From NCBI GenBank assembly GCA_947474565.1, contig CANJIS010000004.1, positions 80,315 through 144,314 on the forward strand: a DNA stretch of 64,000 nucleotides. The letters run 5' to 3'. The position numbers and the translations under genes are program-made. This DNA is from Alphaproteobacteria bacterium (GTDB lineage Bacteria; Pseudomonadota; Alphaproteobacteria; Micropepsales; Micropepsaceae). Positions 1 to 64,000 of the stretch are shown piece after piece (within the stretch, counting starts at the first letter, position 1; each line of letters opens with the position of its first letter). The notes under the pieces are model-generated. The model was not told the origin of the DNA. It was given only the letters and a program-made list of their open reading frames with translations, and made no database searches.

Positions 1-699
1 CGAGCGGAAGACATCGTCCAGCTTGCCGCTGGCGGCTTTGGCGGACAGTTCCGCCGGGGTGCCGTCTGCCACCAGGCGGCCGCGGTCGATGATCACGGCG
101 CGGGTGCAGATGGCTTCGACTTCTTCCAGCAGGTGGGTGGAGATCACGATGGTCTTTTCAGCGGCGATGGTGCGGATCAGGTCGCGCACCGCATGTTTCT
201 GATTGGGATCCAGGCCGTCGGTGGGTTCGTCCATCACCAGCACTTCGGGATCGTGCAGGATCGCCTGGGCCAGGCCGACGCGGCGGCGGAAACCCTTGGA
301 CAGATTTTCGATCGGCCGCTCCAGCAGGGGCTCAAGGCCGGTACGCGCAATCGCCAGATCCTCGGCGGCGCGGGCAGCGTCGCCGGTCAGTCCGCGCACA
401 CTGGAAATAAAAGCCAAAAATTCCCGAGGCGTCATCTCGCCATAACCGGGCGCGCCTTCCGGCAGATATCCCAGCCTGGTCTGCGCCGCGATGGTGTCGG
501 TCAGAATGTCATGGCCGCAGATGCGGGCAGTGCCGCCATCGGGGGTCAGAAAACCCGTCACCATTTTCATGGTGGTGGTCTTGCCGGCGCCATTGGGCCC
601 CAGAAAGCCCAAAACTTCGCCTTTGCGTACGGTGAGGCTCAAGCCCTCCACCGCAGTGAAGGCGCCAAAGCGCTTGGTCAGGTTTTCAATTTCGAGCAT
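1..699 (-). CDS. ABC transporter ATP-binding protein, C-terminus outside the window
   Basis: On the minus strand the frame is open from an ATG at 697-699 to base 1 (233 codons) and leaves the window, so the ORF track omits it. The protein begins MLEIENLTKRFGAF. It carries Walker A (GPNGAGKTT), the variant signature LSKGFRRRVGLAQ, Walker B with the catalytic Glu (VLVMDEPTDGLD) and the H-loop (STHLLEE). An LSKG signature and this length are typical of ATPases that work with ABC-2 type membrane proteins (GldA/multidrug type). The partner permease should lie beyond the left edge. The next gene is divergent, 83 bp away. The substrate cannot be read from the sequence. Confidence 0.9.
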   Translation of the reverse strand, partial: MLEIENLTKRFGAFTAVEGLSLTVRKGEVLGFLGPNGAGKTTTMKMVTGFLTPDGGTARICGHDILTDTIAAQTRLGYLPEGAPGYGEMTPREFLAFISSVRGLTGDAARAAEDLAIARTGLEPLLERPIENLSKGFRRRVGLAQAILHDPEVLVMDEPTDGLDPNQKHAVRDLIRTIAAEKTIVISTHLLEEVEAICTRAVIIDRGRLVADGTPAELSAKAASGKLDDVFRS

Positions 700-782
700 A
701 GTCCCAGCCAAAAAATGGCGATGTTCCGTTTAAAGGATAGAGGCCCGACCCTGCAAGCCGGGCCCGTGGAAGGAGTGTTTTT

Positions 783-1169
783 TTGGTTGACTTGAAAATC
801 CTGCGCCGGGCCATCCTGGTGGGGGTGCTTTTGGAGCTCGGGCTGGTGGCAATGGGCCATTACCGGCCTGCCTTTCGGCCCACTTTCGAGCTTTTCGGTT
901 GCATGCTGATTTCGGGGGTCGCCGGCCTGCTTTATGCCCGTGATTTGGCGCGCGGTTATGGCGCGGGTGCGCTGGGCGGCGTGGTGGTCGGAGCGGTCTG
1001 CGGCCTGGTGGCGGTGGCAACTGCCGACTGGCTGGGGGATCACCCCGACCGCTATATCCCCTATGGCGTGATGGTGTCGGCGCTGTGCGGCGCCGTTGGC
1101 GGATTGTTCGGCCAGCTTGACGCGCAACTGCGCGCCATCATCAAGGCCATGCAATCGGAACTCAAATAA
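783..1169 (+). CDS. Small hypothetical membrane protein
   Basis: This is a 128-residue protein with no family I recognise. It has three or four hydrophobic segments (about residues 9-24, 37-52, 61-82 and 94-110), glycine/alanine-rich in the middle (GAGALGGVVVGAVCG). The C-terminus is short, charged and probably cytoplasmic. The start is a TTG, chosen because AAGGAG lies 9 bases upstream and no in-frame ATG occurs before the first hydrophobic segment. It is divergent from the ABC ATPase. A membrane location is well supported; function is unknown. Confidence 0.65.
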   Translation: MVDLKILRRAILVGVLLELGLVAMGHYRPAFRPTFELFGCMLISGVAGLLYARDLARGYGAGALGGVVVGAVCGLVAVATADWLGDHPDRYIPYGVMVSALCGAVGGLFGQLDAQLRAIIKAMQSELK

Positions 1170-1291
1170 AAAGAAGAGGGAGGAAATTGTCGGCTGGTGT
1201 GCTGGCCGCCCGGAAAGGGCTGGGGGGCTTGAAGTTCCGGGCGAACGCACAACCAACCGACCTGCAGATCATCGGTTTTGAAAACGGCCCT

Positions 1292-1317
1292 CACATGGTC
1301 CAATCGTGACCATTGTG
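1292..1317. promoter_or_regulatory. Imperfect inverted repeat upstream of the O-methyltransferase gene
   Basis: CACATGGTC and GACCATTGTG form an inverted repeat (one bulged base) around a 7-base centre, ending 15 bases before the methyltransferase start. The size and position would suit an operator or a short 5' leader hairpin. No regulator gene is adjacent, so this is only a candidate. Confidence 0.3.
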
Positions 1318-1332
1318 GGGCAAGGATAAAAA

Positions 1333-2043
1333 ATGGGTCATATGATCGATCCTAGCCCGCGCGTGCTGGGATATCTGGCGAAAATCGGTGGACGGGAAAC
1401 ATCCCAGCAACATGCTTGCCGGATTGAGACACAAAAACGCGCCGACGCGGTGATGCAGATCGCGCCGGAACAGGCCGCGTTTCTTTCTTTGCTCGTTAAA
1501 ATGTTAGGCGCGCGCCGAATCATCGAAGTCGGCAGCTTCACCGGTTACAGCGCGCTGGCCATGGCGCTGGCGCTGCCCAGGAGCGGGCGCATCGTCGCGC
1601 TGGATATCAGCGAGGATTTCACCGCCATCGCGCAGCATCATTGGAAGAAGGCTGGCGTCGCGGGCAAGATTGATCTGCGGATCGGCCCGGCGCTGGCGTC
1701 TCTGAAAAAAATGGTGATCAAACGCGAAGGGCTGTTCGACCTGGCCTTCATTGATGCCGACAAGAGCGGCTATGACGGCTATTACGAAGCCTGCCTCAAA
1801 CTGATCCGGCCCGGCGGCGTGATCGCTTTGGACAATATGCTTTATTCCGGGGAGGTGGCTGCCGCGAAGCCGAAGGGCAACGCCGCTGCCCTGGCCAGGC
1901 TGAACGCCAAGATTCACGCTGACAAGCGTGTGGACATGGCTCTCGCCTCGATAGGGGATGGTCTGATGCTGGTCCGTAAAAATTATGTTGCAGACGGGTA
2001 TTTCCCGTCTCATCATTCCCCCACATGGTGGAAGAACCGATAG
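1333..2043 (+). CDS. Class I SAM-dependent O-methyltransferase (caffeoyl-CoA/catechol type)
   Basis: The 236-residue protein has the class I O-methyltransferase layout. SAM motif I is IIEVGSFTGYSALAMA (about residues 63-78). The acidic residue ending strand 2 is in IVALDIS, and the metal/catalytic segment is FIDADKSGYDGYYE (about 139-152), followed by GGVIALDNMLYSGEV. Family members transfer methyl from SAM to a hydroxyl of catechol-like or CoA-ester substrates with a divalent metal; the substrate here is unknown. ATG 1333 is preferred over ATG 1342 because AAGGA sits six bases before it. Its 3' end overlaps the DUF2794 gene by 19 bases. Confidence 0.85.
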   Translation: MGHMIDPSPRVLGYLAKIGGRETSQQHACRIETQKRADAVMQIAPEQAAFLSLLVKMLGARRIIEVGSFTGYSALAMALALPRSGRIVALDISEDFTAIAQHHWKKAGVAGKIDLRIGPALASLKKMVIKREGLFDLAFIDADKSGYDGYYEACLKLIRPGGVIALDNMLYSGEVAAAKPKGNAAALARLNAKIHADKRVDMALASIGDGLMLVRKNYVADGYFPSHHSPTWWKNR

Positions 2044-2399
2044 CATTCCATCGCGCGCTGGCCGCTTCAGGCGCGCGGGCAGGATCCCCAGTGGCGCTGA
2101 CGCGCTTTGATCGCCACGAGCTCAACCGCATATTGACCGTTTATGGCCGCATGGTCGCCGCCGGGGAGTGGCGCGATTACGCGCTCGATTTTCTGGACGA
2201 AGTGGCGGTCTTCTCCATCTTCCGCCGTGCCAGCGAAATGCCGCTGTTCCGGGTGGAAAAACGTCCGTGCCTGAAGTCCAAGCAGGGCCAGTATGTCGTG
2301 GTGGCGCCGGGCGGGCAGATCCTGCGCCGCGGCCATGAACTGGCGCAGGTGCTGAAAATATTCGACAAGAAATTGTTGAAGGCGCTGGCGGCGGAGTGA
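2025..2399 (+). CDS. DUF2794 family protein
   Basis: This is a 124-residue protein matching DUF2794, a family of unknown function that I associate mainly with Alphaproteobacteria. Typical features are the N-terminal FDRHELNRILTVYGRMVAAGEW, the aromatic/acidic DYALDFLDEVAVFSIFRRA, and a C-terminal KSKQGQYVVVAPGGQILRRG followed by an amphipathic Leu/Lys helix. No signal peptide or membrane segment is visible, so it is probably cytoplasmic. It starts inside the methyltransferase gene (19-base overlap), which suggests translational coupling. Confidence 0.8.
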   Translation: MVEEPIAFHRALAASGARAGSPVALTRFDRHELNRILTVYGRMVAAGEWRDYALDFLDEVAVFSIFRRASEMPLFRVEKRPCLKSKQGQYVVVAPGGQILRRGHELAQVLKIFDKKLLKALAAE

Positions 2400-2403
2400 A
2401 AAA

Positions 2404-2880
2404 ATGAAGATGCGCGTTTTGATTTTCGCAGCAGCCAGCCTGCTGCCGTTTTCGGCGGCGCAGGCGCAGGCGCCCATGGATTTGGCTATGGTGACCGGCG
2501 TCTGTCAGGCGGCAAGCGCCGTGACCGACGGTGCGGGCACAAAGCCTTACATCTGCGACAATGCTATTCTGGCATTCTTCGACAATGCGAACAGCCACGT
2601 CATGATTCAGTTCACCAAAAAGAATGACGAGAACGTTCCCCTGTTCGCGTTTGCCGGCACGATGGCGCAGGACGGCGTGACCTTGAACGTCGAACGTATC
2701 TCTCTGGTGCCGGGCAAGCCGCAGCCCGCACAGCAGGCCTCCTGCAACCTGTCTTTTGCGCCCCCTCCGGCTGGAAGTGATCGGCCCAGCATCAGCGGCA
2801 TCGAATGCAAAGGAGAGGTGGTGCAGGACGCGCAAAAAACCACGCTCTCGATCCTGTTCAAGCCCGATCCGGGCCAATAG
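2404..2880 (+). CDS. Hypothetical secreted (periplasmic) protein
   Basis: This 158-residue protein has a clear N-terminal signal peptide (MKMRVLIFAAASLLPFSAAQAQA, cleavage likely after AQA). The mature part has four cysteines, at about residues 31, 51, 110 and 128, which could make two disulfides in the periplasm. The order Cys...ICDNAILAFFDN...CNLSF...GIECKG suggests a small beta-rich domain. I do not recognise the family. It starts 4 bases after the DUF2794 stop and is followed by a strong terminator, so it is probably last in the methyltransferase-DUF2794 operon. Confidence 0.7.
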   Translation: MKMRVLIFAAASLLPFSAAQAQAPMDLAMVTGVCQAASAVTDGAGTKPYICDNAILAFFDNANSHVMIQFTKKNDENVPLFAFAGTMAQDGVTLNVERISLVPGKPQPAQQASCNLSFAPPPAGSDRPSISGIECKGEVVQDAQKTTLSILFKPDPGQ

Positions 2881-2891
2881 CTTGCGCCAAT

Positions 2892-2922
2892 AAAAAGCCC
2901 GGTGTTGCCACCGGGCTTTTTC
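2892..2922. terminator. Bidirectional intrinsic terminator
   Basis: AAAAAGCCCGGTG, loop TTGC, CACCGGGCTTTTTC: a GC-rich 8-bp core flanked by an A-run and a T-run. It lies between two convergent genes (secreted protein and Bax-inhibitor-1 protein) and can serve both directions. Confidence 0.9.
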
Positions 2923-2940
2923 TTTTCGCTTTGCTGATGC

Positions 2941-3714
2941 TTAGCGGCGGTTGCCCATCAGATTGAGCAGCATCATGAACATGTTGATGAAGTCGAGATA
3001 GAGGCGCAGCGCACCGGTCACCGCCTTGCGGCCGGTAACCGTGCCGTCGTCTCCGACGTAATACATGTTCTTGATCGACTGGGTGTCGTAAGCGGTCATG
3101 CCCGCGAAGATGAACACGCCGGCAACAGACGCCACCCACATCAACATCGGTGATTTCAGCCAGATGTTGACGATGAAGGCGATGAACAGGCCCCAGACGC
3201 CCATGATCAGGAACGAGCCGAAGCCGCTCAGATCACGCTTGGTCGAGTAGCCGAACAGGCTGAGACCGCCAAAAGCCGCGGCGGTGATGAAGAATACCTG
3301 CGCGATGCTGCTGCCGGTGTAGACGATCAGGGAGATCGTGCCCATCGAAACGCCCACCAGACCGGCATAGGCCACGAAAGCAGCGAGCGCGGCGCCAACC
3401 GACATATGGGAAAGGCGGAACTGCAGCAGAAGAACCAGCGCGACAGGCGAGAACATAACCACCCAGCGCAACGGAGTGAGGAACAGGATCTGGCCGACAG
3501 AGGTCAGCATGACTCCGCTTTGCAGCGTGACGACGGCATCCGCCGGATTGGTGGTGACCGCAATGGCATAGAGCAGCCAGGAGGCGATGCCCGTGACCGC
3601 AAGACCGGCAAGCATGTAGTTGTAGACGTGCAGCATATAGGCGCGCAGACCGGCATCCTGCGCGTCAGCAGTGGCGACAGGCGCACTGGTATACCGGGGG
3701 TCGAAGTTGGCCAT
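2941..3714 (-). CDS. Bax inhibitor-1 (BI-1)/YccA family membrane protein
   Basis: The 257-residue protein has seven hydrophobic helices and the BI-1 family pattern: a soluble N-terminus (MANFDPRYTSAPVATADAQD), AGLAVTGIASWLLYA, a central TLRW-like LTPLRWVVMFSPVALV, and the late acidic motif GMTAYDTQSIKNMYY followed by GALRLYLDFINMFMMLL. Family members are inner-membrane proteins linked to calcium leak and stress tolerance; bacterial roles are poorly defined. The start is fixed by AAGGAG seven bases upstream of the ATG. It is monocistronic as far as can be seen, with a terminator downstream. Confidence 0.92.
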   Translation of the reverse strand: MANFDPRYTSAPVATADAQDAGLRAYMLHVYNYMLAGLAVTGIASWLLYAIAVTTNPADAVVTLQSGVMLTSVGQILFLTPLRWVVMFSPVALVLLLQFRLSHMSVGAALAAFVAYAGLVGVSMGTISLIVYTGSSIAQVFFITAAAFGGLSLFGYSTKRDLSGFGSFLIMGVWGLFIAFIVNIWLKSPMLMWVASVAGVFIFAGMTAYDTQSIKNMYYVGDDGTVTGRKAVTGALRLYLDFINMFMMLLNLMGNRR

Positions 3715-3736
3715 GGGGAAACTCCTTTGCGTCGCT

Positions 3737-3767
3737 AGTATATCGTGATTTGCGACAGCCGGTTCAA
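3737..3767 (-). promoter_or_regulatory. Candidate sigma-70-like promoter of the Bax-inhibitor-1 gene
   Basis: On the minus strand TTGAAC and TATACT are separated by 19 bases, with TATACT about 22 bases before the start codon. The -10 is close to consensus, but the spacer is longer than usual, so the -35 assignment is weak. Confidence 0.3.
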
Positions 3768-3810
3768 GGCCGGATTTCGGCTTTTATATCAAGGAATTAA
3801 TCCCGGCTCC

Positions 3811-6366
3811 TTAACCACCGCTGCGCAGGCGGGCCGCCGGCCGGGCCCGCAAAGCCGCCAAGGCCCCGATAAGGCCGAACAATAAGGTTGCCGCCCCGCC
3901 GCCCGCCACGGTCAGGGCCGCCGCGCCGGCGTCAAAGGTAAAGCCGATCTTCAATATCTGCGTGGCGGTCAACATCGCCGCGGCGCTTCCGGCCAACAGG
4001 GCGATGATCCCGGTGGCGACGCCCAGAAAGCCATACTCGGCGATATAGACCAGAGCGATCTGTGCCCGGGTCGCGCCCACCACTTTCAGCACGGTGGCGT
4101 CATAGAGCCGGGTGCGGGCGCCCGCCGCGATGGTTCCCGCCAGCACCAGAAGTCCCGCCAGAATGGTGACCAGACTTGCGGCGCTGATGCCGGTGGCAAG
4201 CTGCTGCAACAGCTCGTTCACCTGGGCGATGGCGTCTTTCACCCGCACGGTCGAGACATTGGGAAACTTGTCGGTGATGGTGCTGTACATCTTGTCTCCG
4301 TCTTCCGGTCCGACGCGTACCGTGGCCAGGAAGGAATGCGGCGCCTTGTCGATTACGCCGGGCGACAGCACCAGCACGAAATTCTGGCCGCCGGTGGTGA
4401 AGTCCACCTTGCGCAGATTGTGGATGCGTCCGCTGATCTCGCGCCCCAGCACGTTCAACGTCATCATGTCGCCGATCTTCAGGCCGGTGCCGCGCGCGGC
4501 CTCTTCGTCCAGTGAGATCAAGGTCGGGCCGTTGTAATTCTCCGCCCACCATTCGCCTTTGGTGATGGTGGTGCCCGGCGGCGGCGTGGTGGCATAGGTG
4601 ATGCCACGGTCGCCATTCAGCACCCATTTGCTGTCGCTGGAGACGTCGGCCTCCGCTGCCGGCACGCCGTTTAGAGAGGTAATGCGGCCCCGGATCATCG
4701 GGGTGGGCTGATAATCGGTGGCGCTTTTGAAGCTGGTGACGGTTTTGCCGAACGCCGCCATCTGATTGGGCTGAATGTCGACAAAGAAAAAGCTGGGCGC
4801 ACGCGCGGGCAGGGCGTCATTCACTTCGGCGGTGATGGAGCTGCTCAACAGCGTAACGGTGGCCAGCAACGTCAAACCCAACCCCAAAGCCGTGATCACG
4901 CCGCCGGTGGCAGCACCCGGACGGGTGAGATCGCCCAGCGCCAGCCGCAGCAGCGGTGAGCGTGGATGCGGCACGCGGCGCAACGCCCGCGTCAATCCTT
5001 CTGCCACAAGGCGCAGCACGATCAGCACCGCCGCCGCGCCGGCAAGAAATTCCGCAGCAAAGATGGGGCGCGGTGCCAGCAACAACATCAGCGCCGCGAT
5101 GATGAAAGCCGCAATGCTTGCCGCGAGCCAATAAATCCGCGCCGGCTTCGTATTGCTGGGCGCCACCGTCTCGCGCAGCAGGCTGGCGGGCGGTATGGCT
5201 TGCGCCCGGCCCAGCGGCGGCACCGCGAATATCACGGCAGACAACAAGCCGAAGCTCGCCGCCAGCAGCAGCGGTGCAGGATAGACGCCCAGTTGCGGCG
5301 GCATCGGCAGGGCGTCGGCATAGAAATAAGCCAGCGCGTAAGGTGCGGTGGCGCCGATCAATACGCCCAGCACAACGGCAGCCAGCGCAATCGCCATCAC
5401 CTGCATAAAGAACACCAGGAACACCAACGGCCCGTCGGCGCCCAGAGATTTCAGGATGGCGATGTCGAAACGCTTGCGATCCAGAAAAGCAGTCACTGCT
5501 TCGCTGGCGCCAACGCCGCCCACGAACAGTGCCGTCAATCCCACCAGGGTCAGGAACATGCCCACCTGTTCGACAAAACGGCGAATGCCGGGCGCAGCAT
5601 CGGTGCGATCGCGGATCTGCCAACCGGCCTCGGGAAATGCGGCTTCTGCTTCAGCCTTGAAGGCTTCGATGGCGGTGCCCCCACTTAAGGCATTCGGCGT
5701 AAACGCGATGCGATAGCGATAATCCTCCAGGCTTCCCGCCTGCACCAGATGGGTGGCGGCCAGCGCCTTGCCTGAAATCAAAACGCGCGGCCCCAGCGAA
5801 AAACCGGTGGAGATGCGGTCGGGTTCGCTTTTCAGCACCCCCATCATCCGAAAGGTGGCGTCGCCGATGCGGATCAGGTCGCCGCGCTGCACATACAGGC
5901 GGTCGAGCAAGGTCTGCTCCGCTGCCGCACCGCATATGTCATCGTCTTCGCAGGCGATGACGTCGGACAATTTCTGCTCGGGGGTGAAGCTGGGCTGGCC
6001 GAACAACGGCCAGGATCCGTCCACGGCCTTGAGTTCGATCAGGTTCCGCTCGGCGGTCCGGCCTTCTCGAAGGGCATAACCCATCGAGCGCATCGAAATG
6101 CTGGTGGAAATCCGGCCATAGCGCTCAAGGAATGCATATTCCTTGGTTGTGGCGGGACGATGCACCAGCCCCACCGAGACATCGCCGCCCAGGAATGTCT
6201 GGCCCTGATCGCGCAAGCCGGACAGAAACGCTTCGCTCAGAGATTCCACAGATGCGATGGCGGCGATGCCTAACAGCAGGCACAGGAAGAAGATGCGGAA
6301 GCCCTTCATGCCGCCCCGAAGCTCGCGCCGCGCAAACTCCCAGGCTTGTTTAAGCTTGGGTGTCAT
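3811..6366 (-). CDS. ABC transporter permease, FtsX/MacB-like (YbbP type)
   Basis: The protein is about 851 residues from the internal start MTPKLKQAWEFARREL; the ORF track's extra 21 residues lie inside the upstream ATPase gene and lack a family match. One membrane helix near the N-terminus (IFFLCLLLGIAAIASV) is followed by a large periplasmic domain (about 45-260), then two FtsX-type helical blocks (about 265-480 and 730-845) separated by another periplasmic domain. It matches YbbP and related lipoprotein/toxin-release permeases. It overlaps the ATPase gene by 17 bases. The pair sits divergent from a TesA-type esterase, the same arrangement as ybbA-ybbP/tesA in E. coli. The exported substrate is unknown. 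Confidence 0.9.
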   Translation of the reverse strand: MTPKLKQAWEFARRELRGGMKGFRIFFLCLLLGIAAIASVESLSEAFLSGLRDQGQTFLGGDVSVGLVHRPATTKEYAFLERYGRISTSISMRSMGYALREGRTAERNLIELKAVDGSWPLFGQPSFTPEQKLSDVIACEDDDICGAAAEQTLLDRLYVQRGDLIRIGDATFRMMGVLKSEPDRISTGFSLGPRVLISGKALAATHLVQAGSLEDYRYRIAFTPNALSGGTAIEAFKAEAEAAFPEAGWQIRDRTDAAPGIRRFVEQVGMFLTLVGLTALFVGGVGASEAVTAFLDRKRFDIAILKSLGADGPLVFLVFFMQVMAIALAAVVLGVLIGATAPYALAYFYADALPMPPQLGVYPAPLLLAASFGLLSAVIFAVPPLGRAQAIPPASLLRETVAPSNTKPARIYWLAASIAAFIIAALMLLLAPRPIFAAEFLAGAAAVLIVLRLVAEGLTRALRRVPHPRSPLLRLALGDLTRPGAATGGVITALGLGLTLLATVTLLSSSITAEVNDALPARAPSFFFVDIQPNQMAAFGKTVTSFKSATDYQPTPMIRGRITSLNGVPAAEADVSSDSKWVLNGDRGITYATTPPPGTTITKGEWWAENYNGPTLISLDEEAARGTGLKIGDMMTLNVLGREISGRIHNLRKVDFTTGGQNFVLVLSPGVIDKAPHSFLATVRVGPEDGDKMYSTITDKFPNVSTVRVKDAIAQVNELLQQLATGISAASLVTILAGLLVLAGTIAAGARTRLYDATVLKVVGATRAQIALVYIAEYGFLGVATGIIALLAGSAAAMLTATQILKIGFTFDAGAAALTVAGGGAATLLFGLIGALAALRARPAARLRSGG

Positions 6367-7039
6367 CGACAATCCTGCCGCCCGCCAGCCGCACCACACG
6401 CTGGCAGCGCTTGGCCAGGCTTTCTTCATGCGTCACCAGGAACAGGGTGGCGCCACGTTCGGCATTCAAACCAAACAACAAGTCCGCGATGGCCGAGCCG
6501 TTGGCCGAATCCAGATTGCCGGTGGGTTCGTCGGCGAACAGAACCTCGGGCCTGGGCGCCATGGCGCGGGCCAGCGCCACACGCTGTTGTTCACCGCCCG
6601 ACAATTGTCCCGGATAATGATGTGTGCGCTCGCCCAAGCCGACTCCGGTCAATTCCTCGCGGGCGCGCTCCCAGGCATCCTTGTCGCCTGACAGTTCCAT
6701 GGGCACTGCCACATTCTCCAGCGCCGTCATGGTGGGGATCAGGTGAAAAGCCTGAAACACAATTCCCACCCGCCCGCGCCGGAAACGCGCCGCCGCGTCT
6801 TCGCCCATGCCAGTAATGTCGGTGCCTGCCACCTGGACCCGGCCGCTGGTGGGCCGTTCCAGCCCCGCCGCCACCATCAAAAGCGAGGACTTGCCCGAGC
6901 CGGAAGGCCCGATCAGCGCCACAGTTTGGCCCTTTGGTACGGCCAAGCTGATGCCGTTCAAAATATTGACCGGCCCGGCGGCGCTCGCCAGTTCGAGATG
7001 GACTTCTGATAAGCTGATTGCTGGGCCGGGATTCTGCAT
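6350..7039 (-). CDS. ABC transporter ATP-binding protein (LolD/YbbA type)
   Basis: This 229-residue ATPase has Walker A (GPSGSGKSS), Q-loop VFQAFHLIPTMTALENV, the signature LSGGEQQRVALARA, Walker B (EVLFADEPTGNLD) and the H-loop (VTHEESLA). The DEPTGNLD motif and QAFHLIPTMTALENV are typical of the MacB/LolD/YbbA subfamily, which drives FtsX-like permeases rather than importers. Its stop overlaps the permease start by 17 bases. It is divergent from the esterase gene across a 37-bp gap, so both promoters must overlap there. Confidence 0.93.
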   Translation of the reverse strand: MQNPGPAISLSEVHLELASAAGPVNILNGISLAVPKGQTVALIGPSGSGKSSLLMVAAGLERPTSGRVQVAGTDITGMGEDAAARFRRGRVGIVFQAFHLIPTMTALENVAVPMELSGDKDAWERAREELTGVGLGERTHHYPGQLSGGEQQRVALARAMAPRPEVLFADEPTGNLDSANGSAIADLLFGLNAERGATLFLVTHEESLAKRCQRVVRLAGGRIVDDTQA

Positions 7040-7076
7040 GGGCTGTCTGGTTTAACCGAAGAATATCCAACTGGCG

Positions 7077-7709
7077 ATGATGACCTTTCCTTACAAGGCT
7101 TTTTTCCTGGGTCTGGCCCTGTGTCTTCTGGCTCTGCCGGGGGAGACCCGCACTTTCAAGATTCTCGCTTTGGGCTCCAGCCTGACCCAAGGCTATGGCT
7201 TGCCGCCCGGGACAGAATTCACCGTTCAGCTCCAGGCCGCCCTCAAGTCCTCCGGCATTGACGCCCATGTGGATAATGCCGGCGTCTCCGGTGATACATC
7301 CTCCGGCGGGCTATCGCGGCTGGACTGGTCGCTGGCCGGCCATCCCGATGCGGCGATGATTGAACTCGGCTCCAACGACATGCTGCGCGGCATCTCCCCG
7401 GATGTGACCGAGAAAAATCTCCGCGCCATTCTTGTCCGGCTGCAGAAAGATCATATCGCGGTGCTGTTCACCGGCATGCAGGCGCAGCGCAATCTGGGCC
7501 CCGAATACGTCAAGGCGTTCGACAGCATCTATCCGCGCCTGGCCAAGGAATTTAAAGTCACATTCTATCCTTTCTGGCTGGATGGCGTGGCGCTCAATCC
7601 CAAGCTCAACCAGGCCGACGGCATGCATCCCAATCCGGCGGGGGTGAAGATCATTGTCGCGCGCATGCTTCCCTCGGTGAAAAAGATGCTCTCGGAAGTT
7701 AAGCCCTGA
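7077..7709 (+). CDS. tesA: Arylesterase/lysophospholipase-like, SGNH hydrolase (TesA type)
   Basis: This 210-residue protein has an N-terminal signal sequence (AFFLGLALCLLALPGETRT) and an SGNH fold. Block I reads ALGSSLTQGYGL, so the usual GDSL Asp is Ser while the nucleophile Ser is kept. Block II is NAGVSGDTSSGG, block III ELGSNDML, and block V DGMHPNPAG supplies the catalytic Asp and His. TesA enzymes are periplasmic thioesterases/lysophospholipases/arylesterases. Two adjacent ATGs (7077, 7080) are possible starts. Its stop overlaps the murJ start (TGATG). The divergent YbbA/YbbP-like pair supports the tesA assignment. Confidence 0.85.
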   Translation: MMTFPYKAFFLGLALCLLALPGETRTFKILALGSSLTQGYGLPPGTEFTVQLQAALKSSGIDAHVDNAGVSGDTSSGGLSRLDWSLAGHPDAAMIELGSNDMLRGISPDVTEKNLRAILVRLQKDHIAVLFTGMQAQRNLGPEYVKAFDSIYPRLAKEFKVTFYPFWLDGVALNPKLNQADGMHPNPAGVKIIVARMLPSVKKMLSEVKP

Positions 7710-9235
7710 TGTTCAAGCGCCTCGTTTCCGTCGGCGGCTTTACGCTTCTGTCGCGCATCACCGGTTTCATCCGTGACACGCTGCTGGCCTGGACTTTGGG
7801 CGCGGGCGTCCTGTCGGACGCGTTCTTCGTCGCTTTCCTGTTCCCCAATTACTTCCGCGCGATTTTTGGCGAAGGCACGATCAACCCAGCCTTCCTTCCG
7901 CGTTATGCCGCGCTCCATGCCAAGGGCGAACCGGAAGCCGCCGCCCGCTTTGCCGACAAGGTGTTCGCCTGGCAGTTGGCGGCACAGGTCGTGCTGCTGG
8001 GGCTGGCCACGGTCTTCATGCCCTGGATCATTCGCGTGCTGGCGCCAGGGTTTGCCGATAACCCGCAACAATTCGTGCTCACTGTCAGTCTGGCGCGCAT
8101 CACGTTTCCCTATCTCATTATGACCCTGGTGGCGGTGCAACTCTCCGCCATGCTCAACGCCATTGATAAATTCTGGGCGGGTGCTTTCTGGTCCAATCTC
8201 CAGAACCTGGCGATGATCGGCACGCTTGTTCTCTGGCACTGGTTTCCCAATGCCGCCTATGCCGCTGCCTGGGGCGTGTTCATCGGCGGCGTGGCGCAGC
8301 TGATCTTCATTCTGTGGGCGGGCGCACGCGAAGGTCTGTGGCTGCGCATTACCTGGCCGCGCTGGACGCCCGAGATCAAAGAATTCTTTATCGCCTTTGG
8401 CGCGGTGACCTTCGGCGCTGCCAGCGTGGTGGTGGCGCCGCTTATCGACACTGTCCTCGCCAGCCTGTTGCCCATCGGCAGCCGAACCGCACTTTATTAT
8501 GCCGACCGCATCAATCAGTTGCCGTTGGGCGTGTTGGGCATTGCGCTGGGCACGGTGCTGTTGCCGGAAATGTCGGCGCGCATTGCCAAAGGTGACGATG
8601 CCGGATCAAGCGCTGCCCAGAACCGTTCGGCAGCGATGAGTCTTCTGCTGATACTACCTTTTGCGGCGGTCTTCCTTGTTATTCCCGGCACCATCATGCG
8701 GGCGGTGTTCGCCCATGGCGCTTTCAACGCCGATGCCGCCGGGCTTTCTGCCCTGGCCTTGATGGCCTATGGCGTGGGGCTTCCCGCCATGGCGATGGTG
8801 CGGATTGTCGCCAGCACCTTCTATGCCCGTCACGATACGCTGACGCCGGCGCGCGCCACTGTGATTGCCATCATTTCCAATATTGCGCTGAAGGTGGTCT
8901 TCGTCTGGGGCCTGCATCTGGGTGTTGCAGGGCTCGCGCTGGGTACAGCGCTGGGCGCCTGGATCAATGTCGGCATTCTCACCTGGTTTGGCCGCAGCCG
9001 CGCCTTGCTCTCGATTGAAACCATATTTGTAAAGTCGCTGCCGCCCGCATTTCTTGCCGCTGTTGCCGCTGGGGTAGGGGCCTGGATCGGCGTGCGCCTC
9101 ATTGCGCCCATGGCGGCTGGTCCCGCCAGCGATGTGGCCGGATTGATTGGCGCCATCGTGTTCGGCACCTGTGCCTATGTCGTGACGGTGCTGTTGTTCC
9201 GCCGCGCGCTGCCTTTGGGACGATTGGCGCGATGA
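7709..9235 (+). CDS. murJ: Lipid II flippase MurJ (MviN)
   Basis: The 508-residue protein has about 14 hydrophobic helices. Its N-terminus matches MurJ well: a basic start, the SRITGFIRDTLLAWTLGAG motif, then SDAFFVAFLFPNYFRAIFGEGTINPAFLP. A later region ADRINQLPLGVLGIALGTVLLPEMS is also diagnostic. MurJ flips the peptidoglycan precursor lipid II across the inner membrane. It is translationally coupled to tesA (1-base overlap) and to thpR (4-base overlap). Confidence 0.96.
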   Translation: MFKRLVSVGGFTLLSRITGFIRDTLLAWTLGAGVLSDAFFVAFLFPNYFRAIFGEGTINPAFLPRYAALHAKGEPEAAARFADKVFAWQLAAQVVLLGLATVFMPWIIRVLAPGFADNPQQFVLTVSLARITFPYLIMTLVAVQLSAMLNAIDKFWAGAFWSNLQNLAMIGTLVLWHWFPNAAYAAAWGVFIGGVAQLIFILWAGAREGLWLRITWPRWTPEIKEFFIAFGAVTFGAASVVVAPLIDTVLASLLPIGSRTALYYADRINQLPLGVLGIALGTVLLPEMSARIAKGDDAGSSAAQNRSAAMSLLLILPFAAVFLVIPGTIMRAVFAHGAFNADAAGLSALALMAYGVGLPAMAMVRIVASTFYARHDTLTPARATVIAIISNIALKVVFVWGLHLGVAGLALGTALGAWINVGILTWFGRSRALLSIETIFVKSLPPAFLAAVAAGVGAWIGVRLIAPMAAGPASDVAGLIGAIVFGTCAYVVTVLLFRRALPLGRLAR

Positions 9236-9786
9236 GGTTGTTCGTGGCGCTGGCGATCCCCGACGCCGTCGCGCAAAGCCTGCTGTTGATCCAGGGTGGT
9301 GTTCCCGGCGCGCGCTGGCAGACACGCGACCAGCTGCATCTCACGCTGCGCTTTATCGGTGAAGTGGAGGGGCGCGACGCCGCCATGCTCGATGACGCGC
9401 TGGCCGCTATCCATCTGCCCGCTTTCGATCTGCAATTGCATGCCGTTGGCCAATTCGGCGGGCGGCAGATGCATTCGCTCTGGGCCGGGGTGCGCAAGAA
9501 CGAAACGCTGGAACATCTTCAGCGCAAAGTGGACACCGCCATACGCCGTGTCGGCCAACCGCAAGACGCCCACAAATTCACGCCGCATGTCACCCTGGCG
9601 CGGCTGCGCCATCCCGAACAGGGCAAGGCGCTGGAATGGCTGACCCAGCATGCGCTTTATACCAGCGCTGAATTTACGGTTCGGACGTTTAGCCTTTATT
9701 CCAGCAAGCTGACCAGCGATGGCAGTATCTATCGCGTGGAGCAGGACTATCCTTTGGAGAGTTATGATGACGAAGCTGACGATTGA
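9232..9786 (+). CDS. thpR: RNA 2',3'-cyclic phosphodiesterase (ThpR / 2'-5' RNA ligase family)
   Basis: This 184-residue protein carries the two HxTx motifs of the 2H phosphoesterase superfamily: HLTLRF (about residues 37-42) and HVTLAR (about 121-126). It begins MRLFVALAIPDAV, as family members usually do. Members open 2',3'-cyclic phosphates on RNA or ligate tRNA halves in vitro; the cellular role is unsettled. The ATG overlaps the murJ stop by 4 bases, and its 3' end overlaps the next start, so it lies within a tesA-murJ-thpR-pterin dehydratase operon. Confidence 0.92.
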   Translation: MRLFVALAIPDAVAQSLLLIQGGVPGARWQTRDQLHLTLRFIGEVEGRDAAMLDDALAAIHLPAFDLQLHAVGQFGGRQMHSLWAGVRKNETLEHLQRKVDTAIRRVGQPQDAHKFTPHVTLARLRHPEQGKALEWLTQHALYTSAEFTVRTFSLYSSKLTSDGSIYRVEQDYPLESYDDEADD

Positions 9787-10069
9787 AGACTTGAAAGCCG
9801 CTCTGAAGCGCTTGCCGGACTGGCGGCTGGCCGATAGCCGCGAAGCCATCATCCGCAAATTCCAGTTTGTGGATTTTGACGCCGCTTTTTCCTTCATGAC
9901 CCGCGCGGCGCTGAAGGCTGCGGCGATGGATCACCATCCCGAATGGTTCAATGTCTATAACCGGGTTGAGGTCGCGCTTGCGACCCATGATGCCGGCGGC
10001 GTTACCCAGAAGGACATTGATCTGGCCACGGCCATGGATGGCTATGCCGCCATGAGCGGCGGCAAATAG
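9767..10069 (+). CDS. phhB: 4a-hydroxytetrahydrobiopterin dehydratase (PCD/DCoH)
   Basis: The protein is about 100 residues from MTKLTIEDL. The ORF track's longer start adds 16 residues translated from the 3' end of thpR. ATG 9767 is preferred over ATG 9764 because GGAG at 9756-9759 is 7 bases before it. The family motif is clear: DHHPEWFNVYNRVEVALATHD supplies the two catalytic histidines, and the C-terminus DIDLATAMDGYA is typical. The enzyme regenerates the pterin cofactor after aromatic hydroxylation, or acts in molybdopterin metabolism. No phenylalanine hydroxylase gene is nearby. Confidence 0.9.
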   Translation: MTKLTIEDLKAALKRLPDWRLADSREAIIRKFQFVDFDAAFSFMTRAALKAAAMDHHPEWFNVYNRVEVALATHDAGGVTQKDIDLATAMDGYAAMSGGK

Positions 10070-10219
10070 TCACCAGCCGTAACGGTCCATCACATAAAGT
10101 GTGAGGCTGGCCAGCAGCGGCGTGCAGATCACCGAAACGCCGAACCACAACGCGGGATTGCGCCGGTCCAGCTTGGCCCAATAGGCCACGCCCATCGCCG
10201 CCAACAAGTATAAGAACAT
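10070..10219 (-). CDS. Predicted 49-aa membrane protein downstream of acsA (not in the ORF track)
   Basis: Reading the minus strand from ATG 10217-10219 to TGA 10070-10072 gives 49 residues. They run MFLYLLAAMGVAYWAKLD, a basic turn RRNPALW, then a second hydrophobic stretch FGVSVICTPLLASLTLYVM, ending DRYGW. This predicts two short membrane helices with a positively charged loop. It starts 5 bases after the acsA stop without a strong ribosome binding site, which suits translation coupled to acsA. Its 3' end abuts the convergent pterin dehydratase gene. I recognise no family; a partner of acetate metabolism is speculation. Confidence 0.55.
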   Translation of the reverse strand: MFLYLLAAMGVAYWAKLDRRNPALWFGVSVICTPLLASLTLYVMDRYGW

Positions 10220-10224
10220 CAGCA

Positions 10225-12162
10225 CTATTGTTTGACCGCGTTCTTTACCAGATCATCCACCACGGACGGATCGGCCAGGGTCGAGATATCGCCCAGGCTC
10301 GAGGTGTCGCCTTCCGCGATCTTGCGCAGGATGCGCCGCATGATTTTGCCGGAGCGGGTCTTGGGCAGACCCGGTGCGAACTGAATGACATCCGGCTTGG
10401 CGATGGGCCCGATTTCATGCCCCACGAATTGTTTCAATTCGCCCGCCAGCGCCTCGCTGGCCGTCACGCCTGCCTTCAGCGTGACATAGGCATAGATGCC
10501 CTGGCCCTTGATGTCGTGCGGAAAGCCCACCACGGCGGCCTCCGCAACATCCTTGTGGCCCACCAGCGCGCTTTCCACTTCTGCTGTGCCCAGCCGGTGA
10601 CCGGAGACATTGATCACATCATCCACCCGGCCGGTGATCCAGTAATAGCCGTCGGCATCGCGGCGGCAGCCATCTCCGGTGAAGTACTTGCCCTTATAAG
10701 TCTTGAAATACGTGTCGATGAAGCGCTGATGGTCGCCATAGACACTGCGCATCTGGCCCGGCCAACTTCTGGTCAGCACCAGATTGCCGGTGACCGCGCC
10801 CTCCAGCACTTTGCCGTCGGCATCCACAATCTCCGGCACCACGCTGGGCAGCGGTTTGGTGGCGGAGCCCGGCTTCAAGTCGGTTGCGCCGGGCAGGGGC
10901 GTGATCAGGTGTCCCCCGGTTTCGGTCTGCCACCAGGTATCCACGATGGGGCAGCGGCTGTCGCCCACCACGCGGTGATACCAAAGCCATGCTTCCGGAT
11001 TGATCGGCTCGCCTACACTACCTAAAAGGCGCAAGCTGGCGCGGCTGGTCTTCTTCACCGGATCGTCGCCGTCCCGCATCAAGGCGCGGATGGCGGTGGG
11101 CGCGGTATAGAAGGTGTTGACCTTGTGCTTGTCGATCACCTCCCAGAAACGCGAGGTGGTGGGATAGTTGGGCACGCCTTCAAACATCAGCGTGGTGGCG
11201 CCGTTGGCAAGCGGCCCATAGAGAATATAGCTATGCCCGGTCACCCAACCGACATCGGCGGTGCACCAGTAGATGTCGCCATCGTGATAATCGAACACAT
11301 AATGATGGGTCCAGGCGCACCACAGCAGATAACCACCGGTGGTGTGCAGCACGCCCTTGGGCTTTCCGGTGGAGCCAGAGGTATAAAGAATGAAAAGCGG
11401 GTCTTCGGCATTCATGGTTTCGGCGGGGCAATCCGCACCCACCTTCGCCGCTTCCTCGTGATACCAGCGGTCACGGCCATCCTTCATCGAAACAGCGCCG
11501 CCCGTGCGCCTGACCACGATCACATCGGTGACGATACCGGCTTTGGCCAGCGCATCATCGACATTCTTCTTCAGCGGAATGGATTTTCCGCCGCGCACGC
11601 CTTCGTCGGCGGTGATGACGATTTTGGAATCGCAATCCTGAATACGTCCGGCCAGGCTGTCCGGAGAAAAGCCGCCGAACACCACCGAATGCACCGCCCC
11701 GATCCGGGTGCAGGCCAGCATGGCATAAGCCGCTTCCGGTATCATGGGCATATAAATGGTGACGCGGTCGCCGCGTTTGACGCCGCGCGCCTTCAGCACA
11801 TTGGCGAAGCGGCAGACCTCGCCATGCAACTCTTTATAAGTGATGTGCTTGCTGTCCTTGGGATCATCGCCTTCCCAGATGATCGCGGTCTGGCCGCCGC
11901 GTTTTTCCAGGTGCCGGTCAATGCAATTGGCCGAAACATTCAGCGCCCCGTCCTCGAACCATTTGATATGCAGGTCGGCGGCATCGAACGACCAGTTGCC
12001 CACCTTGGTGAAGGGCTTGATCCAGGCCAGCCGCGCCGCTTCCTTGCCCCAGAAGGCATCCGGATCCTTCAACGCATCCTGATAGGCCGCTTCATACTGC
12101 GTCTTGTTCATGAAAGCGCGCGCCGCCCATTCAGCCGTAACTGGGATCAAAGTCTCGGACAT
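10225..12162 (-). CDS. acsA: Acetyl-CoA synthetase (AMP-forming)
   Basis: The 645-residue length is usual for Acs. It contains the AMP-binding P-loop [20 protein letters not shown], the motif WWQTETGGH, the hinge/adenylate motif [20 protein letters not shown], and the C-terminal catalytic lysine in [14 protein letters not shown], the site of regulatory acetylation in this family. It activates acetate to acetyl-CoA through acetyl-AMP in the cytoplasm. A 49-aa membrane protein gene follows 5 bases after its stop. The creatininase-family gene is divergent upstream. Confidence 0.97.
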
Positions 12163-12172
12163 GGCGTGCTCT

Positions 12173-12202
12173 TTCGGGGCGGCGAGTGAATGGTGCTATA
12201 AT
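12173..12202 (+). promoter_or_regulatory. Candidate promoter of the creatininase-family gene
   Basis: A consensus -10 box TATAAT is at 12197-12202, 29 bases before the start codon at 12231. The matching -35 (around 12173-12178, TTCGGG) is poor. The -10 is the only perfect TATAAT I noticed in an intergenic position. Confidence 0.35.
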
Positions 12203-12230
12203 CCAAGTTCCATAAGCAAGACTGGTTCGT

Positions 12231-12977
12231 ATGCAGCTTCATCTTTCCACCTGGCCCGAGATCGAAGCCTATCTGGCGAAATCCAAAGCCATTATTATTC
12301 CGATTGGTTCGACCGAGCAGCATGGCCCCACGGGACTGCTCGGCACCGATGCGCTATGTCCGGAAATCATTTCCCGGCGCGCGGGAGACGAAGCGGGCTT
12401 TCTGGTCGGTCCCACCTTCAATGTCGGCCAGGCCCAGCATCATATGAGCTTCCCCGGCACCATCACCCTCAAGCCATCCACCATGATCGCAGCAATGAAG
12501 GATTGGACCGAGAGTTTGCAGCGCCATGGCTTCGAGCGCATCTATTGGTTGAACGGTCATGGCGGCAACATCACCACCATCACCGCCGCTTTCTCTGAAA
12601 TCTATCACGCCGTCACGTTCGCAGGCCCCGGCAACAAACCTTCGCTGCGTTGTCATCTGCGCAATTGGTGGGATTTACCCGGGGTCATGGACCAGTGCCG
12701 CAGATTGTTCCCGGTGGGCGAGGGCAGCCACGCCACGCCGTCCGAAATCTCGGTCACCTGGTTCGGTTATCCGGAAATTGCCCGCCCGGGCGGCGAACTC
12801 AGCCCCAAAATCGCGCCGACGGGCCCCATTTTGGACGCCGAAGACTATCGCCGCCGTTTTCCGGATGGCCGCATCGGTTCCGATCCTTCCCAGGCGAGCA
12901 TAGAAGCTGGGGAAAAAATCGTCGCCATGGCGGTTCAGGGCGTAATTCAGGAATTCCGCCAGTTCGCCGCGACCTGA
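12231..12977 (+). CDS. Creatininase (creatinine amidohydrolase) family protein
   Basis: This 248-residue protein shows the metal-binding signatures of the family: GSTEQHGPTGLLGTD near residue 26 (Glu, His and Asp ligands) and YWLNGHGGN near residue 104 (His ligand), with a Glu-rich late segment. Members include creatininase, arylmalonyl/formamide hydrolases such as the riboflavin-pathway ArfB-type enzymes, and mycofactocin MftE. No riboflavin or mycofactocin genes lie nearby, so the substrate stays open. The gene precedes the thiC riboswitch and is probably a separate transcript. Confidence 0.85.
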   Translation: MQLHLSTWPEIEAYLAKSKAIIIPIGSTEQHGPTGLLGTDALCPEIISRRAGDEAGFLVGPTFNVGQAQHHMSFPGTITLKPSTMIAAMKDWTESLQRHGFERIYWLNGHGGNITTITAAFSEIYHAVTFAGPGNKPSLRCHLRNWWDLPGVMDQCRRLFPVGEGSHATPSEISVTWFGYPEIARPGGELSPKIAPTGPILDAEDYRRRFPDGRIGSDPSQASIEAGEKIVAMAVQGVIQEFRQFAAT

Positions 12978-13016
12978 GCCGTTGCGTGTGCGCCCCCACA
13001 GGCCTAAATTGACCGC

Positions 13017-14956
<1,940 letters not shown>

Positions 14957-15017
14957 AGTTAAAGCCGCATCTTGCGCTTTTTCCTGCAAAAGCCTGGTGT
15001 TTCACAACTCCGGCATT

Positions 15018-15041
15018 GGTTCCCATGACTTTTTGGGAACC
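15018..15041. other. Perfect inverted repeat in the thiC-lipoprotein gap
   Basis: GGTTCCCA and TGGGAACC flank an 8-base centre, 62 bases after the thiC stop and 64 bases before the lipoprotein start. No clear U-tract follows on the plus strand, so it is a weak terminator candidate for thiC. A leader hairpin for the lipoprotein mRNA is equally possible. Confidence 0.4.
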
Positions 15042-15104
15042 TTGCTCCTCCGGAAGACGTTCTTCCCGGCAGTTGGATGGGTAAGCTGCATGAGGAGAAC
15101 AGAT

Positions 15105-15359
15105 ATGCGTAATAAGGCAATTTTGGGTGTGTGTTTGGTCGCGACGCTGGCTCTTGCCGGTTGCGGCGGTCGTCCCGGTGAACGTGCCCTCAGCGGCGCG
15201 GCAATCGGTGCTGTCGGCGGTGCGATCATTGGCGCGGCTGCTGGTAACCCGGCTCTGGGTGCCGCTGCTGGCGCTGTGGCCGGCGGCGCCATTGGTGCCA
15301 CCACCAGCCCCTGCGATGTCGACCTGAACGCGCGTAACGGCCGTCGCGACTGCCGTTAA
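15105..15359 (+). CDS. Small glycine-zipper lipoprotein
   Basis: The gene encodes 84 residues from ATG 15105, which has GAGGAG seven bases upstream; the ORF track start is 270 bases too early. The signal peptide ends in the lipobox LALAGC (Cys20). A glycine/alanine zipper follows, SGAAIGAVGGAIIGAAAG and a second repeat, then a short polar tail with two cysteines. This resembles the glycine-zipper 2TM/OsmB-like outer-membrane lipoproteins, possibly linked to envelope stress. It is monocistronic, with a strong terminator after it. Confidence 0.85.
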   Translation: MRNKAILGVCLVATLALAGCGGRPGERALSGAAIGAVGGAIIGAAAGNPALGAAAGAVAGGAIGATTSPCDVDLNARNGRRDCR

Positions 15360-15380
15360 GGTTCGTTGAAGTTGGAGATT

Positions 15381-15412
15381 GGGCGCGCCCGCGAAAGCGG
15401 CGCGCCCTTTTT
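15381..15412 (+). terminator. Intrinsic terminator after the lipoprotein gene
   Basis: GGGCGCGCC pairs perfectly with GGCGCGCCC around an inner GC-GAAA-GC loop, followed by TTTTT. The GAAA tetraloop and U-run make this a strong rho-independent terminator. Confidence 0.92.
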
Positions 15413-15422
15413 CTTGCGTGCG

Positions 15423-15677
15423 TTACCGTCGCCCGGCGATAGCGTGATAGGCCAGCAACACCAACACCGCGCCGATCACGGACACGAACAGCGACAGAAG
15501 AAAGCCGTTCGCTTCATATTCAAAGCCTGTGAGCTGGCGAAAAATGAACCCGCCGGCCACTGCGCCCACCAGACCCAGGGCAGTGTTGACCATACAGCCT
15601 TCGCCGCGCCGGTTTACGACCTTGCTGGCGATCCAGCCTGTCAGCGCGCCAAAAATAATCCAGCCCAGAATGATCAT
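15423..15677 (-). CDS. GlsB/YeaQ/YmgE family stress-response membrane protein
   Basis: This 84-residue protein has three hydrophobic helices and the family hallmarks: MIILGWIIFGALTGWIASKVV at the start, the glycine-rich GLVGAVAGGFIFRQL in the middle, and a C-terminal helix ending AYHAIAGRR. The family (transglycosylase-associated domain) is small, membrane-bound and often induced by general stress; no enzymatic activity is established. It lies 18 bases downstream of the Nramp gene on the same strand and may be cotranscribed. Confidence 0.88.
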   Translation of the reverse strand: MIILGWIIFGALTGWIASKVVNRRGEGCMVNTALGLVGAVAGGFIFRQLTGFEYEANGFLLSLFVSVIGAVLVLLAYHAIAGRR

Positions 15678-15695
15678 GGTTTGAAATCGCAGTAA

Positions 15696-16985
15696 TTATT
15701 TCAACATCACATATACCATGGTGACCGTCGCCGCCGCCATCACCAGGGTGGCAAGCCAGCCCAGCGGACCCAGCACATTTCCGGCGCGGAATTTCCCCAT
15801 CTTCTTCTTGCTGTGCATTACCACCATCATCGCGGCCATTATCGGCACCGCGATCAGGCCATTCAGCACCGCGCTCCAATACAGCGCCTTGATGGGATCG
15901 AGCGGCGAATAGTCGATCCCCAGGCCCAGCAACACCGCCGCGCCGATCACGGTGTAAAAGCCACGCGCCTGCCAGGGCATGTTGTCCAGCCCGCTTTTCC
16001 AGCCCTGGGATTCGGCGATGGCATAGCCCGCCGATCCCGCCAGCACAGGAATGGCCAGCAAGCCCGTGCCGATAATACCCAGGCTGAACAGGGCAAAGGC
16101 GAAATGACCGGCCACCGGCTCGAGCGCCTTGGCGGCATCGGCGGCGGTTTCGATATTGGTGACGCCAGACTGATGAAGGGTCGCGGCGGTCGAGATCATG
16201 ATCGCCACCGCAATGAAGTTGGAAACCAACATACCGGTGACGGTATCCATCTTGATGCGCGCGATCTGGGCCGGGGCTTCTTTCGGCGCTTCCATCAGGG
16301 GGTGCTCGTCAGGCTTCTGTTCGACCTCTTCCACTTCCTGGGAGCTTTGCCAGAAAAACAGATAAGGGCTGATGGTGGTGCCGAAGATCGCCACGATGGT
16401 TGTGGCGGCATCTTCAGTAAGCTGCGGATGCAGTCCGATCAGCCCCGCGCCGATCTGTGCCCAATCCAGCTTGATCATGAACAGCATCGCGACATAGGCG
16501 AACAGGCTGAAGGTCAGGATGGTGAGGAAGCGGGCATAGCGCCGATAGGGTATGAAAAGCTGCAGCCCCAGCGAGGCCAGCGCGAAGGCGATGGTGAAGG
16601 TGTGCTGACCAAAGCCGGTCACCAGCTTGGCGGCCGCGCCCATCGCCGCCAGATCGGCGCCGACATTGATGGTGTTGGCGATGAACAGCAGGGCGACCAG
16701 GCCGGTCACCAGTCCCCTGGGCATCACTTCGCGCATGTTCCTGGCCAGGCCATGGCCGGTGACCCGCCCGATCAGGGCGCTCACCATCTGGATCGACACC
16801 ATCAGGGGAAAGGTGAGAACCAGCGTCCAAAGCAGGCCGAAGCCGAATTGCGCCCCCGCCTGGCTGTAGGTGGCGATGCCGCTGGGATCGTCATCCGCTG
16901 CGCCGGTGATCAGGCCCGGGCCCAGCTGATTGAGGACGGCGATTCCCTTGACGCGCGCCGGGAGGCTTTTGTTGTTTTGGACCAT
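15696..16985 (-). CDS. Nramp-family divalent cation transporter with variant metal-site motifs
   Basis: The 429-residue protein has 11 or so membrane helices and clear Nramp homology (LNQLGPGLITGAADDDPSGIATYSQAGAQFGFGLLW). The helix-1 motif is DPSG where classical Mn/Fe transporters have DPGN. Helix 6 reads FGTTISPYLFFWQSSQ where the classical protein has the MPH motif. The helix-1 Asp is kept, but the Asn and the Met/His ligands are absent. This suggests a divergent subfamily with different ion selectivity; the true substrate is unknown. A long dyad lies in the leader (see 17001-17045). Confidence 0.85.
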   Translation of the reverse strand: MVQNNKSLPARVKGIAVLNQLGPGLITGAADDDPSGIATYSQAGAQFGFGLLWTLVLTFPLMVSIQMVSALIGRVTGHGLARNMREVMPRGLVTGLVALLFIANTINVGADLAAMGAAAKLVTGFGQHTFTIAFALASLGLQLFIPYRRYARFLTILTFSLFAYVAMLFMIKLDWAQIGAGLIGLHPQLTEDAATTIVAIFGTTISPYLFFWQSSQEVEEVEQKPDEHPLMEAPKEAPAQIARIKMDTVTGMLVSNFIAVAIMISTAATLHQSGVTNIETAADAAKALEPVAGHFAFALFSLGIIGTGLLAIPVLAGSAGYAIAESQGWKSGLDNMPWQARGFYTVIGAAVLLGLGIDYSPLDPIKALYWSAVLNGLIAVPIMAAMMVVMHSKKKMGKFRAGNVLGPLGWLATLVMAAATVTMVYVMLK

Positions 16986-17000
16986 GTGTCTGCGGACAAC

Positions 17001-17045
17001 GCCTGAAAGATGAAAACGGTTATGCGGACTTACCGCGTTTCAGGC
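17001..17045. promoter_or_regulatory. Extended dyad in the Nramp 5' leader
   Basis: GCCTGAAA (17001-17008) and TTTCAGGC (17038-17045) are perfect inverted arms. They enclose a second, imperfect pair AAAACGGT / ACCGCGTTT. The structure begins 16 bases upstream of the Nramp start and would form a long hairpin in its 5' UTR, or an operator. It does not match the yybP-ykoY Mn riboswitch that I know. A GC hairpin (GCCCCGC-CCTC-GCGGGGC, 17053-17070) follows toward trmH. Confidence 0.45.
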
Positions 17046-17116
17046 AAATGAAGCCCCGCCCTCGCGGGGCGGGTTTGTGCTATTTAAGCATCGCATTCGC
17101 GATTCAGGGGCTGCAG

Positions 17117-17647
17117 GTGCGCGGTTATTTCGGCGTAGGCGTGGACGGCATTTCCAAGCCAATGAATCTGGGCAATCTGGTGCGGATTTCCCATGCCTTT
17201 GACGCCAGCTTTTTCTTTTCCATCGCGCCCCGGCTGAAGCTGTCCGACGCCCAGAGCGACACCAGCAATGCGCAAGGGGCTTTGCCCTTTTACTCCTTTG
17301 CCGAGCCGGGCGACTTCCGCCTGCCGCTGGGGTGCCGGCTGGTGGGGGTGGAAATCACGGATGATGCGGTGGAGTTGCCGCGTTTTCGCCATCCCCAGCG
17401 GGCGGCCTATGTTTTCGGGGCCGAGCGCTTTTCGCTGTCGCCCAAGGTGCTGAAAGCCTGCGAGTTTGTGGTCAAGATTCCCACCCGCTTTTCCATCAAT
17501 GTCGGCATGGCGGGGGCCATCGTTTTGTACGACCGGATGCTTCAATTGGGGGGCTATCCGGCGCGGCCGGTAAAGGCAGGCGGGGCAGGGGCTGTGCCGC
17601 CCCTTCACAAATGGGGTGCGCCACTGGCCAGACCAAGGGCGGATTGA
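17117..17647 (+). CDS. TrmH/SpoU-family RNA methyltransferase
   Basis: The protein is 176 residues from a GTG at 17117, preceded by AGGGG at 6 bases. The ORF track's ATG start adds 23 residues that lie over the GC hairpin and have no family match. Motifs are KPMNLGNLVRISHAFDASFFF (motif 1 Asn/Arg), FGAERFSLS (motif 2) and IPTRFSINVGMAGAIVLYDRML (motif 3 and the trefoil knot). SPOUT enzymes methylate tRNA or rRNA ribose or bases using SAM; the target here cannot be named. The C-terminal tail after residue 155 is Pro/Ala/Gly-rich. Confidence 0.85.
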   Translation: MRGYFGVGVDGISKPMNLGNLVRISHAFDASFFFSIAPRLKLSDAQSDTSNAQGALPFYSFAEPGDFRLPLGCRLVGVEITDDAVELPRFRHPQRAAYVFGAERFSLSPKVLKACEFVVKIPTRFSINVGMAGAIVLYDRMLQLGGYPARPVKAGGAGAVPPLHKWGAPLARPRAD

Positions 17648-17710
17648 AAAAATTTCACTGCGCCGCGCCGCTAGCCAAATCAGTCCAGCGCATGTTACTT
17701 GACGCGCCCA

Positions 17711-18454
17711 ATGACGGTTCCCGCCCTTCGCATTTCGCATCTGCGCAAAGTCTATCGCCGCGGTACCGTGGCGGTGGACGACATCTCCCTGACCGTTCCG
17801 GAAGGCGAGTTTTTCGGATTCCTGGGCCCGAACGGTGCGGGCAAATCCACCACCATTCACTGCACCACCGGTATCGCCGAGCCCACGGCCGGCAAGATCG
17901 AAGTGTTCGGCATCGATGTGGTGAAGAATTATCGCGAGGCGCGCCGCATGGTTGGCCTCTGCCCGCAGGAATTTAATGTCGATGTCTTCGCCACGCCGCG
18001 CCAGATCGTGGACTGGATGGGCGGCTATTTCGGCATGCGGGCGGCGGCGCGCAAAGAACGCACCGATTTCCTGATGGAGCGGTTCGAACTCATTCCGCAC
18101 CAGAAAAAATCTTTTCGCGAATTATCGGGCGGCCTGAAGCGGCGCGTGGTTCTGGCCCGCGCCCTGGTCAATGATCCACCGCTCCTGATCCTGGACGAAC
18201 CCACCGCCGGTGTGGACGTGGAATTGCGCCGGGTGCTGTGGCGTTATCTTCAGGAAATCAACAAGGATGGAAAAACCATCCTGCTCACGTCTCATTATCT
18301 GGAAGAAGTCGAGCGCCTCTGCCGCACCATCGCCATCGTTAACAAGGGCAAGGTTGTTCGCGAAGGCGCCAAAGAAGAGATCGCCGGAACCGACGGTCTT
18401 GAAGATGCCTATCTCAAGGCCACCGGCGCTGAGCCGGACCATGTGAAGGGCTGA
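17711..18454 (+). CDS. ABC-2 type exporter ATP-binding protein (YadG-like)
   Basis: This ATPase is 247 residues from ATG 17711; an in-frame TTG four codons earlier is possible, and no good ribosome binding site is seen for either. Motifs: Walker A GPNGAGKST, Q-loop LCPQEFNVDVF, signature LSGGLKRRVVLARA, Walker B LLILDEPTAGVD and H-loop LTSHYLEEVE. The PQEFNVDVF segment and LKRRV signature match YadG and related ABC-2 ATPases. Its permease starts 5 bases after the stop. The substrate is unknown. Confidence 0.9.
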   Translation: MTVPALRISHLRKVYRRGTVAVDDISLTVPEGEFFGFLGPNGAGKSTTIHCTTGIAEPTAGKIEVFGIDVVKNYREARRMVGLCPQEFNVDVFATPRQIVDWMGGYFGMRAAARKERTDFLMERFELIPHQKKSFRELSGGLKRRVVLARALVNDPPLLILDEPTAGVDVELRRVLWRYLQEINKDGKTILLTSHYLEEVERLCRTIAIVNKGKVVREGAKEEIAGTDGLEDAYLKATGAEPDHVKG

Positions 18455-18459
18455 CGCGG

Positions 18460-19221
18460 ATGAACTGGATCGGCCTTTTCACCATCGTGCGCCGCGAAAT
18501 CTCGCGCATGATGCGCGTGCCCATTCAGGTGTTCGTGGCGCCCTGGATATCGGCGCTGCTCTTTATCTTTATTTTCGGCTTTGTCGTGGGCGGGCGCATC
18601 GCCTCTATCGGCGGTCACCGCTATCTGGAATTCGTGCTGCCCGGCGTCCTGTTGATGAACATCGTCAACGCCGCCTTCCTGCAATCGTCCTCGGCGATCT
18701 ATTTCGCGCGCTTCCTGCATTTCATCGAAGAGACGCTGGTTTCGCCCTTGTCCTATGTCGAAATGATCCTGGGCAGCCTCAGCACGGTGGTGGTGCGCTC
18801 GGTCCTCACAGCTCTTGGCATCATGATCATCGGCCTGGTGTTCGACGCCACCCACATCGTCTCGATCCTGGGCTTCCTGTTCTGGGTGGTGGCGACGTCC
18901 TGCATCTTCGGTCTGCTCGGCATCATCATCGGATTATGGGCCAAAAGCTTTGAGCAGCTGAACGTGCTGACCGTGTTCTTCATCACCCCGCTTTCCATGG
19001 TGGGCGGTGTGTTCAACACGGTGGCGATGCTGCCGCCCTGGCTGCGCTTCCTGGATTACGCCAATCCGTTCTTCTATTTCACCAACGGTCTGCGCGGCGC
19101 GATGCTGGGGCTGGATGAAACACCCCAAGGACTGGGCGTCGGCCTGACCTTGGTCCTGCTGGCGGTGCTGGGCGGCACGGTTTGGCGGCTCTATTCCAAG
19201 GGCTATGGCCTGCGTGAGTGA
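18460..19221 (+). CDS. ABC-2 type transporter permease (YadH/NodJ-like)
   Basis: The 253-residue protein has six predicted helices. The ABC-2 permease signature region is EFVLPGVLLMNIVNAAFLQSS, with HFIEETLVSPLSYVEMILG. The late motif is FFITPLSMVGGVFNTVAMLPPWLRFLDYANPFFYFTNGLR, which matches YadH/NodJ exporters well. It follows its ATPase by 5 bases and is the last gene of the pair; a hairpin-rich stretch follows. The N-terminal RREISRMMRVPIQVFVAPW is the usual cytoplasmic coupling segment. Confidence 0.9.
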   Translation: MNWIGLFTIVRREISRMMRVPIQVFVAPWISALLFIFIFGFVVGGRIASIGGHRYLEFVLPGVLLMNIVNAAFLQSSSAIYFARFLHFIEETLVSPLSYVEMILGSLSTVVVRSVLTALGIMIIGLVFDATHIVSILGFLFWVVATSCIFGLLGIIIGLWAKSFEQLNVLTVFFITPLSMVGGVFNTVAMLPPWLRFLDYANPFFYFTNGLRGAMLGLDETPQGLGVGLTLVLLAVLGGTVWRLYSKGYGLRE

Positions 19222-19226
19222 GCCGC

Positions 19227-19391
19227 GACCCGCATTGCGGGTCAAATCGGTCCAGTGGACCGATTTGAGCGGCGAACGCCGCGAGCTTGGGCGAGCGGCC
19301 TCCCGCGTAGCGGGTTCCGCCGTTAATGTTTGCCGCCGGAGTCTCAAGCCGTTATTGTGTGGCGATCACACAAACGCCCGTATTTGCGGGC
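19227..19391. repeat. Cluster of six perfect short hairpins between permease and ialB
   Basis: Six inverted repeats occur in 165 bases. They are GACCCGC-ATT-GCGGGTC (19227-19243), AAATCGGTCCA-G-TGGACCGATTT (19244-19266), GCGGCG-AA-CGCCGC (19269-19282), CCCGC-GTA-GCGGG (19302-19314), TTGTGTG-GCGAT-CACACAA (19355-19373) and GCCCG-TATTTG-CGGGC (19376-19391). The first two abut directly. The first four look like one palindromic intergenic repeat unit of the REP type. The last sits 14 bases before the ialB start. None has a U-tract typical of a terminator. Confidence 0.6.
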
Positions 19392-19405
19392 AAAAATGGT
19401 CTTCC

Positions 19406-19933
19406 ATGATTCGCAATCTTCTCCTGGGTTCCCTTGCTGCCTGTATCCTGGCCACGCCCGCCTTGGCGGATTCGGCCACTTTGCTGGGTGTTTTCACCAA
19501 CTGGCGCGCCTTCCAGACCAGCACCGGCGACAGCATGACCTGCTACGCCATGTCCGCGCCGCGCGCGATGCAGCCGCGGGCCGCCAAGCGCGGGGATATT
19601 TTCCTGATGGTGTCGGACTGGCCGGGCCGCAAAGTGAAGGCCGAGCCGCAAATTCTGCCGGGCTATCAATACAAGCTGACCACCCCGGTGACGCTGTGTA
19701 TCGGCGGCGACTGTTTCAATTTCTTCCCTCGCAACACCCCCGGCACCACCGGCACTGGCACCGCCTGGCTTCAGAATTTGAATGACGGCCGCGCCTTGAT
19801 GGGAGCGATGACCCAGGGCGTGTCCGCCGTGGCGATCGGCACGTCGGTGCGCGGTACCCGCACGGTTGATACCTATTCCCTGGCGGGCTTCTCCGACGCA
19901 ATGGCGAAGATCCACTCTGCCTGCAATATGTGA
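19406..19933 (+). CDS. Invasion-associated locus B (IalB)-family periplasmic protein
   Basis: The protein is 175 residues from [21 protein letters not shown], a clear signal peptide; the ORF track start 67 codons upstream runs through the hairpin cluster and is not credible. The mature part matches IalB-family proteins: [23 protein letters not shown], the paired cysteines in [11 protein letters not shown], and a final [19 protein letters not shown]. IalB proteins are periplasmic or envelope proteins with an undefined biochemical role, first noted in Bartonella. Its stop overlaps the rlmN start (TGATG). Confidence 0.85.
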
Positions 19934-21072
19934 TGCCGTCCTCCGGACCTGATAAGAAATCCCTGATCGGCCTTGGCGCCGATGAGATGAGCGCAGCGCT
20001 GGCCGCTGCCGGCATACCGGACAAGAATGTCCGCATGCGCGTGCGTCAGTTGTGGAACTGGATTTATGTCCACGGCGCGCGCGACTTCGACGCCATGACC
20101 AATCTGGCGAAAGACTTCCGCGCCCAGATGGCGGAACATTTCACCCTGGGCCGGCCGGAAATCGTCACCGAGCAGATTTCCACAGACGGCACCCGCAAAT
20201 GGCTGCTGCGCACCGGTCCCGGCATTGAATTCGAGACCGTCTATATCCCGGAAGAAGACCGGGGCACGCTTTGCGTGTCCAGCCAGGTCGGCTGTACCCT
20301 GACCTGCCGTTTCTGCCACACCGGCACCCAGAAGCTGGTGCGCAATCTGACGCCTGCCGAGATCCTGGGGCAGGTGCTGGTAGCGAAGGATGCGCTGGAT
20401 GACTGGCCTTCCACCGCGCCCGGCCGCAGCGTCACCAATGTGGTGATGATGGGCATGGGTGAGCCCCTTTATAATTTCGACAATGTGAAAACCGCGCTCG
20501 TCATTCTCACCGATGGCGACGGGCTGGCGCTTTCCAAACGCCGGGTGACGCTATCCACCGCCGGCGTGGTGCCGATGATTGCCCGCGCAGGGGCCGAGAT
20601 CGGCTCCGGCCTGGCCATTTCGCTGCACGCGGTGCGTGACGAATTGCGCGACGAGATTGTGCCGATCAACAAGAAATACCCGATCAAGGAATTGCTGGAG
20701 GCCTGCCGCACCTATCCCGGCGCGTCCAATTCCCGCCGCATCACTTTTGAATATGTGATGTTGAAGGACGTCAATGACAGCCTGGCCGATGCCCGCGCCC
20801 TGGTGAAGCTGTTGGCTGGCATTCCCGCCAAGATCAATCTCATTCCGTTCAATGCCTGGCCGGGCGCGCCCTATGAATGTTCCGACTGGGCCCAGATCGA
20901 AAAATTTGCCGAGATCGTCAACAAGGCCGGCTATGCCAGCCCGGTGCGCACCCCGCGCGGCCGGGACATCATGGCGGCCTGTGGCCAGCTCAAATCCGAA
21001 AGCGTCAAAGAACGCGCCTCAACGCGCCTGGCTGCCGAAAAATCGGCGCAACTGGCGCGGATGCCCCATTAG
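19933..21072 (+). CDS. rlmN: 23S rRNA/tRNA adenine-C2 methyltransferase RlmN
   Basis: The protein is 379 residues from ATG 19933. It has the radical-SAM motif [15 protein letters not shown] (CxxxCxxC) after [14 protein letters not shown], the [14 protein letters not shown] segment, and [10 protein letters not shown] and [22 protein letters not shown]. The second reactive cysteine is in the C-terminal MAACGQL. RlmN makes m2A at 23S A2503 and on some tRNAs. Its ATG overlaps the ialB stop by one base, and the DUF2905 gene starts on its stop codon. Confidence 0.97.
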
Positions 21073-21274
21073 TGCAGAAACTGCTCGTCATCGGCGGATC
21101 ATGCTGGTGATCGCCGGGGCCTGCTGGCCGCTCCTGTCCCGCCTCGGCTTGGGCCGTCTGCCGGGCGACATCGCCGTGACCGGCGAGCATGGCAGCTTCT
21201 ACTTTCCCATCATGACCTGCATCCTGGTCAGCGCCGTTCTGAGCCTGGTTTTCTGGATTGCCGGGCGGTTCTGA
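21072..21274 (+). pseudogene. DUF2905 membrane protein gene with an apparent one-base frameshift
   Basis: The downstream frame (ATG 21101 to TGA 21274) encodes MLVIAGACWPLLSRLGLGRLPGDIAV...FYFPIMTCILVSAVLSLVFWI, which matches DUF2905. The usual N-terminus of that family is found one frame over, from GTG 21072 (VQKLLVIGG), overlapping the rlmN stop. The two join if one base is added in GGCGGATCATG. This suggests a natural frameshift or a base-calling error. If intact from ATG 21101, a 57-residue protein with a short N-terminus would remain, with two membrane helices. Confidence 0.7.
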
Positions 21275-21332
21275 CAGGCTGGATTTTCGGGCCTAAATCC
21301 CTATAGTCCCCGCGATTTTGGGGTCCAGCGCT

Positions 21333-22565
21333 ATGTCCAGGAAAGATATCAAAAAAGTCGTTCTCGCCTATTCCGGCGGGCTTGACACATCCGTGATCCT
21401 GAAATGGCTGCAGACCGAATATAATGCCGAGGTCGTTACCTTCACCGCCGATCTGGGGCAGGGCGAGGAAATCGAACCGGCGCGCAAGAAGGCCGAGACC
21501 CTTGGCATCAAGCCCGGCAACATCTTCATTGAAGATGTGCGCGAGGAATTCGTGCGGGACTATGTCTTCCCCATGTTCCGCGCCAATGCGGTCTATGAAG
21601 GCGTCTATCTGCTGGGCACCTCTATTGCCCGGCCGCTGATCGCCAAGAAGCAGATCGAAATCGCCGAAAAGGTCGGCGCCGACGCGGTATGCCATGGCGC
21701 CACCGGCAAGGGTAATGACCAGGTGCGGTTCGAGCTGGGCTATTACGCCCTCAAGCCTGACATCAAGGTGATCGCGCCCTGGCGCGAATGGGACCTGACC
21801 AGCCGCACCAAGCTGCTGGAATTTGCGGAAGCGAACCAGATTCCCATCGCCAAGGACAAGCGCGGCGAAGCGCCGTTCTCGGTCGATGCCAACCTTCTGC
21901 ATTCCTCTTCGGAAGGCAAAGTCCTGGAAGATCCGGCGAAGGAAGCCGAAAGCATCGTCTATAGGCGGACCATCGCGCCCGAGGATGCGCCGGACAAAGC
22001 GACCTATGTCGAAGTCGGTTTTGAAAAGGGCGATGCCGTCAGCATCGATGGCGAAAAATTGTCGCCCGCCAGCCTGCTCACCAAACTGAACGCGCTGGGC
22101 AAGGCCAACGGCATCGGCCGCCTCGATCTGGTGGAAAACCGCTTTGTCGGCATGAAGTCCCGCGGCGTTTATGAAACACCCGGCGGCACCATTCTTCTGG
22201 CGGCGCATCGCGGCATCGAAAGCATCACGCTGGATCGCGGCGCGGCGCATCTGAAGGACGACATCATGCCCCGCTATGCGGCGCTGATTTACAACGGCTT
22301 CTGGTTCTCACCGGAGCGCGAGATGCTCCAGGCCCTGATCGACAAGAGCCAGGAATATATCGCCGGCACCGTGCGGTTGAAGCTCTACAAGGGCAATGTC
22401 GCGGTGGTGGGGCGCTCTTCGCCCTATTCGCTCTATAGCGAAAGCCTGGTCACCTTCGAGGATGACAAGGGCGCCTATGACCAGAAGGACGCAGCGGGCT
22501 TCATCAAGCTGAATGCCCTGCGCCTTCGCACCCTGGCGATGCGCAAGCGGAAGACCAAGTCGTGA
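21333..22565 (+). CDS. argG: Argininosuccinate synthase
   Basis: The protein is 410 residues from [26 protein letters not shown], which holds the N-type ATP pyrophosphatase motif; the ORF track's TTG start adds five residues. Further hallmarks are [49 protein letters not shown] and [21 protein letters not shown]. The enzyme joins citrulline and aspartate using ATP in arginine synthesis. A possible -10 (TATAGT) lies 26 bases upstream. The stop overlaps the next ATG (4 bases), so the damaged methyltransferase was probably cotranscribed. Confidence 0.98.
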
Positions 22566-23328
22566 GCTCGAACCAGGACCAGATCGATTACTGGAACGGC
22601 CCTACCGGCGAAAAGTGGGCCAAGTATCAGTCCGAGATGGACCGCAATCTGGCCGACGCCACGGCGGGCCTGCTCAAGCTGGCCGCGCCGAAGCCGTTGG
22701 CCCCAGCGGCAAGGTGCTGGGCGTGGATATCTCCCGCCCGCTGCTGAATCAGGCGCGCTGCCATGGCGATGCCAGGAATGTGCAATTTGAGGAAGCAGAT
22801 GCGTCTGCGTATCCGTTCAAGCCGGAATACGACCTGATCATTTCCCGCTTCGGTGTGATGTTTTTCGAAGACCCCAAAGCCGCTTTTGCCATTATCCGCA
22901 AGGCTGCTGCCAAGGGCGGGCGCTTGGCCTTTATCTGCTGGCGCCCATCCAAAGACAATGAATGGACCACGCTGCCGATGAATGCGGCCAAGCCGCATCT
23001 GCCGGAACAGTCCGTGCCCGAGCCGCATGCGCCCGGCCCCTTCGCGTTCGCCGATGCCGCGCGGTTGAAAGACATTCTCACCGGTGCGGGCTTCGGCGAC
23101 GTGAAAATCGAAAAACTGGACGGCGTGATGGATCTTGGGCCGTCCGCAACCCACGCCGGCTTTCAGATGACCAATCTGGGTCCGGTGTCACGCGCGCTGC
23201 GCGACGAAAGCGACGAGACCCGCGCCAAGGTTCTGAAAGCGGTCAGCGAAGCCTTCGCCCAGTTTCAGAAACCGGGCCAGAACGTCACCCCCGGAATCGC
23301 CTGCTGGCTGGTCAGCGCCAAGGCCTAG
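22562..23328 (+). pseudogene. Class I SAM methyltransferase gene with internal deletion/frameshift
   Basis: Frame A from ATG 22562 reads [27 protein letters not shown]...LLKLAAPK, the usual N-terminus of a UbiE-like methyltransferase. Frame B then carries on as GPSGKVLGVDISRPLLNQARC and stays open to 23328, with SRFGVMFFEDPKAAFA and LAFICWRP. Between them the glycine-rich SAM motif I (expected as VLDIGCG...) is missing, so the defect is a deletion and not only a slipped base. The junction lies near 22690-22700, at GCCGAAGCCGTTGGCCCCAGC. The product should be inactive unless this is an assembly error. Confidence 0.8.
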
Positions 23329-24107
23329 AACCGCTCGGAAATGCCGGCATAGATTTCAAAATCCGGTGTCTGGCGATCCAGCCCGAACGTGAAGCCGCAA
23401 TCGATCTGGGTGTCGTTGTTCAGCAGATCGGCCAGTTCCAGTCCGGCGCTGTATTGGATGGATGTGCCTGCGGGATCGAAATTCTCATCGGTCCATAATT
23501 CCGCGCCAACCGTCAGGCTGTCCGTAATGCTTTTTCCCACGCCCAGCGCATCCGACATGTTGGCGTGCATGCCGGAACCGCTGGCATTGGCCAGGGCATC
23601 GGCCTGCAAGGTATCGCCCAGCAGCCAGCCGCTTCCCAGATCAACCTCCATCGGCATGGCCAAACCGCCTTCCAGCTTGCCGTTGCCGGCCGTGTCGTTG
23701 GCAACGGGAAGCTTCACATAGGGATCAAACGCCAGGCCAAACCGTCCGCTCTCCATCCCATACTTTACGTGCAGGAACAGGTCTCCAATGCCGGTTTGCG
23801 TGCGGGTCATGCTGGTTCCGTGCTCGCGCTCGGATTGAAACAGATTGACGCCGGCTTCCACATCCAGGTGATCTGTCAGCCCAACCTTGGCCAGCATGCC
23901 GCCGACATCGTTGATGCTGGTGGTGATGCCGCTGCGATGCTGGATGCTGAGATCGTCGAACCCGAACTCGATCTGAACATGGCCGGGCGCCACGGTGCAG
24001 GGCGCGTTGCTTTTGCCGGGCCGGTCGGCACAAATGGGCTCAAGGTCTTGGCCCCAGGCCGGGGCGGCCAGCCCCAGCAGCACGGCCAGCACGGACAGCC
24101 GGATCAC
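23325..24107 (-). CDS. Outer-membrane beta-barrel protein (MetA-pathway/phenol-degradation transporter-like)
   Basis: This 260-residue protein has a signal peptide (MIRLSVLAVLLGLAAPAWGQ). The mature part is rich in alternating beta strands and ends in aromatic Phe (EIYAGISERF), the usual outer-membrane insertion signal. The order VAPGHVQIEFGFDDLS, MLAKVGLTDHLDVEAG, TQTGIGDLFLHVKYGM and DPYVKLPVA resembles the PF13557 family of predicted barrel transporters. The substrate is unknown. It overlaps the DUF4236 gene by 4 bases and ends convergently on the damaged methyltransferase gene. Confidence 0.75.
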   Translation of the reverse strand: MIRLSVLAVLLGLAAPAWGQDLEPICADRPGKSNAPCTVAPGHVQIEFGFDDLSIQHRSGITTSINDVGGMLAKVGLTDHLDVEAGVNLFQSEREHGTSMTRTQTGIGDLFLHVKYGMESGRFGLAFDPYVKLPVANDTAGNGKLEGGLAMPMEVDLGSGWLLGDTLQADALANASGSGMHANMSDALGVGKSITDSLTVGAELWTDENFDPAGTSIQYSAGLELADLLNNDTQIDCGFTFGLDRQTPDFEIYAGISERF

Positions 24108-24691
24108 GGCTTGTCCATTCCCAGCACGCTGGCGCGCATGTAGCCGGTGATAGTGCCATCGGTCACCGACGCCCAGCCGCCGGTATCAATCGCAGTCAAA
24201 GTTATCATCGCACCCTTCTTTTCTTTTTTGAGTGTCTTGCCGGATGTCTTTGGTTCGTCGCGTATAACAGAACCTTCCCGTTGCACATAGCGCGGACCCG
24301 GGATGGCGCCTTCTGTAGCCTTGCGTACGGCAGGTTGGTGCACCGCCTCATGTACGGGCGCGGCAGTCTGTTGCGCCGCTGGTGCAGCTTGCTGTGTCAC
24401 GGCAGCGGGCTTCTGTATGCCCACGGCTTTTTCCAGCTTGGCGAAGTGGGTGTAGCCCCAGTAACCCAGTGCGGCGATCAGCAGCAGGATGCCGAGCCCC
24501 GCGCCCTTGCGGCCCAGCTTGGAGCGATAGGAAAGTCCGGTGCCGGGAATGCCGGCATTGGTGGTGATGCCGTTCTTGCCGATATTGATACCGGCGCCGC
24601 GCGGCCCGGCCGAGGCGGAAATCCCGCCTTTGGACATGTTGATCCGCACGCCCGGAAAAATGGAAAAACGCTTTTGAAAGCGAAATCCCAT
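24104..24691 (-). CDS. DUF4236 protein with membrane helix and C-terminal SH3-like domain
   Basis: This 195-residue protein starts with the DUF4236 pattern MGFRFQKRFSIFPGVRINMS...GISASAGPRGAGINIG, up to residue 55. One membrane helix follows (GLGILLLIAALGYWGYTHF, about 67-85), then an Ala/Gln/Pro-rich linker. The C-terminal part, about 135-195, ends LTAIDTGGWASVTDGTITGYMRASVLGM and looks like a bacterial SH3 domain, probably periplasmic. It sits between the 52-aa gene (1-base gap) and the barrel gene (4-base overlap), downstream of gyrB. Function is unknown; an envelope role is inferred. Confidence 0.75.
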   Translation of the reverse strand: MGFRFQKRFSIFPGVRINMSKGGISASAGPRGAGINIGKNGITTNAGIPGTGLSYRSKLGRKGAGLGILLLIAALGYWGYTHFAKLEKAVGIQKPAAVTQQAAPAAQQTAAPVHEAVHQPAVRKATEGAIPGPRYVQREGSVIRDEPKTSGKTLKKEKKGAMITLTAIDTGGWASVTDGTITGYMRASVLGMDKP

Positions 24692-24692
24692 A

Positions 24693-24850
24693 TCAATCGG
24701 CCTTCTGTACCGGCGGGATAGCGCGGTGGCTGATATTGCCGCTGCGCTCGTTATATAGCCACAACGCCATGCCCAGCGCGAAGGCCAGCATGCAGACGCC
24801 GATCAGGCGTATCAGCGTGCGTTCCTGGCGGCGAAACTCGGCGTCGTCCA

Positions 24851-24851
<1 letters not shown>
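24693..24851 (-). CDS. Predicted 52-aa membrane protein after gyrB (not in the ORF track)
   Basis: On the minus strand ATG 24849-24851 overlaps the gyrB stop (TGATG). The frame encodes MDDAEFRRQERTLIRLIG, one hydrophobic helix VCMLAFALGMALWLY, then NERSGNISHRAIPPVQKAD. The charged N-terminus and single helix predict a small bitopic membrane protein. It ends one base before the DUF4236 gene, so the three downstream genes and gyrB look like one translationally coupled operon. I recognise no family. Confidence 0.65.
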
Positions 24852-28445
<3,594 letters not shown>

Positions 28446-28447
28446 AA

Positions 28448-29569
28448 TCAGACCCTGAGCGGCATGAGGACGTAAAGGGTGCGCGGATCCTCTGCGTCTT
28501 CGATGATGGCGGGCGAACCCGCGTCCGATAACAGGAAGCGGACTTCCTTGCCTTCGATCTGGCCGGTGATGTCCAGCAGATAGCGGGCATTAAAGCCGAT
28601 CTCCATCGCCGTGGCGCGATAGGTTGCGCCCACATCTTCGGTGGCGGTGCCGGATTCCGGATTGACCACCGAAAGGGTCACCTTGTCCTTGGCGATGTTC
28701 AGTTTCACAGCGCGGGTCTTGTCGGCGCTGATGGTGGAAACGCGGTCCACCGACTGGGAGAATTCCTTGGCATCAAGCCCCAGCGACTTGTCGTTGCCGG
28801 ACGGGATCACCCGTTCATAGGGCGGGAAATTGCCGTCAATCAGCTTGGACGTCAGTTCCACGCCGTTAAAGCCGAACTGAATCTTGGTGTCGGAGAGCGA
28901 GATATCTATCGCGCCTTCGGCATCGTCCAGCAGCTTGCGCAGCTCGGCCACGGTCTTGCGCGGCACAATCACGCCGGGGATCTGTTCGGCGCCCGCCGGC
29001 AGTTCCAATTCATAACGGGCGAGACGATGGCCGTCAGTGGCCACGGCGCGCATCGTCGCCGGTTTGGCGTCCTTGGCGGCGTGAATATAGATGCCGTTCA
29101 GGTAATAGCGGGTCTCTTCGGTGGAAATGGCGAAGCGGGTCTTGTCGATGATCCGCTTCAGGTCATCGGACGCCAGCCGGAAACGGTGGGGCAGGGCGCC
29201 CGCCGCCATCTGGGGGAAATCGTCTTTCGGCAGGCAGGCCAGTTCGAAATGCGAGGAGCCGGCAGAGACCGCCAGGCGGCCGCCTTCACTGGTCAGCAAC
29301 TCAACCTGAACCTGGGCGCCGTCCGGCAGCTTGCGGACGATGTCGTAGAGCATATGGGCCGGCGCGGTGGCGAAGCCATTGCGCAGGATGTCGGCCGGCA
29401 GCGCTTCCACAATCTCGATATCCAGATCGGTCGCGGTCAGCTTCAGGCTGCCCTTGGCGGCTTCCAGCATCACGTTCGACAGGATGGGAATGGTGTTGCG
29501 GCGCTCAACAACGCTTTGCACATGGCTCAGCGCTTTGAGGAAGGCGCCCCGTTCGACATTGATTTTCAT
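28448..29569 (-). CDS. dnaN: DNA polymerase III subunit beta (sliding clamp)
   Basis: The 373-residue protein is the expected size. It begins MKINVERGAFLKALSHVQSVVERRNTIPILSNVML, and has ATDLDIEIVE, RFAISTEETRYYLNGIYIH and the C-terminal MPLRV (usual MPMRL), which lies at the hydrophobic peptide-binding pocket. The clamp tethers polymerase to DNA. Promoter signals should lie in the 216-bp gap upstream, which is separated from the ABC permease gene by an A7/T7 hairpin. Confidence 0.97.
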   Translation of the reverse strand: MKINVERGAFLKALSHVQSVVERRNTIPILSNVMLEAAKGSLKLTATDLDIEIVEALPADILRNGFATAPAHMLYDIVRKLPDGAQVQVELLTSEGGRLAVSAGSSHFELACLPKDDFPQMAAGALPHRFRLASDDLKRIIDKTRFAISTEETRYYLNGIYIHAAKDAKPATMRAVATDGHRLARYELELPAGAEQIPGVIVPRKTVAELRKLLDDAEGAIDISLSDTKIQFGFNGVELTSKLIDGNFPPYERVIPSGNDKSLGLDAKEFSQSVDRVSTISADKTRAVKLNIAKDKVTLSVVNPESGTATEDVGATYRATAMEIGFNARYLLDITGQIEGKEVRFLLSDAGSPAIIEDAEDPRTLYVLMPLRV

Positions 29570-29727
29570 CGTTTCAACCGTTGTTCCGCTTTGCCAAAAC
29601 CCCGATTTCAGGCCGTAAATTCAAGGCCCGAAATGTCCCGATTTCTTGTGTTTTGGAACGGCCGCAGACAGCGAAAAAGCGGCCCCAAGACTCAAGGGAA
29701 AAACCATACCAAAAGGGGGCTGAAAGC

Positions 29728-29762
29728 GCAAAAAAATCGCCCGCCGGAAGGCCTTTTTTTGC
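29728..29762 (-). terminator. Hairpin with A7/T7 arms after the ABC permease gene
   Basis: GCAAAAAAA (29728-29736) is perfectly inverted by TTTTTTTGC (29754-29762) around a GC-rich 17-base centre (TCGCCCGCCGGAAGGCC). On the minus strand the T-run follows the GC centre, as in an intrinsic terminator for the ABC permease upstream. It would insulate dnaN from the ABC pair. The rest of 29570-29785 holds no gene. Confidence 0.55.
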
Positions 29763-29785
29763 CCGGAAACGCAAGATTTTGTGGG

Positions 29786-30625
29786 CTATTCCCGGGACAG
29801 GTCCTGCCGCTGGAAAAAGACCGTCGCCAAGACCCCCAGAACCGCAACCCAAAGAACCAGAATGAGGCTTGTGACAAGCACCGTGGCGGGGTGGGCAAAG
29901 ACGCCAGGGCCGATTTGCTGGCCTGCCGCCCAGGTCCGGAACAGATAAGCCGACATGACGGGAAGGGTGAGGAAATCGCGCAGCGGCGCTTCCCAAGGGT
30001 GGGCAATGCCCATGCCGATGGCCTGGACGATGACAAGAAAAATTCCCGCCAGGGCGGCAGCCATCTGGGTGCGGGTGATGGTGACGATCAGGGCGACGAA
30101 GGCGCCCAGCAACATCAATTCCGCCAATGACCCCACAAACACGCCCGTCGCGCCCGGGACTGCGATGGCCAGGCTGGGGGAAAATCCGTTCAGCAGGACG
30201 CTGTAAACAGCGTTGGCCGCTCCGAAAATGCCAAAGGCCAGAATGAAGCCGGCCGCAGCCAGGGTGAATATGGCGAATTTTGCCAGCAACAGATTGGTGC
30301 GGCTGTTGCGCGGCACCACAAGCCGCCAGCTTTCCCAGCGATATTCGCCGGAAAACAGGGCGGCGGCTCCGGCAATGATGAAAATCTCGAAGAAGAAAGA
30401 TGTGGAAGAGAACAGTCCCTGCAGGAACTGCTGACCCGCATCGATGCGTGCGCCCCCGCCGGCGGCCAGATGCAGCCCCGTGCCGGAATAGCGAAGGAAG
30501 AGGTAGGTTTCCGAGGCAAGGTTGAACAGAAAACTGCCCAGAGGCGCGGCGCAGAAACCCCAGAACAGAAGGCCGCGATTGCGCAGCAGCTTATAGCCTT
30601 CGGCAGCGATGGCATCAGCGAGCAT
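29786..30625 (-). CDS. ABC-2 type transporter permease
   Basis: This 279-residue protein has six hydrophobic segments. The N-terminus MLADAIAAEGYKLLRNRGLLFWGF and the core GEYRWESWRLVVPRNSRTNLLLAKF are typical of ABC-2 permeases of the NatB/bacitracin-export sort; the second segment is where the ATPase contacts. It overlaps the ATPase gene by 11 bases. The pair lies between dnaA and dnaN. The substrate is unknown. Confidence 0.85.
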   Translation of the reverse strand: MLADAIAAEGYKLLRNRGLLFWGFCAAPLGSFLFNLASETYLFLRYSGTGLHLAAGGGARIDAGQQFLQGLFSSTSFFFEIFIIAGAAALFSGEYRWESWRLVVPRNSRTNLLLAKFAIFTLAAAGFILAFGIFGAANAVYSVLLNGFSPSLAIAVPGATGVFVGSLAELMLLGAFVALIVTITRTQMAAALAGIFLVIVQAIGMGIAHPWEAPLRDFLTLPVMSAYLFRTWAAGQQIGPGVFAHPATVLVTSLILVLWVAVLGVLATVFFQRQDLSRE

Positions 30626-31478
30626 CCGTCGTCCCCGTCTGTTCCATGTAATATTGTTCCAGCCCGCCGCCGACCCAGCGCGCCTCCACGATATCGATGC
30701 CGTTGCCGATCAAGCTGCGCAGCAATTGGGGCGCTTCGGCTCTGGCGATGGCGACGAAGACGCCGTCGCCATCGGCGGATCCGCGCGTTCCAAGCGTCGC
30801 CAGCAGCGCGTCCCGGGATGTGGCGGTGAGGCGCAGCCTTTCGCGGCCGGCCACCAGCTTGTCCACGCTTTCTTCGGCCACCAGTTTACCCTTGGAAAAG
30901 ATGGCGACGCGGTCGCAAACCCGCTGCACCTCGTCCAGCAGGTGGCTTGAGAGCAGAATGGTGACGCCATCGCGCTGGGCGAGATCGCGCATCAGGGTCC
31001 GCATTTCCTGGATGCCGACCGGGTCCATTCCGCTGGTGGGCTCGTCCAGGATCAAAAGCTGGGGGCGTGTGACCAGCGCGGCGGCGATGCCCAGGCGTTG
31101 CTTCATGCCGACCGAGAAGTGATGCACTCGGCGCTCTGCCGCATCCTTCAGCCCCACGCGCGCAAGCCAATAGCCGGTATCCGGCGTTTTGATCCCGCTG
31201 GTGCGCGCCAGCATCGTCAACAATTGTGCGGCGGTGAGGAATGGCGGGTAGCGCGGGGTTTCAATCATCGCGCCGATGTGACGGCGGATAACAGCGTCGG
31301 CGGGATTGCCGCCCATGAGCGACAGGCTGCCGCCGCCCGGCTTCAGCAGATCGAGGCAAAGCCGGAAGAAGGTGCTCTTGCCCGCCCCATTGGCGCCCAG
31401 GATGCCGTAGATGCCGCCCTGCGGAATGGAAAGCGACAAGCGGTCCAGCGCCGTTACCGCGCCGAACCGCTTGGTCAA
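30615..31478 (-). CDS. ABC transporter ATP-binding protein with a non-standard start
   Basis: This 287-residue ATPase has Walker A GANGAGKST, Q-loop region IGAMIETPRYPPFLTAAQLL, a degenerate signature FSVGMKQRLGIAAALV, Walker B LLILDEPTSGMD and H-loop LSSHLLDEVQ, then a C-terminal accessory part. The track start is TTG 31478. In the same frame the upstream codons give [15 protein letters not shown], and family proteins usually begin at MIEARDLTKRFG. No ATG, GTG or TTG is available there, but CTG 31505 overlaps the dnaA stop and has GGGGAG just before it. A CTG start coupled to dnaA is plausible. Confidence 0.85.
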   Translation of the reverse strand: MTKRFGAVTALDRLSLSIPQGGIYGILGANGAGKSTFFRLCLDLLKPGGGSLSLMGGNPADAVIRRHIGAMIETPRYPPFLTAAQLLTMLARTSGIKTPDTGYWLARVGLKDAAERRVHHFSVGMKQRLGIAAALVTRPQLLILDEPTSGMDPVGIQEMRTLMRDLAQRDGVTILLSSHLLDEVQRVCDRVAIFSKGKLVAEESVDKLVAGRERLRLTATSRDALLATLGTRGSADGDGVFVAIARAEAPQLLRSLIGNGIDIVEARWVGGGLEQYYMEQTGTTDAR

Positions 31479-31501
31479 GTCACGCGCCTCGATGAGCGCT
31501 G

Positions 31502-32932
31502 TCAGAGTTCTCCCCGCCGTTGCAGCATCTGGCTGAGGAAGTCGACTTCCTGGCGGAACATGGGATCCTCGTCGATCAGGGCTTCGATGCGGCGGCAGGC
31601 ATGCAGCACCGTGGTGTGATCGCGGCCGCCGAAGCGCCGTCCGATTTCCGGCAGTGAGCGGCTGGTGAGCTTGCGGGCCAGATACATCGCCACCTGGCGG
31701 GGGCGGGCGACCCGGCGGGCGCGCTGCGGCGAATGAAAGTCTTTCACTTCCAGTTTGTAGAACTCCGCCGTCTTGCGCTGGATATCTTCAATCGAGGTCT
31801 TGGCGCCGGGGCTGGTGCGCAGGCCCACCGCTTCCTCGGCGGTTTCCATGGTCACCGGCTTCTTGGTCAGGTCGGCATAGGTCGCCAGCTTGGTGAAGAC
31901 GCCGATCAGTTCACGCGGGGACGCATCATCCAGTTCGGCAAGGCGTTCCAGCACGGCTTCCGGCAGCACCACGTCAGGCTTGTGGCGGGTAAACTCCGCC
32001 GCCCGCGCCTTGACGATGGCCAGGCGCGTGTCGCGATCCGGCTTGTCCAAGCCCAGGCAAAGCCCGCCAGCCAACCGCGATTTGACGTCGGCGCCCAGGC
32101 CTTCCAGCGCTTGCGGGGCGCGGTCGGCCGCGATCACCACCCGGCGGCGCAGATCGGCGAAAGCATTGACGGTGTAAAGGAACTCCGACGCCGTGGCGGT
32201 GGAGCGGCAGATATGCTGCAGATCGTCGATCAGCAGCACTTCGGCGGTGCGCAGCTCTTCCTTGAAGGCCAGCGTGTCCTTGCGATAGAGCGCGCCCAGG
32301 AAGTGGCGCATGAAATCTTCGGCGCGCAGGAACAGCGTACGCTTGCCGCGCTTGCGGAATTCCAGGGCAGCAGCGTTCAGCAGATGGGTTTTGCCGAAGC
32401 CGAAGCCGCCATGAATGTAGAGAAGCGGAATATCGCTGTGCTGGCCTTCCGCGAAGGCCTTGGCGGCGCCATGGCCGAACGCGTTGGCGGCGCCGGGAAT
32501 GAAGCTTTCAAAGGTCTGCTGGGGATGCAGCATCCGCGTCCACAGGCCCTTGGCGCTGTCTTCTTCGCGGCCACCTGCCGGCGGCGGAAGATAGGAGATA
32601 TTGCTGGCGGGCATGTCCGCAGGCTCGCGGGCGATGAAGGCATTGCCCCCGATGCTGGGCGCGGCCATCACAATGGCCAGCGAAACCGGTTCAGCGCCTT
32701 CGGCGCGGAAAGCGCGCTCAATGCGGGCGACATAATGGTTGGCGACCCAGTTGCGCACGAAAGGCTTGCTGGCGCCGATCTTCAATTCGTCGCTGTCGCA
32801 GGATTCCAGGCTCAGCGGTCCGATCCAGGCTTCGAACACCGGATCGCCCAACTCGCGCCGCAGCCGGTCACGCACTGCACTCCAAGCTGCTGGCCAGTCC
32901 GGTCGCATCGGCTTTCCCGTCAAATGTCCCAT
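31502..32932 (-). CDS. dnaA: Chromosomal replication initiator protein DnaA
   Basis: The 476-residue protein has an N-terminal domain ([24 protein letters not shown]), a variable linker, and the AAA+ core: Walker [18 protein letters not shown], Walker [12 protein letters not shown], and sensor region [21 protein letters not shown]. The C-terminal DNA-binding domain reads [36 protein letters not shown]. DnaA-ATP melts the origin. MRPDWPAAW, eight codons in, is an alternative start. Unusually, an ABC pair separates it from dnaN. Confidence 0.97.
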
Positions 32933-33031
32933 CGTCGTCTACCCAATTTTTAAGGCCCGTCACGCGGCGCCTTTTGTTTTTGCAAAGCGCTTTTTGCGCC
33001 CTTTACTCAGTACGGTACCGGCTGTGTTGCC

Positions 33032-33481
33032 CTATGATTGCTTCCAGGGAAGCCACTCCGCCTTCCAGCCGCTGCTTGTGCCGCGGTGACGCTCGGCATC
33101 GAGATTGCCTTCGAAGCCGTCACCGATGTTGAACGCTTTCTGATAACCAGCCCGGGTCATGGCCATGGCGGCGCCACGCGAGCGCGCCCCCGAGCGGCAC
33201 AGGAACAGCACAGGTGTGTCCTTGTCCGCGCCTGACGCCGTCAGCGCATTGGAGACTTCGGACACGAAATCGGGATTGGGCGCGCCGGACGGAAAATCCT
33301 GCCATTGAATGCAATGCACCCGCCGGCCCAGGCTTTCGACATCGGGCAGGCCGACAAAGTTCCATTCTGCCTGGGTGCGCACGTCCACCAACTGCACCTT
33401 GGGATCCTGGGCAAGCATCTCCCAGGCTTCGGCGGACCCAACATCGCCGGCGTAATCAGGAGTGGAGGAGGAAGGAGACAT
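33032..33481 (-). CDS. Rhodanese-like sulfurtransferase domain protein
   Basis: The protein is 149 residues from MSPSSSTPDYAGDVGSAEAWEML. A TTG 18 bases earlier is the track start, but ATG 33481 is more likely. It is a single rhodanese domain: VQLVDVRTQAEWNFVGLPD and the active-site loop PVLFLCRSGARSRGAAM with the catalytic Cys, then AGYQKAFNIGDGFEGNLD. It can carry a persulfide sulfur. It lies between dnaA and the AT-rich island on the same strand. The partner is unknown. Confidence 0.9.
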   Translation of the reverse strand: MSPSSSTPDYAGDVGSAEAWEMLAQDPKVQLVDVRTQAEWNFVGLPDVESLGRRVHCIQWQDFPSGAPNPDFVSEVSNALTASGADKDTPVLFLCRSGARSRGAAMAMTRAGYQKAFNIGDGFEGNLDAERHRGTSSGWKAEWLPWKQS

Positions 33482-33504
33482 GCAGCGCTCTGAAGACAAT
33501 TCAT

Positions 33505-33873
33505 AGATGCCGGGCTTTCGCCCAACATAAAAACATCAAAATAGAAGTATTTAGGATTCTATTGACTTGGAAAAATAGCTTTAAAGCAGAAATTACCCGC
33601 CGAATATTATTGTTTTACTACAACTTTGCTTCGGAATTTCTTCAAGCCCCGCCCGTCGTTGGTTAAGATACGATCAAGCCACGGCGTCAGACAAGAGAAC
33701 AAATGCTGATTCGGGATATTTTTTCATTTTTGTTACCGCGGCTAAGCGATTGTGACGTATACGGAAAATAACATTTTTCCGGCTCTTTTCGCCGAATCAG
33801 TCACTTAGCGTACATATTCGCTCTGCGTGCAGTGCGGAAACGTCATAAACAAATAAAATCTGCACACGGACAA
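33505..33873. other. AT-rich non-coding island beside dnaA (candidate origin or regulatory region)
   Basis: This is the only gene gap above 300 bases (33482-33944). By hand count, 33541-33880 is about 40% G+C, against clearly GC-rich flanks. It lies between the rhodanese-dnaA genes and rpsT. It contains homopolymer-rich stretches (AATATTATTGTTTTA, ATATTTTTTCATTTTTG), and TTAAGATACGATCAA at 33663-33677, one base off the CtrA pattern TTAA-N7-TTAA. I found no clear DnaA box (TTATNCACA) on either strand. No convincing ORF was seen. Confidence 0.35.
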
Positions 33874-33874
33874 T

Positions 33875-33905
33875 AAAAAAGGCCCGAATTTAAGGCTTCG
33901 GGCCC
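33875..33905 (-). terminator. Intrinsic terminator of rpsT
   Basis: On the minus strand GGGCCCGAA, an 8-base loop, and TTCGGGCC are followed by TTTTTT. It lies 40 bases after the rpsT stop and is a textbook rho-independent terminator. Confidence 0.92.
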
Positions 33906-33944
33906 TTCTAGACTTGAATCCGCAAGGGGATTCAGCGGCTTCGG

Positions 33945-34211
33945 TTATTTCGGCAGTTTTGCGACCCGCTTGGTCAGGCGCGAAACCTTCCGCGAGGCGG
34001 TGTTCTTGTGCAGGATTCCCTTGGAAACCCCGCGCATGATCTCAGGCTCAGCGGCCTTCAGAGCGGCCAGGGCGGCCTTGGGGTCACCCTTCAGGATCGC
34101 TTCTTCCACCTTGCGGATGAAGCCGCGAACGCGGGTTTTGCGCGAGGCATTGATCGCACTGCGCTTGGCCGTGGTGCGGACGCGCTTGCGGGAGGAGGCG
34201 ATATTGGGCAT
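33945..34211 (-). CDS. rpsT: 30S ribosomal protein S20
   Basis: This 88-residue basic protein matches S20 along its whole length: [25 protein letters not shown] at the start, then [25 protein letters not shown] and [20 protein letters not shown]20 binds 16S rRNA early in 30S assembly. It is a single-gene unit with its own terminator. Its place near dnaA and mutM is a familiar alphaproteobacterial arrangement. Confidence 0.97.
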
Positions 34212-34352
34212 CGGAAACCTTGTATTTTTGGCCGGAAAGAGGCGGGCATATACCCCTCAGAAGGCCCGAGGTCAATAAATCTGCCCGCTTTTGACAGGTC
34301 TTGGCCGCGGGGACATCCTTAGCCACCAAACCACGGCAAATGGGGGAAAATC

Positions 34353-35342
34353 ATGAAAAGGCATCTGGCAGCTTTACTGATGATGACGGCGGGTCTGGGT
34401 CTGGTCGGCGCGGATGCGGCGCCCAACGATGTCGATAGTCATATCGCGGCGGCCCAAAAGGCGGCAGGAACCGATTTTGCCGGCACCATGAGCCGCCTCT
34501 GCATTCAACCCGCCAATGGCGCCGATGCGGAAGCCTCTGCGCGCAATGCGCGCGGCGCGGCCCCGCGCCCCCGGGTCATTCCCCCGCGCGCCGAGTGGTA
34601 TGCCGAGCCCGCGCAGGTGTTCGACAATCTCTATTGGGTCGGCACCAAGGTTCACTCCGCCTGGGCGATCAAGACGTCAGCCGGCCTCATCATCGTCGAC
34701 ACGCTCTATAATTATGCGGTCGAGCCGGAGATCGTGGACGGTCTCAAAAAACTGAATCTGGATCCCGCCAGCATCAAATACGTGATCATCACCCACGGCC
34801 ATGGCGATCATGACGAAGGCGCCAAGTTGCTGCAGGACCGTTATGGCGCGAAGGTCGTCATGGGCGCTCCCGACTGGGATCTGGTCGCCAAAGCCACGAC
34901 CATGGCCGGCGGCATTCCCAAAAAGGATATCTCGGTGGCCGCAGACCAGAAGCTCACTTTGGGCGACGAGACGGTCAGCATCATCACCACGCCGGGACAT
35001 ACGCCGGGCACGCTGTCGGTGATTTTCCCGGTCAAGGATCACGGCAAGACGCTGACCGTGGCCTATAACGGCGGCACCGCGTTCAACTTCCCCCGCGAAC
35101 CGGCGCGGTTCGATATCTACATCAACTCCCAGAAGAAGTTTCAGAAGGCGGTGGCCGCGGCCGGCGCCACCATACTGATGACCAACCATTCGGAATTCGA
35201 TCAGGCCTATGTGAGAGGCCGCTTTGCCCGCAAACCGGGCGAAGACAGTCCCTTTGTGATCGGCGCCGCCAAAGTACAGAACTATTTCACCGTCGCCAGT
35301 GAATGCGCCGAAGCCTTGAAGCTGAAGATCAAGGGATCGTAA
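34353..35342 (+). CDS. Secreted metallo-beta-lactamase-fold hydrolase, B3-like
   Basis: This 329-residue protein has an N-terminal signal peptide (MKRHLAALLMMTAGLGLVGADA). After about 85 residues the MBL fold begins (VFDNLYWVGTKVHSAWAI). Metal motifs are THGHGDHDEG (HxHxDH), TTPGHTPGT and the late His in MTNHSEFD. The lack of a B1 cysteine and the ligand order fit subclass B3 or related periplasmic hydrolases. Beta-lactam hydrolysis is not shown. It lies between rpsT and mutM, with its stop directly abutting the convergent mutM stop. Confidence 0.85.
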   Translation: MKRHLAALLMMTAGLGLVGADAAPNDVDSHIAAAQKAAGTDFAGTMSRLCIQPANGADAEASARNARGAAPRPRVIPPRAEWYAEPAQVFDNLYWVGTKVHSAWAIKTSAGLIIVDTLYNYAVEPEIVDGLKKLNLDPASIKYVIITHGHGDHDEGAKLLQDRYGAKVVMGAPDWDLVAKATTMAGGIPKKDISVAADQKLTLGDETVSIITTPGHTPGTLSVIFPVKDHGKTLTVAYNGGTAFNFPREPARFDIYINSQKKFQKAVAAAGATILMTNHSEFDQAYVRGRFARKPGEDSPFVIGAAKVQNYFTVASECAEALKLKIKGS

Positions 35343-36218
35343 TCACTTTTGGCAGGCGGGGCAGTAGAAGGTCGAACGTCCCGCCTGCACGATCCTTTTG
35401 ATCGTGCCACGGCCATTCTTGCCTTTGCACGGTTTGCCTTCACGGCCATAGACCAGAAAGTGATGCTGGAAATTGCCCGGATCGCCCGTGGCCTGGGCGT
35501 GATCGCGCAAGGTGGAGCCGCCTGCCGCGATGGCATCCTTCAGAACTTTCTTGATCGCTGTCACCAGCGGCTTGATGCGATCCAGGGTAACGCTGCCTGC
35601 CAGGCGTTTGGGCGAAATGCCGGCGCGGAATAACGCTTCGCACACATAGATATTTCCCAACCCCGCGACCACGCGTTGATCGAGCAGGGCGGATTTGATC
35701 GGCGTCTTCTTGCCCGACAACGCTTCCGCCAGATAGCGGGCGTTGAAGCCCTCCGACAGCGGCTCGGTCCCCATGCCGGCAAACATCTTGTCTTTTTCCA
35801 GGGCGTCGGTGGCGATCAGGGTCATGAGCCCGAAGCGGCGATGATCGTTGAAAATGATGCGGGCCGGGGCATCGGTCTCGAACACCACATGATCATGCTT
35901 GCCTTCCCCGGCACTGGCGGGGGCCACGTCATAGACATAGTTACCCAGCTTGCGCGGCTTGCCTTCAGAATAAACGCTCATGCGGCCGGACATGCCCAGA
36001 TGGATCACCAGCGTCTCGCCGCTATCGAGTGCCGCCAGCAGATATTTGGCCCGGCGGGTGAGCGCCTTAACCGTGCGGCCGGTCAGCCGTTCGGCGAAGT
36101 GCGGCGGGAAGGGCACACGCAGGTCGCCCCGACGGGTGCGGGCCTGGGTGATGACACGGCCCTCCAGCACGGGCTCCAGTCCCAGGCGGACGGTTTCGAC
36201 TTCGGGCAGTTCGGGCAT
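35343..36218 (-). CDS. mutM: Formamidopyrimidine-DNA glycosylase (Fpg/MutM) with one zinc-finger Cys missing
   Basis: The protein is 291 residues from MPELPEVETVRLGLEP; mature Fpg needs Pro2 and Glu3 at the catalytic end, so the track start (34 residues earlier) is wrong. Other motifs: LGMSGRM, the helix-two-turn-helix region (QRVVAGLGNIYVCEALFRAGI), and the C-terminal finger. That finger reads EGKPCKGKNGRGTIKR...FYCPACQK, so three of the four zinc Cys are visible and the second is absent. The enzyme excises 8-oxoguanine. It is divergent from ubiE across 46 bases. Confidence 0.95.
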   Translation of the reverse strand: MPELPEVETVRLGLEPVLEGRVITQARTRRGDLRVPFPPHFAERLTGRTVKALTRRAKYLLAALDSGETLVIHLGMSGRMSVYSEGKPRKLGNYVYDVAPASAGEGKHDHVVFETDAPARIIFNDHRRFGLMTLIATDALEKDKMFAGMGTEPLSEGFNARYLAEALSGKKTPIKSALLDQRVVAGLGNIYVCEALFRAGISPKRLAGSVTLDRIKPLVTAIKKVLKDAIAAGGSTLRDHAQATGDPGNFQHHFLVYGREGKPCKGKNGRGTIKRIVQAGRSTFYCPACQK

Positions 36219-36264
36219 AACGGATTGGTAGCCCATGGCTGCCCCAGCCGCTATGCTGCGGTGC

Positions 36265-37020
36265 ATGAGCGAACAGAAAACCGCCAGTTTCGGTTTCCGC
36301 GAAGTACCGGAGGCCGACAAGGAAGGACTTGTGCGCGAGGTCTTTTCCTCGGTGGCGGCACGCTATGACCTGATGAACGACCTGATGAGCGCAGGCGTCC
36401 ACCGCATCTGGAAGGATGCCATGGTGGAATGGCTCAATCCCCAGCCTGGCTGGCGCACCCTGGATGTGGCCGGCGGCACTGGCGACATCGCCTTCCGCAT
36501 CGCCGACATGGCGCGAGCGAGTGGCGGGGAAGCGGACATCACAGTCTGCGATATCAACGCCGCCATGCTGGGCGAGGGCAAGCGCCGCGCCGAAGAGAAA
36601 AACGAGCGCGCCATCAGCTGGGTCTGCGGCGATGCCGAGAAGCTGCCGGTGCCCGACGCCTATTTCGACGCCTATACCATCGCCTTCGGCATCCGCAACG
36701 TTACCCATATCGAGGCGGCGCTGCGTGAAGCGCGCCGGGTGTTGAAACCGGGTGGGCGCTTTCTTTGCCTGGAATTTTCCAAGGTCACTGTGCCGGGTAT
36801 GGACACGATCTACGATGCTTATTCCTTCAAGCTGTTGCCCAAGATCGGCGGCATGGTGGCAGGCGATGAGCAATCCTATCGCTATCTCGCCGAAAGTATC
36901 CGCCGCTTCCCGGCGCAGGAGGCTTTCGCCGCCATGATTGCCGAGGCTGGTCTGTCACAGGTGAAGGTCCGCAATCTCTCCGGCGGCATCGCCGCCATGC
37001 ATTCGGCTTGGCGGATTTAA
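36265..37020 (+). CDS. ubiE: Ubiquinone/menaquinone biosynthesis C-methyltransferase UbiE
   Basis: The protein is 251 residues from [14 protein letters not shown]; the track start adds ten residues. The family signature is [21 protein letters not shown] motif [17 protein letters not shown], and the later [34 protein letters not shown]. It methylates the benzoquinol ring in ubiquinone synthesis. ubiB follows after one base, so the two form an operon. Confidence 0.96.
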
Positions 37021-37021
37021 G

Positions 37022-38512
37022 ATGAGCCTGTTGTCCAGCCTGGGCCGTTTGTGGCCGGCCGCACGCGTGGTGACGACGGGCCTGAAAGTTCGCCGGGGCC
37101 TGGCGCCGCCATCACGTCTGGCGCAAATGCTGGAACAGGGGGGGGCTGCTTACATCAAGCTGGGTCAGATGCTGGCAACCCGTCCTGATATTGCCGGCGA
37201 AGATGTCGCCACGGCGCTGGAACATCTGCAGGACCGGCTGGCGCCATTTCCGGATGCCGCGGCGCGCAAAGTGATCGAACGGGAATTCGGCAAATCCGTT
37301 GAAAGCCTGTTCCCGGTTTTCGGCGCGCCGGTTGCCGCCGCTTCTATCGCCCAGGTGCATCGCGCCACCACCGGCGAGGGTGTTGATGTTGCCGTAAAGG
37401 TTCTGCGTCCCGGCATCGAAGGTGAATTTTCCCGCGACTTGAAGGCACTGGCGCTGTTCGCCCGCGCGGCTGAGAATTTTTCCGCGGAAGCGCGCCGTTT
37501 GCGCATGGTGGCGCTGGTGCAGACTTTGGCCGCTTCGGTGGCGCTGGAGCTGGATCTGCGGATGGAAGCGGCAGCGGCGTCAGAACTTTACGACCGCACC
37601 CGTTCCGACACCGAATTTCGGGTGCCGCATGTCGATTGGCGCCGCACCTCGGCCCGGGTTCTGACCAGCGAATGGATTGACGGCACGCCGATCCGCGATG
37701 CGGCTGCCTTGCGCGCTGCCGGGCATGATCCGAAAAAAGTGGCGGTGACCCTTGTCCGCTCTTTCCTCACCCAGGCGCTGCGCGATGGATTTTTCCATGC
37801 CGACATGCATCCGGGAAATCTGTTTGTGGATGGTCAGGGCCGTCTGGTGGCGGTGGATTTCGGCATTATGGGCCGCCTGGAACAGCCGATGCGCCGCTTC
37901 ATGGCGGAAACGCTGATGGGTTTCCTGGCGCGCGATTACCGCCGGGTGGCGCAAATTCACTACGACGTGGCGTTCGTGCCGCCGCATCATGACGTGGAAA
38001 CCTTCGCCCAGGCGCTGCGCGCCATCGGCGAGCCGATCTTCGGCAAAAGCGCCCGCGATGTTTCCATGGCGCGGCTGTTGGGCCAGCTCTTCGAAACCAC
38101 CCGCCGCTTCGACATGCAGGCCCAGCCGCAATTGGTTCTGCTGCAAAAGACCATGGTGGTGGTGGAAGGCGTGGCGCGCGGCCTCGATCCCGACTTCGAC
38201 ATCTGGGAAGCCTCGCGTCCGGTGGCCGAACGCTGGGTCGCCGACCATCTGGGGCCCGAAGCGCGGCTGGCGCGCGCCGCCGAAGGCTTCTCGGCCTTGG
38301 GCAAGCTGGCGCAGGATCTGCCGCAGCTGGTGCGGAACGCGGAAGAACTATCCCAGATGGTGGCGGAAGGCGGCGTGCGTCTGCATCCCGATACCGCGCG
38401 TGAGATTGCCCGTGAACAGGATCGCCGCAATCGTCCGCTTTGGATTGCCGTCATCGCCTTATTGGCGATGATCGCGGTCGGCTTACTGCTCCACCGCAAT
38501 GGGGCGTTTTGA
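37022..38512 (+). CDS. ubiB: UbiB, ABC1/ADCK-family atypical kinase for ubiquinone synthesis
   Basis: This 496-residue protein has the ABC1/UbiB features: the KxGQ motif AYIKLGQMLATRPD, the alanine-rich loop APVAAASIAQVHRA in place of a P-loop, VAVKVLRPGI with the catalytic Lys, FFHADMHPGNLFVD and VAVDFGIMGRL. Two hydrophobic stretches near the C-terminus (LWIAVIALLAMIAVGLLL) anchor it to the inner membrane. It supports ubiquinone head-group modification and transport. It is coupled to ubiE, and its end overlaps the convergent MATE gene by 30 bases. Confidence 0.95.
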   Translation: MSLLSSLGRLWPAARVVTTGLKVRRGLAPPSRLAQMLEQGGAAYIKLGQMLATRPDIAGEDVATALEHLQDRLAPFPDAAARKVIEREFGKSVESLFPVFGAPVAAASIAQVHRATTGEGVDVAVKVLRPGIEGEFSRDLKALALFARAAENFSAEARRLRMVALVQTLAASVALELDLRMEAAAASELYDRTRSDTEFRVPHVDWRRTSARVLTSEWIDGTPIRDAAALRAAGHDPKKVAVTLVRSFLTQALRDGFFHADMHPGNLFVDGQGRLVAVDFGIMGRLEQPMRRFMAETLMGFLARDYRRVAQIHYDVAFVPPHHDVETFAQALRAIGEPIFGKSARDVSMARLLGQLFETTRRFDMQAQPQLVLLQKTMVVVEGVARGLDPDFDIWEASRPVAERWVADHLGPEARLARAAEGFSALGKLAQDLPQLVRNAEELSQMVAEGGVRLHPDTAREIAREQDRRNRPLWIAVIALLAMIAVGLLLHRNGAF

Positions 38513-39904
38513 CAGCAGAACAAAGCGGGTGGTGAGGGTAATCGCCGCCACCAGCAGGCCAAACGCCAAGCCCAGCCAGATGCCGAAGCCCTGCATGCCG
38601 AAGCCAAAGCCCAGCAACGCACACATCGGCGCGCCCGCCAGCCAATAGGAAGCGCCCGCCAGCCACATCGGCCAATGCGCATCCTTCAATCCGCGCAGCG
38701 ACAGCGACGCGGCTACCTGCAAACCATCGAAAAGCTGGAATGCGGCGGCGACGTAGAGAAACCGCACCGCCAGCGCCAACACCTCGCTATTGTCCGCCAC
38801 ATCCGGCAGCCACACCGAGGCGATGGTGCGGGGAAATGCCCACAGCACAACCGCACTCATGCTCATGAAGATCGCGCCCAACCCGATGGCGGTGAAGCCG
38901 GCGCGGCGTGCCCCCACCGCATCACCCGCACCCGCTGCCATGCCCACCCGCACCGTGGCGGCCAGCCCGATCCCCAGCGGCACCATGAAGGTGAGCGAAG
39001 GAATGGTGATGGCGATCTGGTGCGCGGCGATAGAGGCCCTGCCGAACGCGCCCATCGCCAGCGTCGCGCCGTTGAACAGCGCCACTTCGAACACCATGGT
39101 GATGCCGATGGGAAGGCCCAGCCGGAACAGTTCGGCCAGGGTTGCCCGATGCCACCGCCCCAGCCGGTGCAGGATGCGGTAATCCTTCAGACCCTTGGCG
39201 GACAGAATGATCGCCAGCATCACAACAAAGCTGAAAATGTTGGAACTGGCGCTGGCAATTCCCGCGCCGACAATGCCCATTTCCGGCAAACCGAAATGAC
39301 CGAAGATCAGGGCGTAATCGCCCAGCGCATTAAACAGGATCGCCAGCGCCATCACCGCCAGTGAGGGCAGGGGCCGCGACAAGGCGGCGGAAAAGCTCCG
39401 CAGCACCTGAAAGCCCAGCGCGAAAGGCAGGCCGGACATGATGCCGTACACAAACACCGCCGCATCCGCCGCCAGGAGCGGATCTTCCCCCAACCCTTGC
39501 AGCATGACGCGGGTGAAAAGCAGAAACAGCCACAGCGGCGGCGTCGCGATCACCACCGACCACAAGCCCATGCGCGCCGCCGCCCGCACCGGCCAGCGGT
39601 CGAACGGCTTGGTGCTTTGTGCGTGTTCGCCTTGGATATGGGCGATCACAGGCGACACGGCGAACGGCAACCCGCTGCCCAGCAGCCAGGCCAGAAAATA
39701 GATGGTGTTGCCCAGCGCCGCTGCCGCCAAAGCGTCCTTGGTATAATGGCCCAGCATGGCGGTATCGGTGGCCAGGATAATCATCTGCGCCAGCTGCGTG
39801 GCGGCCAGCGGAATGCCCAGGCGCAGCAATTCGCGCGCCTCCTTCAGGAAGGCGTTGCGGCCCGAAATCAGCGGGCCATGCCGGGGTAGATCAAACGTCT
39901 CCAT
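38483..39904 (-). CDS. MATE family efflux transporter
   Basis: The 473-residue protein has 12 predicted helices in two halves with the MATE pattern: LLRLGIPLAATQLAQMIILATDTAMLG, then LGLPIGITMVFEVALFNGATLAMG, each opening with the family's Pro-containing helix and polar residues. MATE proteins export drugs or metabolites using Na+ or H+. The substrate is not predictable here. Its 3' end overlaps ubiB by 30 bases in the opposite direction. Confidence 0.92.
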   Translation of the reverse strand: METFDLPRHGPLISGRNAFLKEARELLRLGIPLAATQLAQMIILATDTAMLGHYTKDALAAAALGNTIYFLAWLLGSGLPFAVSPVIAHIQGEHAQSTKPFDRWPVRAAARMGLWSVVIATPPLWLFLLFTRVMLQGLGEDPLLAADAAVFVYGIMSGLPFALGFQVLRSFSAALSRPLPSLAVMALAILFNALGDYALIFGHFGLPEMGIVGAGIASASSNIFSFVVMLAIILSAKGLKDYRILHRLGRWHRATLAELFRLGLPIGITMVFEVALFNGATLAMGAFGRASIAAHQIAITIPSLTFMVPLGIGLAATVRVGMAAGAGDAVGARRAGFTAIGLGAIFMSMSAVVLWAFPRTIASVWLPDVADNSEVLALAVRFLYVAAAFQLFDGLQVAASLSLRGLKDAHWPMWLAGASYWLAGAPMCALLGFGFGMQGFGIWLGLAFGLLVAAITLTTRFVLLSKRPIAVEQ

Positions 39905-39985
39905 GCCGGATGGCGCTAAGCCCGCCAGGGACTTAAGTCAATCGCGGAACCGTTATGTAGCCTAAGCGACTCTCCTTATTGTGGC

Positions 39986-40792
39986 GTGGTGGGGAAAACA
40001 CTGAACATCGCCCATCGCGGCGGAGCGGGCTTGCGGCCAGAAAACACACTGGCGGCGTTCAACAATGCTATCGCCAGGGGCTATGACGGCGCCGAACTCG
40101 ATGTGCAGCTTTCCGCCGATGGCGTGGTGGTGGTGCATCACGATCTGCGCCTCAACACAGAACTCACGCGCCATGCCGGCGGCTGGATCAGCGGCGAGAC
40201 ACCTGCGATCAAAGACATGAGTTACGCGGCGCTCCAGGCTTTCGATATCGGTCGTCCCGATCCTGCCAGCGCCTATGTCCGCAGCCATCCCAAACTGATG
40301 GCGGTGGAAGGCGAGCGCATTCCCACATTGGAAGCGGTGGTGGCGCGGGCAAAAGAAGCGCGCGCGCCGTTCTGGCTGTTCGTGGAATTGAAAACCTCCG
40401 CCCAAGCCGACTCCGGCGATCCCATTGCCCTGGCCGAGGAAGCGCTGGCGGTGATGGATTCCTATCTCGACCGCACCATCTTCGTTGGCTTCGATTGGCG
40501 CGGTCTGGCGCGGGTCAAGGAGTTGGCGCCGGGCGCACCATGCTGGTTCACCACCGACAAGCTGCAGGGTGATCTCAAACCCATTCTGGATGGCATCGCC
40601 AACGCAAAAGCCAATGGCTGGTTCGCGGAAAAGACCAACGCCACGCCGGAGAACGTCGCTTATGCCCGCGACATCGGGTTGAAGGTGGGCGCCTGGACAG
40701 TGAACGAACCGGCGGAAATGAAAAAGCTGAAGGCGCTGGAACTGAGCGCTCTCTGCACCGACAGGCCTGACCTTTTACATTCCCTCGAATAG
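39986..40792 (+). CDS. Glycerophosphodiester phosphodiesterase
   Basis: This 268-residue protein has the GDPD signatures [19 protein letters not shown] (His and Glu), [22 protein letters not shown] (metal-binding Glu/Asp and catalytic His), and WLFVELK. The start codon is GTG 39986 and no clear ribosome site is present. It releases glycerol-3-phosphate from glycerophosphodiesters. No signal peptide is seen, so it is likely cytoplasmic, UgpQ-like. Its 3' end overlaps the convergent cysK by 18 bases. Confidence 0.92.
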
Positions 40793-41734
40793 CGCCGTTG
40801 AAAGATAGCGCTCCGCGAAAGAAGGAATGATGGCGACAATGGTCTTGCCTTCATTCTCGGGCCGCGCGCCCACTTCCAGTGCTGCGGCGATGGCCGCGCC
40901 CGAGGAGATGCCCACCGGGATGCCTTCCAGTTTGGCGGCTCTGCGCGCGGTTTCCAGCGCCGTCTCATTGGAAATGGTGATCACTTCGTCGATCACCTTG
41001 CGGTCCAGGATGGTGGGCACAAAGCCCGCGCCGATGCCTTGAATCTTGTGCGGTCCCGGCTGGCCGCCGGACAGAACCGGGCTGTCTTCCGGCTCCAGGG
41101 CGATCATCTTCACGCCCGGCTTTTTCGCTTTCAGCACCTGGCCGACGCCGGTGATGGTGCCGCCGGTGCCGATGCCCGAAATCACGATATCCACCTTGCC
41201 GGCTGTGTCATTCCAGATTTCCTCAGCCGTGGTGGTGCGATGGACCTCGGCATTGGCGGGATTGTCGAATTGCTGCGGGATCACCGCATCGGGAATGGAT
41301 GCGACCAGCTCATGGGCACGGGTGATGGCGCCCTTCATGCCCTTGGCCGCGTCGGTCAACTCGATCTGCGCGCCCAAAATCAAAAGCATCTTGCGCCGCT
41401 CCAGCGACATGGATTCCGGCATCACCAGGATCAGGCGATATCCCTTGGCGGCGGCGACGAAGGCCAGCGCGATGCCTGTATTGCCGCTGGTGGCTTCCAC
41501 CAGCGTACTCTTGCCCGGGGTGATGATGCCGTCACGTTCCATGGTTTCGATCATCGCCACGCCAATACGGTCCTTGACCGAGGCGAGGGGATTGAAGAAT
41601 TCCAGCTTCAAAAGGATATCGGCTTTGACGCCTGCTTCCTTGGGCATGCGATGCATCCGCACCAGCGGCGTATCGCCGATGGTCTCGGTGATGCTGTTAT
41701 ATACGCGGCCGCGACCGGGCTTTTCTTTGGACAT
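40775..41734 (-). CDS. cysK: Cysteine synthase A (O-acetylserine sulfhydrylase)
   Basis: The 319-residue protein has the PLP lysine in ASVKDRIG, the substrate loop [29 protein letters not shown] phosphate-binding turn, and [15 protein letters not shown]. It forms cysteine from O-acetylserine and sulfide. It follows the Rrf2 regulator by 9 bases, which suggests that the regulator and its likely target are cotranscribed, as seen for other CymR-type regulators. The last gene of the coaBC-dut-rrf2-cysK run. Confidence 0.96.
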
Positions 41735-41743
41735 GTATATCCC

Positions 41744-42199
41744 TCAGATGGTGAAATCGGCGCTGACGCCCTGGCCGACATCGACGCCCTGGGTACGGGC
41801 GCGCTGGCACAAATCTTCGATGCTGACCGAGTCCAGCCGCACCATCACATTGTCCTGCAACGTTTGTATTAAGGGCGCGACAATGCGCAGGCCCAGATCG
41901 GAACGGGGACGGATCTTTTCCTCTTCCGCATCCTCAATGCTTTCGGCTACCCGCACCACATCGCCCACCGAAATGCGGCGGCGTTCGCGGGCCAGGCGGT
42001 AACCGCCGCGCGGACCGCGCACGCCTTTCAAAATTCCAGCCCGCACCAATTGCTGCATCACCTGTTCCAGGTAACGCTGCGGCACGCCCTGGCGGGCGGT
42101 GATTTCCTTGGCTTGCACCGGTTCGGGCCTTGCGTTGAAGGCGATGTCGATCACCGCCTCCAGCGCCAAAAGGGTTTTGCGGGAAAGGCGCAGCATCAT
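41744..42199 (-). CDS. Rrf2-family transcriptional regulator (CymR-like)
   Basis: This 151-residue protein has the Rrf2 winged-helix pattern: [57 protein letters not shown] and [12 protein letters not shown]. Fe-S sensing Rrf2 proteins such as IscR use three cysteines; here only one Cys is present (EDLCQRA), so an Fe-S cluster of that kind is unlikely. Being 9 bases upstream of cysK, it may act like CymR, which controls sulfur genes by binding CysK. This is inference. Confidence 0.9.
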
Positions 42200-42648
42200 G
42201 GCTTTGCACCCATGCCGGTGGAGCCAAAGCCGCCCGCGCCGCGCGCGCTGTCGGACAGTTCGCTGGTTTCCACCAGCTCCGCCTGTTCATGGCGGGCAAT
42301 TACCATCTGGGCGATCTTGGTGCCGCGGCTGATCTTGAACGGCTTGTCGCCGTGATTGATCAGGATGGCTTTGATTTCGCCGCGATAGTCGCTGTCGATG
42401 GTGCCCGGTGCATTCAGACAGGTAATCCCGTGGTTGAGCGCCAGCCCCGAACGCGGCCGCACTTGCGCTTCCACACCCGGCGGCAATTCAATGGCGATGC
42501 CGCACGGCACCGCCATGCGCGCGCCCGGCTGAAGTTCGATATCGGCATCCACCGCCGCCAGCAGATCAAGCCCCGCCGAACCGGCGGTGGCATAGAAAGG
42601 CAGGCCCAGATCCATGGCATGCGCCAGCTTCTTGATCCCCACCTTCAT
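42196..42648 (-). CDS. dut: Deoxyuridine triphosphatase
   Basis: This 150-residue protein has the trimeric dUTPase motifs: [13 protein letters not shown] (motif 1), [30 protein letters not shown] (motifs 2 and 3), the [21 protein letters not shown] stretch (motif 4) and the C-terminal [11 protein letters not shown] (motif 5). It hydrolyses dUTP to keep uracil out of DNA. It overlaps both the coaBC and rrf2 genes by 4 bases, so translation is coupled. Confidence 0.97.
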
Positions 42649-43856
42649 GCCGCACCCTTCAAGGTTTCTGCGATGCGGGCCGCCAGCTGCGCGCCCACTT
42701 CGGTTTTTGTCATTTCGGGCCAGTCTTCCACGCCCTTGGCGCTGATGAGATGAACTCGGTTGCGTTCGCCGCCCATCACATTGCCGGACACGTCATTGGC
42801 GATAATCCAGTCCGCGCCCTTGCGCGCCCGCTTGGCGACGGCGTTTTCCACCACGTCGTCGGTTTCTGCGGCAAAGCCGATCACCAGCCGCGGCCGGTTG
42901 GAGGAGGCCGCCAGCGTCGCCAGAATGTCCGGATTTTCCACCAGCTTGATCAACGGCACCACGCGGTCGGTGCTTTTCTTGAGCTTGCTGTTGGCGGCGA
43001 AATCGGGCCGCCAGTCGGCCACGGCTGCCGCCATCACCAGCACATCGGCGGGAAGGGCGGCTTCACACGCCGCCAGCATTTCGCGCGCCGTGGTAACGCG
43101 CGTGAGTTTGACACCGCCCGGCGCAGGCAGTGACACCGGGCCTGAAATCAAAGTTGTCTCGGCGCCCGCCCGCATCAAAGCTTCGGCGATGGCATAGCCT
43201 TGCTTGCCTGAGGAGTGATTGCCGAGAAACCGCACCGGGTCCACCGGCTCGCGCGTGGGGCCCGCTGTTACCAGGGCGCGCATGCCGGTTAATGGAGCAT
43301 TGTCTTTTATGTGGGCCGCGCCCAATGCCTGTTCAATCGCGGCCAGAATTTCCAGCGGCTCGGCCATGCGGCCAGGCCCGAATTCACCGCAGGCCATTTC
43401 GCCGTCATTGGGGCCAACAAACAGCACGCCGTCTTTCTTCAGGGTCTGCGCGCTGCGGCGCACCGAAGGGCTCTGCCACATCCGCACATTCATGGCGGGG
43501 GCCAGCAATATTTTCTTGTCGGTGGCGAGCAGGGTGGTGGAGGCAAGATCATTCGCCAATCCACCCGCCAGCTTGCCCATCAGATCGGCAGTGGCCGGGG
43601 CGACCACCACCAGATCGGCGGCGCGCGACAATTCGATGTGACCCATTTCGGATTCGTCGGTCAGATTGAAGAGATCCTGGAAGGTCTTTTCGCCGCTGAC
43701 AGACGACACCGCCAACGGCGTGATGAATTCGCCGCCCGCCTTGGTGAGGATGGCGCGGGTTTTCACGCCGCGCTCGGCCAGACGCCGGATCAGTTCCAGC
43801 GATTTGTAGGCTGCGATGCCGCCGCCGATAATCAGAAGAATACTTTTGCCGCGCAT
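42645..43856 (-). CDS. coaBC: Phosphopantothenate--cysteine ligase/phosphopantothenoylcysteine decarboxylase
   Basis: The protein is 403 residues from [19 protein letters not shown]; the track start adds 16 residues. The CoaC half has the flavin motif APAMNVRMW and the catalytic Cys in [12 protein letters not shown]. The CoaB half begins at about residue 190 with [33 protein letters not shown]. It makes 4'-phosphopantetheine in CoA synthesis. It heads the operon with dut, rrf2 and cysK; the coaBC-dut pairing is common in bacteria. Confidence 0.97.
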
Positions 43857-43908
43857 GGATGAGGTCCGGCCCGGCGGAAAATAGCGTCCGGGGCGGGGGA
43901 ACATAGCA

Positions 43909-43931
43909 AACTACGCCGCTGGCGTGTAGTT
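43909..43931. promoter_or_regulatory. Inverted repeat upstream of coaBC
   Basis: AACTAC and GTAGTT flank GCC-GCT-GGC, giving a 23-base dyad 53 bases upstream of the coaBC start. The surrounding 43935-44010 is AT-rich and lies between divergent genes, so promoters are expected here. An operator is possible; no regulator is assigned. Confidence 0.3.
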
Positions 43932-44033
43932 CTGGTTAGGGTATTGAATTTACCATTGAAATCAATGATTTGCATGGTTAATAGTTCGCTAATCTTATTC
44001 TGGTGCAATAGGCCGTCGAAAAAGGCGGGGCCC

Positions 44034-44261
44034 ATGGCGGCGACCAGAACCCATTTCAGCACCGGGGACATGTACCGGCTGGCCTCCGATTTTGCCGACG
44101 AGTTCGGCGACAACGCCAGCGACTATGCCTATCGCGCTGTGGTTTCTTTTGAAGCGGAAGGCGAAGGCGACCGGGCCTATTTCTGGTTCCTGCTTCTGGT
44201 GATGCTAGGCGACATCGCCGAACACCGCATCGATCCCACCGCAAACATCACAATTCATTAG
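44034..44261 (+). CDS. Small hypothetical protein
   Basis: This is a 75-residue protein from ATG 44034, MAATRTHFSTGDMYRLASDFADEFG; the track start 30 codons earlier reads through AT-rich upstream sequence. It is acidic in the middle (SFEAEGEGDRAYFWFLLLVMLGDIAEHRID) with one hydrophobic stretch that may be a buried helix rather than a membrane span. I recognise no family. It lies between divergent coaBC and the hydrolase gene. Confidence 0.6.
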   Translation: MAATRTHFSTGDMYRLASDFADEFGDNASDYAYRAVVSFEAEGEGDRAYFWFLLLVMLGDIAEHRIDPTANITIH

Positions 44262-44313
44262 CCGCGCTTTCGCGAAAATAGGCTAGCCTTGGGAGACCTG
44301 CACAAGGACTTCC

Positions 44314-45258
44314 ATGCCGCTCGATCCTTTGGTGAAAGCCTTTCTTGATCAAGCTTCGATGCTGCCGCGCCCCAAGGCGTGGGAAATACCGCTCTCCATG
44401 ACCCGCCAGGGCTTCGCGCACATGATGAGCCTGCTCGGGCCCAAGGATGTGCCGGTGGGCAAGGTGCGCAACATCGTCATTCCCGGCCCGGCCGGCGATA
44501 TCCGCGCTCGCGTCTATGAGCCAATCGCGGCAGGCGGTGAAGCATTGCCCGCTCTGGTCTATTTCCATGGTGGCGGCTTTGTGATGGGTGATCTTGATAC
44601 CCATGATGGGCTTTGCCGTCTGATCGCGCATGAGGGCGGTTTCATTGTGGTGGCGGTGGATTATCGCCGCGCGCCCGAAAACAAATGGCCCGCACCGCTG
44701 GAAGATGCCATTGCTGCCACGCGCTGGATTTTTGACAACGCTTCCACGCTGGCGATCGACGCGGGGCGCATCGCCATCGGCGGCGATTCCGCCGGCGGCC
44801 ATCTTGCTGCCTGCGTTACCCAGGCGGTTAAGGGACATGGCGGTTTCAAGATCGCGTTTCAGCTTCTGATGTTTCCCGGCACCGAATTCACCACCGACAC
44901 GCCATCCATGAGCCGCTATGCCGTGGGCTATTTCATGGAGAAGCAGGTGATCGAATGGTGCTATGCCCAGGTGCTGCCGCCGGATGCTGATCGCACCTCG
45001 CCAAATGTCTCGCCGCTCAACGCCAAAGACTTTAAAGGTCTGCCACCGGCTTACATTCTGCTGGGTGGCTATGACCCGCTGCATGATGAAGGCCAGTCTT
45101 ATGCCGACAAGCTGAAAGCGGCGGGCGTGCAGGTCCATGTCGCCGACTATGGCGAGATGGTGCATTGCTTTATCTATCTGCAGAGCGTGCTGCCCCAGGC
45201 GCATGATGCGCTGGCAGATGCGGCCCGGGCTGTGGCGAAGGCGCTGGAAGGTGCCTAG
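44314..45258 (+). CDS. Alpha/beta hydrolase, hormone-sensitive-lipase type
   Basis: This 314-residue protein has the HSL-family motifs: the oxyanion HGGG in LVYFHGGGFVMGDLDTHD, the nucleophile elbow IGGDSAGGHLAACV, and, late in the protein, GGYDPLHDEG (acid) and EMVHCFIYL (His). It begins with a cap region of about 60 residues. Such enzymes hydrolyse short-chain esters. The substrate is unknown. It overlaps the lipid kinase gene convergently by 4 bases. Confidence 0.9.
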   Translation: MPLDPLVKAFLDQASMLPRPKAWEIPLSMTRQGFAHMMSLLGPKDVPVGKVRNIVIPGPAGDIRARVYEPIAAGGEALPALVYFHGGGFVMGDLDTHDGLCRLIAHEGGFIVVAVDYRRAPENKWPAPLEDAIAATRWIFDNASTLAIDAGRIAIGGDSAGGHLAACVTQAVKGHGGFKIAFQLLMFPGTEFTTDTPSMSRYAVGYFMEKQVIEWCYAQVLPPDADRTSPNVSPLNAKDFKGLPPAYILLGGYDPLHDEGQSYADKLKAAGVQVHVADYGEMVHCFIYLQSVLPQAHDALADAARAVAKALEGA

Positions 45259-46184
45259 CAGCGCAAATTAAGTGCGCCGGGCAAAATCTGAAACGTTGCG
45301 GGCAGAACCCCGACGCTTTCGCCGTCGGTTTCCACTTCCACCACGTCCTTTGTCTCGACGGTGGGTGCCGCCACCAGCCGGGCGGCACGGACAGCACGCA
45401 GCGCCGGATCGGTCTTCCCACCACGCAAATGCCGCAAGGATTCGATCAGACGCCGCGGTTTTGCGCCGCCCATCACCACAATGTCGAACAGCCCGTCGCC
45501 GGGTTCGGCATTCGGCGCAACCTTGAGCCCGCCGGAAAACCAGCGGCCATTTGCGATGGCGACCTCGGTGATGCCGGCAATCTCGTCATAATTGGCGTCG
45601 GTGATCAGCCGCACGCGCTGTGGGCGCCAGCCCAGCAGCGCCAGCCCGGCATGAATAACGAAAGCCAGCCGCGGCCCCAGCAGGTTGGTGGCGCGGGCGC
45701 GGTTCAGCCGTGTTGCCACCCGCCCGGAGAGCCCGAAGGAAGCGACGTTGACGAAAAAGCGGCCCACCGGCTCGCCCCATGGCGACAGACAGGCGACATG
45801 ACCCACATCCAGCCGATGGATGCGCGATTGCTTCAACCGGGCGATACCGGCCTCATAGCCGGGCTTGATGCCGAAAGTCCGGCGGAAATCGCTGTCATGG
45901 CCGGTTGAGACAAAACCCAACACCGCATCCGGCGATACCGGCGCGCCGTTTTCGAAAAACCCGTTGACTGCTTCATTGATGGTGCCGTCGCCGCCCACCG
46001 CAATGACATCCAGATGGCCGTCTTTCAGTGCGGCACGCACCAGTTGGGCGATCTCGCCCCGGGCTTGGCTTTGCGCCACCTGCATACCGGGAAAAAGCTT
46101 TTCCAGCTGGGGTTTGATCTTTGGCCAGTCGGCACGCGTCTGCCCGCTCGCGGATTTTGGATTCACAACGACGAAGGCGGTCAT
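45255..46184 (-). CDS. Diacylglycerol kinase/lipid kinase family protein (YegS-like)
   Basis: This 309-residue protein has the DAGK catalytic motif AVGGDGTINEAVNGF and the N-terminal VNPKSASGQTRADWP, with the C-terminal YegS-type beta sandwich and the late segment ETDGESVGVLPATFQILPGAL. It phosphorylates a lipid head group using ATP; diacylglycerol is one possibility. It overlaps the glpD stop by 4 bases, giving a small glycerolipid operon. Confidence 0.9.
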   Translation of the reverse strand: MTAFVVVNPKSASGQTRADWPKIKPQLEKLFPGMQVAQSQARGEIAQLVRAALKDGHLDVIAVGGDGTINEAVNGFFENGAPVSPDAVLGFVSTGHDSDFRRTFGIKPGYEAGIARLKQSRIHRLDVGHVACLSPWGEPVGRFFVNVASFGLSGRVATRLNRARATNLLGPRLAFVIHAGLALLGWRPQRVRLITDANYDEIAGITEVAIANGRWFSGGLKVAPNAEPGDGLFDIVVMGGAKPRRLIESLRHLRGGKTDPALRAVRAARLVAAPTVETKDVVEVETDGESVGVLPATFQILPGALNLRC

Positions 46185-47788
46185 GTCGAGTCACGTGTGC
46201 GATACAGCGCCGTGATGCTTTCCATCTCCCGCCAGCGGCGGTTCTCGTCCCAATCCAGCATTGCGCCCATCGTGTCGGCGATCTTGGCCAGATTGCGGGG
46301 CGGCCCGAACTGTCCCAGGGATGTCCGCCGCATCACCACATCTTCCAGGGTCAACGCCATTTCATCGCGCACGGCATGGATCACCTGGACCATGGTGTCG
46401 CCGCTTGTCCCCAATTCGGCCAGGTCGGCCGCCTTTGCCTTGGTCAGCAATTCCGGCAAGCGCGCGCCATACATGTGCGTGAGATGCCGGATGCTGGCGA
46501 TGCCGGGGAATTGCTTTGTGTGAGCGCGCACCATTGCTTTCCAGCTCTCGAAACGTCCGCCGGGCAGGGGGGTGATGGCGGTAGCGCAAGGCTTGGCCCT
46601 GATGCCCAGCTTCTTTACCACCTGATCGGTGATGATCTCGGCAAGATGGCGGGAGGTGGTCCATTTTCCGCCCAGCGCCGACAGCAAGCCTTGCACACCG
46701 TCATCGCGCGCGTGGTCCACCAATTCGGAACGGCGGCTGGCGTTGTAGGTCTGGCCCGAGCCGTCATCCACCAGCGGCCGCAAGCCGGCATAAAAGAATT
46801 CCACCTGTTCGCGCTTCAACTGCGCCGATGGCAGATAGCGGTTCACCAGGCCCAAGAAATCCTCCATATCCGGCTCGCTCACCGCCACGGTTTCCGGGTC
46901 ACCGCGAAACTCCGTATCGGTGGTGCCCAGAAGCGTGTGGCCGCGCCAGGGCAAAACGAAATAGTGCCCTTTGCCCGCTTCCACCGTCAGCGCCGCTTTG
47001 CTGATCTCCGGCAAAAGCAGGTGAATGCCCTTGGAGCGCAGCAATTTGTGTTGCGTTGGTTTGCCGGTGGCATGTTCCAGAAAAATGTCGGCCCAGGGGC
47101 CCGCCGCCACCAACGTCACTTTGGCGCGGATGTCGAAGGTGTCGCCGCCCAGCGCATCGCGGACGCTGGCCCCTTCCACATTGTTGTCCCGGACCAGCAG
47201 GCGCTCGGCGGACAGATGGTTGGCGATGGCTGCGCCCTTAGCATCAATCAGGCATTCCAGCGCGATACGCTCGGGCGCATACATCTGGGCATCGTGATAT
47301 TCGAAGGCGCCCTTGAAGCCGCGGCCCAGCAAAACCGGCTCGCGCGCCAGCGCCGCGTTGCGCGACAGCCAGCGATGCCCCGGCATTTTCTGCGCCGGGT
47401 CTTTCAGATTGTTGCGGTCATAGGAAAGAAGATCATACAGCGTCAGCCCAGCTTTCAGCGCCAGCCAGCCATTGGCGTCGCCTTCATACAGCGGCAGCAG
47501 AAAGGGCAGGGGCCGGACCAGATGCGGCGCCATCGCCTGCAGGTTGCGCCGCTCGCGCAAACTTTCCCGCACCAGCGAAAATTCCAGATTGCGCATGTAG
47601 CGCAGCCCGCCATGCGCCAGCTTGGAATTATGCGCCGAGGTAGCAGAGGCGAAATCCCGCGCTTCGACCAGCGCCACTTTCAGGCCGCGCATCGTCGCAT
47701 CGCGGGCGGTGAAACAGCCGGTAACGCCGCCGCCGATGATCAGCAGATCGAATTGTTCTGATGAAAGGCGAGAAAGGGCGCGCTCCAT
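46181..47788 (-). CDS. glpD: Aerobic glycerol-3-phosphate dehydrogenase
   Basis: The 535-residue flavoprotein starts with an FAD-binding Rossmann motif, LLIIGGGVTGCFTARDAT, followed by SATSAHNSKLAHGGLRYM; a nucleotide-contact motif VTLVAAGPWAD and the DTEFRGDPETVAVSEPD stretch are typical of GlpD. The C-terminal domain follows from about residue 380. It oxidises glycerol-3-phosphate to DHAP and passes electrons to quinone at the membrane. It pairs with the lipid kinase gene; the nearby GDPD gene could supply its substrate. Confidence 0.95.
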   Translation of the reverse strand: MERALSRLSSEQFDLLIIGGGVTGCFTARDATMRGLKVALVEARDFASATSAHNSKLAHGGLRYMRNLEFSLVRESLRERRNLQAMAPHLVRPLPFLLPLYEGDANGWLALKAGLTLYDLLSYDRNNLKDPAQKMPGHRWLSRNAALAREPVLLGRGFKGAFEYHDAQMYAPERIALECLIDAKGAAIANHLSAERLLVRDNNVEGASVRDALGGDTFDIRAKVTLVAAGPWADIFLEHATGKPTQHKLLRSKGIHLLLPEISKAALTVEAGKGHYFVLPWRGHTLLGTTDTEFRGDPETVAVSEPDMEDFLGLVNRYLPSAQLKREQVEFFYAGLRPLVDDGSGQTYNASRRSELVDHARDDGVQGLLSALGGKWTTSRHLAEIITDQVVKKLGIRAKPCATAITPLPGGRFESWKAMVRAHTKQFPGIASIRHLTHMYGARLPELLTKAKAADLAELGTSGDTMVQVIHAVRDEMALTLEDVVMRRTSLGQFGPPRNLAKIADTMGAMLDWDENRRWREMESITALYRTRDST

Positions 47789-47839
47789 GCGCGCAAAGGC
47801 TAAGGCGATAAAATCAAGAAAGCGAGACTATTGCTCGGT

Positions 47840-48007
47840 TTACTTGATCTTGCCTTCCTTGAAGACGACGTGCTTGCGCAGGATCGGGTCGTACTTCTTG
47901 ATCGAGAATTTCTCGGTCATGGTGCGGGTGTTCTTCTTGGTGACGTAGAAAAAACCGCTTTCGCTTTCGCTGTTGAGGCGAATTTTGGCAGTGGTCGGTT
48001 TGGCCAT
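47840..48007 (-). CDS. rpmG: 50S ribosomal protein L33 (not in the ORF track)
   Basis: Minus-strand ATG at 48005-48007 to TAA at 47840-47842 gives 55 residues: [38 protein letters not shown], and [17 protein letters not shown]. This matches L33 over its whole length; the cysteine pair of zinc-binding L33 is absent, as in the zinc-independent type. It was too short for the ORF track. It lies 87 bases after the rnr stop, at the end of the topA-rnr run. Confidence 0.95.
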
Positions 48008-48094
48008 GGCGGTGCTCCAGAAGAACCTTGAGAGGGCGGGGTAATGAAGCAGGCCGCTCCGGCTGTCAAGCGTTCCAGCCCAAGAGGCTGAAAT

Positions 48095-50317
48095 TTATCG
48101 CTTTTTTGGCTTAAATCGCGCCGGTTTGCGCTGGTCTGACCGGCCCGGCCGGCGCTGGCCGGGCGTGCCCCCCGCCGCCAGCTCGAAGCGCAGGCCCCCG
48201 GTTACCGGGGCTGCTTCCACAAGTTTCACGCTCACGTTGTCGCCCAACCCATAGCTGGTGCCGGTGCGCTCGCCGATCATGGCCTGGCGGCGCTCGTCGA
48301 AACGGAAATATTCCAGGCCCAGGTTTCGCGCCGGCAGCAGGCCTTCCGCGCCGGACTCGCGCAAACGCACAAATAGGCCGAATTTGGTGACGCCGGTGAT
48401 GCGGGCCTCGAAGGTCGCCCCGACATGCGCTTCCATAAAGGCGGCGACATAGCGGTCGGTGGAATCGCGTTCCGCCGCCATGGCGCGGCGTTCGGTCATG
48501 GAAATCGCTTCGGCGATTTCCGGCAATTTCTTGATCTCGCCTTCCGTCAATCCATCGCCGCCCGGCAAATTCAAACCCCGGATCAGGGCGCGATGCACGA
48601 TCAGGTCGGCATAACGGCGGATGGGCGAGGTGAAATGGGCATACTTCGCCAAATTCAATCCGAAATGGCCAATATTTCGCGCATCATAGATGGCCTGGGC
48701 CTGGCTGCGCAGCACCACGTCATTCATCACCGCCTCATGCGGCGTGCCTTTGGCGGATGAAAGAACGCGATTGAAGGCGCCGGGCTGCACCACCTGGCCC
48801 TTGGCGAAAGTGATATTCAGCGTCCGCAGGAAATCGGAAAATGCGAACAGCTTCTCTTTGGAGGGGGTATCGTGGATGCGATAGATCAGCGGCGTCCTGG
48901 CCTGTTCCAGCGCTTCGGCGGCCGCGATATTGGCCAGCACCATGCACTCTTCGATCAGCTTCATGCTTTCCAGCCGTTCGCGGTAAGCAATGGAAGCAAC
49001 TTTGCCGTCCGCCCCCAGCACAATGCGCCGTTCCGGCAAATCAAGATCGAGCGGGCTGCGCTTTTCCCGGGCAATGGTCAGGGTTTTGTAAGCCGCCCAC
49101 AGATCGGCCAGAGTCTGGCGCACCGTGGCGCTCATCTCGGCCTCGGGATTTCCGTCAAAGGCTTTCTGTGCCCGGGCATAGGTCAGCCGCGCTGCCGATC
49201 GCATCACGCCGCGGATAAAGGTGTGGCTCTGTTTGTGGCCGTGCGAGTCGAAAATCATCCGCACCGCCAGGCAGGGCCGGTCCACGCCTTCTTTCAGGGA
49301 GCAAAGATCGGCGGACAATTCCTCCGGCAGCATGGGCACCACGCGGTCCGGGAAATAGGCGCTGTTGCCGCGCTTCAGGGCTTCCTTGTCCAGCGCTGAC
49401 CCCGGCGTGACATAATGAGCAACGTCCGCAATCGCGACCAGGACCTCATAGCCGCCCCCCTCGCGCGGTCCCGCCCACACCGCATCGTCATGGTCGCGGG
49501 CGTCTTCGGGATCGATGGTGACAAGGGGGGTGGCGCGCAGATCGGTGCGGCTTTTGATCGAGTCCGCGTCCATCGGCTGGGCCGCCTTGGCCTGATCGAT
49601 GGCGGTCTGCGGAAACACGGTGTGAATGCCGTGCGCATGAATGGCGATCAGGCTGATAGTGCGGGGCGAATCCATGCTGCCCACGCGCTCAACCACTTTC
49701 ACGCGGGGAAACCCGGCCGACTTTCCGCCCAGTAGTTCGCACGCCACCAGTTCATGGTGTTTCGCGCCGTTGGCGTCGCGCTTGTCCAGGGCATATTCGC
49801 CGCGCGCCTTGCGCTCCACCGGCATGACGCGGAAGCCAAACTCGGTTTCCCGCAGCACGCCCAAAACGCGCTCGGGCCCAACGGATTCTTCTTCCAGCCG
49901 GCGAACGACTTTGGCTTCATAACTTTCGCCGCGCTTTTCCAGCCGCGCCAGCACGCGGTTGCCCGCCGCCAGGGCGCGCCCTTCCTTGGGCGGCATCACG
50001 TAGATGGCAGGGGGAGCTTCGTCGGATTCCCAGTTCAACGGCTTGGCGAGCAATTCACCGTCTTCATCGGGGCCGGTGACTTCGATCACCATCATTTCCG
50101 GCAATTCGCCGTGGCGGGTGAAGCCGCGCTTGGCGCGGCCCGCAATGGCGCCTTCGCCTTCCAGCTCCTTCAGCAGCTTCTTGAGATAGATTCGGTCCGA
50201 ACCCTTTAGCCCCGCCAGCCGCGCCAGATCACGCTTGGTGGCGCCGGGATTCTCGGCGAGCAGGGCAAGCAGGCGGGCTTTGTCGAGTTTCGGCGCGTTG
50301 GTATGCCGTTTGGCCAA
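48095..50317 (-). CDS. rnr: Ribonuclease R
   Basis: The 740-residue protein has an N-terminal helix-turn-helix (PGATKRDLARLAGLKGSDRIYLKKLL), two cold-shock domains, and the RNB core with TIDPEDARDHDDAVWA (metal-binding Asp set), YFPDRVVPMLPEELS and FAHFTSPIRRYADLIVHRAL-like FTSPIRRYADLIVHRAL. An S1 domain follows (VGATFEARITGVTKFGLFVRL), then a basic tail RSDQRKPARFKPKKR. It degrades structured RNA from the 3' end. Its ATG directly abuts the topA stop. Confidence 0.96.
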   Translation of the reverse strand: MAKRHTNAPKLDKARLLALLAENPGATKRDLARLAGLKGSDRIYLKKLLKELEGEGAIAGRAKRGFTRHGELPEMMVIEVTGPDEDGELLAKPLNWESDEAPPAIYVMPPKEGRALAAGNRVLARLEKRGESYEAKVVRRLEEESVGPERVLGVLRETEFGFRVMPVERKARGEYALDKRDANGAKHHELVACELLGGKSAGFPRVKVVERVGSMDSPRTISLIAIHAHGIHTVFPQTAIDQAKAAQPMDADSIKSRTDLRATPLVTIDPEDARDHDDAVWAGPREGGGYEVLVAIADVAHYVTPGSALDKEALKRGNSAYFPDRVVPMLPEELSADLCSLKEGVDRPCLAVRMIFDSHGHKQSHTFIRGVMRSAARLTYARAQKAFDGNPEAEMSATVRQTLADLWAAYKTLTIAREKRSPLDLDLPERRIVLGADGKVASIAYRERLESMKLIEECMVLANIAAAEALEQARTPLIYRIHDTPSKEKLFAFSDFLRTLNITFAKGQVVQPGAFNRVLSSAKGTPHEAVMNDVVLRSQAQAIYDARNIGHFGLNLAKYAHFTSPIRRYADLIVHRALIRGLNLPGGDGLTEGEIKKLPEIAEAISMTERRAMAAERDSTDRYVAAFMEAHVGATFEARITGVTKFGLFVRLRESGAEGLLPARNLGLEYFRFDERRQAMIGERTGTSYGLGDNVSVKLVEAAPVTGGLRFELAAGGTPGQRRPGRSDQRKPARFKPKKR

Positions 50318-52948
50318 TTATTCGCCCGCCACCGGTTCCGGTTTTTTCTCCGCTGCGGGCTTCTTTTTGGCCGCGGGTTTCTTGGTGGCGGCTTTGACCG
50401 GTTTTTCGGCTTTGGCTTTTGCTTCAGCCTTGCGCTTCGGCGCGGCTTTCTTCTTTTTCTTCTTGCCGCCGCCCTTGGCCCCCCGCTCGGCGATCAACGC
50501 CTCTGCCTGCTCCAGCGTCACCTGTTCCGGATCGCTGGCTTCGGGAATGGTGGCATTGGTTTCGCCGTCGCTGACATAGGGTCCGTAACGGCCCTTCAGT
50601 ACCTTGATCGCCAACCCGTCCTTGCCCGCGCCCAACTCCTTGATCACTTGCGGGCCACGGCGTCCGCCCTTGGCTTTCTTTTCCGCCAGAATGGTCACGG
50701 CATGGTTGAGGCCGATGTTGAAAACATCGTCGGGAGATTCCAGCGAGGCATACTTGCCGTCATGGGCGACATAAGGCCCAAAGCGGCCGAAATTGGACGT
50801 GATCATCTTGCCGTCTTCGGGATGGCTGCCTACTTCGCGCGGCAGCGACAACAGCTTCACCGCCATGGCGAGATCGACTTCGGCGGGATCGGTGCCCTTG
50901 GGCAAGCCGCTGCGCTTGGGCTTCTTGTCTTCGCCCAACTGAACATACGGCCCGAACCGGCCGTTGCGCAGGGTCACTTGTGTTTCGGTGCCGGGGAACA
51001 GGCCCAACTCACGCGGGCCTGCATCGCCTTCGCCCGGCTTGGCGCCAAGCTGGCGGGTGAATTTGCATTCCGGGTAATTGGTGCAGCCGACAAAAGCGCC
51101 GAACCGGCCCAGCTTCAGATTGAGCGTTCCGCTTTCGCAATTCGGGCACTTGCGCGGATCCTTGCCATCATCCCCAACCGGGAAGATGTGGGTGCTCATC
51201 TTGGCGTCCAGCTCGTCGATCACCTGACGGATCTTGAGATCCTTGGTGCCGGCGACAGCGGCAGAGAAATCCGTCCAGAAATCGCGCAGCAGGGCCTTCC
51301 AGTCGGCGTTGCCTGCGGAAACCTCGTCCAGTTTCTCCTCCAGGTCGGCGGTAAAATCATACTCCACATAGCGCTTGAAGAAGCTCTGCAGGAAGGTGGT
51401 GACCAACCGGCCCTTGTCTTCGGGGAAGAAGCGTCCGCGATCCTGCCGCACATAGGCGCGGTCGCGCAGCGTGGAAAGAATGGTGGCATAGGTGGAAGGC
51501 CGGCCGATGCCAAGCTCTTCCAGCTTTTTGACCAGGCTGGCTTCGGAATAGCGCGGCGGCGGCTCGGTGAAATGCTGAGCGGATTTTACATTCTCCGCTT
51601 TGGCTTTTTCTCCGGCGGTGACTTTCGGCAGGCGCGAGCCTTCCTCGTCAACCGTGTCGTCTTCGCCTTCCAGGTACAGCGTGAGAAAGCCGTCAAACAA
51701 AGTGACGGTGCCGGTGGCGCGCAAGGTGATCTTCTTGTCACCGGAAATCACATCCACCGTGGTGCGTTCCTGCTCGGCGCTTTCCATTTGGCTGGCGATG
51801 GCGCGCTTCCAGATCAGTTCGTAAAGCTTGGCCGCATCGCCTTCCAGGTAACGCGACACTTCTTCCGGCGTGCGCGCGAAGCTGGTGGGGCGAATGGCTT
51901 CATGCGCTTCCTGGGCGTTGGCGGCGCGGCTGGTATAGGTGCGCGGCGCGCCCGGCACATAGCGGGCGCCATATTTGTCGCCGATCACGGCGCGGGCTTC
52001 CGTTACGGCTTCACCCACCATGGTGACGCCATCGGTTCGCATATAGGTGATCAGGCCGGTGGTTTCGCCGCCGATTTCCACGCCTTCATAAAGACCTTGC
52101 GCCACCTGCATGGTGCGCTTGGCATTGAAGCCCAGCTTGCGCGAGGCTTCCTGCTGCAAGGTGGAGGTAATAAAGGGCGGCGAGGGATTGCGCTTGACCG
52201 GCTTGGCTTCGACGCTGCCGATGGAGAAGCTCTGTGCCTTGATCGCGTCCAGCGCGCGCGTTGCCTGGGCTTCGTTGCCCAGCGACAGCTTTTCCAGCTT
52301 CTTGCCATCCAGCTGAATCAGCCGCGCGGCAAAATTTCCTGCGCCGGATTCGATATCAGCGTCGATGCTCCAATATTCCTGGGCCCGGAAGGCTTCGATT
52401 TCGGTTTCGCGCTCCACCACCAGGCGCAGCGCCACGCTTTGCACCCGGCCAGCCGAACGCGCGCCGGGCAATTTGCGCCATAGCACCGGCGACAGGGTGA
52501 AGCCGACCAGATAGTCCAGCGCGCGGCGGGCGAGATACGCGTCCACCAGTTCCTGGTTGATCTGGCGGGGATTGGCGATCGCTTCCAGGATCGCCGACTT
52601 GGTGACGGCGTTGAACACAACCCGTTCCACCGGCATCTTGCCCAGGGCATGCTTCTGGCGAAGCACTTCTAATATGTGCCAGCTGATGGCTTCGCCTTCC
52701 CGATCCGGGTCGGTGGCCAGGATCAGCTTGTCAGCGCCTTTCACGGCGCTGGCGATGTCCTTCATTTTGGACTGCGCCCGGGCGTCCACTTCCCAGACCA
52801 TGGAGAAATCGTCATCCGGATTCACCGACCCATCCTTGGACGGCAGGTCGCGGATATGGCCGAAGCTGGCCAGGACTTTGTAGCCGGGGCCGAGATACTT
52901 ATTGATGGTCTTGGCTTTGGCGGGGGATTCTACGACGAGGACGTTCAT
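50318..52948 (-). CDS. topA: DNA topoisomerase I
   Basis: The 876-residue protein opens with the TOPRIM domain (MNVLVVESPAKAKTINKYLG, ATDPDREGEAISWH). The catalytic Tyr is in GLITYMRTDGVTM, and there is RAQEAHEAIRPT-like NAQEAHEAIRPT. A C-terminal zinc-finger block has CPNCESGTLNLKLGRFGAFVGC, followed by two GRFGPYV repeats. The last 50 residues are Lys/Ala/Pro-rich (KKKKKKAAPKRKAEAKAKAE), which probably adds nonspecific nucleic-acid binding. It relaxes negative supercoils, balancing gyrase. A 241-bp gap separates it from dprA. Confidence 0.97.
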   Translation of the reverse strand: MNVLVVESPAKAKTINKYLGPGYKVLASFGHIRDLPSKDGSVNPDDDFSMVWEVDARAQSKMKDIASAVKGADKLILATDPDREGEAISWHILEVLRQKHALGKMPVERVVFNAVTKSAILEAIANPRQINQELVDAYLARRALDYLVGFTLSPVLWRKLPGARSAGRVQSVALRLVVERETEIEAFRAQEYWSIDADIESGAGNFAARLIQLDGKKLEKLSLGNEAQATRALDAIKAQSFSIGSVEAKPVKRNPSPPFITSTLQQEASRKLGFNAKRTMQVAQGLYEGVEIGGETTGLITYMRTDGVTMVGEAVTEARAVIGDKYGARYVPGAPRTYTSRAANAQEAHEAIRPTSFARTPEEVSRYLEGDAAKLYELIWKRAIASQMESAEQERTTVDVISGDKKITLRATGTVTLFDGFLTLYLEGEDDTVDEEGSRLPKVTAGEKAKAENVKSAQHFTEPPPRYSEASLVKKLEELGIGRPSTYATILSTLRDRAYVRQDRGRFFPEDKGRLVTTFLQSFFKRYVEYDFTADLEEKLDEVSAGNADWKALLRDFWTDFSAAVAGTKDLKIRQVIDELDAKMSTHIFPVGDDGKDPRKCPNCESGTLNLKLGRFGAFVGCTNYPECKFTRQLGAKPGEGDAGPRELGLFPGTETQVTLRNGRFGPYVQLGEDKKPKRSGLPKGTDPAEVDLAMAVKLLSLPREVGSHPEDGKMITSNFGRFGPYVAHDGKYASLESPDDVFNIGLNHAVTILAEKKAKGGRRGPQVIKELGAGKDGLAIKVLKGRYGPYVSDGETNATIPEASDPEQVTLEQAEALIAERGAKGGGKKKKKKAAPKRKAEAKAKAEKPVKAATKKPAAKKKPAAEKKPEPVAGE

Positions 52949-53189
52949 GCCGGGCTTTGATTTACCTAGGGTTTTTCGGGGGACTTATCTGGGGAGAGGG
53001 TGGTCCTGCGACAAGGCCGGGCTGGGGCAGGCGCGGCGGGGGCGGACACTGATAGAAGCCCAACCGGCCTGTCAACGTGACCCCTGGTGTAGATACATAA
53101 CCACAGGTTGAAAAACCGGCATTTACGGCCAAAACATCAACCTGGAATTGCTCTTATAGGCCCCTGATAATTTAACAAAATCCGAGGCT

Positions 53190-54302
53190 TCAGTTCCAGG
53201 CCACAAAATTTCCTGTCGAACGGCGACAGCGTACGGCCAGTTCCAGCTCCAAAAGCACGGTCAGGACCACCGAAGCGGGAGCGCCGGTCGGTCGAATCAA
53301 CTCGTCGACATGAACCGGGGCGGGGCTCAGCGCTTCTTCGACGGCGCGGCGAATCCGGTCGGCTTCCTGTTCCAGCGCACCGGTATCTGGCGTGGCTTTC
53401 ACCTCCGAACCGTCAGGTTCGGCGAAGCCGCTGCCTAACATCGGGCGCAGCACCGCCAACACATCTTCGGCGCTTTCAGTCAGGGTGGCGCCATTGCGGA
53501 TCAGCCGGTTCGGTCCTTTGGCGCGGGGATCAAGCGGCGATCCCGGCACTGCAAAAATCTCGCGCCCCTGTTCCAGGGCATAATTGGCGCTGATCAACGA
53601 GCCGGAACGTTCGGCAGCTTCCACCACCACCAGGCCGCGCGACAGACCAGAGATGAGCCGGTTGCGGCGGGGAAAGTGGCGCGCTTGCGGCGCCTCGCCA
53701 AAGCGCATTTCGGAAATGATCGCGCCCTCGGCAAGAATGGCGTCATAGAGTTTCTGGTTTTCCGGCGGATAGACCACGTCTACGCCGCCCGCTACCACCG
53801 CGACGGTGCCGCTTTGCAAGGCGCCCTCATGCGCGGCGGAATCGATCCCGCGCGCCAGGCCCGATGCGATGACAAGATTGGCGTTTCCAAGATCCTGCGC
53901 CAAAGTGAAAGCCAATTTTCGCCCAAGGGCGGATGCGTTGCGCGCGCCGACAATCGCCACCATGTCGCGCTGCAACAGCGATGTGTGGCCCAGTACGCAA
54001 ATGAGGGGCGGCGGCGGATCAAGCGCGGCCAGGCCGGATGGAAAATCCGGCTCGCAGGATGCGATCAAGCGCCAGCCCAGCCGCGACAGATCTTCGATCT
54101 CGCGTGCAACATCATTTTCCGGCGGCAATACGAATTTTTTGGCGCCGCCGCCGCGCGCCGCCAGGCAGGGCAGTTCACTCAGCGCCGCGCCGGCGCTGCT
54201 GAAACGCGCCATCAAGCCGGCAAAGGTAACGGGGCCGACATTCTCGGTGCGCGCCAGCCTCAGCCAGTCGCGCCGCTCTTTGTCATCAAGCTTGCGCGCC
54301 AT
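53190..54302 (-). CDS. dprA: DNA-processing protein DprA
   Basis: This 370-residue protein has the Rossmann-like DprA core: MVAIVGARNASALGRKLAF, VIASGLARGIDSAAHEGAL, GTVAVVAGGVDVVYPPENQ, then RNRLISGLSRGLVVVEA and GREIFAVPGSPLDPRAKGPN. A C-terminal winged-helix domain is present (PAPVHVDELIRPTGAPASVVLTVLLELEL). DprA loads RecA on incoming single-stranded DNA in transformation. It overlaps plsY by 17 bases. No other competence gene is in the window. Confidence 0.95.
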   Translation of the reverse strand: MARKLDDKERRDWLRLARTENVGPVTFAGLMARFSSAGAALSELPCLAARGGGAKKFVLPPENDVAREIEDLSRLGWRLIASCEPDFPSGLAALDPPPPLICVLGHTSLLQRDMVAIVGARNASALGRKLAFTLAQDLGNANLVIASGLARGIDSAAHEGALQSGTVAVVAGGVDVVYPPENQKLYDAILAEGAIISEMRFGEAPQARHFPRRNRLISGLSRGLVVVEAAERSGSLISANYALEQGREIFAVPGSPLDPRAKGPNRLIRNGATLTESAEDVLAVLRPMLGSGFAEPDGSEVKATPDTGALEQEADRIRRAVEEALSPAPVHVDELIRPTGAPASVVLTVLLELELAVRCRRSTGNFVAWN

Positions 54303-54906
54303 TTTCTTTTTTGGCGCCGATGCGCGGTTCTTCGCCGCGCAGCAGGCGGCTTATGTTTTCGCGATGCATAAAGATAATCATTGCCGCCAGCACCGCCGCC
54401 AAAGGCGCGTAATCGCGCTGGCCGAAAGCGAAGAAATAAACCGGCGAGAGCGCGATGGCGATAAGGGCGGAAAGGGACGAGATGCGCCATACCAGCGCCA
54501 TCACCAGCCATGTGGCGCAGACCAGCAATCCCACCGGCCAATAAAGCGCCAGACACACGCCCAGAAAGGTGGCGACACCTTTGCCGCCCTTGAAGCGCAG
54601 CCACAAGGGAAACAAATGCCCCAGCACCGCTGCCAGGGCCGCGAATATTTCCGCGCCATGCGGCAGGTAATATCTGGTGATCAACACTGCCGCCGCGCCC
54701 TTGGCGCCATCGCATAGCAATGTCGCCACGGCCGCCCATTTCTTGCCGGTGCGCAGCACATTGGTGGCGCCGATATTGCCCGAGCCGATCTTGCGTACAT
54801 CGCCCGCGCCGGAAAGCCAGGCGAAGAAAAGCCCAAACGGAATGGACCCCAGGAAGTAGCCCAGGGCGATAACGACTGCAGCAGCGGCATGAATTAGCAA
54901 CGTCAT
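54286..54906 (-). CDS. plsY: Glycerol-3-phosphate acyltransferase PlsY
   Basis: This 206-residue membrane protein has five or so helices and the three cytoplasmic PlsY motifs: LGSIPFGLFFAW with GSGNIGATNVLRT (motif 1), LRFKGGKGVATFLGV (motif 2, KGGKGVAT), and the loop with RHRENISRLLRGEEPR-like HRENISRLLRGEEPRIG near the C-terminus (motif 3). It acylates glycerol-3-phosphate from acyl-phosphate. It lies 68 bases after pyrC and overlaps dprA by 17 bases. Confidence 0.95.
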   Translation of the reverse strand: MTLLIHAAAAVVIALGYFLGSIPFGLFFAWLSGAGDVRKIGSGNIGATNVLRTGKKWAAVATLLCDGAKGAAAVLITRYYLPHGAEIFAALAAVLGHLFPLWLRFKGGKGVATFLGVCLALYWPVGLLVCATWLVMALVWRISSLSALIAIALSPVYFFAFGQRDYAPLAAVLAAMIIFMHRENISRLLRGEEPRIGAKKENGAQA

Positions 54907-54974
54907 GGCGGCGGACGATGACAGGCTTTTTTAGCGAAATCCATATTCGCTGCGCTTGCTAAGAAAAGCTAAGC

Positions 54975-56270
54975 CTATCCAGCCGTATAGACGCATTCGC
55001 CGCCGACAAAGGTCATGCGGGCCCGGCCCTGGAATTTGCGGCCTTCAAAGGCGGTATTGTGCGCGCGCGAATGCAGCTTGCGCTCATTCACGACAAAGGG
55101 TTCGCCATCGTCCAGCAGCACCAGATCGGCCGGCGCACCCTTGGTCAGCGTGCCCGCATTCAGTCCCAGCACGCGGGCAGGGGTTGATGTCAGCGCCTTC
55201 AGCACATGGCTCAGGCTGGCATGGCCGTTGTGATGCACGCTCAGTGCAACCGGCAACAGCGTCTCAAGACCAACCGTGCCGAAAGCGGCGGCGCCGAAAG
55301 GCTGGCGCTTGGTATCCGCGCCCTGCGGTTCATGGCTGGAAACGATGACATCGATCACGCCGCTGGCGACGCCTTCCACCATCGCGGCGCGATCATCTTC
55401 CGAGCGCAACGGAGGCTTGACCTTGCGGAAGGTGTAATAAAGCCCGACATCCAGCTCGTTCAGCGCCAGATGATGGGCAGAGACGCCGCACGTGATCGGC
55501 AGCCCGCGCGCCTTGGCGGCAGCAATGACCTCCAGGCTGGCGCGGGTGGAAATCTGGCCGAAGTGATATCGCGCGCCGGTCAACTCCACCAGTCGTATGT
55601 CACGTTCCGCGATGATCGCCTCCGCCAGTGCGGGCCCTGCCGGCAATCCCATGCGGGTGGCGAACTCGCCTTCGGTCATCGCCGCGCCCTGCGTCAGGTC
55701 GGGGTCTTCGGCATGACCGACCACCAGCGTGTCGAAGGTGGCGGCATAGCTTAAGGCGCGGCGCATCACGCGCGCATTTGCGACTGTGCGGTCGCCGTCG
55801 GTGAAGGCCACCGCGCCGGCTTCTTTCAAAAGGCCGATTTCGGTCATGACTTCGCCGGCCAGCTTGCGGGTCAGCGCCGCCATCGGGGCGACGCGAACCT
55901 TTGCGGTTGCGGCGGCGCGGCGCTTGAGGAAATCCACCAGCGACGGCTCGTCAATCACTGGATCGGTATTGGGCATTGTGACCATGGTGGTGACGCCGCC
56001 CGCCGCCGCTGCTTCGCTGGCCGATTGCAGGCTTTCGCGATGCTCCGCGCCCGGCTCGCCAGTAAAGACGCGGCAGTCGATCAAGCCCGGGGCCAGCACA
56101 AGCCCGCGGCAGTCAATAATCTCGGGATCATTCTTGTCGGCATCGTTGAACAGGCGCGGGCCGATATCGGCGATGCGGCCATTTTCAACCAGCAAGCCGC
56201 CCTTGGCATCCAGGCCAGAGGCCGGATCGATCAGGCGCGCGTTGCGGAATGCGATGCGCCGCCCGTTCAT
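54975..56270 (-). CDS. pyrC: Dihydroorotase-like protein, probably non-catalytic (PyrC'/PyrX)
   Basis: The 431-residue protein has the amidohydrolase fold of a dihydroorotase ([40 protein letters not shown]). The metal-binding HxH expected after GLID is replaced by RVF. The later His/Asp positions are also lost: [13 protein letters not shown] lacks the usual HVST His, and [15 protein letters not shown] has Ser in place of the catalytic Asp. This fits the inactive subunit that supports assembly of aspartate carbamoyltransferase. It overlaps pyrB by 4 bases. An active dihydroorotase should be elsewhere. Confidence 0.9.
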
Positions 56271-57214
56271 TTCATACCTCTTGAGAGTGCGTCGAGAACC
56301 GCCATGCGGATGGCGACACCCATTTCCACCTGTTCGGCAATCAGGCTCACTTCCATATCGTCGGCGATATCGGACGCGATCTCCACGCCCCGGTTCATCG
56401 GGCCGGGATGCATCACCAGCGCACCTGGCTTGGCGAAGGAGAGCTTCTCGCGATCCAAACCATAGAAGCGGAAATATTCGCGGGTAGACGGCACAAAGGC
56501 GCCGGTCATCCGCTCCAGCTGCAAGCGCAGCATCATCACAATGTCCACCCCGGCCAGCCCGGCGCGCATGTCGGTGAAAACTTCCACACCAAAGCGGTCG
56601 GCCTGGGCGGGCAGCAACGTACCCGGTGCGATCAAGCGGACCCGCGCGCCCATCAGGGACAGAAGGCGAATATTGGAGCGCGCCACGCGGGAATGCAGGA
56701 TGTCGCCGCAGATTGCCACGGTCAGACCATTGAAGCTCCCGCGCCGCCGCCGGATGGTCAAAGCATCGAGCAATGCCTGGGTGGGATGTTCATGCTGGCC
56801 GTCCCCGGCATTGACCACGCTGCAATCCAGCTTGCGGGACAGAAGTTCGGCCGCGCCGCTGTCGTGATGACGCACCACCAGAATGTCGGGGCGCATGGCG
56901 TTCAGGGTGGCGGCGGTATCGATCAGCGTTTCGCCCTTCGAGACCGAAGAGGTTTTGACGCTCATATTCAGAACGTCCGCGCCCATGCGCTTGCCCGCCA
57001 GCTCGAAACTGCTTTGGGTGCGGGTGGAAGCCTCGAAGAACAGATTGACCAGGGTGCGGCCCTTGAGCAGCGCAACCTTTTTGTTGGCGCCGCGGTTCAG
57101 CGCGGCATACGTCTCGGCCAGATCCAGGAGGGCGGTGACTTCCGGCGCAGAAATTCCTTCGATCCCGAGCAAGTGGCTCGATTTAAGGATCGGGGAAGCG
57201 GACGCGGATGTCAT
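56267..57214 (-). CDS. pyrB: Aspartate carbamoyltransferase catalytic subunit
   Basis: The protein is 315 residues from [20 protein letters not shown]; the track start adds 75 residues read from the MFS gene's 3' side. The carbamoyl-phosphate motif is [20 protein letters not shown]; others are [34 protein letters not shown], and the Arg/Pro-containing [14 protein letters not shown]. It starts pyrimidine synthesis from carbamoyl phosphate and aspartate. It is coupled to the dead dihydroorotase homologue. No pyrI regulatory gene is seen. Confidence 0.96.
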
Positions 57215-57272
57215 TAAAGCGGGCCTTATAGAGGGGGAATCAGCACCCCGCAAGCGAAGCTTACAGGATCGG

Positions 57273-58583
57273 TTAAGCGGATATGTCCTCCAGCTTTTTT
57301 CCCGCCGGTTCGGGCAGGAAAAGCATGGCCAGCATGGCGATAGGCATGGAGCAGAGCAGCAGCTGCACGGCCGGGCCATGGGCGTGGAAATGGTCGTACA
57401 AACGGCCTTCCAGCAACAGGCTGAACGCCCCCGCGCCAATATTCACCAGATAGCGCAAGCCCGAAACGGTGGCGCGGTAACGGGTGGGCATGATCTCGAT
57501 GGCATAGCCCGACACCAGGGCATCGCCGCAAAGAAATCCAAAAAAGGCCAGCGCCCAGACCGGCGGCACCAGCCAGCCGCCAATGCCGCTGTAAAAAACA
57601 CCAAAGGCAGCGCCGCCCAGTCCCACAACCCCGATGGTGAGAGCCTTGCGTCCCAGCCGGTCCGAGAGATGACCGGCGCGCACGGTTAGTGCCAATCCGA
57701 TCAGCCCACCGGGAATGAAAACCAGATTCACATCCAACGGTGAGTAGTGCAGCACATTTTGCAGATAGGCGGCGGACAAAACCGAAGCCGGCGCAATGCC
57801 GAAGCCGAAGGCTGCGGCCATGATGAAGATGGTGGCCAAAAGTCTGGGGTGCTCGCGCAGCATTTCGGACAGAAGAGACAGTGTCTCCGTCCATTTGGAA
57901 CGGGTGCTCTCTACTTTTTCCTGGGCGGCGAAGTGGCTGGTTTCTGGCAGATTGCGCCGTAGCCACGCCACCAGGAACAACGGCAACGCGCCGATCACAT
58001 ACAGGGCCCGCCAGCCGAACGGGATGACATTGATGCTGAGAAAGGCCAGCGAAGCGAACCCCGCGCCCAGATAACTCAGCGCGCCCAGGGTGCCGTTGGC
58101 CCAGCCGCGCGCGCCCGCCGCCATTTCCTCGGCGATCACCACAAAACAAAGCATCTCTTCGGAATAGCCGAAGATGCGGGTCGCCAATTGCGCGGCGACG
58201 AATTGCTCATAGTTGGCGGCGAAGGCGGTGGCGAAGGTGAACAGCGCCTGGCCGAAGATGGTGAACAGCAGAAGCTTGCGCCGCCCCACCAGATCAGCGG
58301 AAGCGGCAATGAACAGCGCCACAAAGGCGGCCATGCGGAAAATCGAGACGGTGGGTGCGATCTGGTTTTCGGGAATATGCAGCCCGGCCTGAATCTGCGG
58401 CACCGCCAATCCATAAATGTTCATGTCAAAGCCGGCGAACAGCGCGGCAACGCCAACCAGCAGGAAAATCTTTTCTTGCCGCCAGATCATCACGTCATTG
58501 TTTGGACCGGGCGGTGGCCGCAATCCGGGCGGCAGCCAGCGGAAGCGGGCAGGCCGCTCTTCACGAGATAACGTGTCACTCAC
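57273..58583 (-). CDS. Major facilitator superfamily transporter
   Basis: This 436-residue protein has 12 predicted helices. MFS loop motifs are seen after helix 2 ([18 protein letters not shown], motif A) and after helix 8 ([18 protein letters not shown]), plus PETSHFA after helix 6. The pattern resembles metabolite:H+ or sugar-porter-like symporters. The substrate is unknown. Its 35-residue soluble N-terminus is Arg/Pro-rich. It overlaps the ruvX stop by 4 bases and is 58 bases upstream of pyrB. Confidence 0.9.
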
Positions 58584-59041
58584 CGCTGCAACCTCAGCCG
58601 GTCCAGCGCCAGTTGCAGGATGTAGCCAGCCGCCATCTTGTCCACCACTTCGCCGCGCCGTTTGCGCGAGGTATCGGCTTCCAACAGGGTGCGGGTGACG
58701 GCGGCGGTGGAAAGCCGCTCATCCTGGAACATCAGGGGCAGGGGGGAATGGGTCGCCCAGTTGCGGCCAAAAGCCCGGGCCGATTGTGCCGACGGTCCGT
58801 CGGAACCATCCATATTCAGGGGCAGGCCCACCACCAGCCCGCCCACGCCCTGCTCACTTATTATAATGTCCAGCCGGGCGGCATCCTGGCCGAATTTGCC
58901 CCGTTTCAGGGTGTCGAAAGGGGTGGCCACCGTCAGCAACCGGTCGGTCAGGGCCAGTCCAATGGTCTTTTCCCCAAGGTCCAGGCCCAAAAGCCTTTGG
59001 CCCGAAGGCAAGCTCAGGGCGGCTATGTCTACAACCGCCAT
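58580..59041 (-). CDS. ruvX: Putative Holliday junction resolvase/pre-16S rRNA nuclease (YqgF/RuvX)
   Basis: The protein is 153 residues from MAVVDIAALSL; the track start adds 25 residues. It has the RNase H-like active-site set: LLGLDLGEKTIGLALTD (first Asp), VVGLPLNMDGSDG, FQDERLSTAAVTRTL (Glu) and a final DKMAAGYILQLALD (Asp). YqgF is linked to pre-16S rRNA 5' end trimming. It is divergent from gatC across 99 bases and coupled to the MFS gene. Confidence 0.93.
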   Translation of the reverse strand: MAVVDIAALSLPSGQRLLGLDLGEKTIGLALTDRLLTVATPFDTLKRGKFGQDAARLDIIISEQGVGGLVVGLPLNMDGSDGPSAQSARAFGRNWATHSPLPLMFQDERLSTAAVTRTLLEADTSRKRRGEVVDKMAAGYILQLALDRLRLQR

Positions 59042-59140
59042 GAAGTCCGTCCCTTTTCCCTGCCAGTCCTCTTTATCTTGCCTGTTTGGGCGGTCATTGC
59101 TAGCAAAGCCCTGCATTTTCGAACAGATCGGGACCTATAC

Positions 59141-59428
59141 ATGTCCGTCGACAAGGACACGGTGCGGCGCATTGCGGGCCTGGCCCGGCTTGCCGTTCCG
59201 GCTGAAAAACTCGAACCCCTGGCTGGGGAACTCAACGGCATTTTCAACTGGGTCGAGATGCTGAACGAAGTGAATGTGGCGGACGTGCCCGCCATGACCT
59301 CGGTGGTGGCGCAAAAGCTGAAATGGCGCGCCGATGTGGTCAATGACGGCGGCGTGGCCGAAGAATTGATGAAGAATGCCCCCGAGCATGAAAGCACCTT
59401 CTTTGTTGTCCCGAAGGTGGTGGAATGA
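59141..59428 (+). CDS. gatC: Asp-tRNA(Asn)/Glu-tRNA(Gln) amidotransferase subunit C
   Basis: The protein is 95 residues from [20 protein letters not shown]; the track start runs far upstream through ruvX antisense. The GatC features are the N-terminal helix, the [20 protein letters not shown] segment, and a C-terminal FFVVPKVVE. It stabilises the GatA-GatB complex that amidates misacylated tRNAs. It overlaps gatA by 4 bases. Confidence 0.95.
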
Positions 59429-60900
59429 CCGACTTCACTCTGGCCTCCGCCCGCGATGCGCTGAAGGCCAAGAAAATCTCGTCCCTGGAATTGACCACCG
59501 CTCTTGTGAAGGCGGTGGAAGAAGCCCGCCCCCTCAACGCCTATGTCACCGAGACGCCGGAAAAGGCGCTAGAGATGGCGCGCGCTTCCGATACGCGGCT
59601 GGCCAAAGGTGAAGGCGGCGCCCTCGAAGGTTTGCCGCTGGCGATCAAGGATCTGTTCTGCACAAAAGGCGTGCGCACCACCGCGGGCAGCAACATCCTG
59701 GGCAACTACGTGCCGCCCTACGAATCCACGGTCACCCAGAATTTGTGGGACGCCGGCGCGGTGATGCTGGGCAAGACCAACATGGACGAATTCGCCATGG
59801 GCTCGTCGAATGAGACCAGCGCTCATGGTCCGGTCTTCAATCCCTGGATGGCGAAGAATTCCAATTCCAAGCTGGTGCCGGGCGGCTCATCCGGCGGCTC
59901 GTCCGCCGCCGTCGCCGCCAATCTGTGTCTGGCCGCTACCGGCACCGATACCGGCGGCTCCATCCGTCAGCCCGCCGCGGTTACCGGCACCGTTGGCCTG
60001 AAGCCGACCTATGGCCGCTGCTCGCGCTGGGGCATCGTGGCGTTCGCCTCGTCGCTCGATCAGGCGGGCCCCATGACCAAGACGGTGCGCGACGCCGCCA
60101 TCCTGCTCAAAAGCATGGCCAGCATTGACCCCAAGGATTCCACCAGCGTGGATATCCCGGTGCCCGATTACGAGAAGCTGCTGGAAGGCGGCATCAAGGG
60201 CCTGAAGGTCGGCATCCCGAAAGAATACCGCATGGATGGCGCGCCGCCGGAAATCGCCGCGCTGTGGGACAAGGGCGCGGAATGGTTGAAGGCGCAGGGT
60301 GCCGAGATCATGGAAATCTCCCTGCCGCACACCAAATATGCGTTGCCCACCTATTACATCGTGGCGCCTGCGGAAGCCTCGTCCAATCTGGCCCGCTATG
60401 ACGGCGTCCGCTTCGGCCATCGCGCCAAGGGCGTGCGTGACATCACCAGCCTGTATGAAAAAAGCCGCGCCGAAGGTTTCGGTTTGGAAGTGCAGCGCCG
60501 CATCCTGATTGGCACTTATGTGTTGTCGGCGGGCTATTACGACGCTTATTACGCCCGCGCCCAGAAGCTGCGCACGCTCATCGCCCGGGATTTCACCGAG
60601 GTGTACAAGAAGTGCGACGTCATCCTCACCCCCGCCACGCCGGGTCCGGCCTTTGCCGTGGGCGACAAGAGCGACGATCCGGTGGCGATGTATCTGAACG
60701 ACGTCTTCACCGTGACGGTGAATCTGGCCGGCCTGCCGGGTCTGGCCGTTCCCGCCGGTCTTACCGCCAACGGTCTGCCGCTGGGGCTTCAGCTGATCGG
60801 CAAGGCCTTTGACGAAGCCACCATCCTGCGCGCCGGCCTGGCTATCGAACAGGCCGCCGCGTTCAATCATAAACCCGCCAATTGGTGGAGGGCGGCATGA
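59425..60900 (+). CDS. gatA: Asp-tRNA(Asn)/Glu-tRNA(Gln) amidotransferase subunit A
   Basis: The 491-residue amidase has the Ser-cisSer-Lys set: the Lys in [18 protein letters not shown], the signature [16 protein letters not shown] and [11 protein letters not shown]. Further family matches are [17 protein letters not shown] and the late [11 protein letters not shown]. GatA frees ammonia from glutamine for transamidation. It overlaps gatC and gatB by 4 bases each, so the order gatC-gatA-gatB is translationally coupled. Confidence 0.97.
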
Positions 60901-62414
60901 GCCCCACTTCTTCTTCGACCGCAGCACAGATCATTAAAGGCCAGACCGGCGACTGGGAAATTGTCATCGGCATGGAAGTCCATGCCCAGGTCTCATCCAA
61001 TTCCAAGCTGTTCTCCGGCGCGTCCACCGAATTCGGGGCCGAACCCAACAATCAGGTGAGCTTCGTCGATGCCGGCATGCCCGGCATGCTGCCGGTGATC
61101 AATGAGAAGTGCGTGGAACAGGCGGTCCGCACCGGGCTGGGGCTCAAGGCGAAGATCAACCTGCGAAGCATTTTCGACCGCAAGAACTACTTCTACCCTG
61201 ATCTGCCCCAGGGCTATCAAATCAGCCAGTTCCAGAACCCCATCGTGGGCGAGGGCGAGGTCTTTATCGATCTCAAGGATGGCAGCTCCGTCCTGGTGGG
61301 GATCGAACGCCTGCATCTGGAGCAGGACGCCGGCAAAAGCCTGCATGACCAGAGCCCCGACAACTCCTATGTCGATTTGAACCGCTCGGGCATCGCCCTG
61401 ATGGAGATTGTCACCAAGCCGCATATGCGCTCTTCCGAGGAGGCTGCCGCTTTTTTGCGCAAACTCCGGGCCATCGTGCGCTATCTGGGAACCTGCGACG
61501 GCAATATGGACGAAGGCTCCATGCGCGCCGACGTCAATGTCTCGGTGTGCAAGGTGGGCGGCTATGACAAATTCCGCGCCGATGGCAGCTTCAAGCACCT
61601 CGGTACGCGCTGCGAGATCAAGAACGTCAACTCGATGCGCTTTGTCGCCCAGGCTGTGGAATACGAAGCCCGCCGCCAGGTGGAGATCATCGAAGGCGGC
61701 GGCACGATCAAACAGGAAACCCGCTTGTTCGACAGCAAATTGAACGAGACCCGCTCGATGCGCTCCAAGGAAGAGGCGCATGACTACCGCTATTTCCCTG
61801 ATCCCGACCTGCTTCCCCTCGAATTGGACGCCGCCTGGGTCGAGACAATCAAAAAATCCCTGCCAGAACTGCCGGATGAGAAGCGCGCCCGCTTTGTCGC
61901 GTTTGGCTTAACCCCTTACGACGCCTCGGTTCTGGTGGCGGAACGGGAATTGGCTGACTATTACGAGGCATTGGCCAAGGGCGTGGACGCCAAAGCCGCC
62001 GCCAATTGGCTGAACAACGAAATTCTGGGCCGCCTGAACCGTGACAGCCTCACCATCGCCGATGTTCCGGTGAGTGCAGCCGCGAACAACGCGATCGTGA
62101 CAATGGTCGCGGATGGCACCATCTCCGGAAAGATCGCCAAGGATCTCCTGTATATCGTCTGGACCGAGGGTGGTGATCCCCGTCAGGTGGTGGAAGCGCG
62201 CGGGTTGCGTCAGGTCACCGACACCGGCGCCATCGATGCCGCCATCGAAGCGGTGATCGCCGCCAACCCCGACAAGGTCGAAGAGGTGAAGGCCAAACCG
62301 AAACTCGCCGCCTGGTTCGTCGGTCAGGTGATGAAGCAGACGGGGGGCAAGGCCAATCCCGGTGCCGTCAACGCCGCTCTCAAGAAGCGACTCAATCTCC
62401 CCGATGAGGGGTGA
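60897..62414 (+). CDS. gatB: Asp-tRNA(Asn)/Glu-tRNA(Gln) amidotransferase subunit B
   Basis: The protein is 505 residues from ATG 60897 (the track start adds five residues). Its kinase/amidase core shows [39 protein letters not shown], and [24 protein letters not shown]. The C-terminal YqeY-like tail domain starts at about 390 and ends [15 protein letters not shown]. GatB activates the misacylated tRNA carboxylate. It is the last gene of the operon; an A/T-rich hairpin lies 6 bases after the stop. Confidence 0.97.
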
Positions 62415-62420
62415 TTCGCA

Positions 62421-62445
62421 CAAAAATGCACAAAATGCATTTTTG
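62421..62445 (+). terminator. A/T-rich hairpin after gatB
   Basis: CAAAAATGCA (62421-62430) is perfectly inverted by TGCATTTTTG (62436-62445) around CAAAA, six bases after the gatB stop. It is low in GC for an intrinsic terminator, but the T-run on the descending arm fits weak termination. Confidence 0.45.
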
Positions 62446-62523
62446 CGATTCAAAATAGCGATTTTTCATCCGTATACAGAATGATTGATCTGGCCCTTTA
62501 AAATCAAGGGTTTTATCAATTTC

Positions 62524-62576
62524 TCGAAAATCGACCATTTTCGAAAGTCAAGGCAGAGTTGCATTACCAAATGCAA
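62524..62576. repeat. Two further perfect inverted repeats upstream of the Lys-rich peptide gene
   Basis: TCGAAAAT-CGACC-ATTTTCGA (62524-62544) and TTGCATT-ACCA-AATGCAA (62559-62576) are perfect dyads. With the hairpin after gatB they make three dyads in 156 bases. The stretch is AT-rich (62461-62580 is about 36% G+C by hand count). No open reading frame of note was seen. Candidate leader or regulatory DNA for the Lys-rich peptide. Confidence 0.4.
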
Positions 62577-62649
62577 GTCTTTCATATTGATGACGTTTTG
62601 GGGGGTGACCGAGTCGCCTCAGACCAAACAAACGCTAGAGGAGTTGAAC

Positions 62650-62718
62650 ATGGCTGCGAAGAAAAAGGCTAAGAAGGTTGCGAAGAAGAAGACCGCCAAG
62701 AAGAAGAAGAAGAAGTAA
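62650..62718 (+). CDS. 22-residue lysine-rich peptide (histone H1-tail-like)
   Basis: ATG 62650 to TAA 62716-62718 encodes MAAKKKAKKVAKKKTAKKKK plus two lysines, 14 Lys in 22 residues. A strong ribosome site AGAGGAG (62637-62643) lies six bases before the ATG; the track's longer ORF start at 62485 has no such site. The composition recalls histone-H1-like tails and the AlgP/Hc1 types. No enzymatic function is possible. It could bind DNA or RNA, or be the remnant of a larger gene, but the ribosome site argues for expression. Confidence 0.6.
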   Translation: MAAKKKAKKVAKKKTAKKKKKK

Positions 62719-62802
62719 TTAAGGCGGATTGACTTCACGTCAATCTAAGCTTCACGGATACCTTCTGGTACTTTTCAGGATGTAACCGATGAACAAGGCA
62801 AA

Positions 62803-62833
62803 GGCCGCGGTCATCCGAAAGGGTACCGCGGCC
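62803..62833. terminator. Perfect 9-bp hairpin downstream of the Lys-rich peptide gene
   Basis: GGCCGCGGT (62803-62811) pairs with ACCGCGGCC (62825-62833) around a 13-base loop, about 85 bases after the peptide stop. The GC stem is strong, but only CCAAGCCCGTTTTGG follows, so it is a moderate terminator candidate. Confidence 0.45.
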
Positions 62834-62860
62834 AAGCCCGTTTTGGTGACATCCCCTGGG

Positions 62861-62879
62861 CCTATTGCAGTGCAATAGG
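62861..62879. promoter_or_regulatory. 19-base palindrome upstream of the GST gene
   Basis: CCTATTGCA-G-TGCAATAGG is a perfect dyad around a single base, 41 bases upstream of the GST start. The length and symmetry fit an operator for a dimeric regulator. No regulator gene lies adjacent. Confidence 0.4.
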
Positions 62880-62920
62880 ACGGGCGTAAAACATCGGGGC
62901 CCTCATTCAGCAGAGCCCCC

Positions 62921-63649
62921 ATGCCCCCCAAATCCCGCAAAGCCCCCGTCAAAGCCAAGCGTTCCAAAGCCGCCCCCATCGCGCTTTATTACTGGCCCAC
63001 CTCCAACGGCCATAAGATCAGCATCCTTCTGGAAGAGCTGAAGCTCCCTTATGAGGTGAAGCCGGTGAATATCGGCGCCGGGGAGCAATTCGCCCCCGCC
63101 TTCCTCAAAATCTCGCCCAACAACCGCATGCCGGCGATTATCGACCCCAAGGGTCCGGGCGGAAAACCGATCTCGGTCTTCGAGTCCGGGGCGATCATGC
63201 AGTATCTCGCCCGCAAGGCCGGCAAATTCTATCCCAGGGACGAACGCCAGCGCGTGGCGGTGGAGGAATGGCTGTTTTGGCAGGTGGGCGGGCTGGGGCC
63301 CATGGCCGGCCAGGCCAATCATTTCATCACCTATGCCAAGCAAGACGTGCCCTACGCCAAGAAGCGTTACGCCGATGAGGTGCATCGCCTGTTCGGGGTG
63401 ATGAACAAGCGGCTGGCCGCCCGCAAATTCCTGGCCGGCGCCTATTCCATCGCCGACATGGCCTGCTTGAGTTGGGTCAAGTCTTCCACCCGCTTCCAGG
63501 CGCTGGATGAATTTCCCCATCTCGCTGCCTGGTATGCGCGGCTGATGAAGCGTTCCGCCGTCAAGCGCGGCATGGAAGTGGGGGCTGAATTGCGTAAGCC
63601 CATGAGCGATGAACAGAAGAAAGTCTTGTTCGGACAGAGGACGCGCTAA
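62921..63649 (+). CDS. Glutathione S-transferase (YfcG/Nu-class-like)
   Basis: This 242-residue protein starts with a basic extension (MPPKSRKAPVKAKRSKAAP, unusual for the family) before the thioredoxin-like domain ALYYWPTSNGHKISILLEEL. PNNRMPAIIDPKG and SVFESGAIMQYLA are the glutathione-binding segments, and FLAGAYSIADMACLSWV the helical domain N-cap. The TSNGHKI active-site Thr/Asn fits the YfcG-type disulfide-reducing GSTs. No strong ribosome site is seen before ATG 62921. Confidence 0.88.
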   Translation: MPPKSRKAPVKAKRSKAAPIALYYWPTSNGHKISILLEELKLPYEVKPVNIGAGEQFAPAFLKISPNNRMPAIIDPKGPGGKPISVFESGAIMQYLARKAGKFYPRDERQRVAVEEWLFWQVGGLGPMAGQANHFITYAKQDVPYAKKRYADEVHRLFGVMNKRLAARKFLAGAYSIADMACLSWVKSSTRFQALDEFPHLAAWYARLMKRSAVKRGMEVGAELRKPMSDEQKKVLFGQRTR

Positions 63650-63659
63650 CTTCCTTTTT

Positions 63660-63724
63660 GTCATGCCCGCGAAAGCGGGCATCCAGTTCGTCATGCTGGT
63701 TTCCCGCTTACTCGGGAATGACAC
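63660..63724. repeat. Dispersed palindromic repeat of the MPAFAGMT type
   Basis: GTCATGCCCGCGAAAGCGGGCATCCAG opens a 65-bp unit ending CTCGGGAATGACAC, with inner palindrome GCCCGC-GAAA-GCGGGC. The minus strand reads MTNWMPAFAGMT, which I know as a widespread proteobacterial repeat often mistaken for protein N-termini. It lies 11 bases after the GST stop. Only this one copy was recognised in the window. Confidence 0.75.
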
Positions 63725-63852
63725 GGTTTCGTGACTTTCGCGCGCCGTTCGTTCAGACTTTATTCACCACGCCTAACGGTTCTTAGCGATTAAGGCTAAC
63801 GCCCGTTTACCGCGTCTTAGTCTCTCGGCCTCACTGATCGGCCCCCACTGAG

Positions 63853-64000
63853 TGATCTGCCCCCTTCCAAGTGGTCCAGGGACTATCATATTGGAACCTT
63901 GGAGGGAGATTTGGAATGGGCCGCAGGCATCAGCCTGATGAAGTTATTGGCAAGCTGCGGGAGGCGGAGATTGTGCTTTCGCAGGGCGGGTCGGTTGCGG
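63853..64000 (+). mobile_element. Left end of an IS3-family insertion sequence, truncated by the window edge
   Basis: A transposase gene begins at 63916. Upstream at 63853 is TGATCTGCCCCCTTCC, which looks like the terminal repeat of IS3-family elements (5'-TG start). A near copy, TGATCGGCCCCCACTGAG, lies about 20 bases earlier, so the exact boundary is uncertain. The rest of the element and the other end are outside the window. Confidence 0.7.
63916..64000 (+). CDS. IS3-family transposase OrfA-like, N-terminal fragment at the window edge
   Basis: The frame reads MGRRHQPDEVIGKLREAEIV, then LSQGGSVA, and leaves the window at base 64000. This is the usual start of the helix-turn-helix transposase subunit (OrfA) of IS3-family elements, where a leading basic stretch precedes the EEIIGKLRE-like helix. 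GGAGGGAG lies 8 bases upstream of the ATG. Whether the full transposase is intact cannot be seen. Confidence 0.85.
   Translation, partial: MGRRHQPDEVIGKLREAEIVLSQGGSVA

Follow-up and report, generated by a model that had tools for sequence, protein, structure and literature searches.

A conserved lysine- and alanine-rich micro-ORF downstream of gatB, a candidate gene for a stand-alone histone-tail-like peptide in Alphaproteobacteria

The window, as we call the whole stretch of 64,000 nucleotides that was analysed, carries between gatB and a glutathione transferase (GST) gene a complete micro-ORF, MAAKKKAKKVAKKKTAKKKKKK, whose 22 residues include 14 Lys and not a single acidic residue. Its composition is almost entirely Lys and Ala, and the copy in the window is Pro-free. 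The initial annotation had pointed to such a complete frame, rich in Lys to the same extent, and to a strong ribosome site preceding it, and both the frame and the site (AGAGGAG, with a gap of 6 nt from GGAG to the ATG) were borne out. The features of the locus are the following.

62559 to 62588, + strand: putative promoter, TTGCAT (62559-62564), 18 nt, CATATT (62583-62588); conserved across the genus.
62595 to 62630, + strand: 5' leader GTTTTGGGGGG with hairpin GGTGAC-CGA-GTCGCC within an outer stem; conserved sequence, shared two-stem fold.
62637 to 62643, + strand: Shine-Dalgarno sequence AGAGGAG; GGAGT invariant in 34 distinct aligned leaders.
62650 to 62718, + strand: micro-ORF MAAKKKAKKVAKKKTAKKKKKK, from ATG at 62650 to TAA at 62718; orthologues in 37 loci.
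62727 to 62745, + strand: small hairpin GATTGAC-ttcac-GTCAATC directly 3' of the stop, seen in the sequence; comparable hairpin in many congeners.
62803 to 62844, + strand: terminator-like hairpin GGCCGCGGT...ACCGCGGCC, then AAGCCCGTTTT; single copy per genome in the 6 genomes searched.

The DNA upstream of the micro-ORF had been described as AT-rich and structured. The first part of this description holds, as GC drops there from about 0.60 to about 0.48, while the second stands only in part: shuffled versions of the window's leader fold just as well (z -0.3), yet the two-stem fold was found again in most orthologues. Since the covariation detected with RNAalifold is also modest, the leader structure is suggestive only. 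Where the leader pattern was found in genomes of the same genus, it occurred once per genome. A sigma-70 consensus scan called no match at the putative promoter TTGCAT-N18-CATATT. Downstream, the GGCCGCGG...CCGCGGCC hairpin was present in one copy in each of the 6 genomes searched and is retained where the GST gene is absent; as its T tract is weak, termination at this hairpin is presumed. Judged from its sequence, each copy of the locus thus looks like a unit of its own, composed of a promoter-like element, a leader with a hairpin, a Shine-Dalgarno sequence, the ORF and a 3' hairpin.

It was necessary to consider whether such a short frame could be fortuitous. Among the ATG-started ORFs of 18-60 aa in the window, this is the only one with at least 50% Lys, and 9.6 Mb of Markov sequence of the window's dinucleotide content contained none, which rules out a chance ORF. 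A search for a second copy in the same genome found the window copy alone. A 77-aa TTG-started frame overlaps the micro-ORF in frame; we reject it as a real gene because the conserved features upstream of the ATG are those of a promoter and a leader, not of a protein. A second small ORF at 62789-62878 (MNKAKAAVIRKG...) was also discarded, as it overlaps the 3' palindrome and is not kept as a free protein in relatives.

Genomes of the same genus were searched with the intergenic DNA, the leader pattern and the GatB C-terminus. This gave 37 readable loci, namely those of 36 genomes of the genus, the window's included, and that of a near relative, Alphaproteobacteria bacterium YM_63_11. Outside this set are one genome whose ORF lies at a contig end (G019), one whose contig stops 252 nt after gatB (G023) and one, 67% complete, in which gatB was not found (G031). 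In all 37 loci a Lys-rich ORF stands behind a ribosome site about 230-440 bases downstream of gatB, so the ORF and its ribosome site, which the initial annotation had proposed to look for after gatB in relatives, are kept in every relative examined. Loss of either in relatives, or an origin as the broken end of a longer gene, had been named there as grounds for abandoning the idea; neither was encountered in the 37 loci.

The length of the ORF is another matter. It is 21-32 aa in 29 of the 37 loci and 52, 52, 61, 63, 100, 113, 113 and 116 aa in the remaining eight, while the alternative upstream starts of the 21- and 26-aa forms would give 48 and 40 aa. The long orthologues, which belong to other species of the genus, share the same leader and are K/R/A-rich throughout, resembling a histone H1 tail. 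On the GatB tree the short form is spread over most clades, and one well supported clade (G029, G005, G020, G024) is long. Because this gene, behind the same leader, codes for 52-116 aa in congeners, the micro-ORF belongs to a family of variable length in which very short forms are the rule. The earlier view of a free-standing histone-tail-like peptide is therefore sustained as regards a conserved micro-gene after gatB, with the amendment that the short form is just one end of this family. A pseudogene or broken gene end is ruled out, as the 21-32 aa form is intact and has a ribosome site in those 29 loci, and past the stop there is no Lys-rich continuation, only hairpins. Two congeners (G061 and G030) encode, at other loci (L169 1197-1610 and L170 1564-2031), proteins of 137 and 155 aa whose N-terminus is Lys/Ala-rich and of the MAAKKK type and whose C-terminal parts are similar (AALEGPEG).

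The main evidence for the peptide as the product comes from selection at the codon level. Summed over the 37 proteins, of 21-116 aa, there are 658 Lys, 346 Ala and 100 Arg, and neither Asp nor Glu occurs. Their Lys codons are 562 AAG and 96 AAA, and the change from AAG to GAG, which is equally easy, was never seen. Ten independent pairs of closely related short forms together differ by 54 changes, of which 24 are synonymous and 30 nonsynonymous, where 22% synonymous would be expected (p 1.7e-4). Between the Lys blocks, Ala, Thr and Val interchange freely; acidic and aromatic residues are absent. These patterns show selection on the peptide, for Lys and against acidic residues. That length changes in threes is weaker evidence for coding, because AAG repeats slip by three without selection.

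We consider it probable, on sequence grounds and with some reserve, that the micro-ORF is a genuine gene with its own short mRNA, and that its product is a disordered polycation which binds nucleic acid by charge, most likely as a small auxiliary factor condensing the nucleoid or RNA. In this scenario, a short mRNA, with a putative start near 62595 and end near 62845, would be transcribed between gatB and the GST gene and translated into the acid-free 22-aa polycation with its 14 Lys. The peptide would then bind nucleic acid in the way of the tails of histone H1, AlgP and chlamydial Hc2, but without a globular domain, and its dose, rather than its fold or exact length, would matter. A disordered, charge-driven nucleic-acid binder is suggested because the composition, the absence of acidic and aromatic residues, the ease with which Ala, Thr and Val replace one another and the tolerated length all fit it. 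Composition alone fits DNA, rRNA, polyphosphate or membrane targets alike and cannot tell them apart; from among nucleoid, ribosome and polyphosphate, we favour the nucleoid as the target.

Other explanations need to be weighed against this one. Ribosomal micro-proteins such as bTHX and eL41 are of about 25 aa, strongly basic and Arg-rich, with a fixed length and specific residues. A ribosome-associated micro-protein of this kind, binding rRNA, would agree with the size and charge of the peptide, with the presence in each genome of one leader and one ribosome site dedicated to it, and with its strong retention in the genus; such a role nevertheless seems unlikely to us, as the range of 21-116 aa and the free A/T/V exchange do not suit a protein of fixed length and specific residues, and among the 80 named alphaproteobacterial loci the ORF was found after gatB in no more than 10. 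Alternatively, the RNA itself could be functional, as a small or dual-function RNA, with the peptide being secondary. The leader and the 3' hairpin are indeed well conserved and unique per genome; still, the codon-level selection for Lys, the lack of acidic codons, the modest covariation and the absence of any Rfam family match in the window at the gathering threshold make this quite improbable. A polycation that binds polyphosphate or granules has a proposed precedent in AlgP, which has an H1-like tail and associates with polyphosphate granules (PMC9239181), but the micro-protein has no granule-binding domain, and we judge the chance of such a role to be slight.

The downstream gene invites one more explanation, a leader peptide that controls the GST, for example by lysyl-tRNA sensing. 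The GST ORF of the window, which is PRK13972-like and scores below that model's cut-off, begins 202 nt after the micro-ORF, and of the 35 loci that could be tested, 21 have a GST downstream. However, in the other 14 of the 35 the ORF is kept without a GST, so linkage is not constant and a general leader-peptide role is ruled out; moreover, GST is not a lysine gene, and elsewhere related ORFs adjoin unrelated genes. We thus give this reading hardly any credence. Around the same gene, in several congeners (L120, L031, L013) the 3' palindrome is in frame with the GST and supplies it with an N-terminal tail rich in Lys and Ala; in the window (62789-62978) a stop lies between. After the GST gene, at 63660-63700, there is a palindromic GTCATGCCCGCGAAAGCGGGCATCCAG, an element of the dispersed-repeat type, and at 63916-64000 an apparent start of an IS3-type transposase OrfA (MGRRHQPDEVIGKLREAEIVLSQGG) is truncated by the window end.

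Beyond the genus, the 10 named gatB loci (out of 80) with a downstream Lys-rich ORF, here of 22-45 aa, are those of the near relative YM_63_11 (L032), of eight Bradyrhizobium-type/Xanthobacteraceae genomes (L036, L041, L061, L064, L067, L070, L072, L083) and of a distant genome, L104 (GatB 63% identical), where the order is gatB, Lys-rich ORF and GST (63% identical). In Bradyrhizobium-type genomes (L036, L061, L064, L067, L070, L072, L083) and in L104, a hairpin with an apical CGATTC lies 5' of the ORF and resembles the leader hairpin of the window's genus, whose tip is CGA(G/T)TCG. The DNA of the Bradyrhizobium version, searched against 190 genomes of the class, gave weak K-rich matches only. 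In other alphaproteobacterial families, K/A ORFs of 16-26 aa with a ribosome site occur at other loci (L146, L147, L149, L150, L163): MAAKKKAKKKTAKKKK (L146) and MAAKKKAKKKAAKKKK (L147) follow an ftsY-like gene and those of L149 and L150 precede an XRE/S24-like regulator, these neighbours being named by reading the sequence rather than by family search, and terminator-like hairpins follow the ORFs in all four. The class-wide pattern search mixed real ORFs with many AT-rich chance matches, and its counts are unusable as a frequency. It is conceivable, though we would not call it probable, that stand-alone histone-tail peptides of 16-45 aa, nearly pure in Lys/Ala, form a class that is widespread in Alphaproteobacteria. 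Each would be encoded by a hairpin-framed mRNA of its own, and the peptides would tune nucleoid or RNA condensation and freely expand or shrink into full H1-like proteins.

The known H1-like proteins of bacteria are either long tails or long proteins made of repeats; the locus described here is a dedicated, conserved gene for a 22-residue tail alone. As a single locus spans 21-116 aa within one genus, it offers a natural length series for asking what amount of polycation is required for binding the nucleoid or RNA. The class may have been widely missed, because its genes fall under the usual gene-calling limits and trypsin cuts its products into pieces too short to be seen in routine proteomics.

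How, then, should the micro-protein be classified? The 37 proteins are H1-like in composition, being Lys/Ala-rich, acid-free and of variable length. No Pfam or NCBIfam model matched above its cut-off; with NF038053 (bacterial histone H1-like Hc1/Hc2/BpH1), the window peptide gave no match and a 113-aa orthologue reached E 0.78 and 10 bits against a cut-off of 80. A literature search by sequence string returned nothing, and we found no published description among the papers searched. Since curated families do not cover the micro-protein and none of the papers searched contains its sequences, we file it, on our analysis, as working like an H1 tail rather than as a member of the H1-like family. 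With bTHX and eL41 it shares small size and strong basicity, but these are Arg-rich and fixed in length, whereas the micro-ORF family is free in length and mainly Lys/Ala. It also resembles the H1-like proteins of the Hc2 (HctB) and Bordetella BpH1 type, which are Lys/Ala-rich and length-variable through Lys-rich repeats; Hc2, which binds DNA, varies through such repeats from 165 to 237 aa (PMC2848022), against the 22 aa of the window peptide. The C-terminal KPAA tails of AlgP and PhaF are likewise disordered, H1-like DNA-binding tails, the DNA binding being that of AlgP, whose KPAA-type peptides bind DNA (PMC9239181); those tails, however, are Pro-rich and attached to an N-terminal domain, while the window peptide is the Pro-free tail alone.
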